From IMG/VR virus record IMGVR_UViG_3300047478_000221, positions 1 to 37,954 of that record: a DNA stretch of 37,954 bases. One strand, written 5' to 3'. Of this stretch, positions 1 through 37,954 are shown one piece after another. The DNA is from a virus. The translations under genes were made by a program, and so were the position numbers. Under the pieces are notes generated by a model. That model ran no database searches. It saw only the letters and a program-made list of their open reading frames with translations, and was not told where the DNA came from. The number at the start of each line of letters is the position of its first letter. The stretch's first letter is position 1.

Positions 1-239
1 GATTCGGGTTGGCAATCTTTCTCATCACTTCAGGAAAGCGGTTCCATGCCGTTTGGTGAGAAAATCCTAAAATCTGATATGCTTCCTTGCGCTTATGGGT
101 TTGTAAGATGCCTAAAACCACTTCCGCATCTGGATATTGAGGGATATTATAGAGCCATACTATTTGATGCATTTTACAGGTTTTCAAAATCGTTTGAGGA
201 GAACAGCCTAGCTCTTTGGATGCTTGCTTTAACGAAACT
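1..239. repeat. Direct repeat of the window end (circular overlap), copy 1
   Basis: Positions 1-239 match 37716-37954 base for base except position 112 (C) against 37827 (T). Coding on both strands continues in frame when the copies are merged: terL forward and the HNH gene in reverse. This is the usual sign of a circular or circularly permuted genome assembled into one linear contig. A true terminal repeat placed inside an essential gene is less likely. Confidence 0.93.
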
Positions 240-592
240 TCTGGGTTGCGAGCAACTTTTAGCACATTATCAACAAAATTTGGATTATAACACTTCGCAG
301 CTTTTTGATGATGAGACATGTGAGCAGATTGGGTCTCAAATAGTTCAAGATTTGAAGGAGTATTGTTCAACTTATCCCCATCTATATGATGGACACGTTC
401 AGTTGGCAGAAGAAAGCGTCCTAGCTCTAATTCCATTATTAAGCGATGCTGCCAAACCATGCCTCTTAGATTACAATATGGGTGGAATGGGCAGTACTCA
501 AGCATATATCCACACCTTACCACAGTATGACTATTGCCATCCATATACCGATGAGGAAAGGGCATGTTCCGAGGAAAGTGTGTTCGTCCCAT
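1..592 (-). CDS. Antisense HNH homing endonuclease nested in the TerL intein (N-terminal part)
   Basis: The complement of the intein carries an ORF starting at ATG 592-590. It runs off the window start and continues from 37954 down to a stop at 37666 (213 residues in all). It is a clear HNH_3-type endonuclease. CGYMLEYCPFHPYC is near residues 27-40, WQHRLIMELELGR follows at 47-59, and then comes the catalytic VHHIDGDKLNN (66-76) with SNLELFETQSAHMSHH (79-94). Likely key residues are His67, His68, Asp70, Asn76, Asn80 and His90. Two helix-turn-helix-like segments for DNA binding follow. Its codon positions 1, 2 and 3 lie opposite sense positions 1, 3 and 2. An AGGA stands 10 bases before the start, and a TTGACA-type promoter lies further upstream at 653-683. 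By family knowledge it should cut intein-free terL alleles; that target is inferred. An internal ATG at 565-563 is an alternative start. Confidence 0.9.
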   Translation of the reverse strand, partial: MGRTHFPRNMPFPHRYMDGNSHTVVRCGYMLEYCPFHPYCNLRGMVWQHRLIMELELGRFLLPTERVHHIDGDKLNNTPSNLELFETQSAHMSHHQKAAKCYNPNFVDNVLKVARNPEVSLKQASKELGCSPQTILKTCKMHQIVWLYNIPQYPDAEVVLGILQTHKRKEAYQILGFSHQTAWNRFPEVMRKIANPN

Positions 593-1746
593 TTATTAGT
601 TATCCTATAGAAGATAAAGAAGTTATAGACATCACCGTACGTAACGCTAATCATTATATAGCTACTAACACAATGATTGTCAATAAGAATACTTGGATTG
701 GCTTTGATGAATTAGGCAACTGGGCTAGTAATGACATCTTTAAAATGCTTATTGGCTGTCTTCGTAATGCTAACGAGGAAGTTAAGACTAAAAGAATACG
801 CTGTTCTGCAAACCCAGGTGGTATTGGGCATCATTGGGTTAAAAGATTTTTCATAGACCATGCTCCTATGGGCTATACTCCAAAAGCAGATCCTGACACT
901 AAAATGATTGTAATGTTTATCCCTTCAAAAGTGCAAGATAACGTACTTTTAATGAAACGTGACCCTGATTACGTTAATCGCTTAAAAGGTGTTGGTAGTC
1001 CTGAACTTGTTAGAGCTTGGCTTGATGGAGACTGGTCAGTTGTTACAGGTGCATACTTTCCAGAATTTAATATAGCAAAACATGTTATAGCTCCTTTTAA
1101 GATTCCAAGCCACTGGTTTAGAATTGGGGGTTTTGACTGGGGTTCTTCTAAACCTTTTTGCTATCTTTGGTGTGCTATCTCAGATGGAACGATATTGCCA
1201 CGAGGTTCTATTATAGTTTACAATGAATATTACGGATGCTCAGAACCTAATAAAGGCTTAAAGCTTGATGTTAGGCAAGTTGCTGAAGGTATCCACTTAC
1301 GAGATAGGTTATATCCAGTTCATGCAGCTGTAGCAGACCCTGCTATCTTTAAAGAAGAAGGGGGATTTTCTATAGGGCAGGAATTCTTTAGAAATGGCAT
1401 TAGGTTTCAAAGAGCTGATAACGTAAGAAAGGCAGGGTGGGAACAAGTACGAAAAAGGCTAAACGGGGAAGATGGTAAGCCTCAATTATACATTTTTGGT
1501 ACATGTGAGCACTTAATTAGAACGCTTCCTGCTATTCAGCATGATAAAACAGACCCAGAAGATGTTGACACAGATGGGGAAGATCATGCATTAGATACAT
1601 TGCGGTATGTGTGCATGACTAGGGTTAATCCAAAAGATAAGGCTCTAGAGCCAGAAAAAGTTAGAGATATTACCGCCTTTACTTTTAATGATGCTATGAG
1701 AATTAAACGGCAAGAAAAGAAAAAGTTTAACTATAAAAGAATTTAA
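1..1746 (+). CDS. terL: Terminase large subunit, C-terminal part, with most of its intein
   Basis: This is the continuation of the gene that starts at 37095; the reading frame is open from base 1, and bases 1-239 duplicate the window end. The joined precursor is 788 residues: N-extein 1-140, intein 141-437, C-extein 438-788. After splicing the enzyme would be 491 residues, normal for a phage packaging motor. The C-extein opens with TWIGFDELGNW (from 691), the Walker B motif with its Asp-Glu pair. It continues into an RNase H-like headful nuclease whose acidic residues are visible in GGFDWGS (about 1126-1143), VADPAIF (about 1330) and DHALDTLRY (about 1582-1605). The protein docks on the portal, hydrolyses ATP to drive DNA into the procapsid and cuts the concatemer. 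The stop codon overlaps the portal start as TAATG. Confidence 0.95.
   Translation, partial: DSGWQSFSSLQESGSMPFGEKILKSDMLPCAYGFVRCLKPLPHLDIEGYYRAILFDAFYRFSKSFEENSLALWMLALTKLLGCEQLLAHYQQNLDYNTSQLFDDETCEQIGSQIVQDLKEYCSTYPHLYDGHVQLAEESVLALIPLLSDAAKPCLLDYNMGGMGSTQAYIHTLPQYDYCHPYTDEERACSEESVFVPFISYPIEDKEVIDITVRNANHYIATNTMIVNKNTWIGFDELGNWASNDIFKMLIGCLRNANEEVKTKRIRCSANPGGIGHHWVKRFFIDHAPMGYTPKADPDTKMIVMFIPSKVQDNVLLMKRDPDYVNRLKGVGSPELVRAWLDGDWSVVTGAYFPEFNIAKHVIAPFKIPSHWFRIGGFDWGSSKPFCYLWCAISDGTILPRGSIIVYNEYYGCSEPNKGLKLDVRQVAEGIHLRDRLYPVHAAVADPAIFKEEGGFSIGQEFFRNGIRFQRADNVRKAGWEQVRKRLNGEDGKPQLYIFGTCEHLIRTLPAIQHDKTDPEDVDTDGEDHALDTLRYVCMTRVNPKDKALEPEKVRDITAFTFNDAMRIKRQEKKKFNYKRI
653..683 (-). promoter_or_regulatory. 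Predicted sigma70 promoter for the antisense HNH gene
   Basis: On the minus strand there is a perfect TTGACA (683-678). It is followed by TATATA at 17-base spacing (660-655) and by the exact TATAAT at 19-base spacing (658-653). Transcription would start near 645-650 and give a leader of about 55 bases before ATG 592. The promoter lies inside the codons for intein block G (MIVN), so it must satisfy both coding and promoter needs. AT-rich DNA makes chance matches possible. Confidence 0.55.
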
Positions 1747-3965
1747 TGGAAGAAAAGACAGAAAAAGAAGAAATTGCACACGAAAATGCAGAGCTTGCTA
1801 AAAAGTGGATTTCTCAAATTGAAATCTCAGAAAAGTACTATAAAGACTATTGGAAAAAGTGCGAAAGCCTAATCAAAACCTATACAGCACAAGGCGATAA
1901 AACAGGGGATGATTTAGATGAAGCCTTATATCAAGTAAATATCTTCTGGTCTAATGTTCAAACACTTAAACCTGCAATTTATGCAAATTTACCTGTTATT
2001 CAAGCACAACGTCGTTTTTTAGATAAAGACCCAACTGCTAACACAGCAGCTTTAATGCTAGAACGTGCTACTCATTACCAAACAGAAAATTATGATTTTA
2101 ACTCACTTATAGAAAAATGTGTAAGAGATAACCTTATTATTGGTCGTGGTACTACCTGGATAAGACACGATGCAAGCCTTAAACAAGATAGACTTCAAGT
2201 AAGTCCAATTGAGGGTGGAAAATACATTAGCGAAGAAGGAGATGAATACGAGTCTGATTCAGTTACAGAAGAAGATGGTAAATATTACGCAGTTCAAGAA
2301 GATATTACAGATGATAAAGTAATTGCAGATTATGTGCATTTTCAAGATTTCTTAACTTCAACAGCAAGAGTCTGGGAAGAAGTTAGATGGGTAGCTAGAA
2401 AGGCAAGTTATACAAAAGATGCGTTTAAAGAGCGTTTTGGTGAAGAAATGCTTAAAAAAGTGCGCTTTACGGCAGTAGAAAAAGAAGAAAAAGTCTATTT
2501 TGAAGAAGATAAGAAAGAACAAGAAAACATTAAGAAAATCTTTGTTTATGAAATTTGGTGTAAAGATACTAAAACTATTTACTGGGTGACTAAATCTTGT
2601 AAAACTCAAGTTTTAGACCAGTCAAGTGATTTTTTAGGATTAAAAGATTTCTTCCCATGTCCAAAACCATTATTTGCAACTTTAGATAATCAATCAGTTA
2701 AGCCGATTGCTGATTTCTTATTTTACCAAGACCAGGCAAATCAACTAAATGCTGTCGGTTATAGAATTAGAGTTTTGACAGAAGCCTTAAAAGTAGCTGG
2801 TATTTATGATGCTACAAGTGAAGGGCTAGCAGATTTACTAAACGCAACTGATGGGGAGATGATTCCTGTCAAAAACTTTGATGTAGTAAGAGAAAAAGGT
2901 GGAGTTGATGGGCTTATTAGCTTTATTCCACTAAAAAGCATTATAGAAGCTTTAAATACTCTATATCAAACAAGAGACTCTATTAAGCAAGAGATATATG
3001 AAATTTCTGGAGTATCTGATGTATTAAGAGGAGCAAGCAACCCTCATGAATCAGCAACGGCTCAAGAGCTAAAAGGTGAATATGCTGGTATCCGCCTATC
3101 AGATAGACAAAAACTTGTTCAAAATTTTATTAAGGAGATTTTAAGCCTTAAAGCTGAAATTATAGCTAATAAGTTCTCAGATGAAACTATTATGAGAACA
3201 TCTTCAGCTCAGCAATTTGCAATAACAGAGGATGGTCAACAAATAGACCTGTCTCAAGCCTTGGGACTTTTAAAAGATAATTTTGAAAGAGACTACAGAA
3301 TTGAGATTGAAACTAACTCTACTATTGCAACTAATCAAGCAAAGACAAAAGAAGAAATTAAAGATTTTATGGAAGGGTTCATGCAATTAATTGCTAATGT
3401 TTCAGGAGGCATTCCAGCCCCTTTAATGCCAGTAGTTAAAGAAGCAAGTTTATTCTATATTAGAACCTTTAGAGCAGGTAGAGCGCTAGAAACAAGTATT
3501 GAGAAAGCTTTAGATGCATTAAAATCACAACAAGAACAAGCTGCTCAACAACCACCTCCACCAGATCCAATGATTCAAGCAGAACAAATAAAAGCTCAAA
3601 GCAATCAAGCTGAAATGCAGATGAAAGTAGATGCTGATATGCAAAATCATCAAGGCACTATGGCGTTAAAGCAAGAACAGGCTTACATGGATTTTGAAAT
3701 AGCTCAAAGAAAACTTGATATTGAAGAATTACAAGCAGAAATTGAGATAGAAAGGCTTGGTCTTGAAAGAGCTAAGTTAGAAGCTGAATTAGGCAACCAG
3801 GATAAGGATTACGAGTTACGCTCTGCTGAAATGCTTATGAAAGATTCAGATAGAGATGGGATTGCTGCAATGGACGAGAATAAACCAAGGACTAAACGTA
3901 AAGTTGAAGGCACTTTACCAAATGGAGTTCTTGTAACTGAGGAAACAGAAGGAGTAGGAATCTAA
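1746..3965 (+). CDS. Portal protein (podovirus type)
   Basis: This 739-residue protein directly follows terL (TAATG overlap) and has the size, position and composition of P22-like portals. The dodecameric portal forms the DNA channel at one capsid vertex and binds TerL during packaging. The N-terminal two thirds contain the alternating helix/strand core with segments such as YQDQANQLNAVGYRIRVLTE and a DVLRGASNPHESATAQE stretch typical of this family. From about residue 590 the chain becomes Gln/Glu/Ala-rich with a PPPP run and a long predicted coiled coil to about 700, matching the helical barrel tail of podoviral portals. A 123-residue gene and then the scaffold follow, the normal order in this group. 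Confidence 0.85.
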   Translation: MEEKTEKEEIAHENAELAKKWISQIEISEKYYKDYWKKCESLIKTYTAQGDKTGDDLDEALYQVNIFWSNVQTLKPAIYANLPVIQAQRRFLDKDPTANTAALMLERATHYQTENYDFNSLIEKCVRDNLIIGRGTTWIRHDASLKQDRLQVSPIEGGKYISEEGDEYESDSVTEEDGKYYAVQEDITDDKVIADYVHFQDFLTSTARVWEEVRWVARKASYTKDAFKERFGEEMLKKVRFTAVEKEEKVYFEEDKKEQENIKKIFVYEIWCKDTKTIYWVTKSCKTQVLDQSSDFLGLKDFFPCPKPLFATLDNQSVKPIADFLFYQDQANQLNAVGYRIRVLTEALKVAGIYDATSEGLADLLNATDGEMIPVKNFDVVREKGGVDGLISFIPLKSIIEALNTLYQTRDSIKQEIYEISGVSDVLRGASNPHESATAQELKGEYAGIRLSDRQKLVQNFIKEILSLKAEIIANKFSDETIMRTSSAQQFAITEDGQQIDLSQALGLLKDNFERDYRIEIETNSTIATNQAKTKEEIKDFMEGFMQLIANVSGGIPAPLMPVVKEASLFYIRTFRAGRALETSIEKALDALKSQQEQAAQQPPPPDPMIQAEQIKAQSNQAEMQMKVDADMQNHQGTMALKQEQAYMDFEIAQRKLDIEELQAEIEIERLGLERAKLEAELGNQDKDYELRSAEMLMKDSDRDGIAAMDENKPRTKRKVEGTLPNGVLVTEETEGVGI

Positions 3966-4336
3966 TGACAAAAAAAATGTATAAATTTAATTCTAAATGC
4001 CATGTTACAGAAATGACAGAAGAAGAAATACTTGAGTATGAAAAAGAGCAAAAAGAAGAAGAAGAAAGAATAGAGAAAATGCAAGCTAAGCGTTTTAATT
4101 ATGGAGTAATTCAAGATACTATGGCTCCAATCTTATGCCATGCAGATGGAAAGATGTATGACTCAAAATCAGAGTATCGTAGAGCCTTAAAAAGACATGG
4201 GATGATTGAAGTTGGAAATGAACTTAAAGACCCAGAAAAAAGATATAAAAAAGAAAGCATGGCAGAAATTAGAGAGCAGGACAGAAAGCTAAATGATGAC
4301 ATTGATAGAGCTTTAGCAAGATTTGGAATACATTAA
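3965..4336 (+). CDS. Conserved small protein between portal and scaffold
   Basis: This 123-residue protein starts at the TAATG overlap with the portal stop. Residues about 18-40 are highly charged and probably helical (many Glu and Lys). The middle has an ADGKMYDSKSEYRRALKRHG segment, followed by EVGNE. Such a 'Ser-Lys-Ser, Tyr-Arg, Leu-Lys-Arg-His-Gly' block is common in small proteins next to podoviral portals. Its function is unknown, and a minor head or assembly role is inferred only from position. No membrane segment or catalytic motif is visible. Confidence 0.7.
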   Translation: MTKKMYKFNSKCHVTEMTEEEILEYEKEQKEEEERIEKMQAKRFNYGVIQDTMAPILCHADGKMYDSKSEYRRALKRHGMIEVGNELKDPEKRYKKESMAEIREQDRKLNDDIDRALARFGIH

Positions 4337-4346
4337 GGAAAGACAT

Positions 4347-5411
4347 ATGACAGACAAACTAACAGATGATGAACTTTTAGATAAAGCAATTGATGATGCA
4401 ATGGAATCATCAGGAGTAGAATCAAGTGAAGAAGATATTGAAGTCGATTCAGAGGAAGTTTCTAGTGATGAAGAAGTCCCAGAGGAAGAAGAAGCTTCTG
4501 AGGACACTGAAACTGAGCCAGAGCAAAGTGCAGAAAGTGAAATGCCAGCTACTGAAGTTACAGACGAGCCAGAATTAGATCCAATACTACCTCCAAGTTC
4601 TTTAAAACCAGAAGCAAAAGAAGCATTCTCTAAAGCTCCAAGAGTCTTACAAGAGGATATGCATAGAGTTTTATTAGATTCTCAAAGATACTTAACTAAA
4701 GTATCTCAAGAAGCGGCCGAACTAAGACGCACAACAGAAGGTGTTTTTAAAGCGTTTGAGCCGTATCAAGAAAGACTAAGATTATCAGGACAAAACCCTG
4801 AGCAGGTAGTAGGGACTATGCTTGCATGGGATCATATGTTTAAAGAAGATCCAGTTAATGCAATTGTAGAAGCTGCAAATAAAACTGGTGTTGATTTATA
4901 TCAATTTGCTCAACAAATATTAGGAGGAGGCATTCAACAACCAGACCCTCAATATTTAGAAAGTCAAAGACAAATACAAGAGCTTGAGCAGAGATTAAGA
5001 GAAAGAGAAGAAAGAGACTCTTATCAGGCACAAACAAATTTAGAACTTGAAGCAGATGCTTTTTTAAGTGAAACAAGTCCAAGTGGCACTTTGCTTAGAC
5101 CCTACGCACAAAACGAAGAAGTCTTACAAGAGATGGTTCTTCAAATTCAAGTGATAAGACAAGCCAATCCGAAACTTGCCCCAAGGCAAATACTTCATGA
5201 GGCTTATAATCGAGCAATTAGAGTAAATGATTCAGTGCAATCAGATATAAAACGAGCAGAGCAAGCTAAACTAGCAAAGAAACAGAAAATTGAAGATGCT
5301 AAAAAATCTTCTAAGGTAGTTAAACAAACTGGTTCTTATCCTAGTGGGAATTCTGGCTTTGTTGATATTGATGATGCAATAGATCAAGCAATGGATGTGC
5401 ATTTTAAATAA
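4347..5411 (+). CDS. Scaffolding protein
   Basis: The start at 4347 (354 residues) is preferred over an in-frame ATG at 4323 because AAGGAAAG lies just before it and it avoids overlap with the upstream gene. The first 80 residues are extremely acidic, with runs of Glu, Ser and Asp. The middle is helical with a coiled coil (YLESQRQIQELEQRLRERE region), and the C-terminal third is basic (KRAEQAKLAKKQKIEDAKK). An acidic N-terminus, helical middle and basic C-terminal tail directly upstream of the capsid gene is the classic scaffold design. The basic tail binds capsid subunits, and the protein leaves or is cleaved during maturation. Identification rests on position and composition. Confidence 0.78.
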   Translation: MTDKLTDDELLDKAIDDAMESSGVESSEEDIEVDSEEVSSDEEVPEEEEASEDTETEPEQSAESEMPATEVTDEPELDPILPPSSLKPEAKEAFSKAPRVLQEDMHRVLLDSQRYLTKVSQEAAELRRTTEGVFKAFEPYQERLRLSGQNPEQVVGTMLAWDHMFKEDPVNAIVEAANKTGVDLYQFAQQILGGGIQQPDPQYLESQRQIQELEQRLREREERDSYQAQTNLELEADAFLSETSPSGTLLRPYAQNEEVLQEMVLQIQVIRQANPKLAPRQILHEAYNRAIRVNDSVQSDIKRAEQAKLAKKQKIEDAKKSSKVVKQTGSYPSGNSGFVDIDDAIDQAMDVHFK

Positions 5412-5427
5412 ATTTTAGGAGAATTTT

Positions 5428-6408
5428 ATGCCAGGAATAAATTATGGCGATATTATCTCTACTACTTTGAAATTAAGAAGTGGTGGAGTCGCTAACAACT
5501 TTGAGAACAACAACGCTTTTATGGCGTCTCTCAAAAAACGTGGAAACATAGTAAAAGTAGATGGTGGGGAAGCTTTGTATGAAACTTTAGCATATCAAGC
5601 AAACTCAACTGTAAGCTCATATAGTGGTTATGATATATTAAATACTACACCTCAGAATATCCTAGATATGGCAGCATATCAGTGGAAGCAAACTGCTGGT
5701 AGTATTTCAATGTCAGGTCTTGAGAAATTAAAAAACTCTGGCAAATCTGCTATTAAATCGCTTATCAAAGAAAGAGTTAAAAACCTTGAAGGTTCTATTA
5801 GAAATAACTTAGAAACTCAGTTATTTTCTGATGGTACTGGTAATGGTGGTAAGGATATTGGTGGTCTACAACATATCGTTGCAGATACTAACACAAACAC
5901 AGTAGGTGCTATTTCAGGTTCTACATACTCTTTCTGGAGAAATGAAGTACTTGATGCATCTTCAAGTACTGCTGGTGCTGTAAGTAATGCTAACATTAGT
6001 CAGCATTTAAATGATCTTTGGATGAGCCTTGTAAGAGGTGAAGACTCTCCAACTGATATTTTTGCTGATAACTTATATTGGGGATTCTACCATGATTCAT
6101 TGACTGATATTCAAAGAATTACTTCTGAGAAAAATTCAGCTTCAAGTGGGTTCACTCAATTAGCATATAAAATAAATATTCCAGTTTATTTAGTAGGTGG
6201 TAAAGGTGGAGCATGTCCAGCTAGCCATTTATATATGTTGAATATGGATTATTTAAAACTACAAGTTCATAAAGACCAATATCTTGAGCCTTTATCAACT
6301 GGTGGTCGTCGTAACCCAGTTAACCAAGACGCTTTTATTGATTTTATTGGATTTGCAGGTAACTTAACTTGCTCTAATAGATCACTACAAGGTGTTTTAA
6401 AAGCTTAA
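5428..6408 (+). CDS. Major capsid protein
   Basis: This 326-residue protein, with a strong AGGAG ribosome site 8 bases before its ATG, follows the scaffold. It has the low-charge, Ser/Gly/Asn-rich composition of abundant shell proteins. Segments such as NNLETQLFSDGTGNGGKDIGG (around residues 130-150) and SPTDIFADNLYWGFY (about 207-222) resemble major capsid proteins of small podoviruses. A fold of the HK97 class is expected but cannot be proven by eye. The next gene has a near-identical translation leader and encodes a decoration-like protein, and a terminator follows the pair. The arrangement suits high expression of the two shell proteins. Confidence 0.88.
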   Translation: MPGINYGDIISTTLKLRSGGVANNFENNNAFMASLKKRGNIVKVDGGEALYETLAYQANSTVSSYSGYDILNTTPQNILDMAAYQWKQTAGSISMSGLEKLKNSGKSAIKSLIKERVKNLEGSIRNNLETQLFSDGTGNGGKDIGGLQHIVADTNTNTVGAISGSTYSFWRNEVLDASSSTAGAVSNANISQHLNDLWMSLVRGEDSPTDIFADNLYWGFYHDSLTDIQRITSEKNSASSGFTQLAYKINIPVYLVGGKGGACPASHLYMLNMDYLKLQVHKDQYLEPLSTGGRRNPVNQDAFIDFIGFAGNLTCSNRSLQGVLKA

Positions 6409-6424
6409 TTTATAGGAGAATTTT

Positions 6425-6916
6425 ATGCCATTTAGTTTAGATAATGTGCTAGGGGTAGACCTAGCTTCAACATATACTGCAACTCAGTTCCAAAACGGAG
6501 AAGCGGGGGCTTTACTTGGTCAAAGAGTATTGGCAAATGATGGAAATACTTATGTATTTGTATTAGCTGCTGAGGCTATTAGTGCATATGCTGCATGTCG
6601 TTTATTAGAAAACGGGACTGTAGATATGTTAACTACTACAAACTCAGGCGCAGTTCCAACAACTGTAGTAGTGCCTCAAGTAGCTATCGCAAGTGCTAGT
6701 TATGGCTGGGCTGTAGAAAGAGGTGTGAATTTCTTAGTTCTTGCCTTAACACTTTGCGCTGCTGATGTTAAAGTTTATACAACTGCAACAGCAGGTGCTA
6801 TAGATGATACAGCAACAGACTTAATTCAAGGATTAAGACTTAACGCAGCTGTTGGTGGAGCAACTGCCGCAACGAGTGCTTCTGCTGTAAACGGTATGAG
6901 CACAAACGACGCATAA
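6425..6916 (+). CDS. Capsid decoration / head-stabilising protein
   Basis: This 163-residue, Ala/Thr/Val-rich, nearly charge-free protein is encoded immediately after the major capsid gene. Its leader (TAGGAGAATTTTATGCCA) is almost the same as that of the capsid gene. The sequence suggests beta structure throughout (GQRVLANDGNTYVFVLAAEA, TVVVPQVAIASASYGWAVERG), as in small capsid-decorating proteins. The Ala/Thr-rich end (GGATAATSASAVNG) looks flexible. A strong hairpin terminator follows the stop codon. The assignment is inferred from position and composition. Confidence 0.65.
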   Translation: MPFSLDNVLGVDLASTYTATQFQNGEAGALLGQRVLANDGNTYVFVLAAEAISAYAACRLLENGTVDMLTTTNSGAVPTTVVVPQVAIASASYGWAVERGVNFLVLALTLCAADVKVYTTATAGAIDDTATDLIQGLRLNAAVGGATAATSASAVNGMSTNDA

Positions 6917-6930
6917 TGCGAAGTTTAGAA

Positions 6931-6956
6931 GTTTGGGAGGGGAAGCCCTCCCTTTT
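6931..6956 (+). terminator. Rho-independent terminator after the capsid genes
   Basis: GGGAGGG (6935-6941), a GAAG tetraloop and CCCTCCC (6946-6952) form a 7-bp GC stem followed by TTTT. It lies between the decoration gene and the next gene, which has no obvious promoter of its own. It probably acts as a partial terminator that boosts capsid transcripts over downstream tail genes. Confidence 0.85.
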
Positions 6957-6976
6957 AATATTTCATAAGGAAAGAC

Positions 6977-7606
6977 ATGATAACAAGCGAATTAATAGGA
7001 CAATTTAATCAACAAGGTGGGATTCAGAGTTTTGGAGCTGATGCCAATCTTTTAGTACACTTTGAAGAAAGATTAGTAGAGAAGAAAGTAAAACCAGAAG
7101 GTTCAGAAGAAGCGGTAACAGTACTAGAGAAAGCTGAATTTGTAGTAATTACTATGCATGGGGGAGATTCCTCTATTCATAAAATTACTAATGAAAATAG
7201 AAAAAAATTCTGTGAAATTAGATTCCCAAGTCAATATGCTAAATTTAAAGATGGATTAAAAAAAGAGGATCAATATCAAATTGGGACTCCAGTATCTGCT
7301 TTAATTAAAGATGAAGCTTTAGCTGAGACTCTTAAAATTAATGGAGTATTTAACCTTGAGCAGTTCTCACAAGCTGGTGATAACTTACTTAAAGCTATCC
7401 CTAACGGTTATGAGTTAAGAAAAGAGGCTGAAAAGCTATTGAGCCAGACTAAAGATTCTAGTACAATAGAAGAACTAAAAGCACAGATCGCAAGTCTATC
7501 TGCTAAAATTCAAGCAAAAGATGAAGTTATAGTAGAGCCTGTTGTAGAACAGGAGGTTTTAGAGGATGATAAACCTGTAAAGCCTAAATCAAATAAAAAG
7601 GCTTAA
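6977..7606 (+). CDS. Conserved phage virion-region protein, unknown function
   Basis: This 209-residue protein has an AAGGAAAG ribosome site. It contains an EIRFPSQYAKFKDG stretch followed by a GTPVSALIKDEALAETLKI segment and then a helical NGVFNLEQFSQAGDNLLKAI. Short proteins with an 'FP..Y..FK..G', 'GTP' and 'gI.tleql' order are frequent in head regions of podoviruses but lack a proven role. The C-terminal 60 residues are coiled-coil-like and charged, ending in a Lys-rich tail. A minor head component or assembly factor is likely from position. Confidence 0.6.
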   Translation: MITSELIGQFNQQGGIQSFGADANLLVHFEERLVEKKVKPEGSEEAVTVLEKAEFVVITMHGGDSSIHKITNENRKKFCEIRFPSQYAKFKDGLKKEDQYQIGTPVSALIKDEALAETLKINGVFNLEQFSQAGDNLLKAIPNGYELRKEAEKLLSQTKDSSTIEELKAQIASLSAKIQAKDEVIVEPVVEQEVLEDDKPVKPKSNKKA

Positions 7607-7611
7607 TTTAA

Positions 7612-8490
7612 ATGGCGACTGTTTTATCAATTATCCAAGACTTAGCAGAAAAGTTCCCAAGTATTGGAATACCGACCTCTTTAGTTACTACAAATAATAG
7701 AACAGTTCGCCAATTCAAAGCACTTCTAAACGAAGAAGGTCAAAACTTATCAAAAGAATTTCTTTGGACTGAATTAAGAAAAGAGTACACTTTTGACCTA
7801 GTAGCTAGCCAAGAAGCTTATTCAATGCCATTAGATTTTTCAAGAATAGCTTTTGATACTTCTTGGGATAGAGACGGTAATAGAGAGATGATTGGGGGCT
7901 TAACCTCAAAAGAATGGCAGATAGAAAAATCAGCACTTGTTTCAACTGGTGTTTATAAAAGATTCACAATTAAAGGTTCTGCTGATACTCAGTTTTACAT
8001 TAGCCCAATCCCTTCATCTTCTGATGCTGGGAACACTATAGCCTTTGAATACTATACCAAATCATGGCTAAGACCTGCTAAATGGCTTACTAGCACAACT
8101 TATGTAGCAGGGGCATATACTTGGTACAATGGTAATTATTACACTACTACAAGCGGTGGAACTAGCGGAGCGACTGCCCCAACTCATACAACTGGATCTG
8201 CTTCAGACGGTGGTGTTACATGGGATTGCTTCTGTGACCCATATGAAAAGATTATGGCAGATACCGACGTCCCATTACTAGAATCAAGCTTAATTGGACT
8301 AGGTGTAATGTGGCGATTTATGAGAGTCATGGGCATTGGTAATTACCAAGATTACAGAGCTGAATATGACAAAATTTTGACAGAAAGAAAAACAGCTTTA
8401 TTGTCTCCAAGAACTATCAATTTAGCAGGAAAATCAAGATTTAAGTTTTTATCAGCTAATAACCTTCCAGATACGATAACAGGAGTGTAA
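7612..8490 (+). CDS. Head-tail connector / adaptor protein with a carbohydrate-binding-like insert
   Basis: This 292-residue protein stands where podoviruses encode the gp4-like head-tail adaptor ring that docks below the portal. The N-terminal half (LNEEGQNLSKEFLWTELRKEY, then YSMPLDFSRIAFDTSWDRDG) and the final helical part (GLGVMWRFMRVMG to the end) fit that family. Between about residues 157 and 207 sits a module with WLTSTTYVAG, YNGNYYTTTSGGTSG and APTHTTGSASDGGVTWDC. This Trp/Tyr/Gly/Thr pattern recurs in phage structural proteins and resembles carbohydrate-binding modules. The module is inserted within the adaptor rather than at an end, so it may be displayed on the outside of the neck. 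The stop overlaps the next start (TAATG). Confidence 0.72.
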   Translation: MATVLSIIQDLAEKFPSIGIPTSLVTTNNRTVRQFKALLNEEGQNLSKEFLWTELRKEYTFDLVASQEAYSMPLDFSRIAFDTSWDRDGNREMIGGLTSKEWQIEKSALVSTGVYKRFTIKGSADTQFYISPIPSSSDAGNTIAFEYYTKSWLRPAKWLTSTTYVAGAYTWYNGNYYTTTSGGTSGATAPTHTTGSASDGGVTWDCFCDPYEKIMADTDVPLLESSLIGLGVMWRFMRVMGIGNYQDYRAEYDKILTERKTALLSPRTINLAGKSRFKFLSANNLPDTITGV

Positions 8491-9314
8491 TGTACCAGTC
8501 ACCAGTAAATGCATATTTATGGAAACAAATACTAGAAAGCAGACAACCAGCTCAATCTAGTAAAGCAGGCGCTAATCCTATTGCTTCTGGTATTGGAAAG
8601 ATTGCAGGAACATATGCAGCTAAGAAAGGAGCTGGGTTATTAGGTTCTAAGGCAGCAGAAAGTGTTGCGACGAAAGGAGCACTAGAGGGGGGGAAGATGA
8701 CCCTTAGCGGAACTGTACCTTCTCAGGCTGGTGGACTTTTAGGTAACGCAGCAGGGATGGGAGCGTTACCTTTAGCAGCTATTGCAGGCTCGACTTTGCT
8801 TGGTGGAAAAGCTGCTTATGATATGCTTCAAGGTGAAAAACCTGACTTAGGCGGTAGGGTTATTCTAGGCATGGCGACAGGTGGATTATCTGAATTGCCA
8901 GGTCTTTTAGGCTTTGGTCGAAAAACAACCAGAGATATGGCTAGGGAAAATACTTCAGATTTATTATCAAAATACACAGATGACGCTAAATATCAAAATT
9001 ATATAAAAGGCATGAGAGAGCAGTTCAATTCTGCTCCAACAGACCCAACTAAGCCTTTCGGAGATACTAAAGGCAATAAATACGCTACTTGGGATGAGTA
9101 CAAAAACGCTGGACTAGATGCAGGAAATCTAACAGGCGTTTTAGGTAATTTAAACACCTTTGGGCAAGACTGGACTAATCTTGATTTTAACAAGCAAAAA
9201 GACATTACTCAAAAATTAATAGATGCAGACCTATATAATAGCTCAAAAGGTGAAGTTGTAATAACAGACCAAGATAGAGCAAAACAAATTTTAATGGAGG
9301 CTTTAGGCAAATAA
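8490..9314 (+). CDS. Gly/Ala-rich virion protein, possible internal protein
   Basis: This 274-residue protein begins at a TAATG overlap with the adaptor gene. Residues about 25-150 are rich in Gly, Ala and Leu, with stretches such as GLLGNAAGMGALPLAAIAG and GGRVILGMATGGLSELPG that could cross or perturb membranes. The C-terminal 120 residues are polar and charged. Glycine-zipper-like, membrane-active segments occur in podoviral ejection proteins, which are packed in the head and enter the host envelope. This role is inferred from composition and position. Confidence 0.5.
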   Translation: MYQSPVNAYLWKQILESRQPAQSSKAGANPIASGIGKIAGTYAAKKGAGLLGSKAAESVATKGALEGGKMTLSGTVPSQAGGLLGNAAGMGALPLAAIAGSTLLGGKAAYDMLQGEKPDLGGRVILGMATGGLSELPGLLGFGRKTTRDMARENTSDLLSKYTDDAKYQNYIKGMREQFNSAPTDPTKPFGDTKGNKYATWDEYKNAGLDAGNLTGVLGNLNTFGQDWTNLDFNKQKDITQKLIDADLYNSSKGEVVITDQDRAKQILMEALGK

Positions 9315-9315
9315 T

Positions 9316-9855
9316 ATGGCAATAGATAGATTACAAGCAAAATTACAGAATCAGAATTTAGACCCTAATAGACGTGCTAGGATTGAAAATCGCATGGCTT
9401 TTGAACAACGTGGGGGCGCTGGTATGCAAGCTAGTCAAAATAGACAAGCTCCACCTATGCAACCACAACAGCCTCAGCCAATGCAAAGACCTCAAGGTCA
9501 GATGCCTCAGCAAATGCCACAACAGTCTCCTTTTAACCCAATGTATCAACCTCAAGGGCAGATGCCACAAGGGGCTAGACCCAACTTTGCATCACAAGTA
9601 ACGCCAGAAATGGCTAATAGATTTGCTACTAATCAAAATCAAGGTCAAATGCGACCAATGCCTTATATGCCTCAAGGGCAAACATATCAAGGAGTAGAAC
9701 AGATTCAGAGATACTCACCTGAAGAATCTATAGCAATGAGACAGCAAATGCAAAACCGACCACAAGGAGGATATGAATATCAAAATCCTTTCCCTCAACA
9801 ATCACCTCAAATGATGCCATATAACTTTAAAGGAAATGGTAGCGGCTTACTATAA
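9316..9855 (+). CDS. Gln/Met/Pro-rich low-complexity protein
   Basis: This 179-residue protein starts with a charged helix (about residues 1-30). From about 36 on it is almost only Gln, Met and Pro with Arg, Asn and Gly, including repeats of the type PQGQMPQ. The repeats are visible in DNA as recurring CCTCAAGGTCAGATGCC-like words. It is probably disordered and a structural or chaperone-like partner of the neighbouring tail or internal proteins. No family was recognised. The stop codon overlaps the start of the next gene by one base (TAATG). Confidence 0.5.
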   Translation: MAIDRLQAKLQNQNLDPNRRARIENRMAFEQRGGAGMQASQNRQAPPMQPQQPQPMQRPQGQMPQQMPQQSPFNPMYQPQGQMPQGARPNFASQVTPEMANRFATNQNQGQMRPMPYMPQGQTYQGVEQIQRYSPEESIAMRQQMQNRPQGGYEYQNPFPQQSPQMMPYNFKGNGSGLL

Positions 9856-11372
9856 TGAGAGTATCAGAGGATCAAACAGCAGATAGTTACTCAGTACCAG
9901 CCCCGACAGGGGGATGGAATGCTAGAGATCCACTTGATTTAATGGCTCCAGATGATGCAGTAGAGTTAGTTAATGCTTTCCCTGATTCTAGTAAAGTTAC
10001 AACAAGGGATGGTTATTCTCTTTGGCAAGATGAGTCAGGGGCTATTGGTTTCTTAGCTGAATTTGTTAAAATAGATGGGACTAGGAAACTAATAGGTGGG
10101 GAAGGTGGTTATATCTACGATTATTCATCTTTTGGAGCACCAGCAGTATTAGGTGGAGCAGGAGCCTTTACTAATAATACTTGGCAAACAGCTAGCTATT
10201 TAAATCAAATAGTCTTTGTTAATGGCTCAGACCAGCCTCAAAAGTATGATGGCACAACTTTTGCAGCGTCTAATTACACTACTATTGCAGATGACTCGGT
10301 ACTTGTTAATGTATCAGTCTACAGAAATAGGCTTTATTTTATACAGAAAAACTCAACTAAAATTTGGTATGGAGGAACTACTTCTATCTCAGGGGCATTA
10401 ACAGAATTTGATATATCAGACATATTAAAAATGGGCGGTTCATTACTTTTTGCAGGTAGCTTATCCCATGACACAGGCAATGGATTGCAAGATGTTTTTA
10501 TTATAATATCAACAGAAGGTGAAGTAATAGCCTACACTGGAAGTTACCCAGGAGGCACAGATTGGCTACTAGTTGGAAGATATTTAATTCCTAGACCATT
10601 AGGAGGCTATAGGTGTGCATTTAACTTATTCTCAGACTTAGCGATTATAACAGAAAACGGAGTCTTTGAAGTATCTAAAGTAATAAGCCAAGATGCCACT
10701 GAAGGGGTCAATGCTATCTCAGATAAAGTTCAAAATGCTTTTTCTTTAGCATCTAAAAATTATAGAGATAATGATGGGTGGTGTGGTCTTTATTGCCCTA
10801 GAGAAAAATGGGTAATTTTTAATATTCCAGTCATAGAAGGCACTCAATCAGAGCAGTATGTAATGAATGCTATTTCGGGAGCTTGGTGCAAATTTACTGG
10901 AATGAATGCAACTTGCTGGTGTAATTTTGATGGAAAGCCATTCTTTGGTACTTCTGACGGTGGTATTTATAAAGCTAGCTCTGGGACAAATGATAATGGA
11001 GCAGCTATTCCAGTTACTATTAAGCAAGCCTTTAATTACTTTGACAATAGAGAGAATATTAAGCAGTTCTTACAATTAAAACCACTTATTTTAGCTTCTG
11101 GTGGTATAGAATTAGAGTTAGGTGTTGACGTAGATAATAGATCAGATGGAGAATATACCACAGTCACAGCAGTAGAAGTAGCTGGTGGAGACTGGGATAC
11201 TTCAGATTGGGATACCTCAGATTGGGCAGGATCTGACATCGACATATCAACTTGGGAGACTATCTACGGTCTTGGAAGAAGCGGAAGCATTAAAATAAGA
11301 GCTTCATTGCTTAATGTTAATTTTAGCTTAACAGCAAGTCATATAAGTTATAGATTAGGGGGAATTATTTAA
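9855..11372 (+). CDS. Tail tube / stabilisation-type structural protein
   Basis: This 505-residue protein opens with APTGGWNARDPLDLMAPDDA, then VELVNAFPDSSKVTTRDGYS. That opening is typical of podoviral tail accessory proteins (P22 gp10-like tail hub or T7 gp12-like nozzle roles). The rest is beta-rich with repeated Asn/Gly/Tyr/Trp turns, consistent with a propeller or barrel. Near residues 436-447 an Asp-Thr-Ser-Asp-Trp unit is duplicated in tandem (WDTSDWDTSDWAGSD). It begins and ends in TAATG overlaps, so it is translationally coupled to both neighbours. Confidence 0.68.
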   Translation: MRVSEDQTADSYSVPAPTGGWNARDPLDLMAPDDAVELVNAFPDSSKVTTRDGYSLWQDESGAIGFLAEFVKIDGTRKLIGGEGGYIYDYSSFGAPAVLGGAGAFTNNTWQTASYLNQIVFVNGSDQPQKYDGTTFAASNYTTIADDSVLVNVSVYRNRLYFIQKNSTKIWYGGTTSISGALTEFDISDILKMGGSLLFAGSLSHDTGNGLQDVFIIISTEGEVIAYTGSYPGGTDWLLVGRYLIPRPLGGYRCAFNLFSDLAIITENGVFEVSKVISQDATEGVNAISDKVQNAFSLASKNYRDNDGWCGLYCPREKWVIFNIPVIEGTQSEQYVMNAISGAWCKFTGMNATCWCNFDGKPFFGTSDGGIYKASSGTNDNGAAIPVTIKQAFNYFDNRENIKQFLQLKPLILASGGIELELGVDVDNRSDGEYTTVTAVEVAGGDWDTSDWDTSDWAGSDIDISTWETIYGLGRSGSIKIRASLLNVNFSLTASHISYRLGGII

Positions 11373-12550
11373 TGGCATATTCTAAAACGCCAAAATTGCA
11401 AGCTAAGTTCAAAGCTGCAACTGATCCAGTTAAAAAAGAGAATCTTGCTCAAAAAATCATAGCAAAAGGCGGTCGTCCTCCTCGTGGTTATGGTCAAGGC
11501 TTAACTGGCGGTAGTCAAGGTGCTGGGTTAACTGGAGCTCCTAATTATAGTAAAATGGATTTAAGCACAGCAGGGGGAATGCTTTCTGCTCAACAACAAG
11601 CAGATGCTTATACTCAACAACAAAACCTATATGGTGGTAGAGTAAATGAGCAAGACGTTTATGGAAATACTCAAGATTACTCTTATGACCCTGCAACTGG
11701 TAGATGGTCATCTAAGCAAAGTCTTGGAGCTTCTGAACAAGCCAAGCAAACTGCTATTAACCAAAGAGATACTGGCTTATACGGACTTCAAAGCCAGATG
11801 TTTGGCAATATTTCAAATCAATTAAGCCAACCTTTAAGTTTTAATGGATTACCTTCCTTATCTCAAGATTACTCTCAAGATAGACAAAGAGTGGAATCGT
11901 CTATATACGACAAATTTCAACGCAGAATGAACGACCAGTTTGGGCAAGAGAAAGAGCAAGCTAAACAAGCTTTAGCTGATAGAGGTATTCCTATGGGCTC
12001 TGAACGCTACAATAGAGAAATGCAACAAATAGACCAAAGACAGAACGATGCAAGGTTAGATGCTCAGTCTCAAGCAGTTCAAATGGGTGGTCAAGAACAG
12101 CAAAATCTATTCAATATGGGATTATCTGGCAGACAGCAAGGTATTAACGAAACTATGATGCAACGTCAGACTCCATTAAATGAGTATGGGGCACTTCAAG
12201 GCTATCAAAGCGGTGTTAATACTGGTCAATTTAACCCAATGTATCAATCAACTATGCAATCTCCTAACGTAACAGGAGCACAGCAAGTACAACAACAAGG
12301 TCAATTAACTCGTGAGCAAATGGCTAATCAGTTACAACAAGCAAGGATTGGAGCAAGTACAGCAGGAACGGCAGCAGGGATTGGAGCAAGTAGTGCTATC
12401 CAACAATTACAACTTCAAAGACAATATGATTTAGAAGATCAACAAAAATTACTAGCTATGCAACCAAGCTCTTCTGACCAATGGAAGAATATAGGAGGTC
12501 AACTACTTGGAGGAGTCGCTCAAGGAGCAGCTACACAACTTTTTAAATAG
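11372..12550 (+). CDS. Gln-rich internal / ejection-type protein
   Basis: This 392-residue protein has an N-terminal basic segment (about 1-35) followed by Gly- and Gln-rich sequence. A helical middle follows (QDRQRVESSIYDKFQRRMNDQ region) with a long Gln/Arg/Met-rich stretch. Its C-terminal part resembles long helical podoviral internal proteins. A GQLLGGVAQGAATQLF end could be amphipathic. It lies first in a run of three proteins (392, 428 and 516 residues) that match in number and position the ejection proteins released into the host envelope. Function is inferred. Confidence 0.55.
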   Translation: MAYSKTPKLQAKFKAATDPVKKENLAQKIIAKGGRPPRGYGQGLTGGSQGAGLTGAPNYSKMDLSTAGGMLSAQQQADAYTQQQNLYGGRVNEQDVYGNTQDYSYDPATGRWSSKQSLGASEQAKQTAINQRDTGLYGLQSQMFGNISNQLSQPLSFNGLPSLSQDYSQDRQRVESSIYDKFQRRMNDQFGQEKEQAKQALADRGIPMGSERYNREMQQIDQRQNDARLDAQSQAVQMGGQEQQNLFNMGLSGRQQGINETMMQRQTPLNEYGALQGYQSGVNTGQFNPMYQSTMQSPNVTGAQQVQQQGQLTREQMANQLQQARIGASTAGTAAGIGASSAIQQLQLQRQYDLEDQQKLLAMQPSSSDQWKNIGGQLLGGVAQGAATQLFK

Positions 12551-12556
12551 AGGATT

Positions 12557-13843
12557 ATGGGCGATTTATCAGATTTATTTAAAGAAGCCGTAGCATCGGA
12601 AATTGAACAGCAGAAATCTACTGATTGGAAGTCTATTCTTGCTCAATCACTAGCAGATACATCTAAAAACTATAGCCAAGAATTTGCAGAAGGACAAAGA
12701 ACTCAAGGTGATTGGGGTTCAAGACTTGCTTTGTCAATATTGGGCGGAGCTGGTAGAGGGTTTGCAGCTAGGCAAAGTCAAAATATATCTGAAGATGTTA
12801 ATAATAAATTCTTATCTGGAATTGACCAATACGAGTCAGGAAAGGCTAAGAGTTTAGCTTCTGCATTAAGTGGACTAGGGTTAGAGTCAGCAGCAAGTGG
12901 AGTAGGTGCTTTTGACACTCAAAGAAGATTAGAGAGATTACAAAAAGAGCAAGATTTAAAGATGGGCAATCAGCTAGAGATAGATCAATATGGGGCTATG
13001 ACACCATTAGCTTTAGATAGGTTTAAGCAACAACAAGCTATCACCTTTGAACAAGAAAAAGCACTCCAGGGTATCAGGAACCAAGGGGCTATAGATCTCT
13101 ATAATCAAAAACAGAAAGCTGGAGGTGGTGGCATTCTTAACTCAGAGCAACAAAAAACAGTTCAGGACTATAGACAGGCAATTTTAAACGATCCTAGTAA
13201 AGATAAAGTTAGTAAGCAAATGGCTCTAGCTCAGAGTATGAAGATGGAGATGCCAAAAATTAGCGACAACGCAGCCCTTCTTTCTGCTCAAGCTCTAATG
13301 AGGACTGATTCGCTAAAGAAATCTGGGATTGGGGAGTACGGACTAAAGATAGAAGAGGTAGTCCCTGTTGGATCTAGGAAAGACGCTTTTAAAGAACTTG
13401 GCTTTTTAAATAAGCAAAAATATACAATGTCTACTATTGATGATGTTTTTAATAAAATAGCAGGAGTATCTACTCTAGGAACTCTACAGCCTTATTCTGA
13501 AGATAGCGCAACCTTTGCTGCAAATAAATCCTCTCTAGAAACTAATGTAATGGAACCTTGGAAAGGGGTAATGTCAAAAGATGACAGAAAATCAGTTGAA
13601 GGATTGTTCCCAGATAGATTTGATAGCAAAGAAAGACTTATAATTAAGAGAGATGCTATGAAACAAGCACTTCGTAATATAGCACAAAACGCAGCTCCTA
13701 CTTTAAGTGCTTATGGAATCTACCATCCTCAAATGATAGGAGACGAGGGGGTCTCTGCCGATCAAGAAGTAAATCAAGTTACTAAAAATGTAAATGGAGT
13801 TACATATAAAAAAGTAGCTGGTGGATGGGAGGCGATAGAATAA
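12557..13843 (+). CDS. Putative ejection / internal virion protein
   Basis: This 428-residue protein has a GAGG ribosome site six bases after the previous stop. It is helical and polar, with a Gly/Ala patch (SILGGAGRGFAARQSQN, about 57-73) and a coiled-coil-like part around FDTQRRLERLQKEQDLKMGN (about 117-136). No enzyme motif is visible. It lies second of three large unknown proteins downstream of the tail hub, the usual place of podoviral ejection proteins. Its stop overlaps the next start. Confidence 0.55.
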   Translation: MGDLSDLFKEAVASEIEQQKSTDWKSILAQSLADTSKNYSQEFAEGQRTQGDWGSRLALSILGGAGRGFAARQSQNISEDVNNKFLSGIDQYESGKAKSLASALSGLGLESAASGVGAFDTQRRLERLQKEQDLKMGNQLEIDQYGAMTPLALDRFKQQQAITFEQEKALQGIRNQGAIDLYNQKQKAGGGGILNSEQQKTVQDYRQAILNDPSKDKVSKQMALAQSMKMEMPKISDNAALLSAQALMRTDSLKKSGIGEYGLKIEEVVPVGSRKDAFKELGFLNKQKYTMSTIDDVFNKIAGVSTLGTLQPYSEDSATFAANKSSLETNVMEPWKGVMSKDDRKSVEGLFPDRFDSKERLIIKRDAMKQALRNIAQNAAPTLSAYGIYHPQMIGDEGVSADQEVNQVTKNVNGVTYKKVAGGWEAIE

Positions 13844-15393
13844 TGGCTCCAAGGTTTATCTCAGACGAAGAAATGGTAGGATTAGAGACTCCTTCAAGTA
13901 ATTTCATCTCTGATGATGAGATGAACTCATTGCTCAATGATGATGGTATGTCTTGGAGTCCTGAGCAACAATCTCAATTTGAGGCTTCGCAAGGGCAACC
14001 TCCTGATAGTTGGAATCAAGTAGATACTGGGGCAATCGAAGCAAATAAACAAGCTAAAAAACAAGAAGCGTTAAAGCAGTTAGTTTCTAGTCTTTCAGGA
14101 GCTGCCGAAGGTGCTTTAATGGGCTATGGAGATGAGGCTATAGCTAGTGGTAACGCTCTACTGGGTGGTAATTATCAAGATACTATGGATCTTCAAGCTC
14201 AATTAGCTAAAGAATATTCGGGTACTAATACAGCAGCAGATTTATACGCAAGTCTTCTAAACCCAGTAAATGCCTTATCTAAAGGCAAATCTGCATTAGG
14301 TACTATTAGCAAAATGGCAGGGATGGGAGCAGTAGAAGGCTTTGGACGTGCTGAAGAGGACAGAGGACAAGGAGCTTTATTAGGGGCAGGGATAAATACA
14401 GCTCTTGGTGCAGCAGGAGAACTTACTAAAAAAGTAGCTTCTTATGCTATGCCAACAAAGCTTTCTGCCTTAGGAGTTACTCCATCAGATTATAAGAAAG
14501 CCGCAAAATCAGTAGGTAGAGGTAAAGAGAATCCTTTAATTACTGCATTTAGAGATTTAGATGACAAAGGTGAATTTAATTATATTCCACTTACTTCTAA
14601 GCAAGGAACATTAGATCCTCTTAAATTACAAGAAAGATTTCCTGAAAAAGTAGGGCAATTATCTGGGAAGCTAGAAGCAGTATTAGAAGATGCTGATAAA
14701 GTTAGTAGTTCAGTGCTCCCAAGTTTCTCAAAATCAAAAGCGTTACTAGATCAAGTAGATACTAAAGAGAACTTTGACATAGTAAAATCTACAGTAAAAG
14801 GAAACATTGAGCATCTGACGATTCCTAGAGCTGGAACTTCTAAAGCAATTTTAGATGGAACACTAAAATCAATACAACAAGCAAAGAAAGCTTATGGAAA
14901 GATGGGGTTCGGTTCCCCTTTTGAGCCTTTAGAGACTACAGCGAAAAGAGGTGTTTATAGAGAGTTATCTTCAGACATGAAGGATGCTATAGAATCTCAG
15001 GTGAATCACTTAGTAGATAAGGGAAAGATCCCAGCATCTTTAAAAGATTCAGTAGTTAAGTTAAACCAAGAAATGTCTAGTTATTTAAAGTTTAGCGATA
15101 TTATTGCAAAAAATGCATCTAAGGCTAACTCTTCTGACCTAGTTTCAGCACTATCTAAAGTTGCTAAAATAGGTGGTGGAGTAGCTGCTCCAATGACAGT
15201 AGGTTATTTAACTGGATGGGATCCAGAGAAGATGCTTGGGGTTGGAGCTGGCGTTCAAGCTTTAATTAATCCTAGAGGAAGATATTTATTAGGTCAAACT
15301 TTATCAGGATTAGGTAAGGCAGAAGGGGCGATACCAAAAGAAAAACTAGCTAAAGCCTTAATGTCGATAATAGATACTAAGGGAGGTTTATAA
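13843..15393 (+). CDS. Putative ejection / internal virion protein
   Basis: The start at 13843 (TAATG overlap, with GGGAGG upstream) gives 516 residues; an upstream ATG at 13825 would add six. Two N-terminal repeats of the form FISDEEM/FISDDEM are visible at about residues 4-10 and 21-27, followed by a Gln-rich helix. The middle has Gly/Ala-rich segments (SLSGAAEGALMGYGDEA, LLGAGINTALGAAGEL) that could interact with membranes. The C-terminus again carries GGGVAAPMTVGYLTGW-type sequence. FISDEEM-like repeats are common in proteins of podoviral tail and ejection regions. Confidence 0.58.
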   Translation: MAPRFISDEEMVGLETPSSNFISDDEMNSLLNDDGMSWSPEQQSQFEASQGQPPDSWNQVDTGAIEANKQAKKQEALKQLVSSLSGAAEGALMGYGDEAIASGNALLGGNYQDTMDLQAQLAKEYSGTNTAADLYASLLNPVNALSKGKSALGTISKMAGMGAVEGFGRAEEDRGQGALLGAGINTALGAAGELTKKVASYAMPTKLSALGVTPSDYKKAAKSVGRGKENPLITAFRDLDDKGEFNYIPLTSKQGTLDPLKLQERFPEKVGQLSGKLEAVLEDADKVSSSVLPSFSKSKALLDQVDTKENFDIVKSTVKGNIEHLTIPRAGTSKAILDGTLKSIQQAKKAYGKMGFGSPFEPLETTAKRGVYRELSSDMKDAIESQVNHLVDKGKIPASLKDSVVKLNQEMSSYLKFSDIIAKNASKANSSDLVSALSKVAKIGGGVAAPMTVGYLTGWDPEKMLGVGAGVQALINPRGRYLLGQTLSGLGKAEGAIPKEKLAKALMSIIDTKGGL

Positions 15394-16295
15394 TGGCAAC
15401 TTTTTGGAATGGAAGCGGTAGTGTAGTAAGAACAGATGGAACTAGAACAGGTTCAGGGGTATGGGCTGCTGCGAAGGCTGCAAGTGTTAAAATATTATCA
15501 TCAGCACATGATACTCATGATCAAGGGCTAGCAGACTCTATTCAAGCTTGTATAGCTAAAAATGGAGAAAATACAGCAACTAATAACCTTCCAATGGGGA
15601 CTTATAGACATACTGGCGTTGGCAATGCTACAGCAAGAAATCATTATGCAGCAGCAGGTCAAGTACAAGACCAAGGATTAACATATTGTGGCACTTCTGG
15701 AGGTTCTGCGAATGCTCAAACAGTAACGTTTACGCCCGCTGTTACAGCTTATACAACAGGAATGCAAGGCTCTTTTATAGCAGGATATACAAATACTTCA
15801 ACAGCTACCTTAAACGCTAATGGACTTGGAGTTAAGACCATTAAAACCTTAACTGGGAAGGCTTTAAAAGGTGGAGAAATAACAGCAGGTTTATATTATG
15901 AGTTTATTTACGATGGGACAGACATAATATTAACAAGCTATAAAAATAGCCCTCTTTTATCATGGACTCCAACTTTAGGAGTATCCTCTGGAACGTATAC
16001 CTCTACAACAATTACCAATGCAAAGTATCAAATATTTGATGGATATTATGATTACTATGTAGCATTTAGTGGTACTACAAGCACGACTCCAAATAACATA
16101 ACTTTTACACTTCCAATAGCCCCTAGTGCGTTTACGCCAAATGGATTTCCTTGTACACTTGGAGACGGTGGAGGCTATGCAAACGGAGTAGTAGAAACTT
16201 CTGGGACAACTGCAACATGTAAAAGAGTTGATGGAGCTAATTTTAGTGCTGGAACTGGTAGGGGAGCAACAGTTAATGGAAGAATATATTTTTAA
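15393..16295 (+). CDS. Tail fibre / appendage protein
   Basis: This 300-residue protein starts at a TAATG overlap. The first 100 residues (NGSGSVVRTDGTRTGSGVWAA, then a helical AHDTHDQGLADSIQACIAKNGE) resemble the virion-anchoring part of podoviral tail fibres. The centre has a Thr/Gly/Asn-rich beta pattern (FIAGYTNTSTATLNANGLG) that is often seen in fibre shafts. The last 100 residues form a separate beta-rich tip domain that could bind the receptor. The pairing with another fibre-like gene at 16605 suggests a branched or composite appendage. Confidence 0.72.
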   Translation: MATFWNGSGSVVRTDGTRTGSGVWAAAKAASVKILSSAHDTHDQGLADSIQACIAKNGENTATNNLPMGTYRHTGVGNATARNHYAAAGQVQDQGLTYCGTSGGSANAQTVTFTPAVTAYTTGMQGSFIAGYTNTSTATLNANGLGVKTIKTLTGKALKGGEITAGLYYEFIYDGTDIILTSYKNSPLLSWTPTLGVSSGTYTSTTITNAKYQIFDGYYDYYVAFSGTTSTTPNNITFTLPIAPSAFTPNGFPCTLGDGGGYANGVVETSGTTATCKRVDGANFSAGTGRGATVNGRIYF

Positions 16296-16308
16296 TTAGG
16301 AGATTTTT

Positions 16309-16605
16309 ATGAGTTCAATAGCCAATTTTGTAACAGCAACAGAGTATAATAGTGCAGGATTAACTACTTCCTTTGCGACAGTAGCTACTCTAACCAATCC
16401 TCTCGTTGTTCTTATTATTCAGAACGATAGCACAGTCGCTGCGATGATGTCTTTTAATCTTAGTGGAGTAACTAACTTAGTAGTTCCAGCAGGTGATAGG
16501 ATTGTTCTTGATTTAAGACCAAGCGAGAAGTTTGTCAATGGAGCAATCCAGATTAAATCAACTGGTGCTGGAGTGGGAACTATTTATATTTCAGGAGTAT
16601 ACTAA
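16309..16605 (+). CDS. Small beta-rich protein between two fibre genes
   Basis: This 98-residue protein has a clear AGGAG ribosome site. The predicted strands (LVVLIIQNDSTVAAMMSFNL, GDRIVLDLRPSEKF, GAIQIKSTGAGVGTIYISG) suggest a compact beta sandwich of the type found in fibre adaptors or assembly helpers. No signal peptide or catalytic residues are visible. Position between two fibre genes suggests an appendage linker. The stop overlaps the next start. Confidence 0.55.
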   Translation: MSSIANFVTATEYNSAGLTTSFATVATLTNPLVVLIIQNDSTVAAMMSFNLSGVTNLVVPAGDRIVLDLRPSEKFVNGAIQIKSTGAGVGTIYISGVY

Positions 16606-17468
16606 TGAGTCAATATTCACCTAGTCGAGGCTCTATAACTGGGGATCTAACATTCCTAACAGCTAATAGCTCAGTAAACGCTACTACCAGTTTAACTTTC
16701 AAGCTTGGAGGGACTGATATCGTTAGGATTAACAGTTCTGGTTTTAGTATATTAGGAGGTAATTTACTCTATAATAATGCTAATTTTAGCTTGCTAGCTA
16801 GCACTTCTGACGCATCAGACTCTCAAGGGGCTTGGTTATGTGGTGGTGGTGCTAATACTACATCTAGAGGAGCTGTAATTTTACTAGCTGGGAATGAAAG
16901 AAGTGGTTCTAACGGACTCCTTACGTTAAGCGCAGGAGATGCTTCCTCTGCTTATGTAGGTATTACCGCTCCTGCTGCTACTGCCCCAACTATTAGGTTC
17001 ACACTGACTGCTACTGAGCAGTGGAGGATGAATCAGAACTATTTTACAGGATATGATTCAGCGAGTAGCAATATCGCACGAGTTAATGATACTGGAGAAA
17101 TGTATATTTCGGGTGGTTCTGGAGCAGGAGCACCCGCAACTGGAGCTTATGCATTATTTAAGGGGGCAACAGCAGGAGTTAGCCCAGGACTGGTTGTTTT
17201 TGCATCGGGTAGTAATTCAGGAGCATATTGTCAATATGAAGCATGGCACGCATCGGGAACTCATCGTTTTAGAATCGGAGGTACTGAGCAATTAAGATTA
17301 GAAACTGGTTTTGTATTTAGCAATATGGTAGCAGGGAATGAATCTACAGGAGCAGGTACTGCCTTATTAGGAACAAACTGTCCAGCCGTTACAGTGTCAG
17401 CCCCGTTTAAGTGGCTTAAAATTAAGACTCAAGACGGTTCAACAGCATATATTCCAGTTTGGAAATAA
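16605..17468 (+). CDS. Second tail fibre protein
   Basis: This 287-residue, Ser/Gly/Thr/Ala-rich protein has repeating short strands and turns (FLTANSSVNATTSLTFKLGG, DIVRINSSGFSILGG, GTHRFRIGGTEQLRLETG), the look of a phage fibre shaft. The C-terminal segment VSAPFKWLKIKTQDGSTAYI is a frequent ending of fibre proteins in which the last strand closes the trimer. No intramolecular chaperone domain is evident. It is probably receptor-binding, with sugar or protein specificity unknown. Confidence 0.7.
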   Translation: MSQYSPSRGSITGDLTFLTANSSVNATTSLTFKLGGTDIVRINSSGFSILGGNLLYNNANFSLLASTSDASDSQGAWLCGGGANTTSRGAVILLAGNERSGSNGLLTLSAGDASSAYVGITAPAATAPTIRFTLTATEQWRMNQNYFTGYDSASSNIARVNDTGEMYISGGSGAGAPATGAYALFKGATAGVSPGLVVFASGSNSGAYCQYEAWHASGTHRFRIGGTEQLRLETGFVFSNMVAGNESTGAGTALLGTNCPAVTVSAPFKWLKIKTQDGSTAYIPVWK

Positions 17469-17485
17469 TTTTATAGGAGATATTT

Positions 17486-17719
17486 ATGGCAAAAATAAAA
17501 GCAATTAACTTTAAAAACCCAGCAAAGAGCGATTTAGTAATAGAAGCTTTTAGCTCTATGTATGGATATTTAAAAGTAGAAGATGGGGTAGAGCTACCAG
17601 ATGATGAATTTCTAGAAAAGTGCGTTAGGAAATTTGTTAATGACGTAGTTAAAGCTCATAAAAGAGACTTAAAGGAAAAACAAGACAAGCAAGAAATTGA
17701 AAGCGAAGAGGTATTTTAA
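17486..17719 (+). CDS. Small charged protein, unknown
   Basis: This 77-residue protein has a TAGGAGA ribosome site. It is mostly helical, with an acidic middle (VEDGVELPDDEFLEKCVRKF) and a Lys/Glu-rich C-terminus. No motif is recognised. It is translationally coupled to the next gene by a TAATG overlap. Confidence 0.5.
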   Translation: MAKIKAINFKNPAKSDLVIEAFSSMYGYLKVEDGVELPDDEFLEKCVRKFVNDVVKAHKRDLKEKQDKQEIESEEVF

Positions 17720-17919
17720 TGATTAGGAAAGAGATAATTAGCGACCTAGGTCAAGCTGTAAAGTATTTATCAGATTACCCAGCAGTAAAAGGCAGTGAGG
17801 CTTTTATTTGGGGGCAAATGCTTAATGCCTTATCAACAATAACTAAGGAGCTTGAGGAGTATAATAAGAACGAAGAGTCCTTGGCAGACGAATTATTAAA
17901 CGACGTAGAGGGGAAATGA
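17719..17919 (+). CDS. Small helical protein, unknown
   Basis: This 66-residue, mainly helical protein starts at TAATG. Its stop overlaps the ATG of the receiver-domain gene (ATGA), so it may be made in step with that protein. No motif is visible. Confidence 0.5.
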   Translation: MIRKEIISDLGQAVKYLSDYPAVKGSEAFIWGQMLNALSTITKELEEYNKNEESLADELLNDVEGK

Positions 17920-18335
17920 GGATTCTTGCTATTGAAGATAATAAAACAGACCGCATGGTGCTCGAAAAAGCTATTAAACAAGCTAATGAGCAGGGTAAGT
18001 TTGATTCAATAGCAACTATCGAGTTTGCTACCAACATGCATGATGCTTTAGAGCTTTTAGCATCAAGAGAATATGACATAATTGTAACAGATTTAAGACT
18101 CCCTGACTCAGAAGGACTTAGAACTATAGAGATACTAAGAGCTAATACAAAAAAGCCTTTAATCATAATATCTGGCAGTTACTTAAAAGATGTTATGAAA
18201 AAAGCATTAGATGGTGGAGTAAGTAGGTATATAATGAAAGGTCAGTCTTGGACTGTAGACATAGCAAATACTATTAAAAAAGCATTAAGAGAGGAGTATT
18301 TAGTTTGTAACATTAAAAGGCTAGCGCATGAATGA
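17916..18335 (+). CDS. Stand-alone response-regulator receiver domain (CheY-like)
   Basis: This 139-residue protein is a complete receiver (REC) domain with no output domain. The acidic pocket (Glu7, Asp8 in ILAIEDNKTDR), phospho-acceptor Asp59 (IIVTDLRLPDSEG), switch Ser86 (IIISGS) and conserved Lys108 (RYIMKGQS) are all present. All the residues needed for phosphotransfer from a histidine kinase or acetyl phosphate are therefore kept. After about residue 118 there is only a short helix. It sits between fibre and lysis genes, has a GAGGGGAA ribosome site and overlaps both neighbours. No kinase gene is in the window, so it may act on or divert a host two-component or chemotaxis pathway (inference). 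Confidence 0.88.
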   Translation: MRILAIEDNKTDRMVLEKAIKQANEQGKFDSIATIEFATNMHDALELLASREYDIIVTDLRLPDSEGLRTIEILRANTKKPLIIISGSYLKDVMKKALDGGVSRYIMKGQSWTVDIANTIKKALREEYLVCNIKRLAHE

Positions 18336-18519
18336 TGACAGCGAACTTTTAAAACTTGTCAAAGAGCTAATGCAAGGATTTAGAACAGACATAGCAGAGT
18401 TACAGATTAAAGTAGCTGAGATGCAGGGTAATAAGGACAATTCAGGACTATTAAAAATAATAGCAGCTTTACTAGCAATGCTTGGGGCTTTAATTGGCAT
18501 AAAAGAGGTTGGTAAATAA
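18328..18519 (+). CDS. XhlA-like small membrane protein (lysis region)
   Basis: This 63-residue protein has an N-terminal amphipathic or coiled-coil helix (about 1-38). One C-terminal membrane segment follows (about 41-59, LLKIIAALLAMLGALIGIKE). This design matches the XhlA/haemolysin family of phage lysis accessory proteins. It lies immediately before the lysozyme and overlaps the receiver gene by 8 bases. It probably sits in the inner membrane and supports holin action. Confidence 0.6.
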   Translation: MNDDSELLKLVKELMQGFRTDIAELQIKVAEMQGNKDNSGLLKIIAALLAMLGALIGIKEVGK

Positions 18520-18528
18520 GAGATTGTC

Positions 18529-18972
18529 ATGACTAAATTAAAGGACATCCTAATAAAAGAAGAGGGGGACAGGCAGGAAGTGTATAAAGATCACTTAGGC
18601 AATTGGACTATTGGAATTGGTCACTTAATAGGAACAGACTTACACAAAATGACCTTGCCTAAGAAAGTAACTGACTTGCTTTTTAAATTAGATTTACAAG
18701 AGTGTATTAGAGCTAGAAATAGGATTTTTGGACGACTAGAAGTATTAACCTGGAGTAAACCAAGAAGAATTGCTGTAACATGTATGATTTTTCAACTTGG
18801 AGAGACTAATTTTAGAGGCTTCCATACCACTATTAAGCATATAAAGTTAAAAGAATGGGAGAAAGCAAGCCAATCAGCTAGTGAGTCTCTTTGGGCAAGG
18901 CAAGTCCCCTTAAGGGCTAAGAGAGTTTGTTATATGCTAAAAACTGGAGAGTACGATAAATTTTATTTATGA
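18529..18972 (+). CDS. Endolysin, T4-type lysozyme (GH24)
   Basis: This 147-residue muramidase cleaves the glycan strands of peptidoglycan. The catalytic triad of T4 lysozyme aligns well: Glu12 (KEEGDR), Asp21 (VYKDHLG) and Thr27 (WTIGIGH). The GIGH turn follows the triad. The C-terminal helical lobe is slightly shorter than in T4. No signal-arrest-release or Sec signal is visible at the N-terminus, so export should depend on a holin (71-residue candidate at 19497). The gene lies in a lysis cassette with an XhlA-like protein and a lipoprotein. Confidence 0.92.
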   Translation: MTKLKDILIKEEGDRQEVYKDHLGNWTIGIGHLIGTDLHKMTLPKKVTDLLFKLDLQECIRARNRIFGRLEVLTWSKPRRIAVTCMIFQLGETNFRGFHTTIKHIKLKEWEKASQSASESLWARQVPLRAKRVCYMLKTGEYDKFYL

Positions 18973-18987
18973 AGGTATATATAAACT

Positions 18988-19488
18988 ATGAAACTATCAA
19001 GTATATTGTTAAAAATCATCGTAATTGGATTAATCATGTTAGGTATTGGATGCGGAATTGGAGACGGAAACGGTAATCCAGACCCAGAGCCTACCCCTAG
19101 TATTAACCCTACTCCACAGCCAAGCCTAACGCCTGAAAATCCATTAGTAGGTACTACTCAATATTTTGGAGAAAATGGTAATCTTTGGAAGCCAGTATCA
19201 GATACTACTGGGAACATGGTTATTGTCTTAGACCCAAAATGGGTTAAACTATTTACATATGGATGTAAAGTTAAGCTTAAGAATGGCAAAAAAGATACCT
19301 TATTTTGCAATGAGCAATTTAAGTGCTATGGGAACCCATATCAAGGCAAAGACAGAATGCATTTAAGGGGTAACTTTAAATGTAGTGAATATGATAAGAT
19401 TGAAGTCTTTTGTGAAGAAGAAAAACAGACAGTTCTTTTTTCTGTAAAACCAAAAGATTTAAATAAGGTTTGTAATCGTTTTGGATAG
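18988..19488 (+). CDS. Cys-rich lipoprotein of the lysis cassette
   Basis: This 166-residue protein has a signal peptide with a membrane stretch (IIVIGLIMLGIG) and a lipobox ending at Cys22. A Pro/Thr/Asn-rich linker follows (about 29-55), then a globular domain with six Cys residues that could form three disulfides in the periplasm. It is too large and structured for a typical outer spanin. A cell-surface role such as superinfection exclusion, or a spanin-like role, is possible; neither is proven. It lies between lysozyme and holin. The ribosome site (GAAGG) is rather far from the ATG. Confidence 0.65.
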   Translation: MKLSSILLKIIVIGLIMLGIGCGIGDGNGNPDPEPTPSINPTPQPSLTPENPLVGTTQYFGENGNLWKPVSDTTGNMVIVLDPKWVKLFTYGCKVKLKNGKKDTLFCNEQFKCYGNPYQGKDRMHLRGNFKCSEYDKIEVFCEEEKQTVLFSVKPKDLNKVCNRFG

Positions 19489-19496
19489 GAGAGATT

Positions 19497-19712
19497 ATGT
19501 TTGATTGGTTAAAAAAGATAGTAGTAAATAAATATGCAGCTTCATTAATACGTCATGGACTAGGTATGCTTTCAGGTTACCTAGTTGCTATTGGAGTAAG
19601 TGAAGATGTGGCATCAGGGCTAACTTCTCAGTTAATAGATATTACAATTAATAGCTTACCTGGTGTAATAGCTCTTGTTTGGTCATTTTTTGAGAAAAAG
19701 AAAAAGTCTTAA
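19497..19712 (+). CDS. Holin
   Basis: This 71-residue protein has two hydrophobic segments (about 13-35 and 48-65) and ends in a Lys-rich tail. The features (ASLIRHGLGMLSGYLVAIG, then ALVWSFFEKKKK) match the Pam3_gp28-type phage holins. It should form lesions in the inner membrane that release the lysozyme at a set time. It has a good GGAGA ribosome site and is the last gene of the late operon, just before the terminator. Confidence 0.8.
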   Translation: MFDWLKKIVVNKYAASLIRHGLGMLSGYLVAIGVSEDVASGLTSQLIDITINSLPGVIALVWSFFEKKKKS

Positions 19713-19741
19713 CGGATAGTTTCTTTCCTTAATAAATAAAC

Positions 19742-20233
19742 TTAGTTTTCCCTAGTTAGCTTGTCCCTAACTAGGTTTTTTAAAGCATCCTCTCTAATAT
19801 GCTTACTATATTTATTCATTACATATTCAAATATTTCAGGCTTTTTTAGTAAATGAGTTAAAGCCCCTTCTTGTACTCTACAATAAATAGCATGAGCACA
19901 ATCACCCTCAATCATATGCTCTAAGTGCCAAAGGATATTATAAGGGTTTTCTTGGCTTGTATTAAATATATAATCAAGTGCTGTTAAAAAATTAGCTTCT
20001 GTTTTATTTAGTCTTTTATTCCATGTCTTATACCCTTTAAATTTCAATGGATCGTCTGCTTCTAGTATAAGGAAAAGAGGTATGGTCAAAGGGTCTTTCC
20101 ATTTTTTATTATAATGAGGTATATCAGATATTGCCCTTAATATAACCTGTACATACAACCTAGCTTCTCCGCTCAAATGCTCTAAGTCATTTAATAGATT
20201 TCCACCTCTAACTTTTTTACTTTTTCCTTCCAT
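19742..20233 (-). CDS. Unknown protein, last gene of the early operon
   Basis: This 163-residue, mainly helical protein has Trp- and Tyr-rich parts (YKTWNKRLNKTEANFLTALD; ENPYNILWHLEHMIEGD). Its final codons overlap the late-operon terminator at 19751-19781. It overlaps the DUF1064 gene by 17 bases. No known family was recognised. Confidence 0.6.
   Translation of the reverse strand: MEGKSKKVRGGNLLNDLEHLSGEARLYVQVILRAISDIPHYNKKWKDPLTIPLFLILEADDPLKFKGYKTWNKRLNKTEANFLTALDYIFNTSQENPYNILWHLEHMIEGDCAHAIYCRVQEGALTHLLKKPEIFEYVMNKYSKHIREDALKNLVRDKLTREN
19751..19781 (+). terminator. Terminator of the late operon
   Basis: CCTAGTTAG (19751-19759) and CTAACTAGG (19767-19775) form a perfect 9-bp stem with a 7-base loop, followed by six T. 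It ends rightward transcription. It lies inside the 3' end of the converging minus-strand gene, so those bases serve both as terminator and as code. There is no matching T tract for the leftward direction. Confidence 0.88.
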
Positions 20234-20576
20234 ACCGATGAGCCTTATCTAAATCCTTAGCCGATGTTTTTAAAAACTTATATTGTGGGTATAAGATCTG
20301 AAACAACTTGACCTTTAACTTAGAAAGAGCAGTAAATACTCCCTTAAAATCCTCTACTATTTCATTACCTTCAAATGTATATTGGAAATCTGCTCTATAA
20401 ACACAAACTTTAACTCCATTTACGACTAAGTCAAATTTAGGCTGTAATTGCAAGTTTGATATAATTCCTAGTTTTTGCAAGTTCTTTAAGTCTACATATC
20501 TATAGCCTTCTCCCATAGAGTCAAAGGTAATATTATCATAGACTATTTTTACTGCTCCAAATTTAGTTCTGCCCAT
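20217..20576 (-). CDS. DUF1064-family nuclease-like protein
   Basis: This 119-residue protein fits the DUF1064 family of phage restriction-fold (RecB/resolvase-like) proteins. It has ITFDSMGEGYRYVDL (about 17-31) with the Glu of the N-terminal helix, then LQLQPKF, then YRADFQYTFEGNEIVEDFKG (about 59-78). The Asp of ADFQY, the Glu of IVED and the Lys of DFKG form the expected D-(D/E)xK active site. By family knowledge it may act as an endonuclease or Holliday-junction resolvase during phage recombination or before packaging. It starts with the TAATG-type junctions usual in this operon. Confidence 0.82.
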   Translation of the reverse strand: MGRTKFGAVKIVYDNITFDSMGEGYRYVDLKNLQKLGIISNLQLQPKFDLVVNGVKVCVYRADFQYTFEGNEIVEDFKGVFTALSKLKVKLFQILYPQYKFLKTSAKDLDKAHRYGRKK

Positions 20577-20770
20577 TAACCTGCCTTAGTATAAAAATCT
20601 TCAAAAGCTTGAACATGCTCTGGATATATAGTTCTAAGTTTTTCTGTCTGGTCTAAATTAGCCTTTGCTAATAAATCAAATAAAACATCATCGAAAGTCT
20701 TATAACCAAGCCCTTTTTTATCCCTCCATGCATTAAAAGCTTGTTCTGGGGTAAATTCCCTTTTCATCAT
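20576..20770 (-). CDS. Small unknown protein
   Basis: This 64-residue acidic, aromatic-rich protein (FTPEQAFNAWRDKKGLGYKT) is tightly coupled to both neighbours. Start and stop overlaps of 1-4 bases suggest translational coupling. No motif is recognised. Confidence 0.5.
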   Translation of the reverse strand: MMKREFTPEQAFNAWRDKKGLGYKTFDDVLFDLLAKANLDQTEKLRTIYPEHVQAFEDFYTKAG

Positions 20771-21000
20771 ACATGCTTTCTAGTAAAGAACTCTTTCGCC
20801 TTATCAGTTAGCCTATAGACACCCCATCCTTCATCTGTAAGATAACCAGCTTTGACAGCTTGTTTAACCTTTCTATAAATAGCCCCTTTTGAATATTTTT
20901 CGGTTAAATCAATATCCTTAATAGATCTTTCTATTAGCTCATAAAAAGTAGGTTCTTTTCTTTTATTAAGCTTAGCTTTCACATAATCAACTGAGTTCAT
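20767..21000 (-). CDS. Small winged-helix-like protein
   Basis: This 77-residue protein has a helical part ending in IYRKVKQAVKAGYLTDEGWG, followed by a YRLTDKAKEFF segment. This helix-turn-wing arrangement is typical of small winged-helix DNA-binding proteins. A regulatory role is inferred. Its ATG overlaps the stop of the metalloprotease gene (TAATG). Confidence 0.55.
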   Translation of the reverse strand: MNSVDYVKAKLNKRKEPTFYELIERSIKDIDLTEKYSKGAIYRKVKQAVKAGYLTDEGWGVYRLTDKAKEFFTRKHV

Positions 21001-21770
21001 TATTCACTTACTCCAAAAACTTCACCAATAGTCTTATCTTGACTTCTAAGTCCAAATTTCTGTTTGCATAACTTTGGACGTCTAGATTTATTACATTGCT
21101 TATTTTGAACGTAGGCACGTCTAGACATACACTGATTAATCTCTGCTAATGTCCTTAGGGTCGGTGGAATATTTAAAACATCCACGTCTTTTATATCTGC
21201 TGACATAAAATTAAGACTCTCAAAGTCATTATGTGATGCGCCATGCCAATGACCTAATTCATGTGCTGTAACACTAGCAAATCTAGTCTTTAATCTTTCA
21301 GCAAAAACATCGGTTGCATATATAACTGAGTAGTTATCAGGGTTATAAATACCGCATAAATGACTTCTTCCAGCATTATATCTTAACCCGTTACCAGTTA
21401 AGTATTTATCGTAAACTAAGAAAAACTCAGGCTTTCTAGCATTTATTTTAACTTTACCCACTAATTGACCTAGTAGTCTAAATCTATAGTCATTAATCCA
21501 AAACTCTGATGTCGTCATAAACTTATTAGGTTCTGGGTCTGCTATTACATCAACTCCTGATAGATACAACTCCCTACCTAGCTGAGTTTTAAAAAAGTAT
21601 TGCGCTTTTTCAAATGCCATTAACGCATCATCTTGGCTAATGCACTTTACGCCATCAGCACATTTTATCAGCACAATCCTTGCGTAAGTTGCGCTAATAT
21701 TCTGTGCGGAGCTATCTCCAGAGCCACCACATGCAAAAATGAACATAATTGTCAATAATAGTTTTTTCAT
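21000..21770 (-). CDS. Secreted metzincin metalloprotease lipoprotein
   Basis: This 256-residue protein has a signal peptide and lipobox (IFAC, Cys14), so it should be lipid-anchored outside the inner membrane. The active site HELGHWHGASH (HExxHxxGxxH, about 168-178) gives three zinc His ligands and the catalytic Glu. A Met-turn-like LNFMSADI follows about 12 residues later, as in metzincins. The C-terminal 50 residues are Cys- and Arg-rich. No propeptide cysteine switch is obvious. A membrane-anchored protease in an early phage operon is unusual. It might process surface proteins, block superinfection or help damage the envelope; these roles are inferred. Confidence 0.82.
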   Translation of the reverse strand: MKKLLLTIMFIFACGGSGDSSAQNISATYARIVLIKCADGVKCISQDDALMAFEKAQYFFKTQLGRELYLSGVDVIADPEPNKFMTTSEFWINDYRFRLLGQLVGKVKINARKPEFFLVYDKYLTGNGLRYNAGRSHLCGIYNPDNYSVIYATDVFAERLKTRFASVTAHELGHWHGASHNDFESLNFMSADIKDVDVLNIPPTLRTLAEINQCMSRRAYVQNKQCNKSRRPKLCKQKFGLRSQDKTIGEVFGVSE

Positions 21771-21973
21771 ATATTCTCCTTAGTTAAAAATCTCTTTTTC
21801 TTTGGTTCGTTATCAATTAAACGAATACACTCTAAAACAAACATAGTAGTTAAATCTATTTGCATGTCTTTCATTAATTTAAAACATCTAGCTCTAGTAC
21901 CCCAGCTTGTCTTGTAAAAACTATCTATATGTGGCTCTACACTAACTTCAAAAATCTCCTTATGCCAGCTCAT
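21767..21973 (-). CDS. Small unknown protein
   Basis: This 68-residue protein contains SFYKTSWGTRARCFKLMKDM and a basic end. It overlaps the upstream gene by 14 bases and the protease gene by 4. No family was recognised. Confidence 0.5.
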   Translation of the reverse strand: MSWHKEIFEVSVEPHIDSFYKTSWGTRARCFKLMKDMQIDLTTMFVLECIRLIDNEPKKKRFLTKENI

Positions 21974-22280
21974 TAATTTCTCCCTTTATAACATGCTCTC
22001 TATACTTCTTAGAATATACACGTCTTTCTTCATACTTAGTACCCCTTAATTCAGGATATTTAGCTTGGAGTAATTGACGTCTGCGTCTGATAGACTCAGG
22101 ACTAGATACTTCTGAACTCATAACTCTAAGTAAGAAATCAAGTCCTGTTATGTAGAATGAGTCTGATGTCTCAGAAGCCCAAACCTTCGCAATTAGCTCC
22201 ATGTCGTCATCTTTGCAAGTCTCATCCATCTCTAATAATGTTCTGATTAACTCCAATAGCTCATTTTTCTTTTTCTTCAT
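21960..22280 (-). CDS. Conserved small phage protein with SPESIRRRRQLLQ motif
   Basis: This 106-residue protein has a charged N-terminal helix. Its end is of the form 'SPESIRRRRQLLQAKYPELRG', split over residues about 58-78, followed by Arg/Tyr-rich sequence. Short early phage proteins of unknown function often end like this. A helical DNA- or protein-binding role is plausible. It starts at an ATGA overlap with the gene at 22277. Confidence 0.6.
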   Translation of the reverse strand: MKKKKNELLELIRTLLEMDETCKDDDMELIAKVWASETSDSFYITGLDFLLRVMSSEVSSPESIRRRRQLLQAKYPELRGTKYEERRVYSKKYREHVIKGEINELA

Positions 22281-22519
22281 AATAACGCCTCGTCAATCGC
22301 ATAATAAACTTTATAAGCCGATGGAACATCAAAGAATTGAAAGACCTCTGATTGCCCATGCTTATATCTAATACTCACGGTAGCCTTAATGCACTCTCTT
22401 TGGGGAGTCTGAGCGAGTCTGATCGTATGGATAGCACTAATTAAAATCTTAATTTCTCCATTATCTTGAGATATATGCAACCATTTTTTATTTTTCTTAG
22501 ATTCGGCTTTGATTATCAT
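22277..22519 (-). CDS. Small beta-rich unknown protein
   Basis: This 80-residue protein is mostly strands (WLHISQDNGEIKILISAIHT, KATVSIRYKHGQSEVFQF). The start is supported by GAGAGGG six bases upstream. It overlaps the previous gene by 23 bases. No motif was recognised. Confidence 0.5.
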   Translation of the reverse strand: MIIKAESKKNKKWLHISQDNGEIKILISAIHTIRLAQTPQRECIKATVSIRYKHGQSEVFQFFDVPSAYKVYYAIDEALL

Positions 22520-22709
22520 CCTTCACCCTCTCCAAAATCTCTTTAATCTCTAAAAGTTTAACTGCTGGATCGTCTCGTCGTTCGATGATTGCAAGAATCT
22601 GAGCAATAATAGATAGTTTATAATAAGACGTAATATCGCCTGAAATATCGCCTAAACACCCTGTGCCATCGTTGTGTGCTAGCTCGTTATAATAGTCTTT
22701 GTCGCTCAT
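22497..22709 (-). CDS. Small unknown protein
   Basis: The ATG at 22709, which overlaps the upstream stop as ATGA, is preferred to an ATG 24 bases earlier. It gives 70 residues. The sequence is acidic then helical (YKLSIIAQILAIIERRDDPA). No family was recognised. Confidence 0.5.
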   Translation of the reverse strand: MSDKDYYNELAHNDGTGCLGDISGDITSYYKLSIIAQILAIIERRDDPAVKLLEIKEILERVKDDNQSRI

Positions 22710-22900
22710 TCCACCCCCAAATCTTTTAAGCATTGCTCTACTACTTCACGATTACCCCTAAAGCACTTGGGTATATATCCAAGTAAATTGTCATAATTAG
22801 ATTTAATATCTTTCAACCCCTTAACAGCAATTTCTAGCTTGCGCTTTGTTTCTGCTAGATCGTCGTCGTTGTTTGGTTGTAATATTGGTAATATAATCAT
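22706..22900 (-). CDS. Small helical unknown protein
   Basis: This 64-residue protein has a coiled-coil-like middle (LAETKRKLEIAVKGLKDIKS) and a Cys-containing end. It is coupled by short overlaps to both neighbours. Function is unknown. Confidence 0.45.
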   Translation of the reverse strand: MIILPILQPNNDDDLAETKRKLEIAVKGLKDIKSNYDNLLGYIPKCFRGNREVVEQCLKDLGVE

Positions 22901-23118
22901 AATAAAGCCTTTTTAAGCTTGGAAGCCATATTAATTGCCTCATCTTCACTATCTAGCGTAATAATAGCCTTTACCTGTTGTTTTAAAATTAAAGAAATTA
23001 TATTATCTTTTCTTTCTATTAATATTAGTTCGTTTGAATTATAAAGATTATCATTAATGCTAATAAAATAATTTTTATATAATATTTTTTTGAGTATTGT
23101 CTTTAATCTATTTATCAC
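22897..23118 (-). CDS. Small unknown protein
   Basis: This 73-residue, very AT-rich gene encodes an Ile/Leu/Asn/Lys-rich beta-alpha protein (LILKQQVKAIITLDSEDEAI). It overlaps both neighbours by 4 bases. No motif was recognised. Confidence 0.45.
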   Translation of the reverse strand: MINRLKTILKKILYKNYFISINDNLYNSNELILIERKDNIISLILKQQVKAIITLDSEDEAINMASKLKKALL

Positions 23119-23315
23119 CTTATCCCCACCCTATAACCAAAAATAAAGCCAAAAATTAATCCAACAACCGCATAAAAAATAACTACTGCAATCATTTCTT
23201 TTTCTGCTCTTAAATAACCCCTGTTAAAGCCATAATTCCAAGTTTCAAGTATAGTGCACTCTCTTAGAATTGCTAAATCTTGTTCTGTTAGTTTGGTTTC
23301 ATCCATCACTCGCAC
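23115..23315 (-). CDS. Small single-span membrane protein
   Basis: This 66-residue protein has a polar N-terminal half and one C-terminal membrane segment with glycine spacing (VVIFYAVVGLIFGFIFGYRVG). It probably resides in the inner membrane. Its early expression suggests a host-envelope role, but none can be assigned. Confidence 0.5.
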   Translation of the reverse strand: MRVMDETKLTEQDLAILRECTILETWNYGFNRGYLRAEKEMIAVVIFYAVVGLIFGFIFGYRVGIR

Positions 23316-23321
23316 TCCTTT

Positions 23322-23552
23322 TTAATAATCAATACTACCAGTATATTTAAGTTCTATAGCTTTCCTTACTCCATTACCATGATGTAATAACTTCGAAAGC
23401 TGCCCTTGAAACGTCTTACTTCTTGACCTTTTGCAGTTCTCTTTTAGACTTATTAAGATTAAGCTCAATAGAGTTTCTGCTGGCGTTTCTTCTGCAACTC
23501 TTAAGCAATACTCCCAATTTGTTTCAGTTTCTCTTTTCTGTATTTCGTTCAT
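23322..23552 (-). CDS. Small unknown protein
   Basis: This 76-residue protein includes ETNWEYCLRVAEETPAETLL and a basic stretch. A Leu-rich helix is likely. It is coupled by a 4-base overlap to the gene at 23549. No family was recognised. Confidence 0.45.
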   Translation of the reverse strand: MNEIQKRETETNWEYCLRVAEETPAETLLSLILISLKENCKRSRSKTFQGQLSKLLHHGNGVRKAIELKYTGSIDY

Positions 23553-23926
23553 TTCTCCCCCTCTCTGTTAATTAAAGTATTACACATCTCAATTAAGTCA
23601 ATTAAATCGGGATGGCTATCACATACTCGTTCTTCTTCTCTTGATCGCCTTGCCCATACCCCTAGTTTTATATACCCAGAACCGCTAGGTATTATGGTCA
23701 CCCTAATACAGTGCTTGTGAGCTAATAAAACTAATTTTGTTAAATGATCGCAATCGAAAGTTGAAAATACATTACATGTTCTATAACTGATACCAGTATT
23801 TAAAACTTTAACTCTCGAAGATCTTATACGATGAAAGCCATTAAATAGGTATGATAAAAACTGCATACACTTCCATTGATCGTCGCTCATCCATTTAAGC
23901 CTGTTATGTTTTTCGTGATCGTGCAT
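23549..23926 (-). CDS. Conserved phage protein, unknown function
   Basis: This 125-residue protein has an N-terminal RLKWMSDDQWKCMQFLSYLFNG. The core has FSTFDCDHLTKLVLLAHKHC, followed by a short beta region and a HPDLIDLIEMC end. Proteins with this 'F(D)..LT.LV.LAH..C(I/V)R' core occur in many phages of unrelated hosts without known function. The basic segment (WARRSREEER) might contact nucleic acid. Confidence 0.6.
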   Translation of the reverse strand: MHDHEKHNRLKWMSDDQWKCMQFLSYLFNGFHRIRSSRVKVLNTGISYRTCNVFSTFDCDHLTKLVLLAHKHCIRVTIIPSGSGYIKLGVWARRSREEERVCDSHPDLIDLIEMCNTLINREGEK

Positions 23927-24348
23927 TATTTACCCTCTAATTTCTCAAACTCTGCGTCAAAGTTGTCGACGATATTTCTTGCACATTTTATAGTATCAGC
24001 AAAAGTTTTAAATAAGTTATTGCTGTCATGAATCCACAACTTCTCCGCAATCCTCCTAATCTCGGCTTTGCGAACAGATTCTTTAAGCTTAACCCTTTCT
24101 TCAATCTCAGCAAAATCAGCTAAAAATTTATTAGCCTTTTCGATACCGTCTTTCTCCCTCTGCGCCTCTAGCAAATCAAAGGTTTCCAAATCATCGGTTT
24201 CGAAAATGTGGACGCCGTAGAGGTTAAGATCTTCCCAATCGTCAAAACTTAGCAAAGTATATTCTCCGACATAAAATCCGTCACCAGTTATGACATTAAT
24301 CTCCATGTCGTTATCTAGGTAATTCACAATCACAATTTTATATTTCAT
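23926..24348 (-). CDS. Unknown acidic protein
   Basis: This 140-residue protein has an N-terminal beta half (KYKIVIVNYLDNDMEINVIT) and an acidic helical C-terminal half with a coiled-coil part (EERVKLKESVRKAEIRRIAEK). It overlaps the next gene by one base. No family was recognised. Confidence 0.5.
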   Translation of the reverse strand: MKYKIVIVNYLDNDMEINVITGDGFYVGEYTLLSFDDWEDLNLYGVHIFETDDLETFDLLEAQREKDGIEKANKFLADFAEIEERVKLKESVRKAEIRRIAEKLWIHDSNNLFKTFADTIKCARNIVDNFDAEFEKLEGK

Positions 24349-24349
24349 C

Positions 24350-24559
24350 TCAATTCATCCCCTTCAAATACTGCACAAACTCCATTAAATATTCTTCCGA
24401 TCTAAGTAACGCATCTCTATCAAACTCATTCCCAAAAAATGCATCATGCAAAGCAACTGAGCATTCAGAAATCTCAGCAATTTTCTCAGCTAGATCTTTG
24501 CGCTCTTTTTGCGCTTCTAAGTCTCTTAAATGCTGGTCGATGCGGTTAAGAAAGTCCAT
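24350..24559 (-). CDS. Small helical unknown protein
   Basis: This 69-residue, highly helical charged protein (LRDLEAQKERKDLAEKIAEI) overlaps the end of the mini-gene at 24546 by 14 bases. No motif was recognised. Confidence 0.45.
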   Translation of the reverse strand: MDFLNRIDQHLRDLEAQKERKDLAEKIAEISECSVALHDAFFGNEFDRDALLRSEEYLMEFVQYLKGMN

Positions 24560-24695
24560 GTTTTTCTAGCCACTTTAAAATAACAGAAAAAATTAACATG
24601 CCTATAATGATAGGGACTATTAGAGAAAATACCGTTAGAACAATTGCAGAACTGAATAAAAATATTTTCCAGACTTCTAGTAATATCTCAAACAT
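24546..24695 (-). CDS. Membrane mini-protein (49 residues)
   Basis: This short gene begins at ATG 24695-24693, sharing a base with the stop of the upstream gene (TAATG). It encodes 49 residues, almost all one hydrophobic segment (FLFSSAIVLTVFSLIVPIII then MLIFSVILKW). It fills an otherwise unexplained 135-base gap. An inner-membrane peptide is likely; function unknown. Confidence 0.6.
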   Translation of the reverse strand: MFEILLEVWKIFLFSSAIVLTVFSLIVPIIIGMLIFSVILKWLEKHGLS

Positions 24696-24892
24696 TAATG
24701 TATCTCTTCATCCCCTAGCTCATCTAAGAGCCTTTGTTGTTGTCTTAATTTGAGGCTATGTCTAAATACTCCATAGTCATAACCCCACTTAAAGCTTGCC
24801 TTAACAAGTAAGTAGATAAAACCAGAAACATATTTAAGCCCAAATTCTCTTAATCTGTTCTCTAATTCTTCTTCTAGATCTTTATCACTCAT
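24695..24892 (-). CDS. Small unknown protein
   Basis: This 65-residue protein has a Glu-rich N-terminal helix and an aromatic middle (YVSGFIYLLVKASFKWGYDYG). It may associate with membranes. Its stop is coupled to the mini-gene at 24546. No clear ribosome site is visible. Confidence 0.45.
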   Translation of the reverse strand: MSDKDLEEELENRLREFGLKYVSGFIYLLVKASFKWGYDYGVFRHSLKLRQQQRLLDELGDEEIH

Positions 24893-24934
24893 AAACTAAT
24901 TTGTCAAGTTTTTTTTTACATTATTTATTAATTA

Positions 24935-25372
24935 CTAGAATGGGATAGTATCATCTAGATCAGGCTCTCCCGAATTAGTCCATAAGCCTGGCATTGGAGG
25001 CGGTACTACCTTAGTAGCTATATCCAAAGCTTGCTGATGCGTCATCTCTTGTCTAGCCTGAGGCTTAGAAAGAAACTGTATAGTGTTAGCGATTATCTTA
25101 GTTGAATACTTCTCAACTCCATTCTTATCAGCATACTTCTCAGTCTGTATCTTACCCTCAAGATATATCTCCGAACCTTTTCTTACATAATTCAATACAT
25201 TTTCAGCAGTCTTTCCAAAGCACACGACATTATGCCACTCTGTATTTTCTACTGGCTGACTATTCCCGTCTCTTCTCTTTTCGCTAGTAGCTAAAGAAAA
25301 CCTTGCAAACTTCTCATTACCCTCTGGGTCTTTCCCTACTCTACCTAATAATATTACTTTATTTACTGACAT
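24935..25372 (-). CDS. ssb: Single-stranded DNA-binding protein
   Basis: This 145-residue protein has the bacterial SSB OB-fold. VNKVILLGRVGKDPE is near the N-terminus, followed by ARFSLATSE and TEWHNVVCFGKTAENVLNYV (about 44-63). GSEIYLEGKIQTEKY comes after these. It ends in the acidic tip DLDDTIPF that recruits partner proteins. It coats single-stranded DNA during replication and recombination. It is a short version with a 30-residue linker. AAGGAGAG lies before its ATG. The ERF annealing protein upstream is a natural partner. Confidence 0.95.
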   Translation of the reverse strand: MSVNKVILLGRVGKDPEGNEKFARFSLATSEKRRDGNSQPVENTEWHNVVCFGKTAENVLNYVRKGSEIYLEGKIQTEKYADKNGVEKYSTKIIANTIQFLSKPQARQEMTHQQALDIATKVVPPPMPGLWTNSGEPDLDDTIPF

Positions 25373-25381
25373 TTTCTCTCC

Positions 25382-25702
25382 TTAAAATATACTATCTAAA
25401 TTTGATTCATACTTTTTCTTACTTCTTACTTCACCTGTCATAGCTCTAAAATCAGATGCTTTCATAACTAGATTCGGTGTACGTCGAATTAAGATTTGTT
25501 CTCCATTACTTCCAGTTTTTCGTTTCCAAGCATTAGGGTTCTGAATACCCCAAACATTACCCTTGCTATCAACTGCAAGGTACTCTATCTCTCGCTCTCT
25601 CATTGCCCAAGCATCCCAATCTGCACCAGCAGGACAATTTGGAGCTTCTGAAGCTAACGGCATGTGTGGAAACGCTACTTTTAAATTCTCTTTATTGCTC
25701 AT
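25382..25702 (-). CDS. Unknown phage protein next to SSB
   Basis: This 106-residue protein includes SEAPNCPAGADWDAWAMRER and IEYLAVDSKGNVWGIQN. No family was recognised. Its first 15 bases (coding MSNKE) are the same as those of the next upstream gene (25905), perhaps a local duplication. It lies between the replication initiator and SSB, so a replication role is possible. Confidence 0.5.
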   Translation of the reverse strand: MSNKENLKVAFPHMPLASEAPNCPAGADWDAWAMREREIEYLAVDSKGNVWGIQNPNAWKRKTGSNGEQILIRRTPNLVMKASDFRAMTGEVRSKKKYESNLDSIF

Positions 25703-25704
25703 TT

Positions 25705-25905
25705 TTACATCTCCCCTAATAGTTCATCTAATAGTATATTTATTATTAAAATAGTATCTAATTCCTTTATTTGAGATTTATACATCTGCTCAATAAAAGC
25801 TTTATCAGGAATTAAGTTCTTCTCAATCTCTTCCTTGCTAATCGTTATAGTCCCGACTAATGATTTCCAGTTATACTCAGGATTTGGTTCTTCTTTATTG
25901 CTCAT
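25705..25905 (-). CDS. Small unknown protein
   Basis: This 66-residue acidic protein (MSNKEEPNPEYNW) has a helical C-terminus. The first codons match those of the gene at 25382-25702. Its start overlaps the upstream gene by 11 bases. No family was recognised. Confidence 0.45.
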   Translation of the reverse strand: MSNKEEPNPEYNWKSLVGTITISKEEIEKNLIPDKAFIEQMYKSQIKELDTILIINILLDELLGEM

Positions 25906-26170
25906 CTTCGTCTATCTCCCATTCAATTGCCTTCCAATACTTGTATCTCCAATCCCATGTATCAGGTTCAAAATCTCTATCTCTAGTCGCTACACTCTTA
26001 AGCAGTTCTTTCTCGCCATCCCCCCATGTAGTCAGCAACGTGGGGATACTTGATAGTCCATCGTTTCCATCTAGATTTGTATATCCAGAGTAGACATGAA
26101 AAGATTCGTCCCAAATTGCAGAATATTCTTCAACCGTTATTGGTTTCCATTTTGTTGCATATATGCTCAT
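25895..26170 (-). CDS. Small Trp-rich unknown protein
   Basis: This 91-residue protein is rich in Trp and acidic residues (EPDTWDWRYKYWKAIEWEID near the C-terminus). It directly follows the replication initiator with an ATGA-type overlap at its start. Function is unknown; a replication accessory role is possible from position. Confidence 0.5.
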   Translation of the reverse strand: MSIYATKWKPITVEEYSAIWDESFHVYSGYTNLDGNDGLSSIPTLLTTWGDGEKELLKSVATRDRDFEPDTWDWRYKYWKAIEWEIDEDEQ

Positions 26171-26997
26171 TTTCCTTTTCCTTTCATAAAATTAACCTGA
26201 TTTTCAATCTTAACTTCTGCCAGCTCAATACTTAAAACTCTTTCCATTGCCCAGCCCTGAATTGCTGAAACAGCGTTTATATATTTCTCAGGCTTACCCT
26301 CAAGCAACTGCTGTTCACACCATGACTGCGTAATATCAAGAACTGCTTTTAAGCTAATACCCTTTGCTTGGCATGTCTCGATAGCTTGTTCTAAATCTCG
26401 CTCAGAAAGCCACATAAGGGGATATTTTACCATAGGGCGTCTACTTAGTAAGACCCACCTATTATCTTGCTCTATAGAGGCGTCTAGAGGCTTTAATGCC
26501 TTATCTAGTACCTCTTGCACCTTGGGATCTCGTTTAACTTCTTCAACAACCTTTTTCTCTTGTTTTTTTTCTTCTTCTAAAAAAAACTTATTATTTATAT
26601 TATTATTTAGATTGTTATTATGTACGACATCCTTGTCGTGGGGGTACGACATCCTTGTCGTGGGGGTGGAGACATCCTTGTCGTGGGGTACGACATTTTT
26701 GTCTATAGCACTTGGTTTCATTAAAAGCGTTACGACAGTTAGGATTCTTTGCTCCTTAACTTCAGTAGAGGTTATTAGTTTGGCAGCAACTAGGTCTGAG
26801 ACAGCTCTTGATACTGATCTAGCATCAACTCCTATAGCCTCACCTATGGTTTTATTAGTAGCAAAACATTGCTTACCATTAAAATTAAAACCATGTATGA
26901 TGCCATATAACAACTTAGACGTTTGAGATAAAGACTTATCGCTCAATACACTAGCTGGTATCATGCCTGACATAATTTTAGTTTGAGTTTCTTCCAT
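26167..26997 (-). CDS. Replication initiator protein with internal origin iterons
   Basis: This 276-residue protein has an N-terminal winged-helix DNA-binding domain. It comprises SLSQTSKLLYGIIHGF, then FATNKTIGEAIGVDARSVSR and a recognition-like AVSDLVAAKLI, about 20-80. A repeat-coded linker follows, containing two copies of PHDKDV, then an Asn-rich hinge and a charged helical C-terminal domain. The design (HTH_36-like head, linker carrying the origin, C-terminal partner domain) matches lambda O-like initiators. Four iterons lie within the gene at 26624-26703. AGGAG stands 8 bases upstream of its ATG. It probably opens the origin and loads the host helicase; no phage helicase is seen. Confidence 0.75.
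   Translation of the reverse strand: MEETQTKIMSGMIPASVLSDKSLSQTSKLLYGIIHGFNFNGKQCFATNKTIGEAIGVDARSVSRAVSDLVAAKLITSTEVKEQRILTVVTLLMKPSAIDKNVVPHDKDVSTPTTRMSYPHDKDVVHNNNLNNNINNKFFLEEEKKQEKKVVEEVKRDPKVQEVLDKALKPLDASIEQDNRWVLLSRRPMVKYPLMWLSERDLEQAIETCQAKGISLKAVLDITQSWCEQQLLEGKPEKYINAVSAIQGWAMERVLSIELAEVKIENQVNFMKGKGK
26624..26703. repeat. Iterons within the replication initiator gene (probable origin)
   Basis: Four copies of ACGACATCCTTGTCGT-like sequence start at 26624, 26646, 26669 and 26690 (spacing 22, 23 and 21). The first two are exact, the third begins GAGACA and the fourth reads ACGACATTTTTGTC. Each full copy is an inverted repeat (ACGACA/TGTCGT) with a 4-base centre. The roughly two-turn spacing puts the sites on one face of the helix. 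An AT-rich stretch lies beside them (26566-26620), as in lambda-like origins. Confidence 0.75.
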
Positions 26998-27042
26998 GCT
27001 TAAAGCTCCTATATATGTTCAAATGTACTAATATTAGAGCAA

Positions 27043-27276
27043 TTAAGAGTTTATAGCAATCTCTTTTTGCTTTGCAGTTATATAGCCTAGTTTAGCAAGT
27101 CGTTTTAACTCCATGTATGCTGAAGTAGCAGAGACCCCTATCTCTTTAGCTAACTCCCGATGACTAAGATTTGTTTTTTCGTTGAGTGATAAATAATACA
27201 GAATCTTAAAGCCAGTAGCGTTACCACCTTCAAGCATGTACCTGACATAACTTTGTAGTTCTAGTTCTTTGTGCAT
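27043..27276 (-). CDS. Small winged-helix regulator
   Basis: This 77-residue protein has a helix-turn-helix (LSHRELAKEIGVSATSAYMEL, in two parts around residues 37-57). It is followed by KRLAKLGYITAKQKEIA, a MarR/GntR-like winged-helix shape. A DNA-binding regulator of early genes is likely. The gene starts right after a minus-strand terminator and lacks a clear ribosome site; an internal Met at residue 14 is an alternative start. Confidence 0.65.
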   Translation of the reverse strand: MHKELELQSYVRYMLEGGNATGFKILYYLSLNEKTNLSHRELAKEIGVSATSAYMELKRLAKLGYITAKQKEIAINS

Positions 27277-27288
27277 ATGTTTGTTTTG

Positions 27289-27317
27289 AAAAAAGGGCTA
27301 GCTAAATGAACTAGCCC
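27289..27317 (-). terminator. Minus-strand terminator inside the early operon
   Basis: Reading leftward, GGGCTAG (27317-27311) pairs with CTAGCCC (27301-27295), and six T follow (27294-27289). It stands between the gene at 27364 and the winged-helix and replication genes, which lack an obvious promoter. Read-through or antitermination would be needed for full expression. Confidence 0.8.
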
Positions 27318-27363
27318 AAAGGATAATAATTTAATGTTCGGATTACTGTATAAATATTATATA

Positions 27364-27699
27364 CTAGTAGTCGTACATGTCAATATATTTTTTACGTTTG
27401 TTGTAATTATAATTAGGGTCAAAGTACTCAGGATAACTATCAGCTAACATCTGTTGCTTTAATACTCTTGATGTACTGCTCTCGTATCCAGTTGTATAGC
27501 TATTCTGAATTTGTTCTCTCATACTCCAGTAGAAAGGATCTTCTAGTTGTTCAGCATCATCTTCCCTAGCTTGCTCTAGTGCTTCAACTTTCTGTTGAAG
27601 CTTTTCAAACTCATCTGCCTTACAGCAATAGGCTACAAAAATAGTAAAGATTATAATCGTAACTAAGTATATTCCATAGCCCAACTCTCTTTTATTCAT
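27364..27699 (-). CDS. Membrane-anchored coiled-coil protein
   Basis: The start at 27699 (111 residues, with GGAGG upstream) is preferred over an earlier ATG at 27750. The protein has one N-terminal membrane span (YGIYLVTIIIFTIFVAYCC), a coiled-coil stretch (EFEKLQQKVEALEQARED) and a Tyr-rich tail. The topology resembles inner-membrane spanin-like proteins, though it lies in the early operon. No family was recognised. Confidence 0.55.
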   Translation of the reverse strand: MNKRELGYGIYLVTIIIFTIFVAYCCKADEFEKLQQKVEALEQAREDDAEQLEDPFYWSMREQIQNSYTTGYESSTSRVLKQQMLADSYPEYFDPNYNYNKRKKYIDMYDY

Positions 27700-27700
27700 C

Positions 27701-27883
27701 TTAGTCAATGCCTCCTTGTTTAACATAAAAAATTTCATCTTGTAGTGCATGAGTGCGACTATCTATTTTGTCTTCTAATCGATCTAATTGTTTGTTAATA
27801 TCTTTCTCAGTTTTCACTATTATTAAAATTATAACTAGATTGTTTAATATTAAGCATATGAATAAAAAAATATCTACACTCAT
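27701..27883 (-). CDS. Small membrane-anchored protein
   Basis: This 60-residue protein has an N-terminal membrane span (IFLFICLILNNLVIILIIVK) and a charged helical tail (DINKQLDRLEDKIDSRTHAL). It pairs with the next gene, which has the same design. It starts at an ATGA overlap with the 44-residue gene upstream. Function is unknown. Confidence 0.5.
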   Translation of the reverse strand: MSVDIFLFICLILNNLVIILIIVKTEKDINKQLDRLEDKIDSRTHALQDEIFYVKQGGID

Positions 27884-28014
27884 CTTGTTTGTCCTTTTTT
27901 CTTTTTCTTTTCTAAACTTCTAAGCAAAACAAGTTCTCTTTTTAGCTGACGAATTTCAGCTAGCGAAATCTTACTTGGCTCCATTAATTTTCTTTCAATG
28001 TCTTTAATTGTCAT
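27880..28014 (-). CDS. Small basic mini-protein (44 residues)
   Basis: This short gene begins at an ATGA overlap with the upstream stop (28014-28012) and ends in an ATGA overlap with the next start. It encodes 44 residues with a helical middle (SLAEIRQLKRELVLLRSLEK) and a Lys-rich tail. It exactly fills a gap between two genes, and both overlaps support it. Function is unknown. Confidence 0.6.
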   Translation of the reverse strand: MTIKDIERKLMEPSKISLAEIRQLKRELVLLRSLEKKKKKGQTR

Positions 28015-28313
28015 ATGCCCTCATGATAAAGGTTACACTGCATTAACCATGCCTTCATAGCATCTAGTAATTGTTTATTATTTTCCATTAATTCACCACG
28101 TATATAAACATCCCCATTACCACAAAGCTTAATAACTTCCCTCCCTGCATGGAAGCTTATATTATTAGTTGGTTCTGTAAAGGTCTGGATAAAAGGTTTC
28201 CCGACGATGCCTAATCTCTCAGAGATATACCGATCCCCCTGAGTTTCATTACAACCACCACCGCCGCTAAGCTCTAAAGTAAAAGCACCTTCTATTTTCT
28301 TTTCTTCTGTCAT
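28011..28313 (-). CDS. Conserved small phage protein
   Basis: This 100-residue protein has a Gly-rich early part (LELSGGGGCNETQGD). A C-terminal VIKLCGNGDVYIRGELMENN is followed by a helix. 'Ixl..nGdvyv.G.....n' endings occur in many phage proteins of unknown function. It overlaps the transglycosylase gene by 4 bases. Confidence 0.55.
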   Translation of the reverse strand: MTEEKKIEGAFTLELSGGGGCNETQGDRYISERLGIVGKPFIQTFTEPTNNISFHAGREVIKLCGNGDVYIRGELMENNKQLLDAMKAWLMQCNLYHEGI

Positions 28314-28732
28314 AAATACTCCTTTGAATGTTTTAAAACTCTATGTGCATAAGCTATACATACAGGCTTATGATGCCCTCTACTGCCTCCATTATACTTA
28401 GCTAATGCTTCTGTGATACTGCCACTCTCTACATAAAGCTTTCTTAAATAGCTAAATCCACAATCTAAATTAATATCATCATCTAGTAGATCACTATCAG
28501 CTACTAGTTTACATCTTTCACGATGATATTTTGGATATACTTGAGTAAGTCCAATCTCCCCCACTGACCCCCTAGCATTAGAATTAAACTGGCTTTCTTC
28601 TTTAACTAATCCTAGTGCTAAGTGCTCTTGGATCTGGTGCTTCCTGGCATAATACTTAATCTTTTCTAGTTGCAGATCGTATTGTCTACATGAGATTAAA
28701 GAAATTGCTGTTAATATTATTAATTTTTTCAT
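28310..28732 (-). CDS. Lipoprotein lytic transglycosylase (SLT)
   Basis: This 140-residue enzyme has a short lipoprotein signal (LTAISLISC, Cys15) and an SLT domain. The catalytic Glu lies in LVKEESQFN (about 43-51). ARGSVGEIGLTQVYPKYH follows, and the ALAKYNGGS signature is near 109-117. It should cut the glycan strand to a 1,6-anhydro end in the periplasm. It is in the early operon, away from the late lysozyme, so it may remodel the wall during infection rather than serve lysis (inference). The start overlaps the upstream stop. Confidence 0.85.
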   Translation of the reverse strand: MKKLIILTAISLISCRQYDLQLEKIKYYARKHQIQEHLALGLVKEESQFNSNARGSVGEIGLTQVYPKYHRERCKLVADSDLLDDDINLDCGFSYLRKLYVESGSITEALAKYNGGSRGHHKPVCIAYAHRVLKHSKEYL

Positions 28733-29001
28733 ATCAACTCATCTCTAACTTTTTTAAAGTTATATTCATTATATCCTTGTGCACCGCAACCTATTAATGG
28801 ATAGCGAGTGATTAATTTATTCTCGCATTCAGTGCATATATGCATACTTTGTCCGCTCAAATAAGGCTTCACACTCCTACCTTCATTTTGTTCCGTAGTA
28901 AAGACTACCTGTATAATTCTAGGTTTAATGTCATACTTAGCCCCACAGGGAATTATTTCCTTACAAATATCACATGTGTATTTTGTTTCTATGACTTTCA
29001 T
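28729..29001 (-). CDS. Small zinc-ribbon-like protein
   Basis: The start at 29001 gives 90 residues. CDIC (about residues 9-12) and CTEC (about 60-63) form a likely four-Cys zinc site. A longer frame from 29079 would run through a structured non-coding element and is less likely. Its function is unknown; zinc ribbons usually bind nucleic acid or protein partners. Confidence 0.55.
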   Translation of the reverse strand: MKVIETKYTCDICKEIIPCGAKYDIKPRIIQVVFTTEQNEGRSVKPYLSGQSMHICTECENKLITRYPLIGCGAQGYNEYNFKKVRDELI

Positions 29002-29020
29002 ATTAATCCATTTTAAAAAG

Positions 29021-29102
29021 TGCCTCGATATGCGGTAAGAGCGAAAGAGATATTCGCACAGGTCGTATACCCTCCACAAATATCCAAACTACACTCGAGG
29101 CA
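29021..29102 (-). ncRNA. Structured RNA element with an 8-bp closing stem
   Basis: In a gap between genes, TGCCTCGA (29021-29028) is the exact complement of TCGAGGCA (29095-29102). Inside lies a 5-bp hairpin with a 7-base loop (GCGAA 29041-29045 with TTCGC 29053-29057). Reading leftward, the outer stem is followed by CTTTTT. The 82-base size and enclosed stem recall a tRNA, but the T arm and U33 are absent. It could be a structured leader or a large terminator-like hairpin. Confidence 0.4.
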
Positions 29103-29107
29103 TAAAA

Positions 29108-29716
29108 TTAAGCCTTTAAAATAGCTAGAAGTTTACTATCAGAACTAATTGCCCCAGCAATAGCCTTTGTAATATTCTGCATAGCTGTCTTGTTAACTTC
29201 ATCAGATAAATCTTTCTTGAATTGGTTAATAGCGTCTTTTGACATTGCCTCAATATCCTTAGATAGAAGATCTTTGACTGCTACCTGGGCTAGGGCGTTC
29301 ACTTGTTCTTTATTATAAAAGCTGTTTAACTTCTCTTGGTATTCCTTAAAGATAATTTCTTTAATCTCTAGCCTTTTTTCCTTCCAGCCAACTTCAGCGA
29401 CAACAACCTGTGAACTAATGACATCTAAGAAAATGCTTTTTAATTCAACCTTTGCCATCTCCTTAATTAATTTACCGCATTCAATTTCAACTAACTTACG
29501 CATAGCTGCCATTATCTCACCACGCATAGTTCTTGCTATATCTATTCCTATGTTTGCCAATATTTCTTTTAACATATCGTTTGAAACGTCAAAAAAACTG
29601 CCTAACTTTTTAATTGACTCGCTTATCAAGTTATCTTTAAGTTGAGCATCGGCAGAAGCTTGTTCTTGTGCCTCTAATTCTTTTTGTTCTTCCTCATATT
29701 CCCAGTCCATATTCAT
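29108..29716 (-). CDS. Unknown helical protein
   Basis: This 202-residue protein is almost all helix, with an acidic N-terminus (EYEEEQKELEAQEQASADAQ) and amphipathic helices to the C-terminus. A Ser/Ala/Ile end (ITKAIAGAISSDSKLLAIL) closes it. No family was recognised. A small hairpin (29727-29742) lies just upstream. Confidence 0.5.
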   Translation of the reverse strand: MNMDWEYEEEQKELEAQEQASADAQLKDNLISESIKKLGSFFDVSNDMLKEILANIGIDIARTMRGEIMAAMRKLVEIECGKLIKEMAKVELKSIFLDVISSQVVVAEVGWKEKRLEIKEIIFKEYQEKLNSFYNKEQVNALAQVAVKDLLSKDIEAMSKDAINQFKKDLSDEVNKTAMQNITKAIAGAISSDSKLLAILKA

Positions 29717-29748
29717 CCTTTAAAATGCCCTAATTAAAGGGCGGTTAA

Positions 29749-29829
29749 TTACATTAAACAAGCTATTACAGGACAGAGCATTAATCCAAATGCCAAGCCT
29801 GATATAGCTACAAATAATACTATATCCAT
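29749..29829 (-). CDS. Hydrophobic mini-peptide (26 residues)
   Basis: ATG 29829-29827 follows GAGGT four bases upstream, which lies in the last codons of the previous mini-gene. It encodes 26 residues, mostly one hydrophobic segment (IVLFVAISGLAFGLMLC). It fills part of a 224-base gap with no longer gene. A membrane peptide is likely. Confidence 0.45.
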   Translation of the reverse strand: MDIVLFVAISGLAFGLMLCPVIACLM

Positions 29830-29830
29830 A

Positions 29831-29941
29831 TTACCTCACTAGCAAAGCCATAAAGTTAGGCAAGTGGCATGCCCCCACGAGGAACGCATAAAAGCCTAGA
29901 CTAGCAAAAAATCCAAGGACGTAATTGCATAGTATTCTCAT
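29831..29941 (-). CDS. Hydrophobic mini-peptide (36 residues)
   Basis: This starts at a TAATG overlap with the previous gene's stop and encodes 36 residues with one membrane segment (YVLGFFASLGFYAFLVGAC). Its last codons supply the ribosome site of the next mini-gene (TGAGGTAAT). The tandem placement suggests translational coupling. Confidence 0.5.
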   Translation of the reverse strand: MRILCNYVLGFFASLGFYAFLVGACHLPNFMALLVR

Positions 29942-30294
29942 TATTGCCCCCTTTTACCGAAAAGACTCTCCATCCAAGTCAAGCGATTAGTATCGTTTTC
30001 TCTTGCTTGCCAGTAACTTGACTTCTCATTAGCTGGGTTTTTAGTCTCTGCTATAACTCCAGTTGCAAAGTCTGCATTCATCTTACAGCCGTTCCCCTGA
30101 CAGAACGAAGCATTAAAGCCACTGCAACTCATACAACTAACTACAATTAAGCCCCCTAGAGCCATTACAAGGCGTTTAATCCCTGCATGTTCCTTAAGTG
30201 TCAATGGTTCTCTTTTCTCTGCTTTATTAAGTGCTATCTTTAATCTATTGCTAGCTATAATAGCACTCTTTTTGTTTCCCTTTTTCATTTTCAT
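29941..30294 (-). CDS. Possible lipoprotein or membrane protein
   Basis: This 117-residue frame has a basic first half. A short hydrophobic segment follows with VVSCMSCSGF, a lipobox-like site, about residue 53. Starting at the Met of MALGGLIVVSC would make a normal short lipoprotein signal, with a polar tail. Function is unknown. Confidence 0.45.
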   Translation of the reverse strand: MKMKKGNKKSAIIASNRLKIALNKAEKREPLTLKEHAGIKRLVMALGGLIVVSCMSCSGFNASFCQGNGCKMNADFATGVIAETKNPANEKSSYWQARENDTNRLTWMESLFGKRGQ

Positions 30295-30361
30295 CTATCC
30301 TTTTTTATTGCTGATTAATTCCAGCTTTAAACTTATCGTACAACCTATTTCTAAACTTTAG

Positions 30362-30883
30362 TTATTTCACCTGTAAATTTTGTTTTTTCTGAATGTAAGC
30401 ATTTTCTACAGTGCCACCTTCTTTGATATATTTTTTCATATCCTCTTTGCTAAGTGTCTTAGTAACTTTAGATCTATAGAACGTGTCAGGGTATTGCCAA
30501 GTCTTATCTGTTACAAGCTCCTTAGAGGCTCGCCACGAGAAGCTTACCACTCCGTTAGAGTACTTAGTGCCCTCACCTATAATTTGCCCTATAAGTGATT
30601 TTAAGCCCTCTAGTGTTCTTTCGTTCTTTGCCTTTCTTTGCTTTAGTTTCGTAATACCATTTTCAAAGATTTTGATTTCAGCATCTATACATTCGTCTAA
30701 GTGCATCCTATTTTTAATTGACTTGTAAAAACCTGTCAGTATTCTATCTTTCTGTGATTCAAGTTCGTTTAATCTTGCTAGTGCATCGTCAGGCAACACG
30801 CCACCGTTATTATCTGCATAATCTTCAAGGTATTGCTCTAAGTCCTGCAACTCTGTTATTATCTCATACAATTTCATTTTCAT
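30362..30883 (-). CDS. Gp157-family protein
   Basis: This 173-residue protein has the Gp157 pattern: a long helical N-terminal half, then KTWQYPDTFYRSKVTKTLSK and a KKYIKEGGTVENAYIQ end. Gp157-like proteins accompany phage recombinases and have been linked to resistance to phages in Streptococcus; the molecular role is not settled. It lies right after the ERF gene, a common pairing. A 12-bp hairpin stands before its ribosome site. Confidence 0.8.
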   Translation of the reverse strand: MKMKLYEIITELQDLEQYLEDYADNNGGVLPDDALARLNELESQKDRILTGFYKSIKNRMHLDECIDAEIKIFENGITKLKQRKAKNERTLEGLKSLIGQIIGEGTKYSNGVVSFSWRASKELVTDKTWQYPDTFYRSKVTKTLSKEDMKKYIKEGGTVENAYIQKKQNLQVK

Positions 30884-30896
30884 TCATCCTTTTTTG

Positions 30897-30927
30897 GGGA
30901 ACTATCAAGTATTATTTGACAGTTCCC
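30897..30927. promoter_or_regulatory. Hairpin between ERF and Gp157 genes
   Basis: GGGAACTATCAA (30897-30908) pairs with TTGACAGTTCCC (30916-30927) around a 7-base loop. The mismatch at one step becomes a U-G pair in the leftward transcript. No T tract follows in that direction. It may be a processing or mRNA-stability site, directly before the Gp157 ribosome site. Confidence 0.5.
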
Positions 30928-30935
30928 TATTTTAT

Positions 30936-31505
30936 TTATTTAATCAAATAAGCTTTCAAAGCGTCTATTTGCTCAGTGCTTGCTATAAACTTAATTTCGT
31001 CGCCATTGGGTAGAACTTGAAAGTCTACTTCATAGCCAGAAACTTTTAACCAGTTAGCAAAGTCTTGTTTTTCCATCAGCTTATCAACTCTATATTTGTA
31101 TATAGTTGTTTTAACTACTTGTTTAGCTAATGGTTGTTTTTTATCTGTTACTCCAGATGCAGAATTACCGTCATCATCTTCAGCTTGCATAGCTAGCAAA
31201 CTGCCTAGCGTATAGCGTCTGTAATAAGTAATAGCACTACCAAGCTTTTGGGGATCTCCTAAGTCAGGTAGTTTAATAAAAGACCTGACTCTTTGATCAG
31301 ATTCGGGATCTATTATAAAGGTAGTTAACATATCGCCCTCAACTGGCTGTAATAATACTAGCCCATGTTTTTGTAGCACTGGCTCTACTGCTTCTAGGTA
31401 GCTATTAATATCTGCATAGCTAGACTTATAGAACGGATTCTTTAAGTCTTTCTTAACTGCTGATAACTCTGATTTTACTAATAATAGTTTTTTGTAAATG
31501 CTCAT
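30936..31505 (-). CDS. ERF-family single-strand annealing recombinase
   Basis: This 189-residue protein has the ERF core: FYKSSYADINSYLEAVEPVL, then KHGLVLLQPV, and the AITYYRRYTLGSLLAMQ and EDDDGN signature (about 92-113). ERF proteins anneal complementary single strands and drive phage recombination and circularisation. The C-terminal part is shorter than in P22 Erf. Partners nearby are Gp157, SSB and the DUF1064 nuclease. No exonuclease was recognised in the window. Confidence 0.88.
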   Translation of the reverse strand: MSIYKKLLLVKSELSAVKKDLKNPFYKSSYADINSYLEAVEPVLQKHGLVLLQPVEGDMLTTFIIDPESDQRVRSFIKLPDLGDPQKLGSAITYYRRYTLGSLLAMQAEDDDGNSASGVTDKKQPLAKQVVKTTIYKYRVDKLMEKQDFANWLKVSGYEVDFQVLPNGDEIKFIASTEQIDALKAYLIK

Positions 31506-31506
31506 T

Positions 31507-31701
31507 TTATGTTGTCCTTTTAAATAGTTTTTCTAAATCATAATCAATTGTATTTCTCAAACTTTCCAGCTCAAATAACACGTCTGCTAACACAAACTCC
31601 TTGTCTCTGTGTTGTATTAATGATTGAACATGCTGATTATAGGCTTGCTCAATAGTTATCATCATACCGTCATAATTTTCTGCTAACATTCTACCGTCCA
31701 T
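31507..31701 (-). CDS. Small helical unknown protein
   Basis: This 64-residue acidic helical protein (LADVLFELESLRNTIDYDLE) lies one base upstream of the ERF gene. No motif was recognised. Confidence 0.45.
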   Translation of the reverse strand: MDGRMLAENYDGMMITIEQAYNQHVQSLIQHRDKEFVLADVLFELESLRNTIDYDLEKLFKRTT

Positions 31702-31703
31702 GA

Positions 31704-31916
31704 TTAAACTTCTCCTGTTTTTTCGTTAACTAATCGCATTGAGTCTACATGACCAGCCTCCCAAGCTAGCCCCATTTCTTCAATTTGCTGATTAACTAAT
31801 AGTTCTATATAAGCCCGTACACGATGATAAGCGTTTATTTCTGCTATATCCTCGCTTAAAGGTCGCTTGATAAAGTCCTCAAGCTTACTGTAAATTAGAT
31901 GTGTTTCTATATGCAT
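31704..31916 (-). CDS. Small unknown protein
   Basis: The ATG at 31916 is preferred to one 30 bases earlier because GGGAG precedes it and overlap with the upstream gene is minimal. It encodes 70 residues, mainly helical. No motif was recognised. Confidence 0.45.
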   Translation of the reverse strand: MHIETHLIYSKLEDFIKRPLSEDIAEINAYHRVRAYIELLVNQQIEEMGLAWEAGHVDSMRLVNEKTGEV

Positions 31917-31917
31917 A

Positions 31918-32220
31918 TTATTTACTCCCTTTTTTAGCTGACTCATAAGCTTCTTCTATTGATTTTATGTAATCAATGAGATCGAATCCTGATTCGTCAT
32001 CGTCCTGCATAAATTCTTCTGTTTTGATAGCCTTTCTTATATTCTCAAGTGATTCAGTTAAATAATCTTGGTTATCAATATCGCCACCACAACCACAGCA
32101 GAAACCGTTATCAATACCAAAACCGCATAAGTCATTGACATCGGTAATTGCTTGAAGTGCTTTTAAAGTTAGTTTTTCAAGCTCTTTAAGGTATTCTAGT
32201 TTTGTTTGTATTCCTGTCAT
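31918..32220 (-). CDS. Small protein with a Cys cluster
   Basis: This 100-residue helical protein has a central GFCCGCGGD cluster plus an earlier Cys, which could bind a metal. The rest is acidic. Function is unknown. Confidence 0.5.
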   Translation of the reverse strand: MTGIQTKLEYLKELEKLTLKALQAITDVNDLCGFGIDNGFCCGCGGDIDNQDYLTESLENIRKAIKTEEFMQDDDESGFDLIDYIKSIEEAYESAKKGSK

Positions 32221-32232
32221 TTTATTGTCCTT

Positions 32233-32496
32233 TTATAAACTAATAGATTCAATTTTAGTTATTCGACTAAAATTAATTGGGTACCAATAGCAATCCTTAT
32301 AAACATAAATGTCATTACCGTTGATCCCCTTAACTTTAGCTTTCGCAGGTATATGATCATTAAATCCAGTATTAAAATAAACAATGTCATTAACTTTCAA
32401 GCTCTCGTGATTGCCTAAATGATAATTATGCTTTCTAATCCAGTTTAATGCTTCAGGTTTATCAGCTCTTTCTTTATCTAGATCCCAAATTTCCAT
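32233..32496 (-). CDS. Small beta-barrel-like protein; first gene after the second early promoter
   Basis: This 87-residue protein has a LKVNDIVYFNTGFND segment and a VKGINGNDIYVYKDC segment, an SH3/KOW-like pattern. It follows promoter 32537-32565 with an AAAAGGATAAAATAAA leader. Small phage proteins of this type are common; the role is unknown. Confidence 0.5.
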   Translation of the reverse strand: MEIWDLDKERADKPEALNWIRKHNYHLGNHESLKVNDIVYFNTGFNDHIPAKAKVKGINGNDIYVYKDCYWYPINFSRITKIESISL

Positions 32497-32536
32497 TTTA
32501 TTTTATCCTTTTATTGCTAAAATTAACTACTAACTA

Positions 32537-32565
32537 ACTATATATTTCATATTATATATTGTCAA
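32537..32565 (-). promoter_or_regulatory. Predicted leftward early promoter P2
   Basis: On the minus strand a perfect TTGACA (32565-32560) and TATAGT (32542-32537) are separated by 17 bases, a strong sigma70 match. Its product would start near 32530 and serve the genes from 32496 leftward. The operator at 32580-32599 lies 14 bases upstream of the -35 box. Confidence 0.75.
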
Positions 32566-32572
32566 TTATTTT

Positions 32573-32599
32573 TTTACATAATAGAATGATCATTCTATT
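32573..32599. promoter_or_regulatory. Operator site 1 (20-bp perfect palindrome)
   Basis: The perfect palindrome AATAGAATGATCATTCTATT (32580-32599) lies between the leftward promoter P2 and the regulator's own promoter and touches the latter's -35 box. The 25 bases 32573-32597 match 35571-35595 at 24 positions. It is most simply the binding site of the XRE-type protein encoded at 32635. Confidence 0.75.
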
Positions 32600-32626
32600 G
32601 CTATATGTAAACAAATAATATACAAT
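32598..32626 (+). promoter_or_regulatory. Predicted promoter of the XRE regulator (leaderless)
   Basis: TTGCTA (32598-32603), 17 bases, then TACAAT (32621-32626). Transcription would begin near 32633-32635, at the ATG itself, so the mRNA is probably leaderless; no ribosome site is visible. The -35 box overlaps the operator by two bases, suggesting autorepression. Confidence 0.55.
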
Positions 32627-32634
32627 TATATCTG

Positions 32635-32850
32635 ATGAGCACTACCTTAAAACCGATTCTTAAACATATTGAAAAGACTTATAATTTAAAACCTAGCCAA
32701 GTTGCTAAGGATTTAGGCATTAGCCGTCAAGCATACTTTGGTAAGTATAACCAAAAATCTAACCCGACTTTTAGTTTTATTTTAAAGCTAGCAGATACTT
32801 ATAAAATACCCGCTAGTGAATTGTTTGATCTAATTGCTAAAATTAATTAA
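32635..32850 (+). CDS. XRE-family regulator, probable early-gene repressor
   Basis: This 71-residue protein is a single Cro/CI-type helix-turn-helix domain (LKPSQVAKDLGISRQAYFGK, then FSFILKLADTYKIPASELFD). It has no sensor or dimerisation domain, so it is more Cro-like than CI-like. It is the only plus-strand gene in the early region and lies between leftward genes, two bases from the converging gene at 32853. Palindromic operators next to its own promoter and to both early promoters suggest it controls the early operon and itself. Confidence 0.82.
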   Translation: MSTTLKPILKHIEKTYNLKPSQVAKDLGISRQAYFGKYNQKSNPTFSFILKLADTYKIPASELFDLIAKIN

Positions 32851-32852
32851 AG

Positions 32853-33134
32853 CTATAAGCATACTTTAGCGTTAAAAAGCTTGCTAAATTCTTCTACCCA
32901 ATCCTGATGAACATAAAATTCATATGAGTTAGGGCTTTTGTCAGTAGTAGATTTTGTTTTCTCCTTCATCATAATGACAACCCCCTTTTCGACTAAATCA
33001 CCAACAGGAGAGGGTGATATCAGATGATTTAGGACATAACCATTGCGGTATATTCTGTTTTCTTTTCTAATGCCTAGCATGTGCTTAATTGTCATTAGCT
33101 CATCAATTGTAAATTCTGTATTAATATCAATCAT
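32853..33134 (-). CDS. Unknown protein converging on the regulator
   Basis: This 93-residue protein has an acidic helical start (FTIDELMTIKHMLGIRKENR) and a basic middle. It ends two bases from the XRE stop codon, so early transcripts that read on would be antisense to the regulator gene. No family was recognised. Confidence 0.5.
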   Translation of the reverse strand: MIDINTEFTIDELMTIKHMLGIRKENRIYRNGYVLNHLISPSPVGDLVEKGVVIMMKEKTKSTTDKSPNSYEFYVHQDWVEEFSKLFNAKVCL

Positions 33135-33358
33135 TTTAAACTCTCCAATAATGCTTCTTTAGAAGGAAACAAGTTTTCTTCCCTGTCAAAGGTTTGATGG
33201 TCTTGCATGTAGGTAATCTTAAGTTTAGATCCTCGTATGCCGTCTAGGTAATAACCTTCATAATGAGCAGTTATATTCATTATGTGTAACTTAGCAGGTC
33301 TATTGTTTCTCATATGCCAAACTTCTTGATATGGTTCGTATTTTGTTTCTATTTTCAT
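33131..33358 (-). CDS. Small protein of a paralogous beta-rich pair
   Basis: This 75-residue protein has YEPYQEVWHMRNNRPAKLHI and a NLFPSKEALLESLK end. The next gene upstream (33355) shares the 'vW.....' start and 'LF..K.eLl' end, so they look like relatives. Phage proteins of this small SH3-like type are common but uncharacterised. Confidence 0.5.
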   Translation of the reverse strand: MKIETKYEPYQEVWHMRNNRPAKLHIMNITAHYEGYYLDGIRGSKLKITYMQDHQTFDREENLFPSKEALLESLK

Positions 33359-33576
33359 ATTCTCCTTATTAATTCTCTCTTATTCCTAAATAAGCAATCT
33401 AGTGATCTACTTAGGTTATAGCCCTTAATAGATACACTTCCCTCGTCCCAAACAAACTCAATTTCTCCCTGAAAGGCTCTAGGGACGTGAGATTCTAGTG
33501 TGGTTCTTATGTATTTCCCAGTATGAGGAAATTTAAGGAACCAAACTTTCTCACCTATTTTTGGATTTTCAATCAC
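33355..33576 (-). CDS. Small protein of a paralogous beta-rich pair
   Basis: This 73-residue protein (PKIGEKVWFLKFPHTGKYIR, ending CLFRNKRELIRRI) resembles its neighbour at 33131. It overlaps both neighbours by 4-8 bases. Function is unknown. Confidence 0.5.
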   Translation of the reverse strand: MIENPKIGEKVWFLKFPHTGKYIRTTLESHVPRAFQGEIEFVWDEGSVSIKGYNLSRSLDCLFRNKRELIRRI

Positions 33577-33748
33577 GTTCCCCCCTTTCTTCTTTCATCA
33601 CTATGTCATAGCATTCATTGCTGCACACTGGAGGCTCTACAGGCAAGCCACGACAGCCACATTCAGGGTTATTGAAGCCACAGCAATATTCAACCACATA
33701 ATCCAGTTCTTTATTGCAAACCATGCAATATTCGTTTTGTTTATCCAT
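33569..33748 (-). CDS. Cys-rich zinc-finger-like protein, paralogue of 35175
   Basis: The ATG at 33748 (59 residues, GGGAG six bases upstream) is preferred to one at 33802. The protein has CMVCNKEL, a YVVEYCCGF block, ECGCRGLPVEPPVC and SNECYD. The same Cys spacing and ECGC.G.PVEP..C motif occur in the protein at 35175-35495, so they are diverged copies. At least eight Cys could bind two zinc ions. Confidence 0.6.
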   Translation of the reverse strand: MDKQNEYCMVCNKELDYVVEYCCGFNNPECGCRGLPVEPPVCSNECYDIVMKEERGERD

Positions 33749-33809
33749 AGATTTCTCCCTTATTATTTTGTTAAACACCCATAAATCGTATTGTTTAGTC
33801 ATTATTCCT

Positions 33810-34325
33810 CTAGTTTAGTTTGCTTACAAAGTTTTCAGTTATTGGGTTAATATAACCACTCCAAGCTCCCAACGTTGGCGCCCATTTAAAACCATGTGCT
33901 TTTAAGTCTTGAATAACTTCTGAACTAGGTTTTGCTGGATAGTATATTCTTATCCTGTTTTCATTATGGCATATCTCAAAAGAACAATCAGCCTTATCTG
34001 CTATTACATCCTCCTCAGATTGATAAGATTGGATCTCCTTAATTCTTTTATTAATTCTAGATATCTCAGCATTGTTATTTGTTAATCTCCAAGTTTGAAA
34101 GCCTTGTTTCTCAAAACTATATTTAGGGTTTAATAGCTCTTGAATAGTATTATCTGATAATTTATATAATTCTTTAAGCTTATCAGACTTTTGCTCATTA
34201 GTTAACTTAACTGTTGAACATATCTTATTAATAGCTTTCATATCGTTTTGAAGCTTTGTTAAGGCTTCAAGTTTACGAGTATATTTCTCAATTGCTTGTG
34301 GGTCATTCTTTGTTATTGTTGTCAT
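33810..34325 (-). CDS. Unknown mobile-element protein with 'GFKWAP..GAWSG' domain
   Basis: This 171-residue protein has a helical N-terminal half. LTNNNAEISRINKRIKEIQ follows, and then a C-terminal domain NRIRIYYPAKPSSE, LKAHGFKWAPTLGAWSGYIN. This pairing is common in phage and plasmid proteins, often fused to other domains, but I know no proven activity. Its leader follows hairpin element (a). Confidence 0.55.
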   Translation of the reverse strand: MTTITKNDPQAIEKYTRKLEALTKLQNDMKAINKICSTVKLTNEQKSDKLKELYKLSDNTIQELLNPKYSFEKQGFQTWRLTNNNAEISRINKRIKEIQSYQSEEDVIADKADCSFEICHNENRIRIYYPAKPSSEVIQDLKAHGFKWAPTLGAWSGYINPITENFVSKLN

Positions 34326-34352
34326 TTTATTATTATCCTTTTATTGTTTAAC

Positions 34353-34409
34353 TCTGTAATATAATTACATTATAGAACTAGCTAACAAGCTAGCTCAAAA
34401 TATAATTAG
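34353..34409 (-). repeat. Two-hairpin leader element, copy a
   Basis: It contains hairpin TGTAAT/ATTACA (34355-34369) and hairpin GAACTAGCT/AGCTAGCTC (34375-34396, 9 bp with one G-U in the transcript). The flanks TCTG and ATAATTAG are shared with copies b and c. It lies between the stop at 34411 and the ribosome site of the gene starting at 34325. Confidence 0.7.
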
Positions 34410-34410
34410 C

Positions 34411-34716
34411 TTAATCACAGACAGTATCTGCATAAGCAGGGAGCCCAAGCTTAATTAAATTATTGGCAATTGCTTCAGATTGAGCGAGTGGTATACCTGA
34501 AGCATTATCATATCCAATATATAGGGCTCTTTTCCCTGATCCGTAAGCTTCAGCAAGATACCTGATATTTAATTGTTTTGATGCATCTTGATAAGCTTTC
34601 AAAGTCTTTCTATCTACCTTGCCCAAACAAACATAAGCTCGACCACATCCATAGCCTTGCCCGTTACCTTTATGAGTCAAACCATCTTTGATTGCTTCAA
34701 TAATTTGTTCTTTCAT
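34411..34716 (-). CDS. Unknown protein
   Basis: This 101-residue protein has a Gly/Cys/Tyr segment (KGNGQGYGCGRAYVCLG) and a later YGSGKRALYIGYDNASG. A compact alpha/beta fold is likely. No family was recognised. Copies a and b of the two-hairpin element flank the gene. Confidence 0.5.
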   Translation of the reverse strand: MKEQIIEAIKDGLTHKGNGQGYGCGRAYVCLGKVDRKTLKAYQDASKQLNIRYLAEAYGSGKRALYIGYDNASGIPLAQSEAIANNLIKLGLPAYADTVCD

Positions 34717-34734
34717 TTTATTATTATCCTTTTA

Positions 34735-34796
34735 TCTGTAATCTTAATTAATTACATTACAGATCCAGCTATTAGCTGAATCTAAAACATAATTAG
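34735..34796 (-). repeat. Two-hairpin leader element, copy b
   Basis: It contains TCTGTAAT/ATTACAGA (34735-34763, 8 bp) and AGATCCAGCT paired with AGCTGAATCT (34761-34783, one mismatch). The two stems share bases 34761-34763, so here they are partly exclusive. Flanks match copies a and c. Confidence 0.7.
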
Positions 34797-34802
34797 TAGG
34801 TT

Positions 34803-35108
34803 TTATAATGCATGTTTAAGTTTAAACGATTCGTTGTATATCTGCGGTCTAAAATACCACACAATCGCTTCAATTTCATCTTGGATAACTTCACGATCTT
34901 CTATTCTTGAATTACGACAAACCCAATCATTTTGCACATAAACCGTGTTCGTTTCTTTATTTACTCTAAGATTGAGTTTTTTCATTTTATCAATAGCTTG
35001 ATCTATATTACGTTGATAGTCATTATAAGATGAAGCGTCTGAATGGGTTATTAAAACATCTTTGATCGTGTCATTGCTATAATCTTTCAAGTAGTAGTAT
35101 TTATCCAT
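34803..35108 (-). CDS. Unknown protein
   Basis: This 101-residue protein (YLKDYSNDTIKDVLITHSDA) has a mixed alpha/beta pattern with Arg-rich mid-part. No family was recognised. It is flanked by two-hairpin elements b and c. Confidence 0.5.
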   Translation of the reverse strand: MDKYYYLKDYSNDTIKDVLITHSDASSYNDYQRNIDQAIDKMKKLNLRVNKETNTVYVQNDWVCRNSRIEDREVIQDEIEAIVWYFRPQIYNESFKLKHAL

Positions 35109-35124
35109 TTTATTATCCTTTATA

Positions 35125-35178
35125 TCTGCATAATTGCATTATAAGCCCTAGCCTTAACTAGAGCCTAAATATAATTAG
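35125..35178 (-). repeat. Two-hairpin leader element, copy c
   Basis: It contains TGCA/TGCA (35127-35138, weak) and GCCCTAG paired with CTAGAGC (35145-35164, 7 bp with one G-U in the transcript). The element touches the stop codon of the gene at 35175. The stem sequence differs from copies a and b while pairing is kept. Confidence 0.65.
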
Positions 35179-35495
35179 TTAATGTTATTGATAACTTTAT
35201 CAAAGCAATTATCGCATAGTTGAGGCTCTACAGGAGCACCATTGCAACCACATTCAGCATTAGCAGTAGAGCAACAAACCTCGGTTGTATAAGAGAGCGC
35301 TTGCCCACAAGATAGACACGGTGACATATCAAAACTCCTATCTGCTTTAGAGTTAAGGAATAAACTATAAAATCTTTGCTTACTAATAGATTCAATTTGT
35401 AGGTTGATATCGTTATGATACAGTGCCTTAAGACTATCTAAGTCTATGCCGATTGATTGTATTTGATTATCTTTAATTATTGCGTAATAGTTCAT
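35175..35495 (-). CDS. First early gene: Cys-rich zinc-finger-like protein
   Basis: This 106-residue protein is the first gene after early promoter P1. The N-terminal half is alpha/beta. The C-terminal half has CLSCGQAL, YTTEVCCST, AECGCNGAPVEPQLC and DNCFD, the same Cys layout as the protein at 33569. A role in taking over the host is possible for the first-expressed gene, but unproven. Confidence 0.6.
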   Translation of the reverse strand: MNYYAIIKDNQIQSIGIDLDSLKALYHNDINLQIESISKQRFYSLFLNSKADRSFDMSPCLSCGQALSYTTEVCCSTANAECGCNGAPVEPQLCDNCFDKVINNIN

Positions 35496-35512
35496 ATTAT
35501 CCTTATTAGTTA

Positions 35513-35528
35513 GTAGCTCCCTTGCTAC
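35513..35528 (-). promoter_or_regulatory. 5' hairpin of the first early transcript
   Basis: GTAGC (35513-35517) and GCTAC (35524-35528) pair around a 6-base loop exactly where the P1 transcript is predicted to start. A 5' stem would protect the mRNA or act as an antitermination-type signal. Confidence 0.5.
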
Positions 35529-35534
35529 AAGTTA

Positions 35535-35563
35535 AGTATCGTATATATGATGTCATATGTAAA
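35535..35563 (-). promoter_or_regulatory. Predicted leftward early promoter P1
   Basis: On the minus strand TTTACA (35563-35558), 17 bases, GATACT (35540-35535). It lies between operator 2 and the first early gene at 35495, so it should start the early operon. Confidence 0.65.
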
Positions 35564-35570
35564 GAAAAAG

Positions 35571-35595
35571 TTTACATAATAGAATGACCATTCTA
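35571..35595. promoter_or_regulatory. Operator site 2
   Basis: It matches operator 1 over 25 bases with one change (centre AC instead of AT), keeping AGAATG/CATTCT arms. It lies just upstream of the P1 -35 box, in the same geometry as operator 1 at P2. Confidence 0.72.
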
Positions 35596-35672
35596 CCGTT
35601 TAATTGCTTAATAGAAAATATTTGTATCGTGTAATAAAATAAATATATAGATCGCTAATAGATCGCTATAGA

Positions 35673-35712
35673 TAGTAGCTAATAGTAGCTAATAGTAGCC
35701 AGTAGTAGCTAT
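35673..35712. repeat. 10-bp tandem repeats
   Basis: Four tandem 10-bp units of TAGTAGCTAA or close variants begin at 35673, 35683, 35693 and 35703. Two TAGATCGCTA copies stand just before (35648 and 35659). One-turn spacing puts all units on the same helix face, as in protein-binding arrays. Confidence 0.6.
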
Positions 35713-35801
35713 TAGTAATACTTATGATAATAGGTAAGATGATAAGATATAGTTATGATATGTAATAGTAAATAACTATGTCATGTATCTATAAGAGTGT
35801 A

Positions 35802-35840
35802 TTGCTTGATATATGATGCAGTTGCTTGATATGCTATGCA
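35802..35840. repeat. Paired 19-bp direct repeats
   Basis: TTGCTTGATATATGATGCA (35802-35820) and TTGCTTGATATGCTATGCA (35822-35840) match at 16 of 19 positions and start 20 bases apart, about two helix turns. They may be a binding site pair for an unknown protein. Confidence 0.6.
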
Positions 35841-36040
35841 AGTGTTAGGTATGTGATGTAGTAGTAGGGTAGTGATTTATATTATTTCACACACATAATC
35901 ACATCAAAATATTTAGAACTATCACACATAAATAAATTAAAACAATATTATATTATTATGTACCACAGGCAAGGCAAGGTATATAGTATAGCGTAGCACA
36001 CACAATATATACAGTGCTATCAGTAGGTTATGATTACGTT

Positions 36041-36055
36041 TTAGCCTAATAGAGA
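36041..36055. repeat. 15-bp direct repeat, copy 1
   Basis: TTAGCCTAATAGAGA recurs exactly at 36165-36179, 124 bases on. Function is unknown. Confidence 0.55.
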
Positions 36056-36164
36056 TTGTGTTTTAAATTGTAATCTCGAAATGTAGGGATGTTTACAGAG
36101 CGGTAGCGTATTACAGCAGGTATTCTATCTACCCTAAAATATCAGTCAAGAAATACTTTACAAA

Positions 36165-36179
36165 TTAGCCTAATAGAGA
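36165..36179. repeat. 15-bp direct repeat, copy 2
   Basis: Exact copy of 36041-36055, in the same orientation, in the AT-rich region before the hairpin cluster. Confidence 0.55.
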
Positions 36180-36296
36180 AATTAATTATAAAAATCCCCT
36201 ATAATCTAAAATCCAGTAGATCGTCTAACTCCAAAAATTTTTCAGGTAAATAATAGATCTCGATGATAGATCAGAATCAATTATATAGATTAAAAA

Positions 36297-36416
36297 GGGA
36301 CGAGCGAAGCTATGTCCCGTAAATAATTTGTTCCACGAACGTAGTGAGTAGTGAACAAATAAAAAAACATAACGAAGTTATGAAAGACACACGAGTGAGG
36401 GACGAACAATGTGTGT
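36297..36416 (+). other. Cluster of four hairpins with shared CGA/GTGAG motifs
   Basis: The hairpins are GGGAC/GTCCC (36297-36318), ATTTGTTC/GAACAAAT (36326-36360), CATAAC-GAA-GTTATG (36368-36382) and ACACAC/GTGTGT (36387-36416). Loops and flanks repeat words such as ACGAGCGAAG, ACGAACGTAGTGAG and CGAGTGAGGGACGAAC. A relative of the last word (TGAGTGAGGAACAAAC) recurs at 36565-36580. It may be a packaging site or a structured RNA. Confidence 0.5.
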
Positions 36417-36525
36417 TCCTATAGAAGCAATTAGCAACATCCGCCTTGTGCTAATATCATATTTTTTTTAAATTACCAAGATAATAATTGATTACAGTGT
36501 TTTATTTTATTAGCATTAAGGGGTG

Positions 36526-36554
36526 TTGTAAAGTATTTCTTTATGGCTTATAAT
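36526..36554 (+). promoter_or_regulatory. Predicted late promoter before terS
   Basis: TTGTAA (36526-36531), 17 bases, then a perfect TATAAT (36549-36554). It is the only good rightward promoter seen ahead of terS and should drive the late operon through the circle junction to 19781. Confidence 0.75.
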
Positions 36555-36563
36555 GCATTTTAT

Positions 36564-36605
36564 ATGAGTGAGGAACAAACGATAAAAGCGAGGGGCGAGC
36601 TTTGA
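36564..36605 (+). CDS. Possible 13-codon leader peptide overlapping terS
   Basis: An ATG three bases after the predicted late start site opens a 13-codon frame. Its TGA (36603-36605) overlaps the TTG start of terS. Such a leader could couple or regulate terS translation. Only layout supports it. Confidence 0.3.
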   Translation: MSEEQTIKARGEL

Positions 36606-37102
36606 CGAAGGCTAAAAAATTTATAATGGACGGGAGAACCAAGATTCATATTGATGAGCATGGAAACCCTTATAAGCTACCAGAGGGTAGGCCTTTTAAA
36701 AAGGTTAGCTTTGAGGATAGAGAGTATGTTTTAAATAATGCTTTCTGTACTACTAAAAAAGAGATGGCTGCTCATTTAGGTATGTCTGTACCTTCTTTAG
36801 ATAAACACTTTGCTCAGGAAATAGCTGGTAGTCGTGCTAAGTGGATTAATAAAACTCTTATTGCTGCTGAATTAGCTTTGGCTGAAGGTGTTCCTGCTGT
36901 TATTACTAAAATGCTTGGTAGTTTATGTGGGATGTCTGATACTAGTAAAATTGAGCATACTGGTAAAGATGGCGGTGCTATTGAACTTGTTAGCAAGCCT
37001 CCTCCTATCTCTCGTGAAGAATGGATGAAGCAATATAATCAAAGATTGGTAAATCCGAATCCTGAAATGGAAATCCTTCCTAGTGATGAGTTTGATGACT
37101 GA
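36602..37102 (+). CDS. terS: Terminase small subunit
   Basis: This 166-residue protein starts at TTG 36602 with AGGGG six bases upstream; an ATG 24 bases later lacks a ribosome site. It has a helix-turn-helix (TTKKEMAAHLGMSVPSLDKHF, in two pieces about 51-71). A helical oligomerisation region follows (KTLIAAELALAEGVPAVITK). The basic and acidic tail would contact TerL. TerS recognises the packaging site and starts headful packaging. The stop overlaps terL by 8 bases. Confidence 0.82.
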   Translation: MTKAKKFIMDGRTKIHIDEHGNPYKLPEGRPFKKVSFEDREYVLNNAFCTTKKEMAAHLGMSVPSLDKHFAQEIAGSRAKWINKTLIAAELALAEGVPAVITKMLGSLCGMSDTSKIEHTGKDGGAIELVSKPPPISREEWMKQYNQRLVNPNPEMEILPSDEFDD

Positions 37103-37954
37103 CGATGATTTTGGGGACGATCTAGAGGTTGAAGTCTGGCAACCTGAATATGAAGCAGAGATAGTTAGAGAAGCTGCTTGGACTCCACAAATCGGGCCTC
37201 AATTAGCAGCTATAGAAGCTACTTGGTGTGATATATTACTCTTTGGTGGTGCTCGTGGTGGTGGTAAATCTGATTATCTTTTAGGCGATTTCCTACAAGA
37301 TGTTGATACCTACGGTGCTAATTGGCAGGGTATCTTATTTCGTAAAAGTTATAACGAATTAGAGGAAATTATTAAAAGAAGCCATGAGCTTTTTACTGGC
37401 ATTGGAAAATGGCTTGCTACTAAAAAAACTTGGATATTCCCTAGTGGGGGGACTCTTAAGTTAAGATTTGTAGAGAGACTAGAGGACGCAACAAAGTATC
37501 AGGGTCATTCTTATTGCCTAGCAGTAGGAAGTCTTATTTTAATGGAAAGCGGGACTTCTAAAAAAATAGAAGATATTCAAATCGGTGATTATGTAAAAAC
37601 CCTAGAAGGGGGCTGTCGAGTTACTGATAAAATCCAGCCTTACAAGGCAAGGTGCGTTAAAGTTATCACTCTATTTGGAGAGCAGGAGAATCCTGAGACA
37701 CACCCCTTTTTAACCGATTCGGGTTGGCAATCTTTCTCATCACTTCAGGAAAGCGGTTCCATGCCGTTTGGTGAGAAAATCCTAAAATCTGATATGCTTC
37801 CTTGCGCTTATGGGTTTGTAAGATGCTTAAAACCACTTCCGCATCTGGATATTGAGGGATATTATAGAGCCATACTATTTGATGCATTTTACAGGTTTTC
37901 AAAATCGTTTGAGGAGAACAGCCTAGCTCTTTGGATGCTTGCTTTAACGAAACT
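37095..37954 (+). CDS. terL: Terminase large subunit, N-terminal part
   Basis: The ATG at 37095 overlaps the end of terS. The N-terminal ATPase domain has Walker A GGARGGGKS (residues 51-59), then FRKSYNELEEIIKRS and an adenine-motif-like region. At residue 140 (KYQGHSY) the chain enters the intein at Cys141 (37515). The gene runs off the window end and continues from base 240. The gene is split only by where the circle was opened. Joined to TWIGFDE after splicing, the sequence YQGHSYTWIGFDE is that of a normal terminase. Confidence 0.95.
   Translation, partial: MTDDDFGDDLEVEVWQPEYEAEIVREAAWTPQIGPQLAAIEATWCDILLFGGARGGGKSDYLLGDFLQDVDTYGANWQGILFRKSYNELEEIIKRSHELFTGIGKWLATKKTWIFPSGGTLKLRFVERLEDATKYQGHSYCLAVGSLILMESGTSKKIEDIQIGDYVKTLEGGCRVTDKIQPYKARCVKVITLFGEQENPETHPFLTDSGWQSFSSLQESGSMPFGEKILKSDMLPCAYGFVRCLKPLPHLDIEGYYRAILFDAFYRFSKSFEENSLALWMLALTK
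37666..37954 (-). CDS. Antisense HNH homing endonuclease (C-terminal part)
   Basis: Continuation of the HNH gene from 592-1 across the circle junction; residues about 118 onward. The first helix-turn-helix (SLKQASKELGCSPQTILK) lies on this side of the junction and a second one (KRKEAYQILGFSHQTAWNRF) follows. The protein ends with LKRGVSQDSPALQIE, stop at 37668-37666. This tail overlaps the sense code for intein block B (TH at 37698-37703). The TTG at 37902 is an internal Leu codon, not the start. Confidence 0.9.
   Translation of the reverse strand, partial: VSLKQASKELGCSPQTILKTCKMHQIVWLYNIPQYPDAEVVLSILQTHKRKEAYQILGFSHQTAWNRFPEVMRKIANPNRLKRGVSQDSPALQIE
37716..37954. repeat. Direct repeat of the window start (circular overlap), copy 2
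   Basis: Matches 1-239 with one change (37827 T, 112 C). See copy 1. The two forms may represent strain variation within the sampled phage population. Confidence 0.93.

Follow-up and report, generated by a model that had tools for sequence, protein, structure and literature searches.

A phage terminase intein with a putative homing endonuclease gene on the opposite strand of the same DNA

The usual description of an intein has the endonuclease as one of its domains, in the same reading frame. In split-intein loci, the endonuclease is a separate protein within the intein locus, and Dassa et al., as cited in PMC3229294, are said to have described in 2009 "fractured genes" in which the endonuclease gene lies between the halves of a split intein. 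In fractured genes the host gene is broken in two, whereas the terL gene of the virus record considered here (IMGVR_UViG_3300047478_000221, whose 37,954 bases are called the window below) is one ORF of 788 residues, which rules out a split intein for the window. I-HmuI (PDB entry 1u3e), whose gene lies on the sense strand of a group I intron in a Bacillus phage, resembles the putative enzyme of the window: both combine an HNH homing endonuclease with DNA-binding helices.

Antisense homing endonuclease genes (HEGs) are known from group I introns. The nuclear group I intron of Didymium contains an antisense HEG whose product, I-DsqI, is a protein of its own which cuts the empty site (PMC9548176). 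As in the window, a self-splicing element is combined with an endonuclease gene on the complementary strand, but the splicing part of the intron is RNA, while that of the window is protein; both strands must therefore stay open and the sense strand has to be translated across the endonuclease gene. An intron of this type was rejected for the window, where no ribozyme and no Rfam intron match were found.

The ShiLan domain is an out-of-frame HNH insertion in a phage methylase, for which homing has been proposed (PMC11855218). It resembles the window in its phage host and in having an insert that stays open in the frame of the host protein and contains an HNH gene in a different frame. Unlike that of the window, it uses a third frame of the same strand, has no splicing domains and is retained in the host protein; the words antisense, opposite and reverse occur nowhere in the text of PMC11855218. 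A hidden HNH gene of the ShiLan type is ruled out here, because the HNH gene lies on the opposite strand and Hint parts are present.

The TerL inteins of mycobacteriophages (PMC5050341) and those of Caulobacter phages (GenBank) are inserted, like that of the window, in the ATPase part of TerL. The Caulobacter, Brevundimonas and Mesorhizobium TerL inteins examined (L109-L112) were considered as already known cases and rejected: they lie after the P-loop GHAK and have no antisense HNH gene. A search of the open-licence literature, at the level of titles and abstracts, found antisense HEGs only in group I introns and no antisense endonuclease inside an intein; an earlier report elsewhere is possible. 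An earlier note on this DNA, made from the sequence alone, had also associated antisense endonuclease genes with group I introns and not with inteins. Both parts of the element come from known families, and their coding arrangement was not found described in the literature searched.

The terL intein of the window and the gene on its complement

Bases 1-239 of the window duplicate bases 37716-37954 with one mismatch (C at 112, T at 37827), as is expected for a circular assembly; the record is that of a circular phage. The mismatch, a variant or a sequencing error, is synonymous (Leu) in the intein frame and changes Gly to Ser or the reverse in the HNH frame. When the ends are joined once, terL is a single ORF on the plus strand, which runs from 37095 across the record join to 1746 and contains a 297-residue intein (37515, across the join, to 690) at the Walker B site, YQGHSY/TWIGFDEL (slashes mark intein boundaries). 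The intein begins with CLAVGSLILMES and finishes with NHYIATNTMIVNKN, between the flanks ...EDATKYQGHSY and TWIGFDEL.... In intein-free relatives YQGHSY-TWIGFDEL is uninterrupted, which means that the Walker B site is empty there. The coordinates are collected in Table 1.

Table 1. Features of the terL intein locus in the window
Feature	Position	Strand	Basis
TerL N-extein, ends ...EDATKYQGHSY right before the Walker B motif	37095..37514	+	ORF; unbroken in intein-free relatives
Intein part 1, to the record join; contains Cys1 and the bulk of the N-terminal Hint part (CLAVGSLILMES...)	37515..37715	+	ORF, family profile; Hint fold in the model of relative L103
Intein part 2, ends ...NHYIATNTMIVNKN, +1 Thr at 691	1..690	+	family profile
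Intein stretch facing the endonuclease gene	most of 1-537	+	
C-terminal Hint part of the intein	about 538-690	+	C-part profile, E 2e-31 on L001
TerL C-extein (TWIGFDELGNW...) to stop codon	691..1746	+	ORF; PHROG terminase matches
HNH endonuclease gene, first 197 codons, ATG 592-590	1..592	-	ORF; PF13392; AlphaFold2 pLDDT 91.5
HNH endonuclease gene, remainder past the join, stop codon 37668-37666	37666..37715	-	ORF
HNH motif region VHHIDGDKLNNTPSNLELF...SAHMSHH	308..394	-	PF13392 in 21/21 members
First helix-turn-helix SLKQASKELGCSPQTILKTC, residues 120-139	176..235	-	helices in model; helix-turn-helix families in relatives
Second helix-turn-helix RKEAYQILGFSHQTAWNRFPEVM, residues 168-190	23..91	-	model
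AGGA, possible Shine-Dalgarno, 10 nt ahead of the antisense ATG	603..606	-	

The window intein has the marks of a class 1 intein: Cys1 is present, and the element reads C...NKN/T at Walker B, a conserved host motif. Across the Walker B members listed, the last residue is Asn and the +1 residue is T, S or C. The penultimate His is absent and replaced by Lys in the window. Across the Walker B clade described below this residue is K, R, C, Q or S; many members with inteins in the P-loop keep the His (HHN). Phage class 1 inteins with another penultimate residue exist and can splice (PMC5050341); the missing His nevertheless calls for caution and counts as a point against the interpretation preferred here. 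The Pfam matches of the window's own sense protein are weak (Hom_end_hint, E 0.0027) and include no endonuclease family, which argues against an intein with an in-frame endonuclease domain. The structural model of the sense intein of a relative, L103, has confident Hint ends, at approximately residues 300-340 and 1-70, and every one of its best PDB matches is an intein. Between these ends the model is mostly disordered, except for a stretch near residues 144-166. The sense part that faces the endonuclease is probably an unstructured linker.

The complement of the intein contains an ORF of 213 codons that starts with an ATG at 592, runs down to 1 and goes on past the join to its stop codon. The earlier note had proposed a complete HNH_3 endonuclease here. 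This identification is borne out by the profile search that the note had suggested, which gave a strong match of the antisense protein to HNH_3 (PF13392, E 2.7e-11, with a score of 43.3 bits where the cut-off is 24.8) and to ten PHROG HNH families, the best at 1.2e-18. The start of the gene, from 592 to 1, had been placed correctly and its continuation, from 37954 to 37666, had not: since 1-239 repeats 37716-37954, the gene continues from 37715 to 37666. The HNH motifs and the two helix-turn-helix regions that had been quoted are present and predicted with high confidence, and both strands are open as claimed, the 213-residue antisense ORF facing the unbroken ORF of TerL.

His68, His69, Asn77, Asn81 and His91 are invariant in 21 antisense HNH sequences. 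AlphaFold2, given the 197 residues that are contiguous in the window together with 20 relatives, predicts the HNH region followed by the two helix-turn-helix regions with a mean pLDDT of 91.5. The best PDB match of this model is I-HmuI, with a probability of 0.98 but an E-value of 0.022 and a whole-chain TM-score of about 0.3; an I-HmuI-like HNH homing endonuclease fold is therefore a likely assignment rather than a strong one. A sequence search of the PDB with the HNH profile returned weak helix-turn-helix matches only. Many relatives have a Shine-Dalgarno-like tetramer before an ATG at a place comparable to that of the AGGA in the window, but these motifs overlap conserved sense codons and are therefore not counted as evidence. 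A promoter scan gave no clear promoter for the antisense gene, an uninformative result which is counted against the preferred interpretation.

Relatives at the Walker B site and constraint on the two frames

Single-protein searches of viral contigs with the HNH protein or the C-extein returned no relatives, and the intein as query returned only a distant one. Relatives were found by scanning the viral contigs with a degenerate DNA pattern that encodes DxxxYQGHxYC, and then by an alignment search with the antisense proteins. The pattern gave eight distinct complete TerL inteins at the site of the window, seven of which have a long antisense HNH ORF. In the eighth (L092, the same intein as L104), the HNH core has been lost by internal deletion and the sense frame is open at 252 residues. 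L092 and L104 are two contigs that carry this same intein; its deleted HNH core and open sense frame fit a late step of a homing cycle.

The alignment search added further loci, in which profile scans place the HNH genes antisense between the Hint parts. Besides the window, 26 TerL inteins around the Walker B site have a homologous antisense HNH ORF; the earlier note had suggested a search of terL inteins for the same layout. The joint set therefore has 27 loci, including the window and the close pairs L113/L114 and L127/L131. The relative phase of the two frames is the same in 27/27, with the antisense wobble base facing sense position 2, and the Hint parts lie within a single ORF in all 26 loci that have both ends, L128 being cut by the end of its contig. 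In L133, L143, L144, L160 and L182 the insertion lies a few residues downstream of the window's site. A search of GenBank phages found no Walker B member, and a scan of genome contigs found seven HNH loci, none of which has Walker-B Hint parts. L195, which is among the seven, is open in the opposite frame and places in the second clade described below, so that the layout may also occur in bacterial assemblies.

Other inteins were seen in terL genes. L114 and L133 have a second TerL intein, of another type and in the P-loop, beside the Walker B intein with its antisense HNH gene; L128 has another intein further along TerL (NPGGSGH/CVPYG...VSGN/SW); and the Rhodobacteraceae phage OP947163.1 (L006) has a TerL intein close to the end of the protein (TAEDH/CFAAGT...).

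When the antisense proteins were kept and their synonymous codons redrawn, about 210 stops were expected in the sense frame over the 27 loci, and none is seen. Within the HEG body alone, in 24 members, about 131 were expected and again none is seen. Selection therefore holds the sense frame open. Its sequence is much freer: the best blocks of the HEG body show 43-59% identity among the antisense amino acids and 18-25% among the sense ones. The third antisense position is the most variable in the HEG body, and the pattern reverses at both Hint ends. This reversal indicates that each stretch codes for one constrained protein, the other frame following. The dN/dS ratios of the HEG in eight cultured Pectobacterium and Dickeya phages, which belong to the second clade, are 0.10-0.42 for the frame of the HNH protein, against 0.61-2.86 for that of the intein, as plain counts uncorrected for the overlap and from pairs that are related rather than independent; the HEG pairs in this set differ by up to 28 bases and have zero sense stops. 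The best reading of these data is that the sense strand across the endonuclease is kept free of stops and that its sequence hardly matters otherwise.

The identities of TerL and of the HNH protein correlate (rho 0.52), which is counted against the preferred interpretation: within the Walker B clade, the spread may therefore be in large part vertical or old.

A second clade in P-loop inteins

Sixty-two HNH loci were first used as free-standing controls, a set which is not clean. Indeed, 24 of the 62 have no stop in the same opposite phase, the other two phases having mostly many, and the opposite frames of these 24 are long ORFs. A Pfam check that covers ten loci of this second set, and leaves out the other twelve distinct ones, found Intein_splicing (PF14890) in 9 of the 10 opposite-strand ORFs at E below 0.001, four of them above the curated cut-off. 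The matches mostly span the HEG gap, and the host proteins include terminases and helicases. By eye, the inteins lie mostly in the P-loop, e.g., GGC/...HHN/SGAGKS in L145.

In a tree of the HNH core, the Walker B set and the second set fall into separate clades, and free-standing HNH genes lie between the two. The supports, 0.86 and 0.76, are moderate, so that two separate origins of inteins with an antisense HNH gene, one per clade, are likely from this tree, short of proof.

The P-loop form occurs in nine cultured phage genomes: the Pectobacterium phages Ymer, Sabo, Abuela, Pappous, Taid, Koroua and Amona, Dickeya phage Setonix and Pseudoalteromonas phage PHS3. Escherichia phage KW1E_UTAR has an intein-free terL gene with 72% identity across the C-extein query, and the P-loop site of this gene is empty (GFG-TGKS). 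The annotations overlook the layout: those of the Pectobacterium phages label TerL as a hypothetical protein, and that of PHS3 includes the HNH gene and truncates TerL. In the GenBank record KX912252.1 (L202, 1218-2393 and 2486-3196), the HNH gene is annotated as a gene of its own and TerL is made to start after the intein; the N-extein and the intein are thus missing from the annotated protein.

Proposed mechanism and alternative readings

The window very probably contains a mobile terL intein whose homing endonuclease is a separate protein, read from the complementary strand of the intein's own DNA. The sequence itself shows the two frames and their homologies, the opposing patterns of constraint, the phase and the recurrence; we infer antisense transcription and translation, protein splicing, cleavage and homing. 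The sense transcript would give a TerL precursor that contains the intein, and the Hint halves at the ends of the intein (about 75 and 60 residues) would splice it out. The roughly 160 residues between them would be a linker whose sequence is nearly free as long as it contains no stop. The antisense transcript would give the I-HmuI-like HNH protein with its two helix-turn-helix regions, which could be expected to make a cut at the Walker B site of terL genes that lack the intein, and repair of the cut would copy the entire element, with both reading frames at once. The phage of the window encodes an Erf-like annealing protein (30936-31505), which could serve this repair.

The earlier note had arrived at this reading and proposed to test it by asking which strand conservation follows and by comparing dN/dS for each strand. 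Both results above agree with it: an HNH match was found, the antisense ORFs are open in all the Walker B relatives analysed, and conservation in the HEG body follows the antisense frame.

Alternatively, the antisense HNH gene could be a decayed or silent passenger, the relic of an HNH gene that once entered an intein of which only the splicing is now used. An intein that has lost its HNH core and kept its sense frame open (L092) is what such decay would produce, and a gene without a clear promoter would fit as well. However, the HNH catalytic residues are invariant in 21 diverged members, the antisense wobble sites are the most variable in the HEG body, and dN/dS is below 0.5 in the HNH frame of the cultured set; decayed copies are the exception, and they also fit a homing cycle. 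A passenger is therefore improbable. An HNH enzyme that acts on another target, such as the DNA of competing phages, or that aids packaging, rather than serving as the homing enzyme of this intein, is equally improbable. HNH proteins can indeed help terminases in packaging, as noted in PMC11855218, but the gene lies inside inteins and accompanies them both in helicases and at two sites of TerL, a recurrence that a gene moving with its intein would show, and the best PDB match of the fold is a homing enzyme.

Removal of the insert as RNA, by a group I or group II intron with an antisense HEG, has the precedent in PMC9548176 in its favor and is very improbable. No Rfam intron is found in the window or in six relatives, nor at a relaxed threshold in six sources; the sense ORF is unbroken over the insert in the Walker B members that have both ends; and the Hint ends, Cys1, the terminal Asn and the Cys, Ser or Thr at +1 are those of a protein-splicing element. 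That the antisense frame arose by chance or as an assembly artefact, the gene spanning the join of a circular record and long chance antisense ORFs being possible in GC-rich terL genes (as in L109), has practically no probability, given the strong HNH homology, the homologues of the antisense ORF at 26 further Walker B loci and in nine cultured phage genomes, the absence of sense stops where about 210 were expected, and the phase shared by all the loci.

Considered together, inteins with an antisense endonuclease probably form a distinct and widespread class of phage mobile elements, with at least two probable origins, one for the Walker B clade and one for the P-loop clade. If so, the same base pairs encode a splicing protein in one direction and a homing enzyme in the other, and the layout links an essential gene with a selfish one base for base. 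A stop in the sense stretch would be fatal to the host protein; losing the endonuclease would only end mobility. Encoding the two as separate proteins on opposite strands would permit a different timing and dose for splicing and for homing. Annotations would be missing the whole class, and the cultured phages would be natural test cases for two proteins that share one stretch of DNA.

Two variants of the layout were observed outside the Walker B set. In an AAA ATPase (L168, IMGVR_UViG_3300049489_001113, about 1260-3266) with an intein in its P-loop (PGC/LHGDTV...VWHHN/TGKS), the N and C parts of the intein are separate ORFs and the antisense HNH gene spans the gap between them. The locus has the appearance of a split intein combined with an antisense endonuclease, or of a broken copy, and it may be a bridge between the fractured-gene layout and the antisense-endonuclease inteins. 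In L134 and L177, the host protein of the antisense-HNH intein contains a second intein with LAGLIDADG_3 domains.
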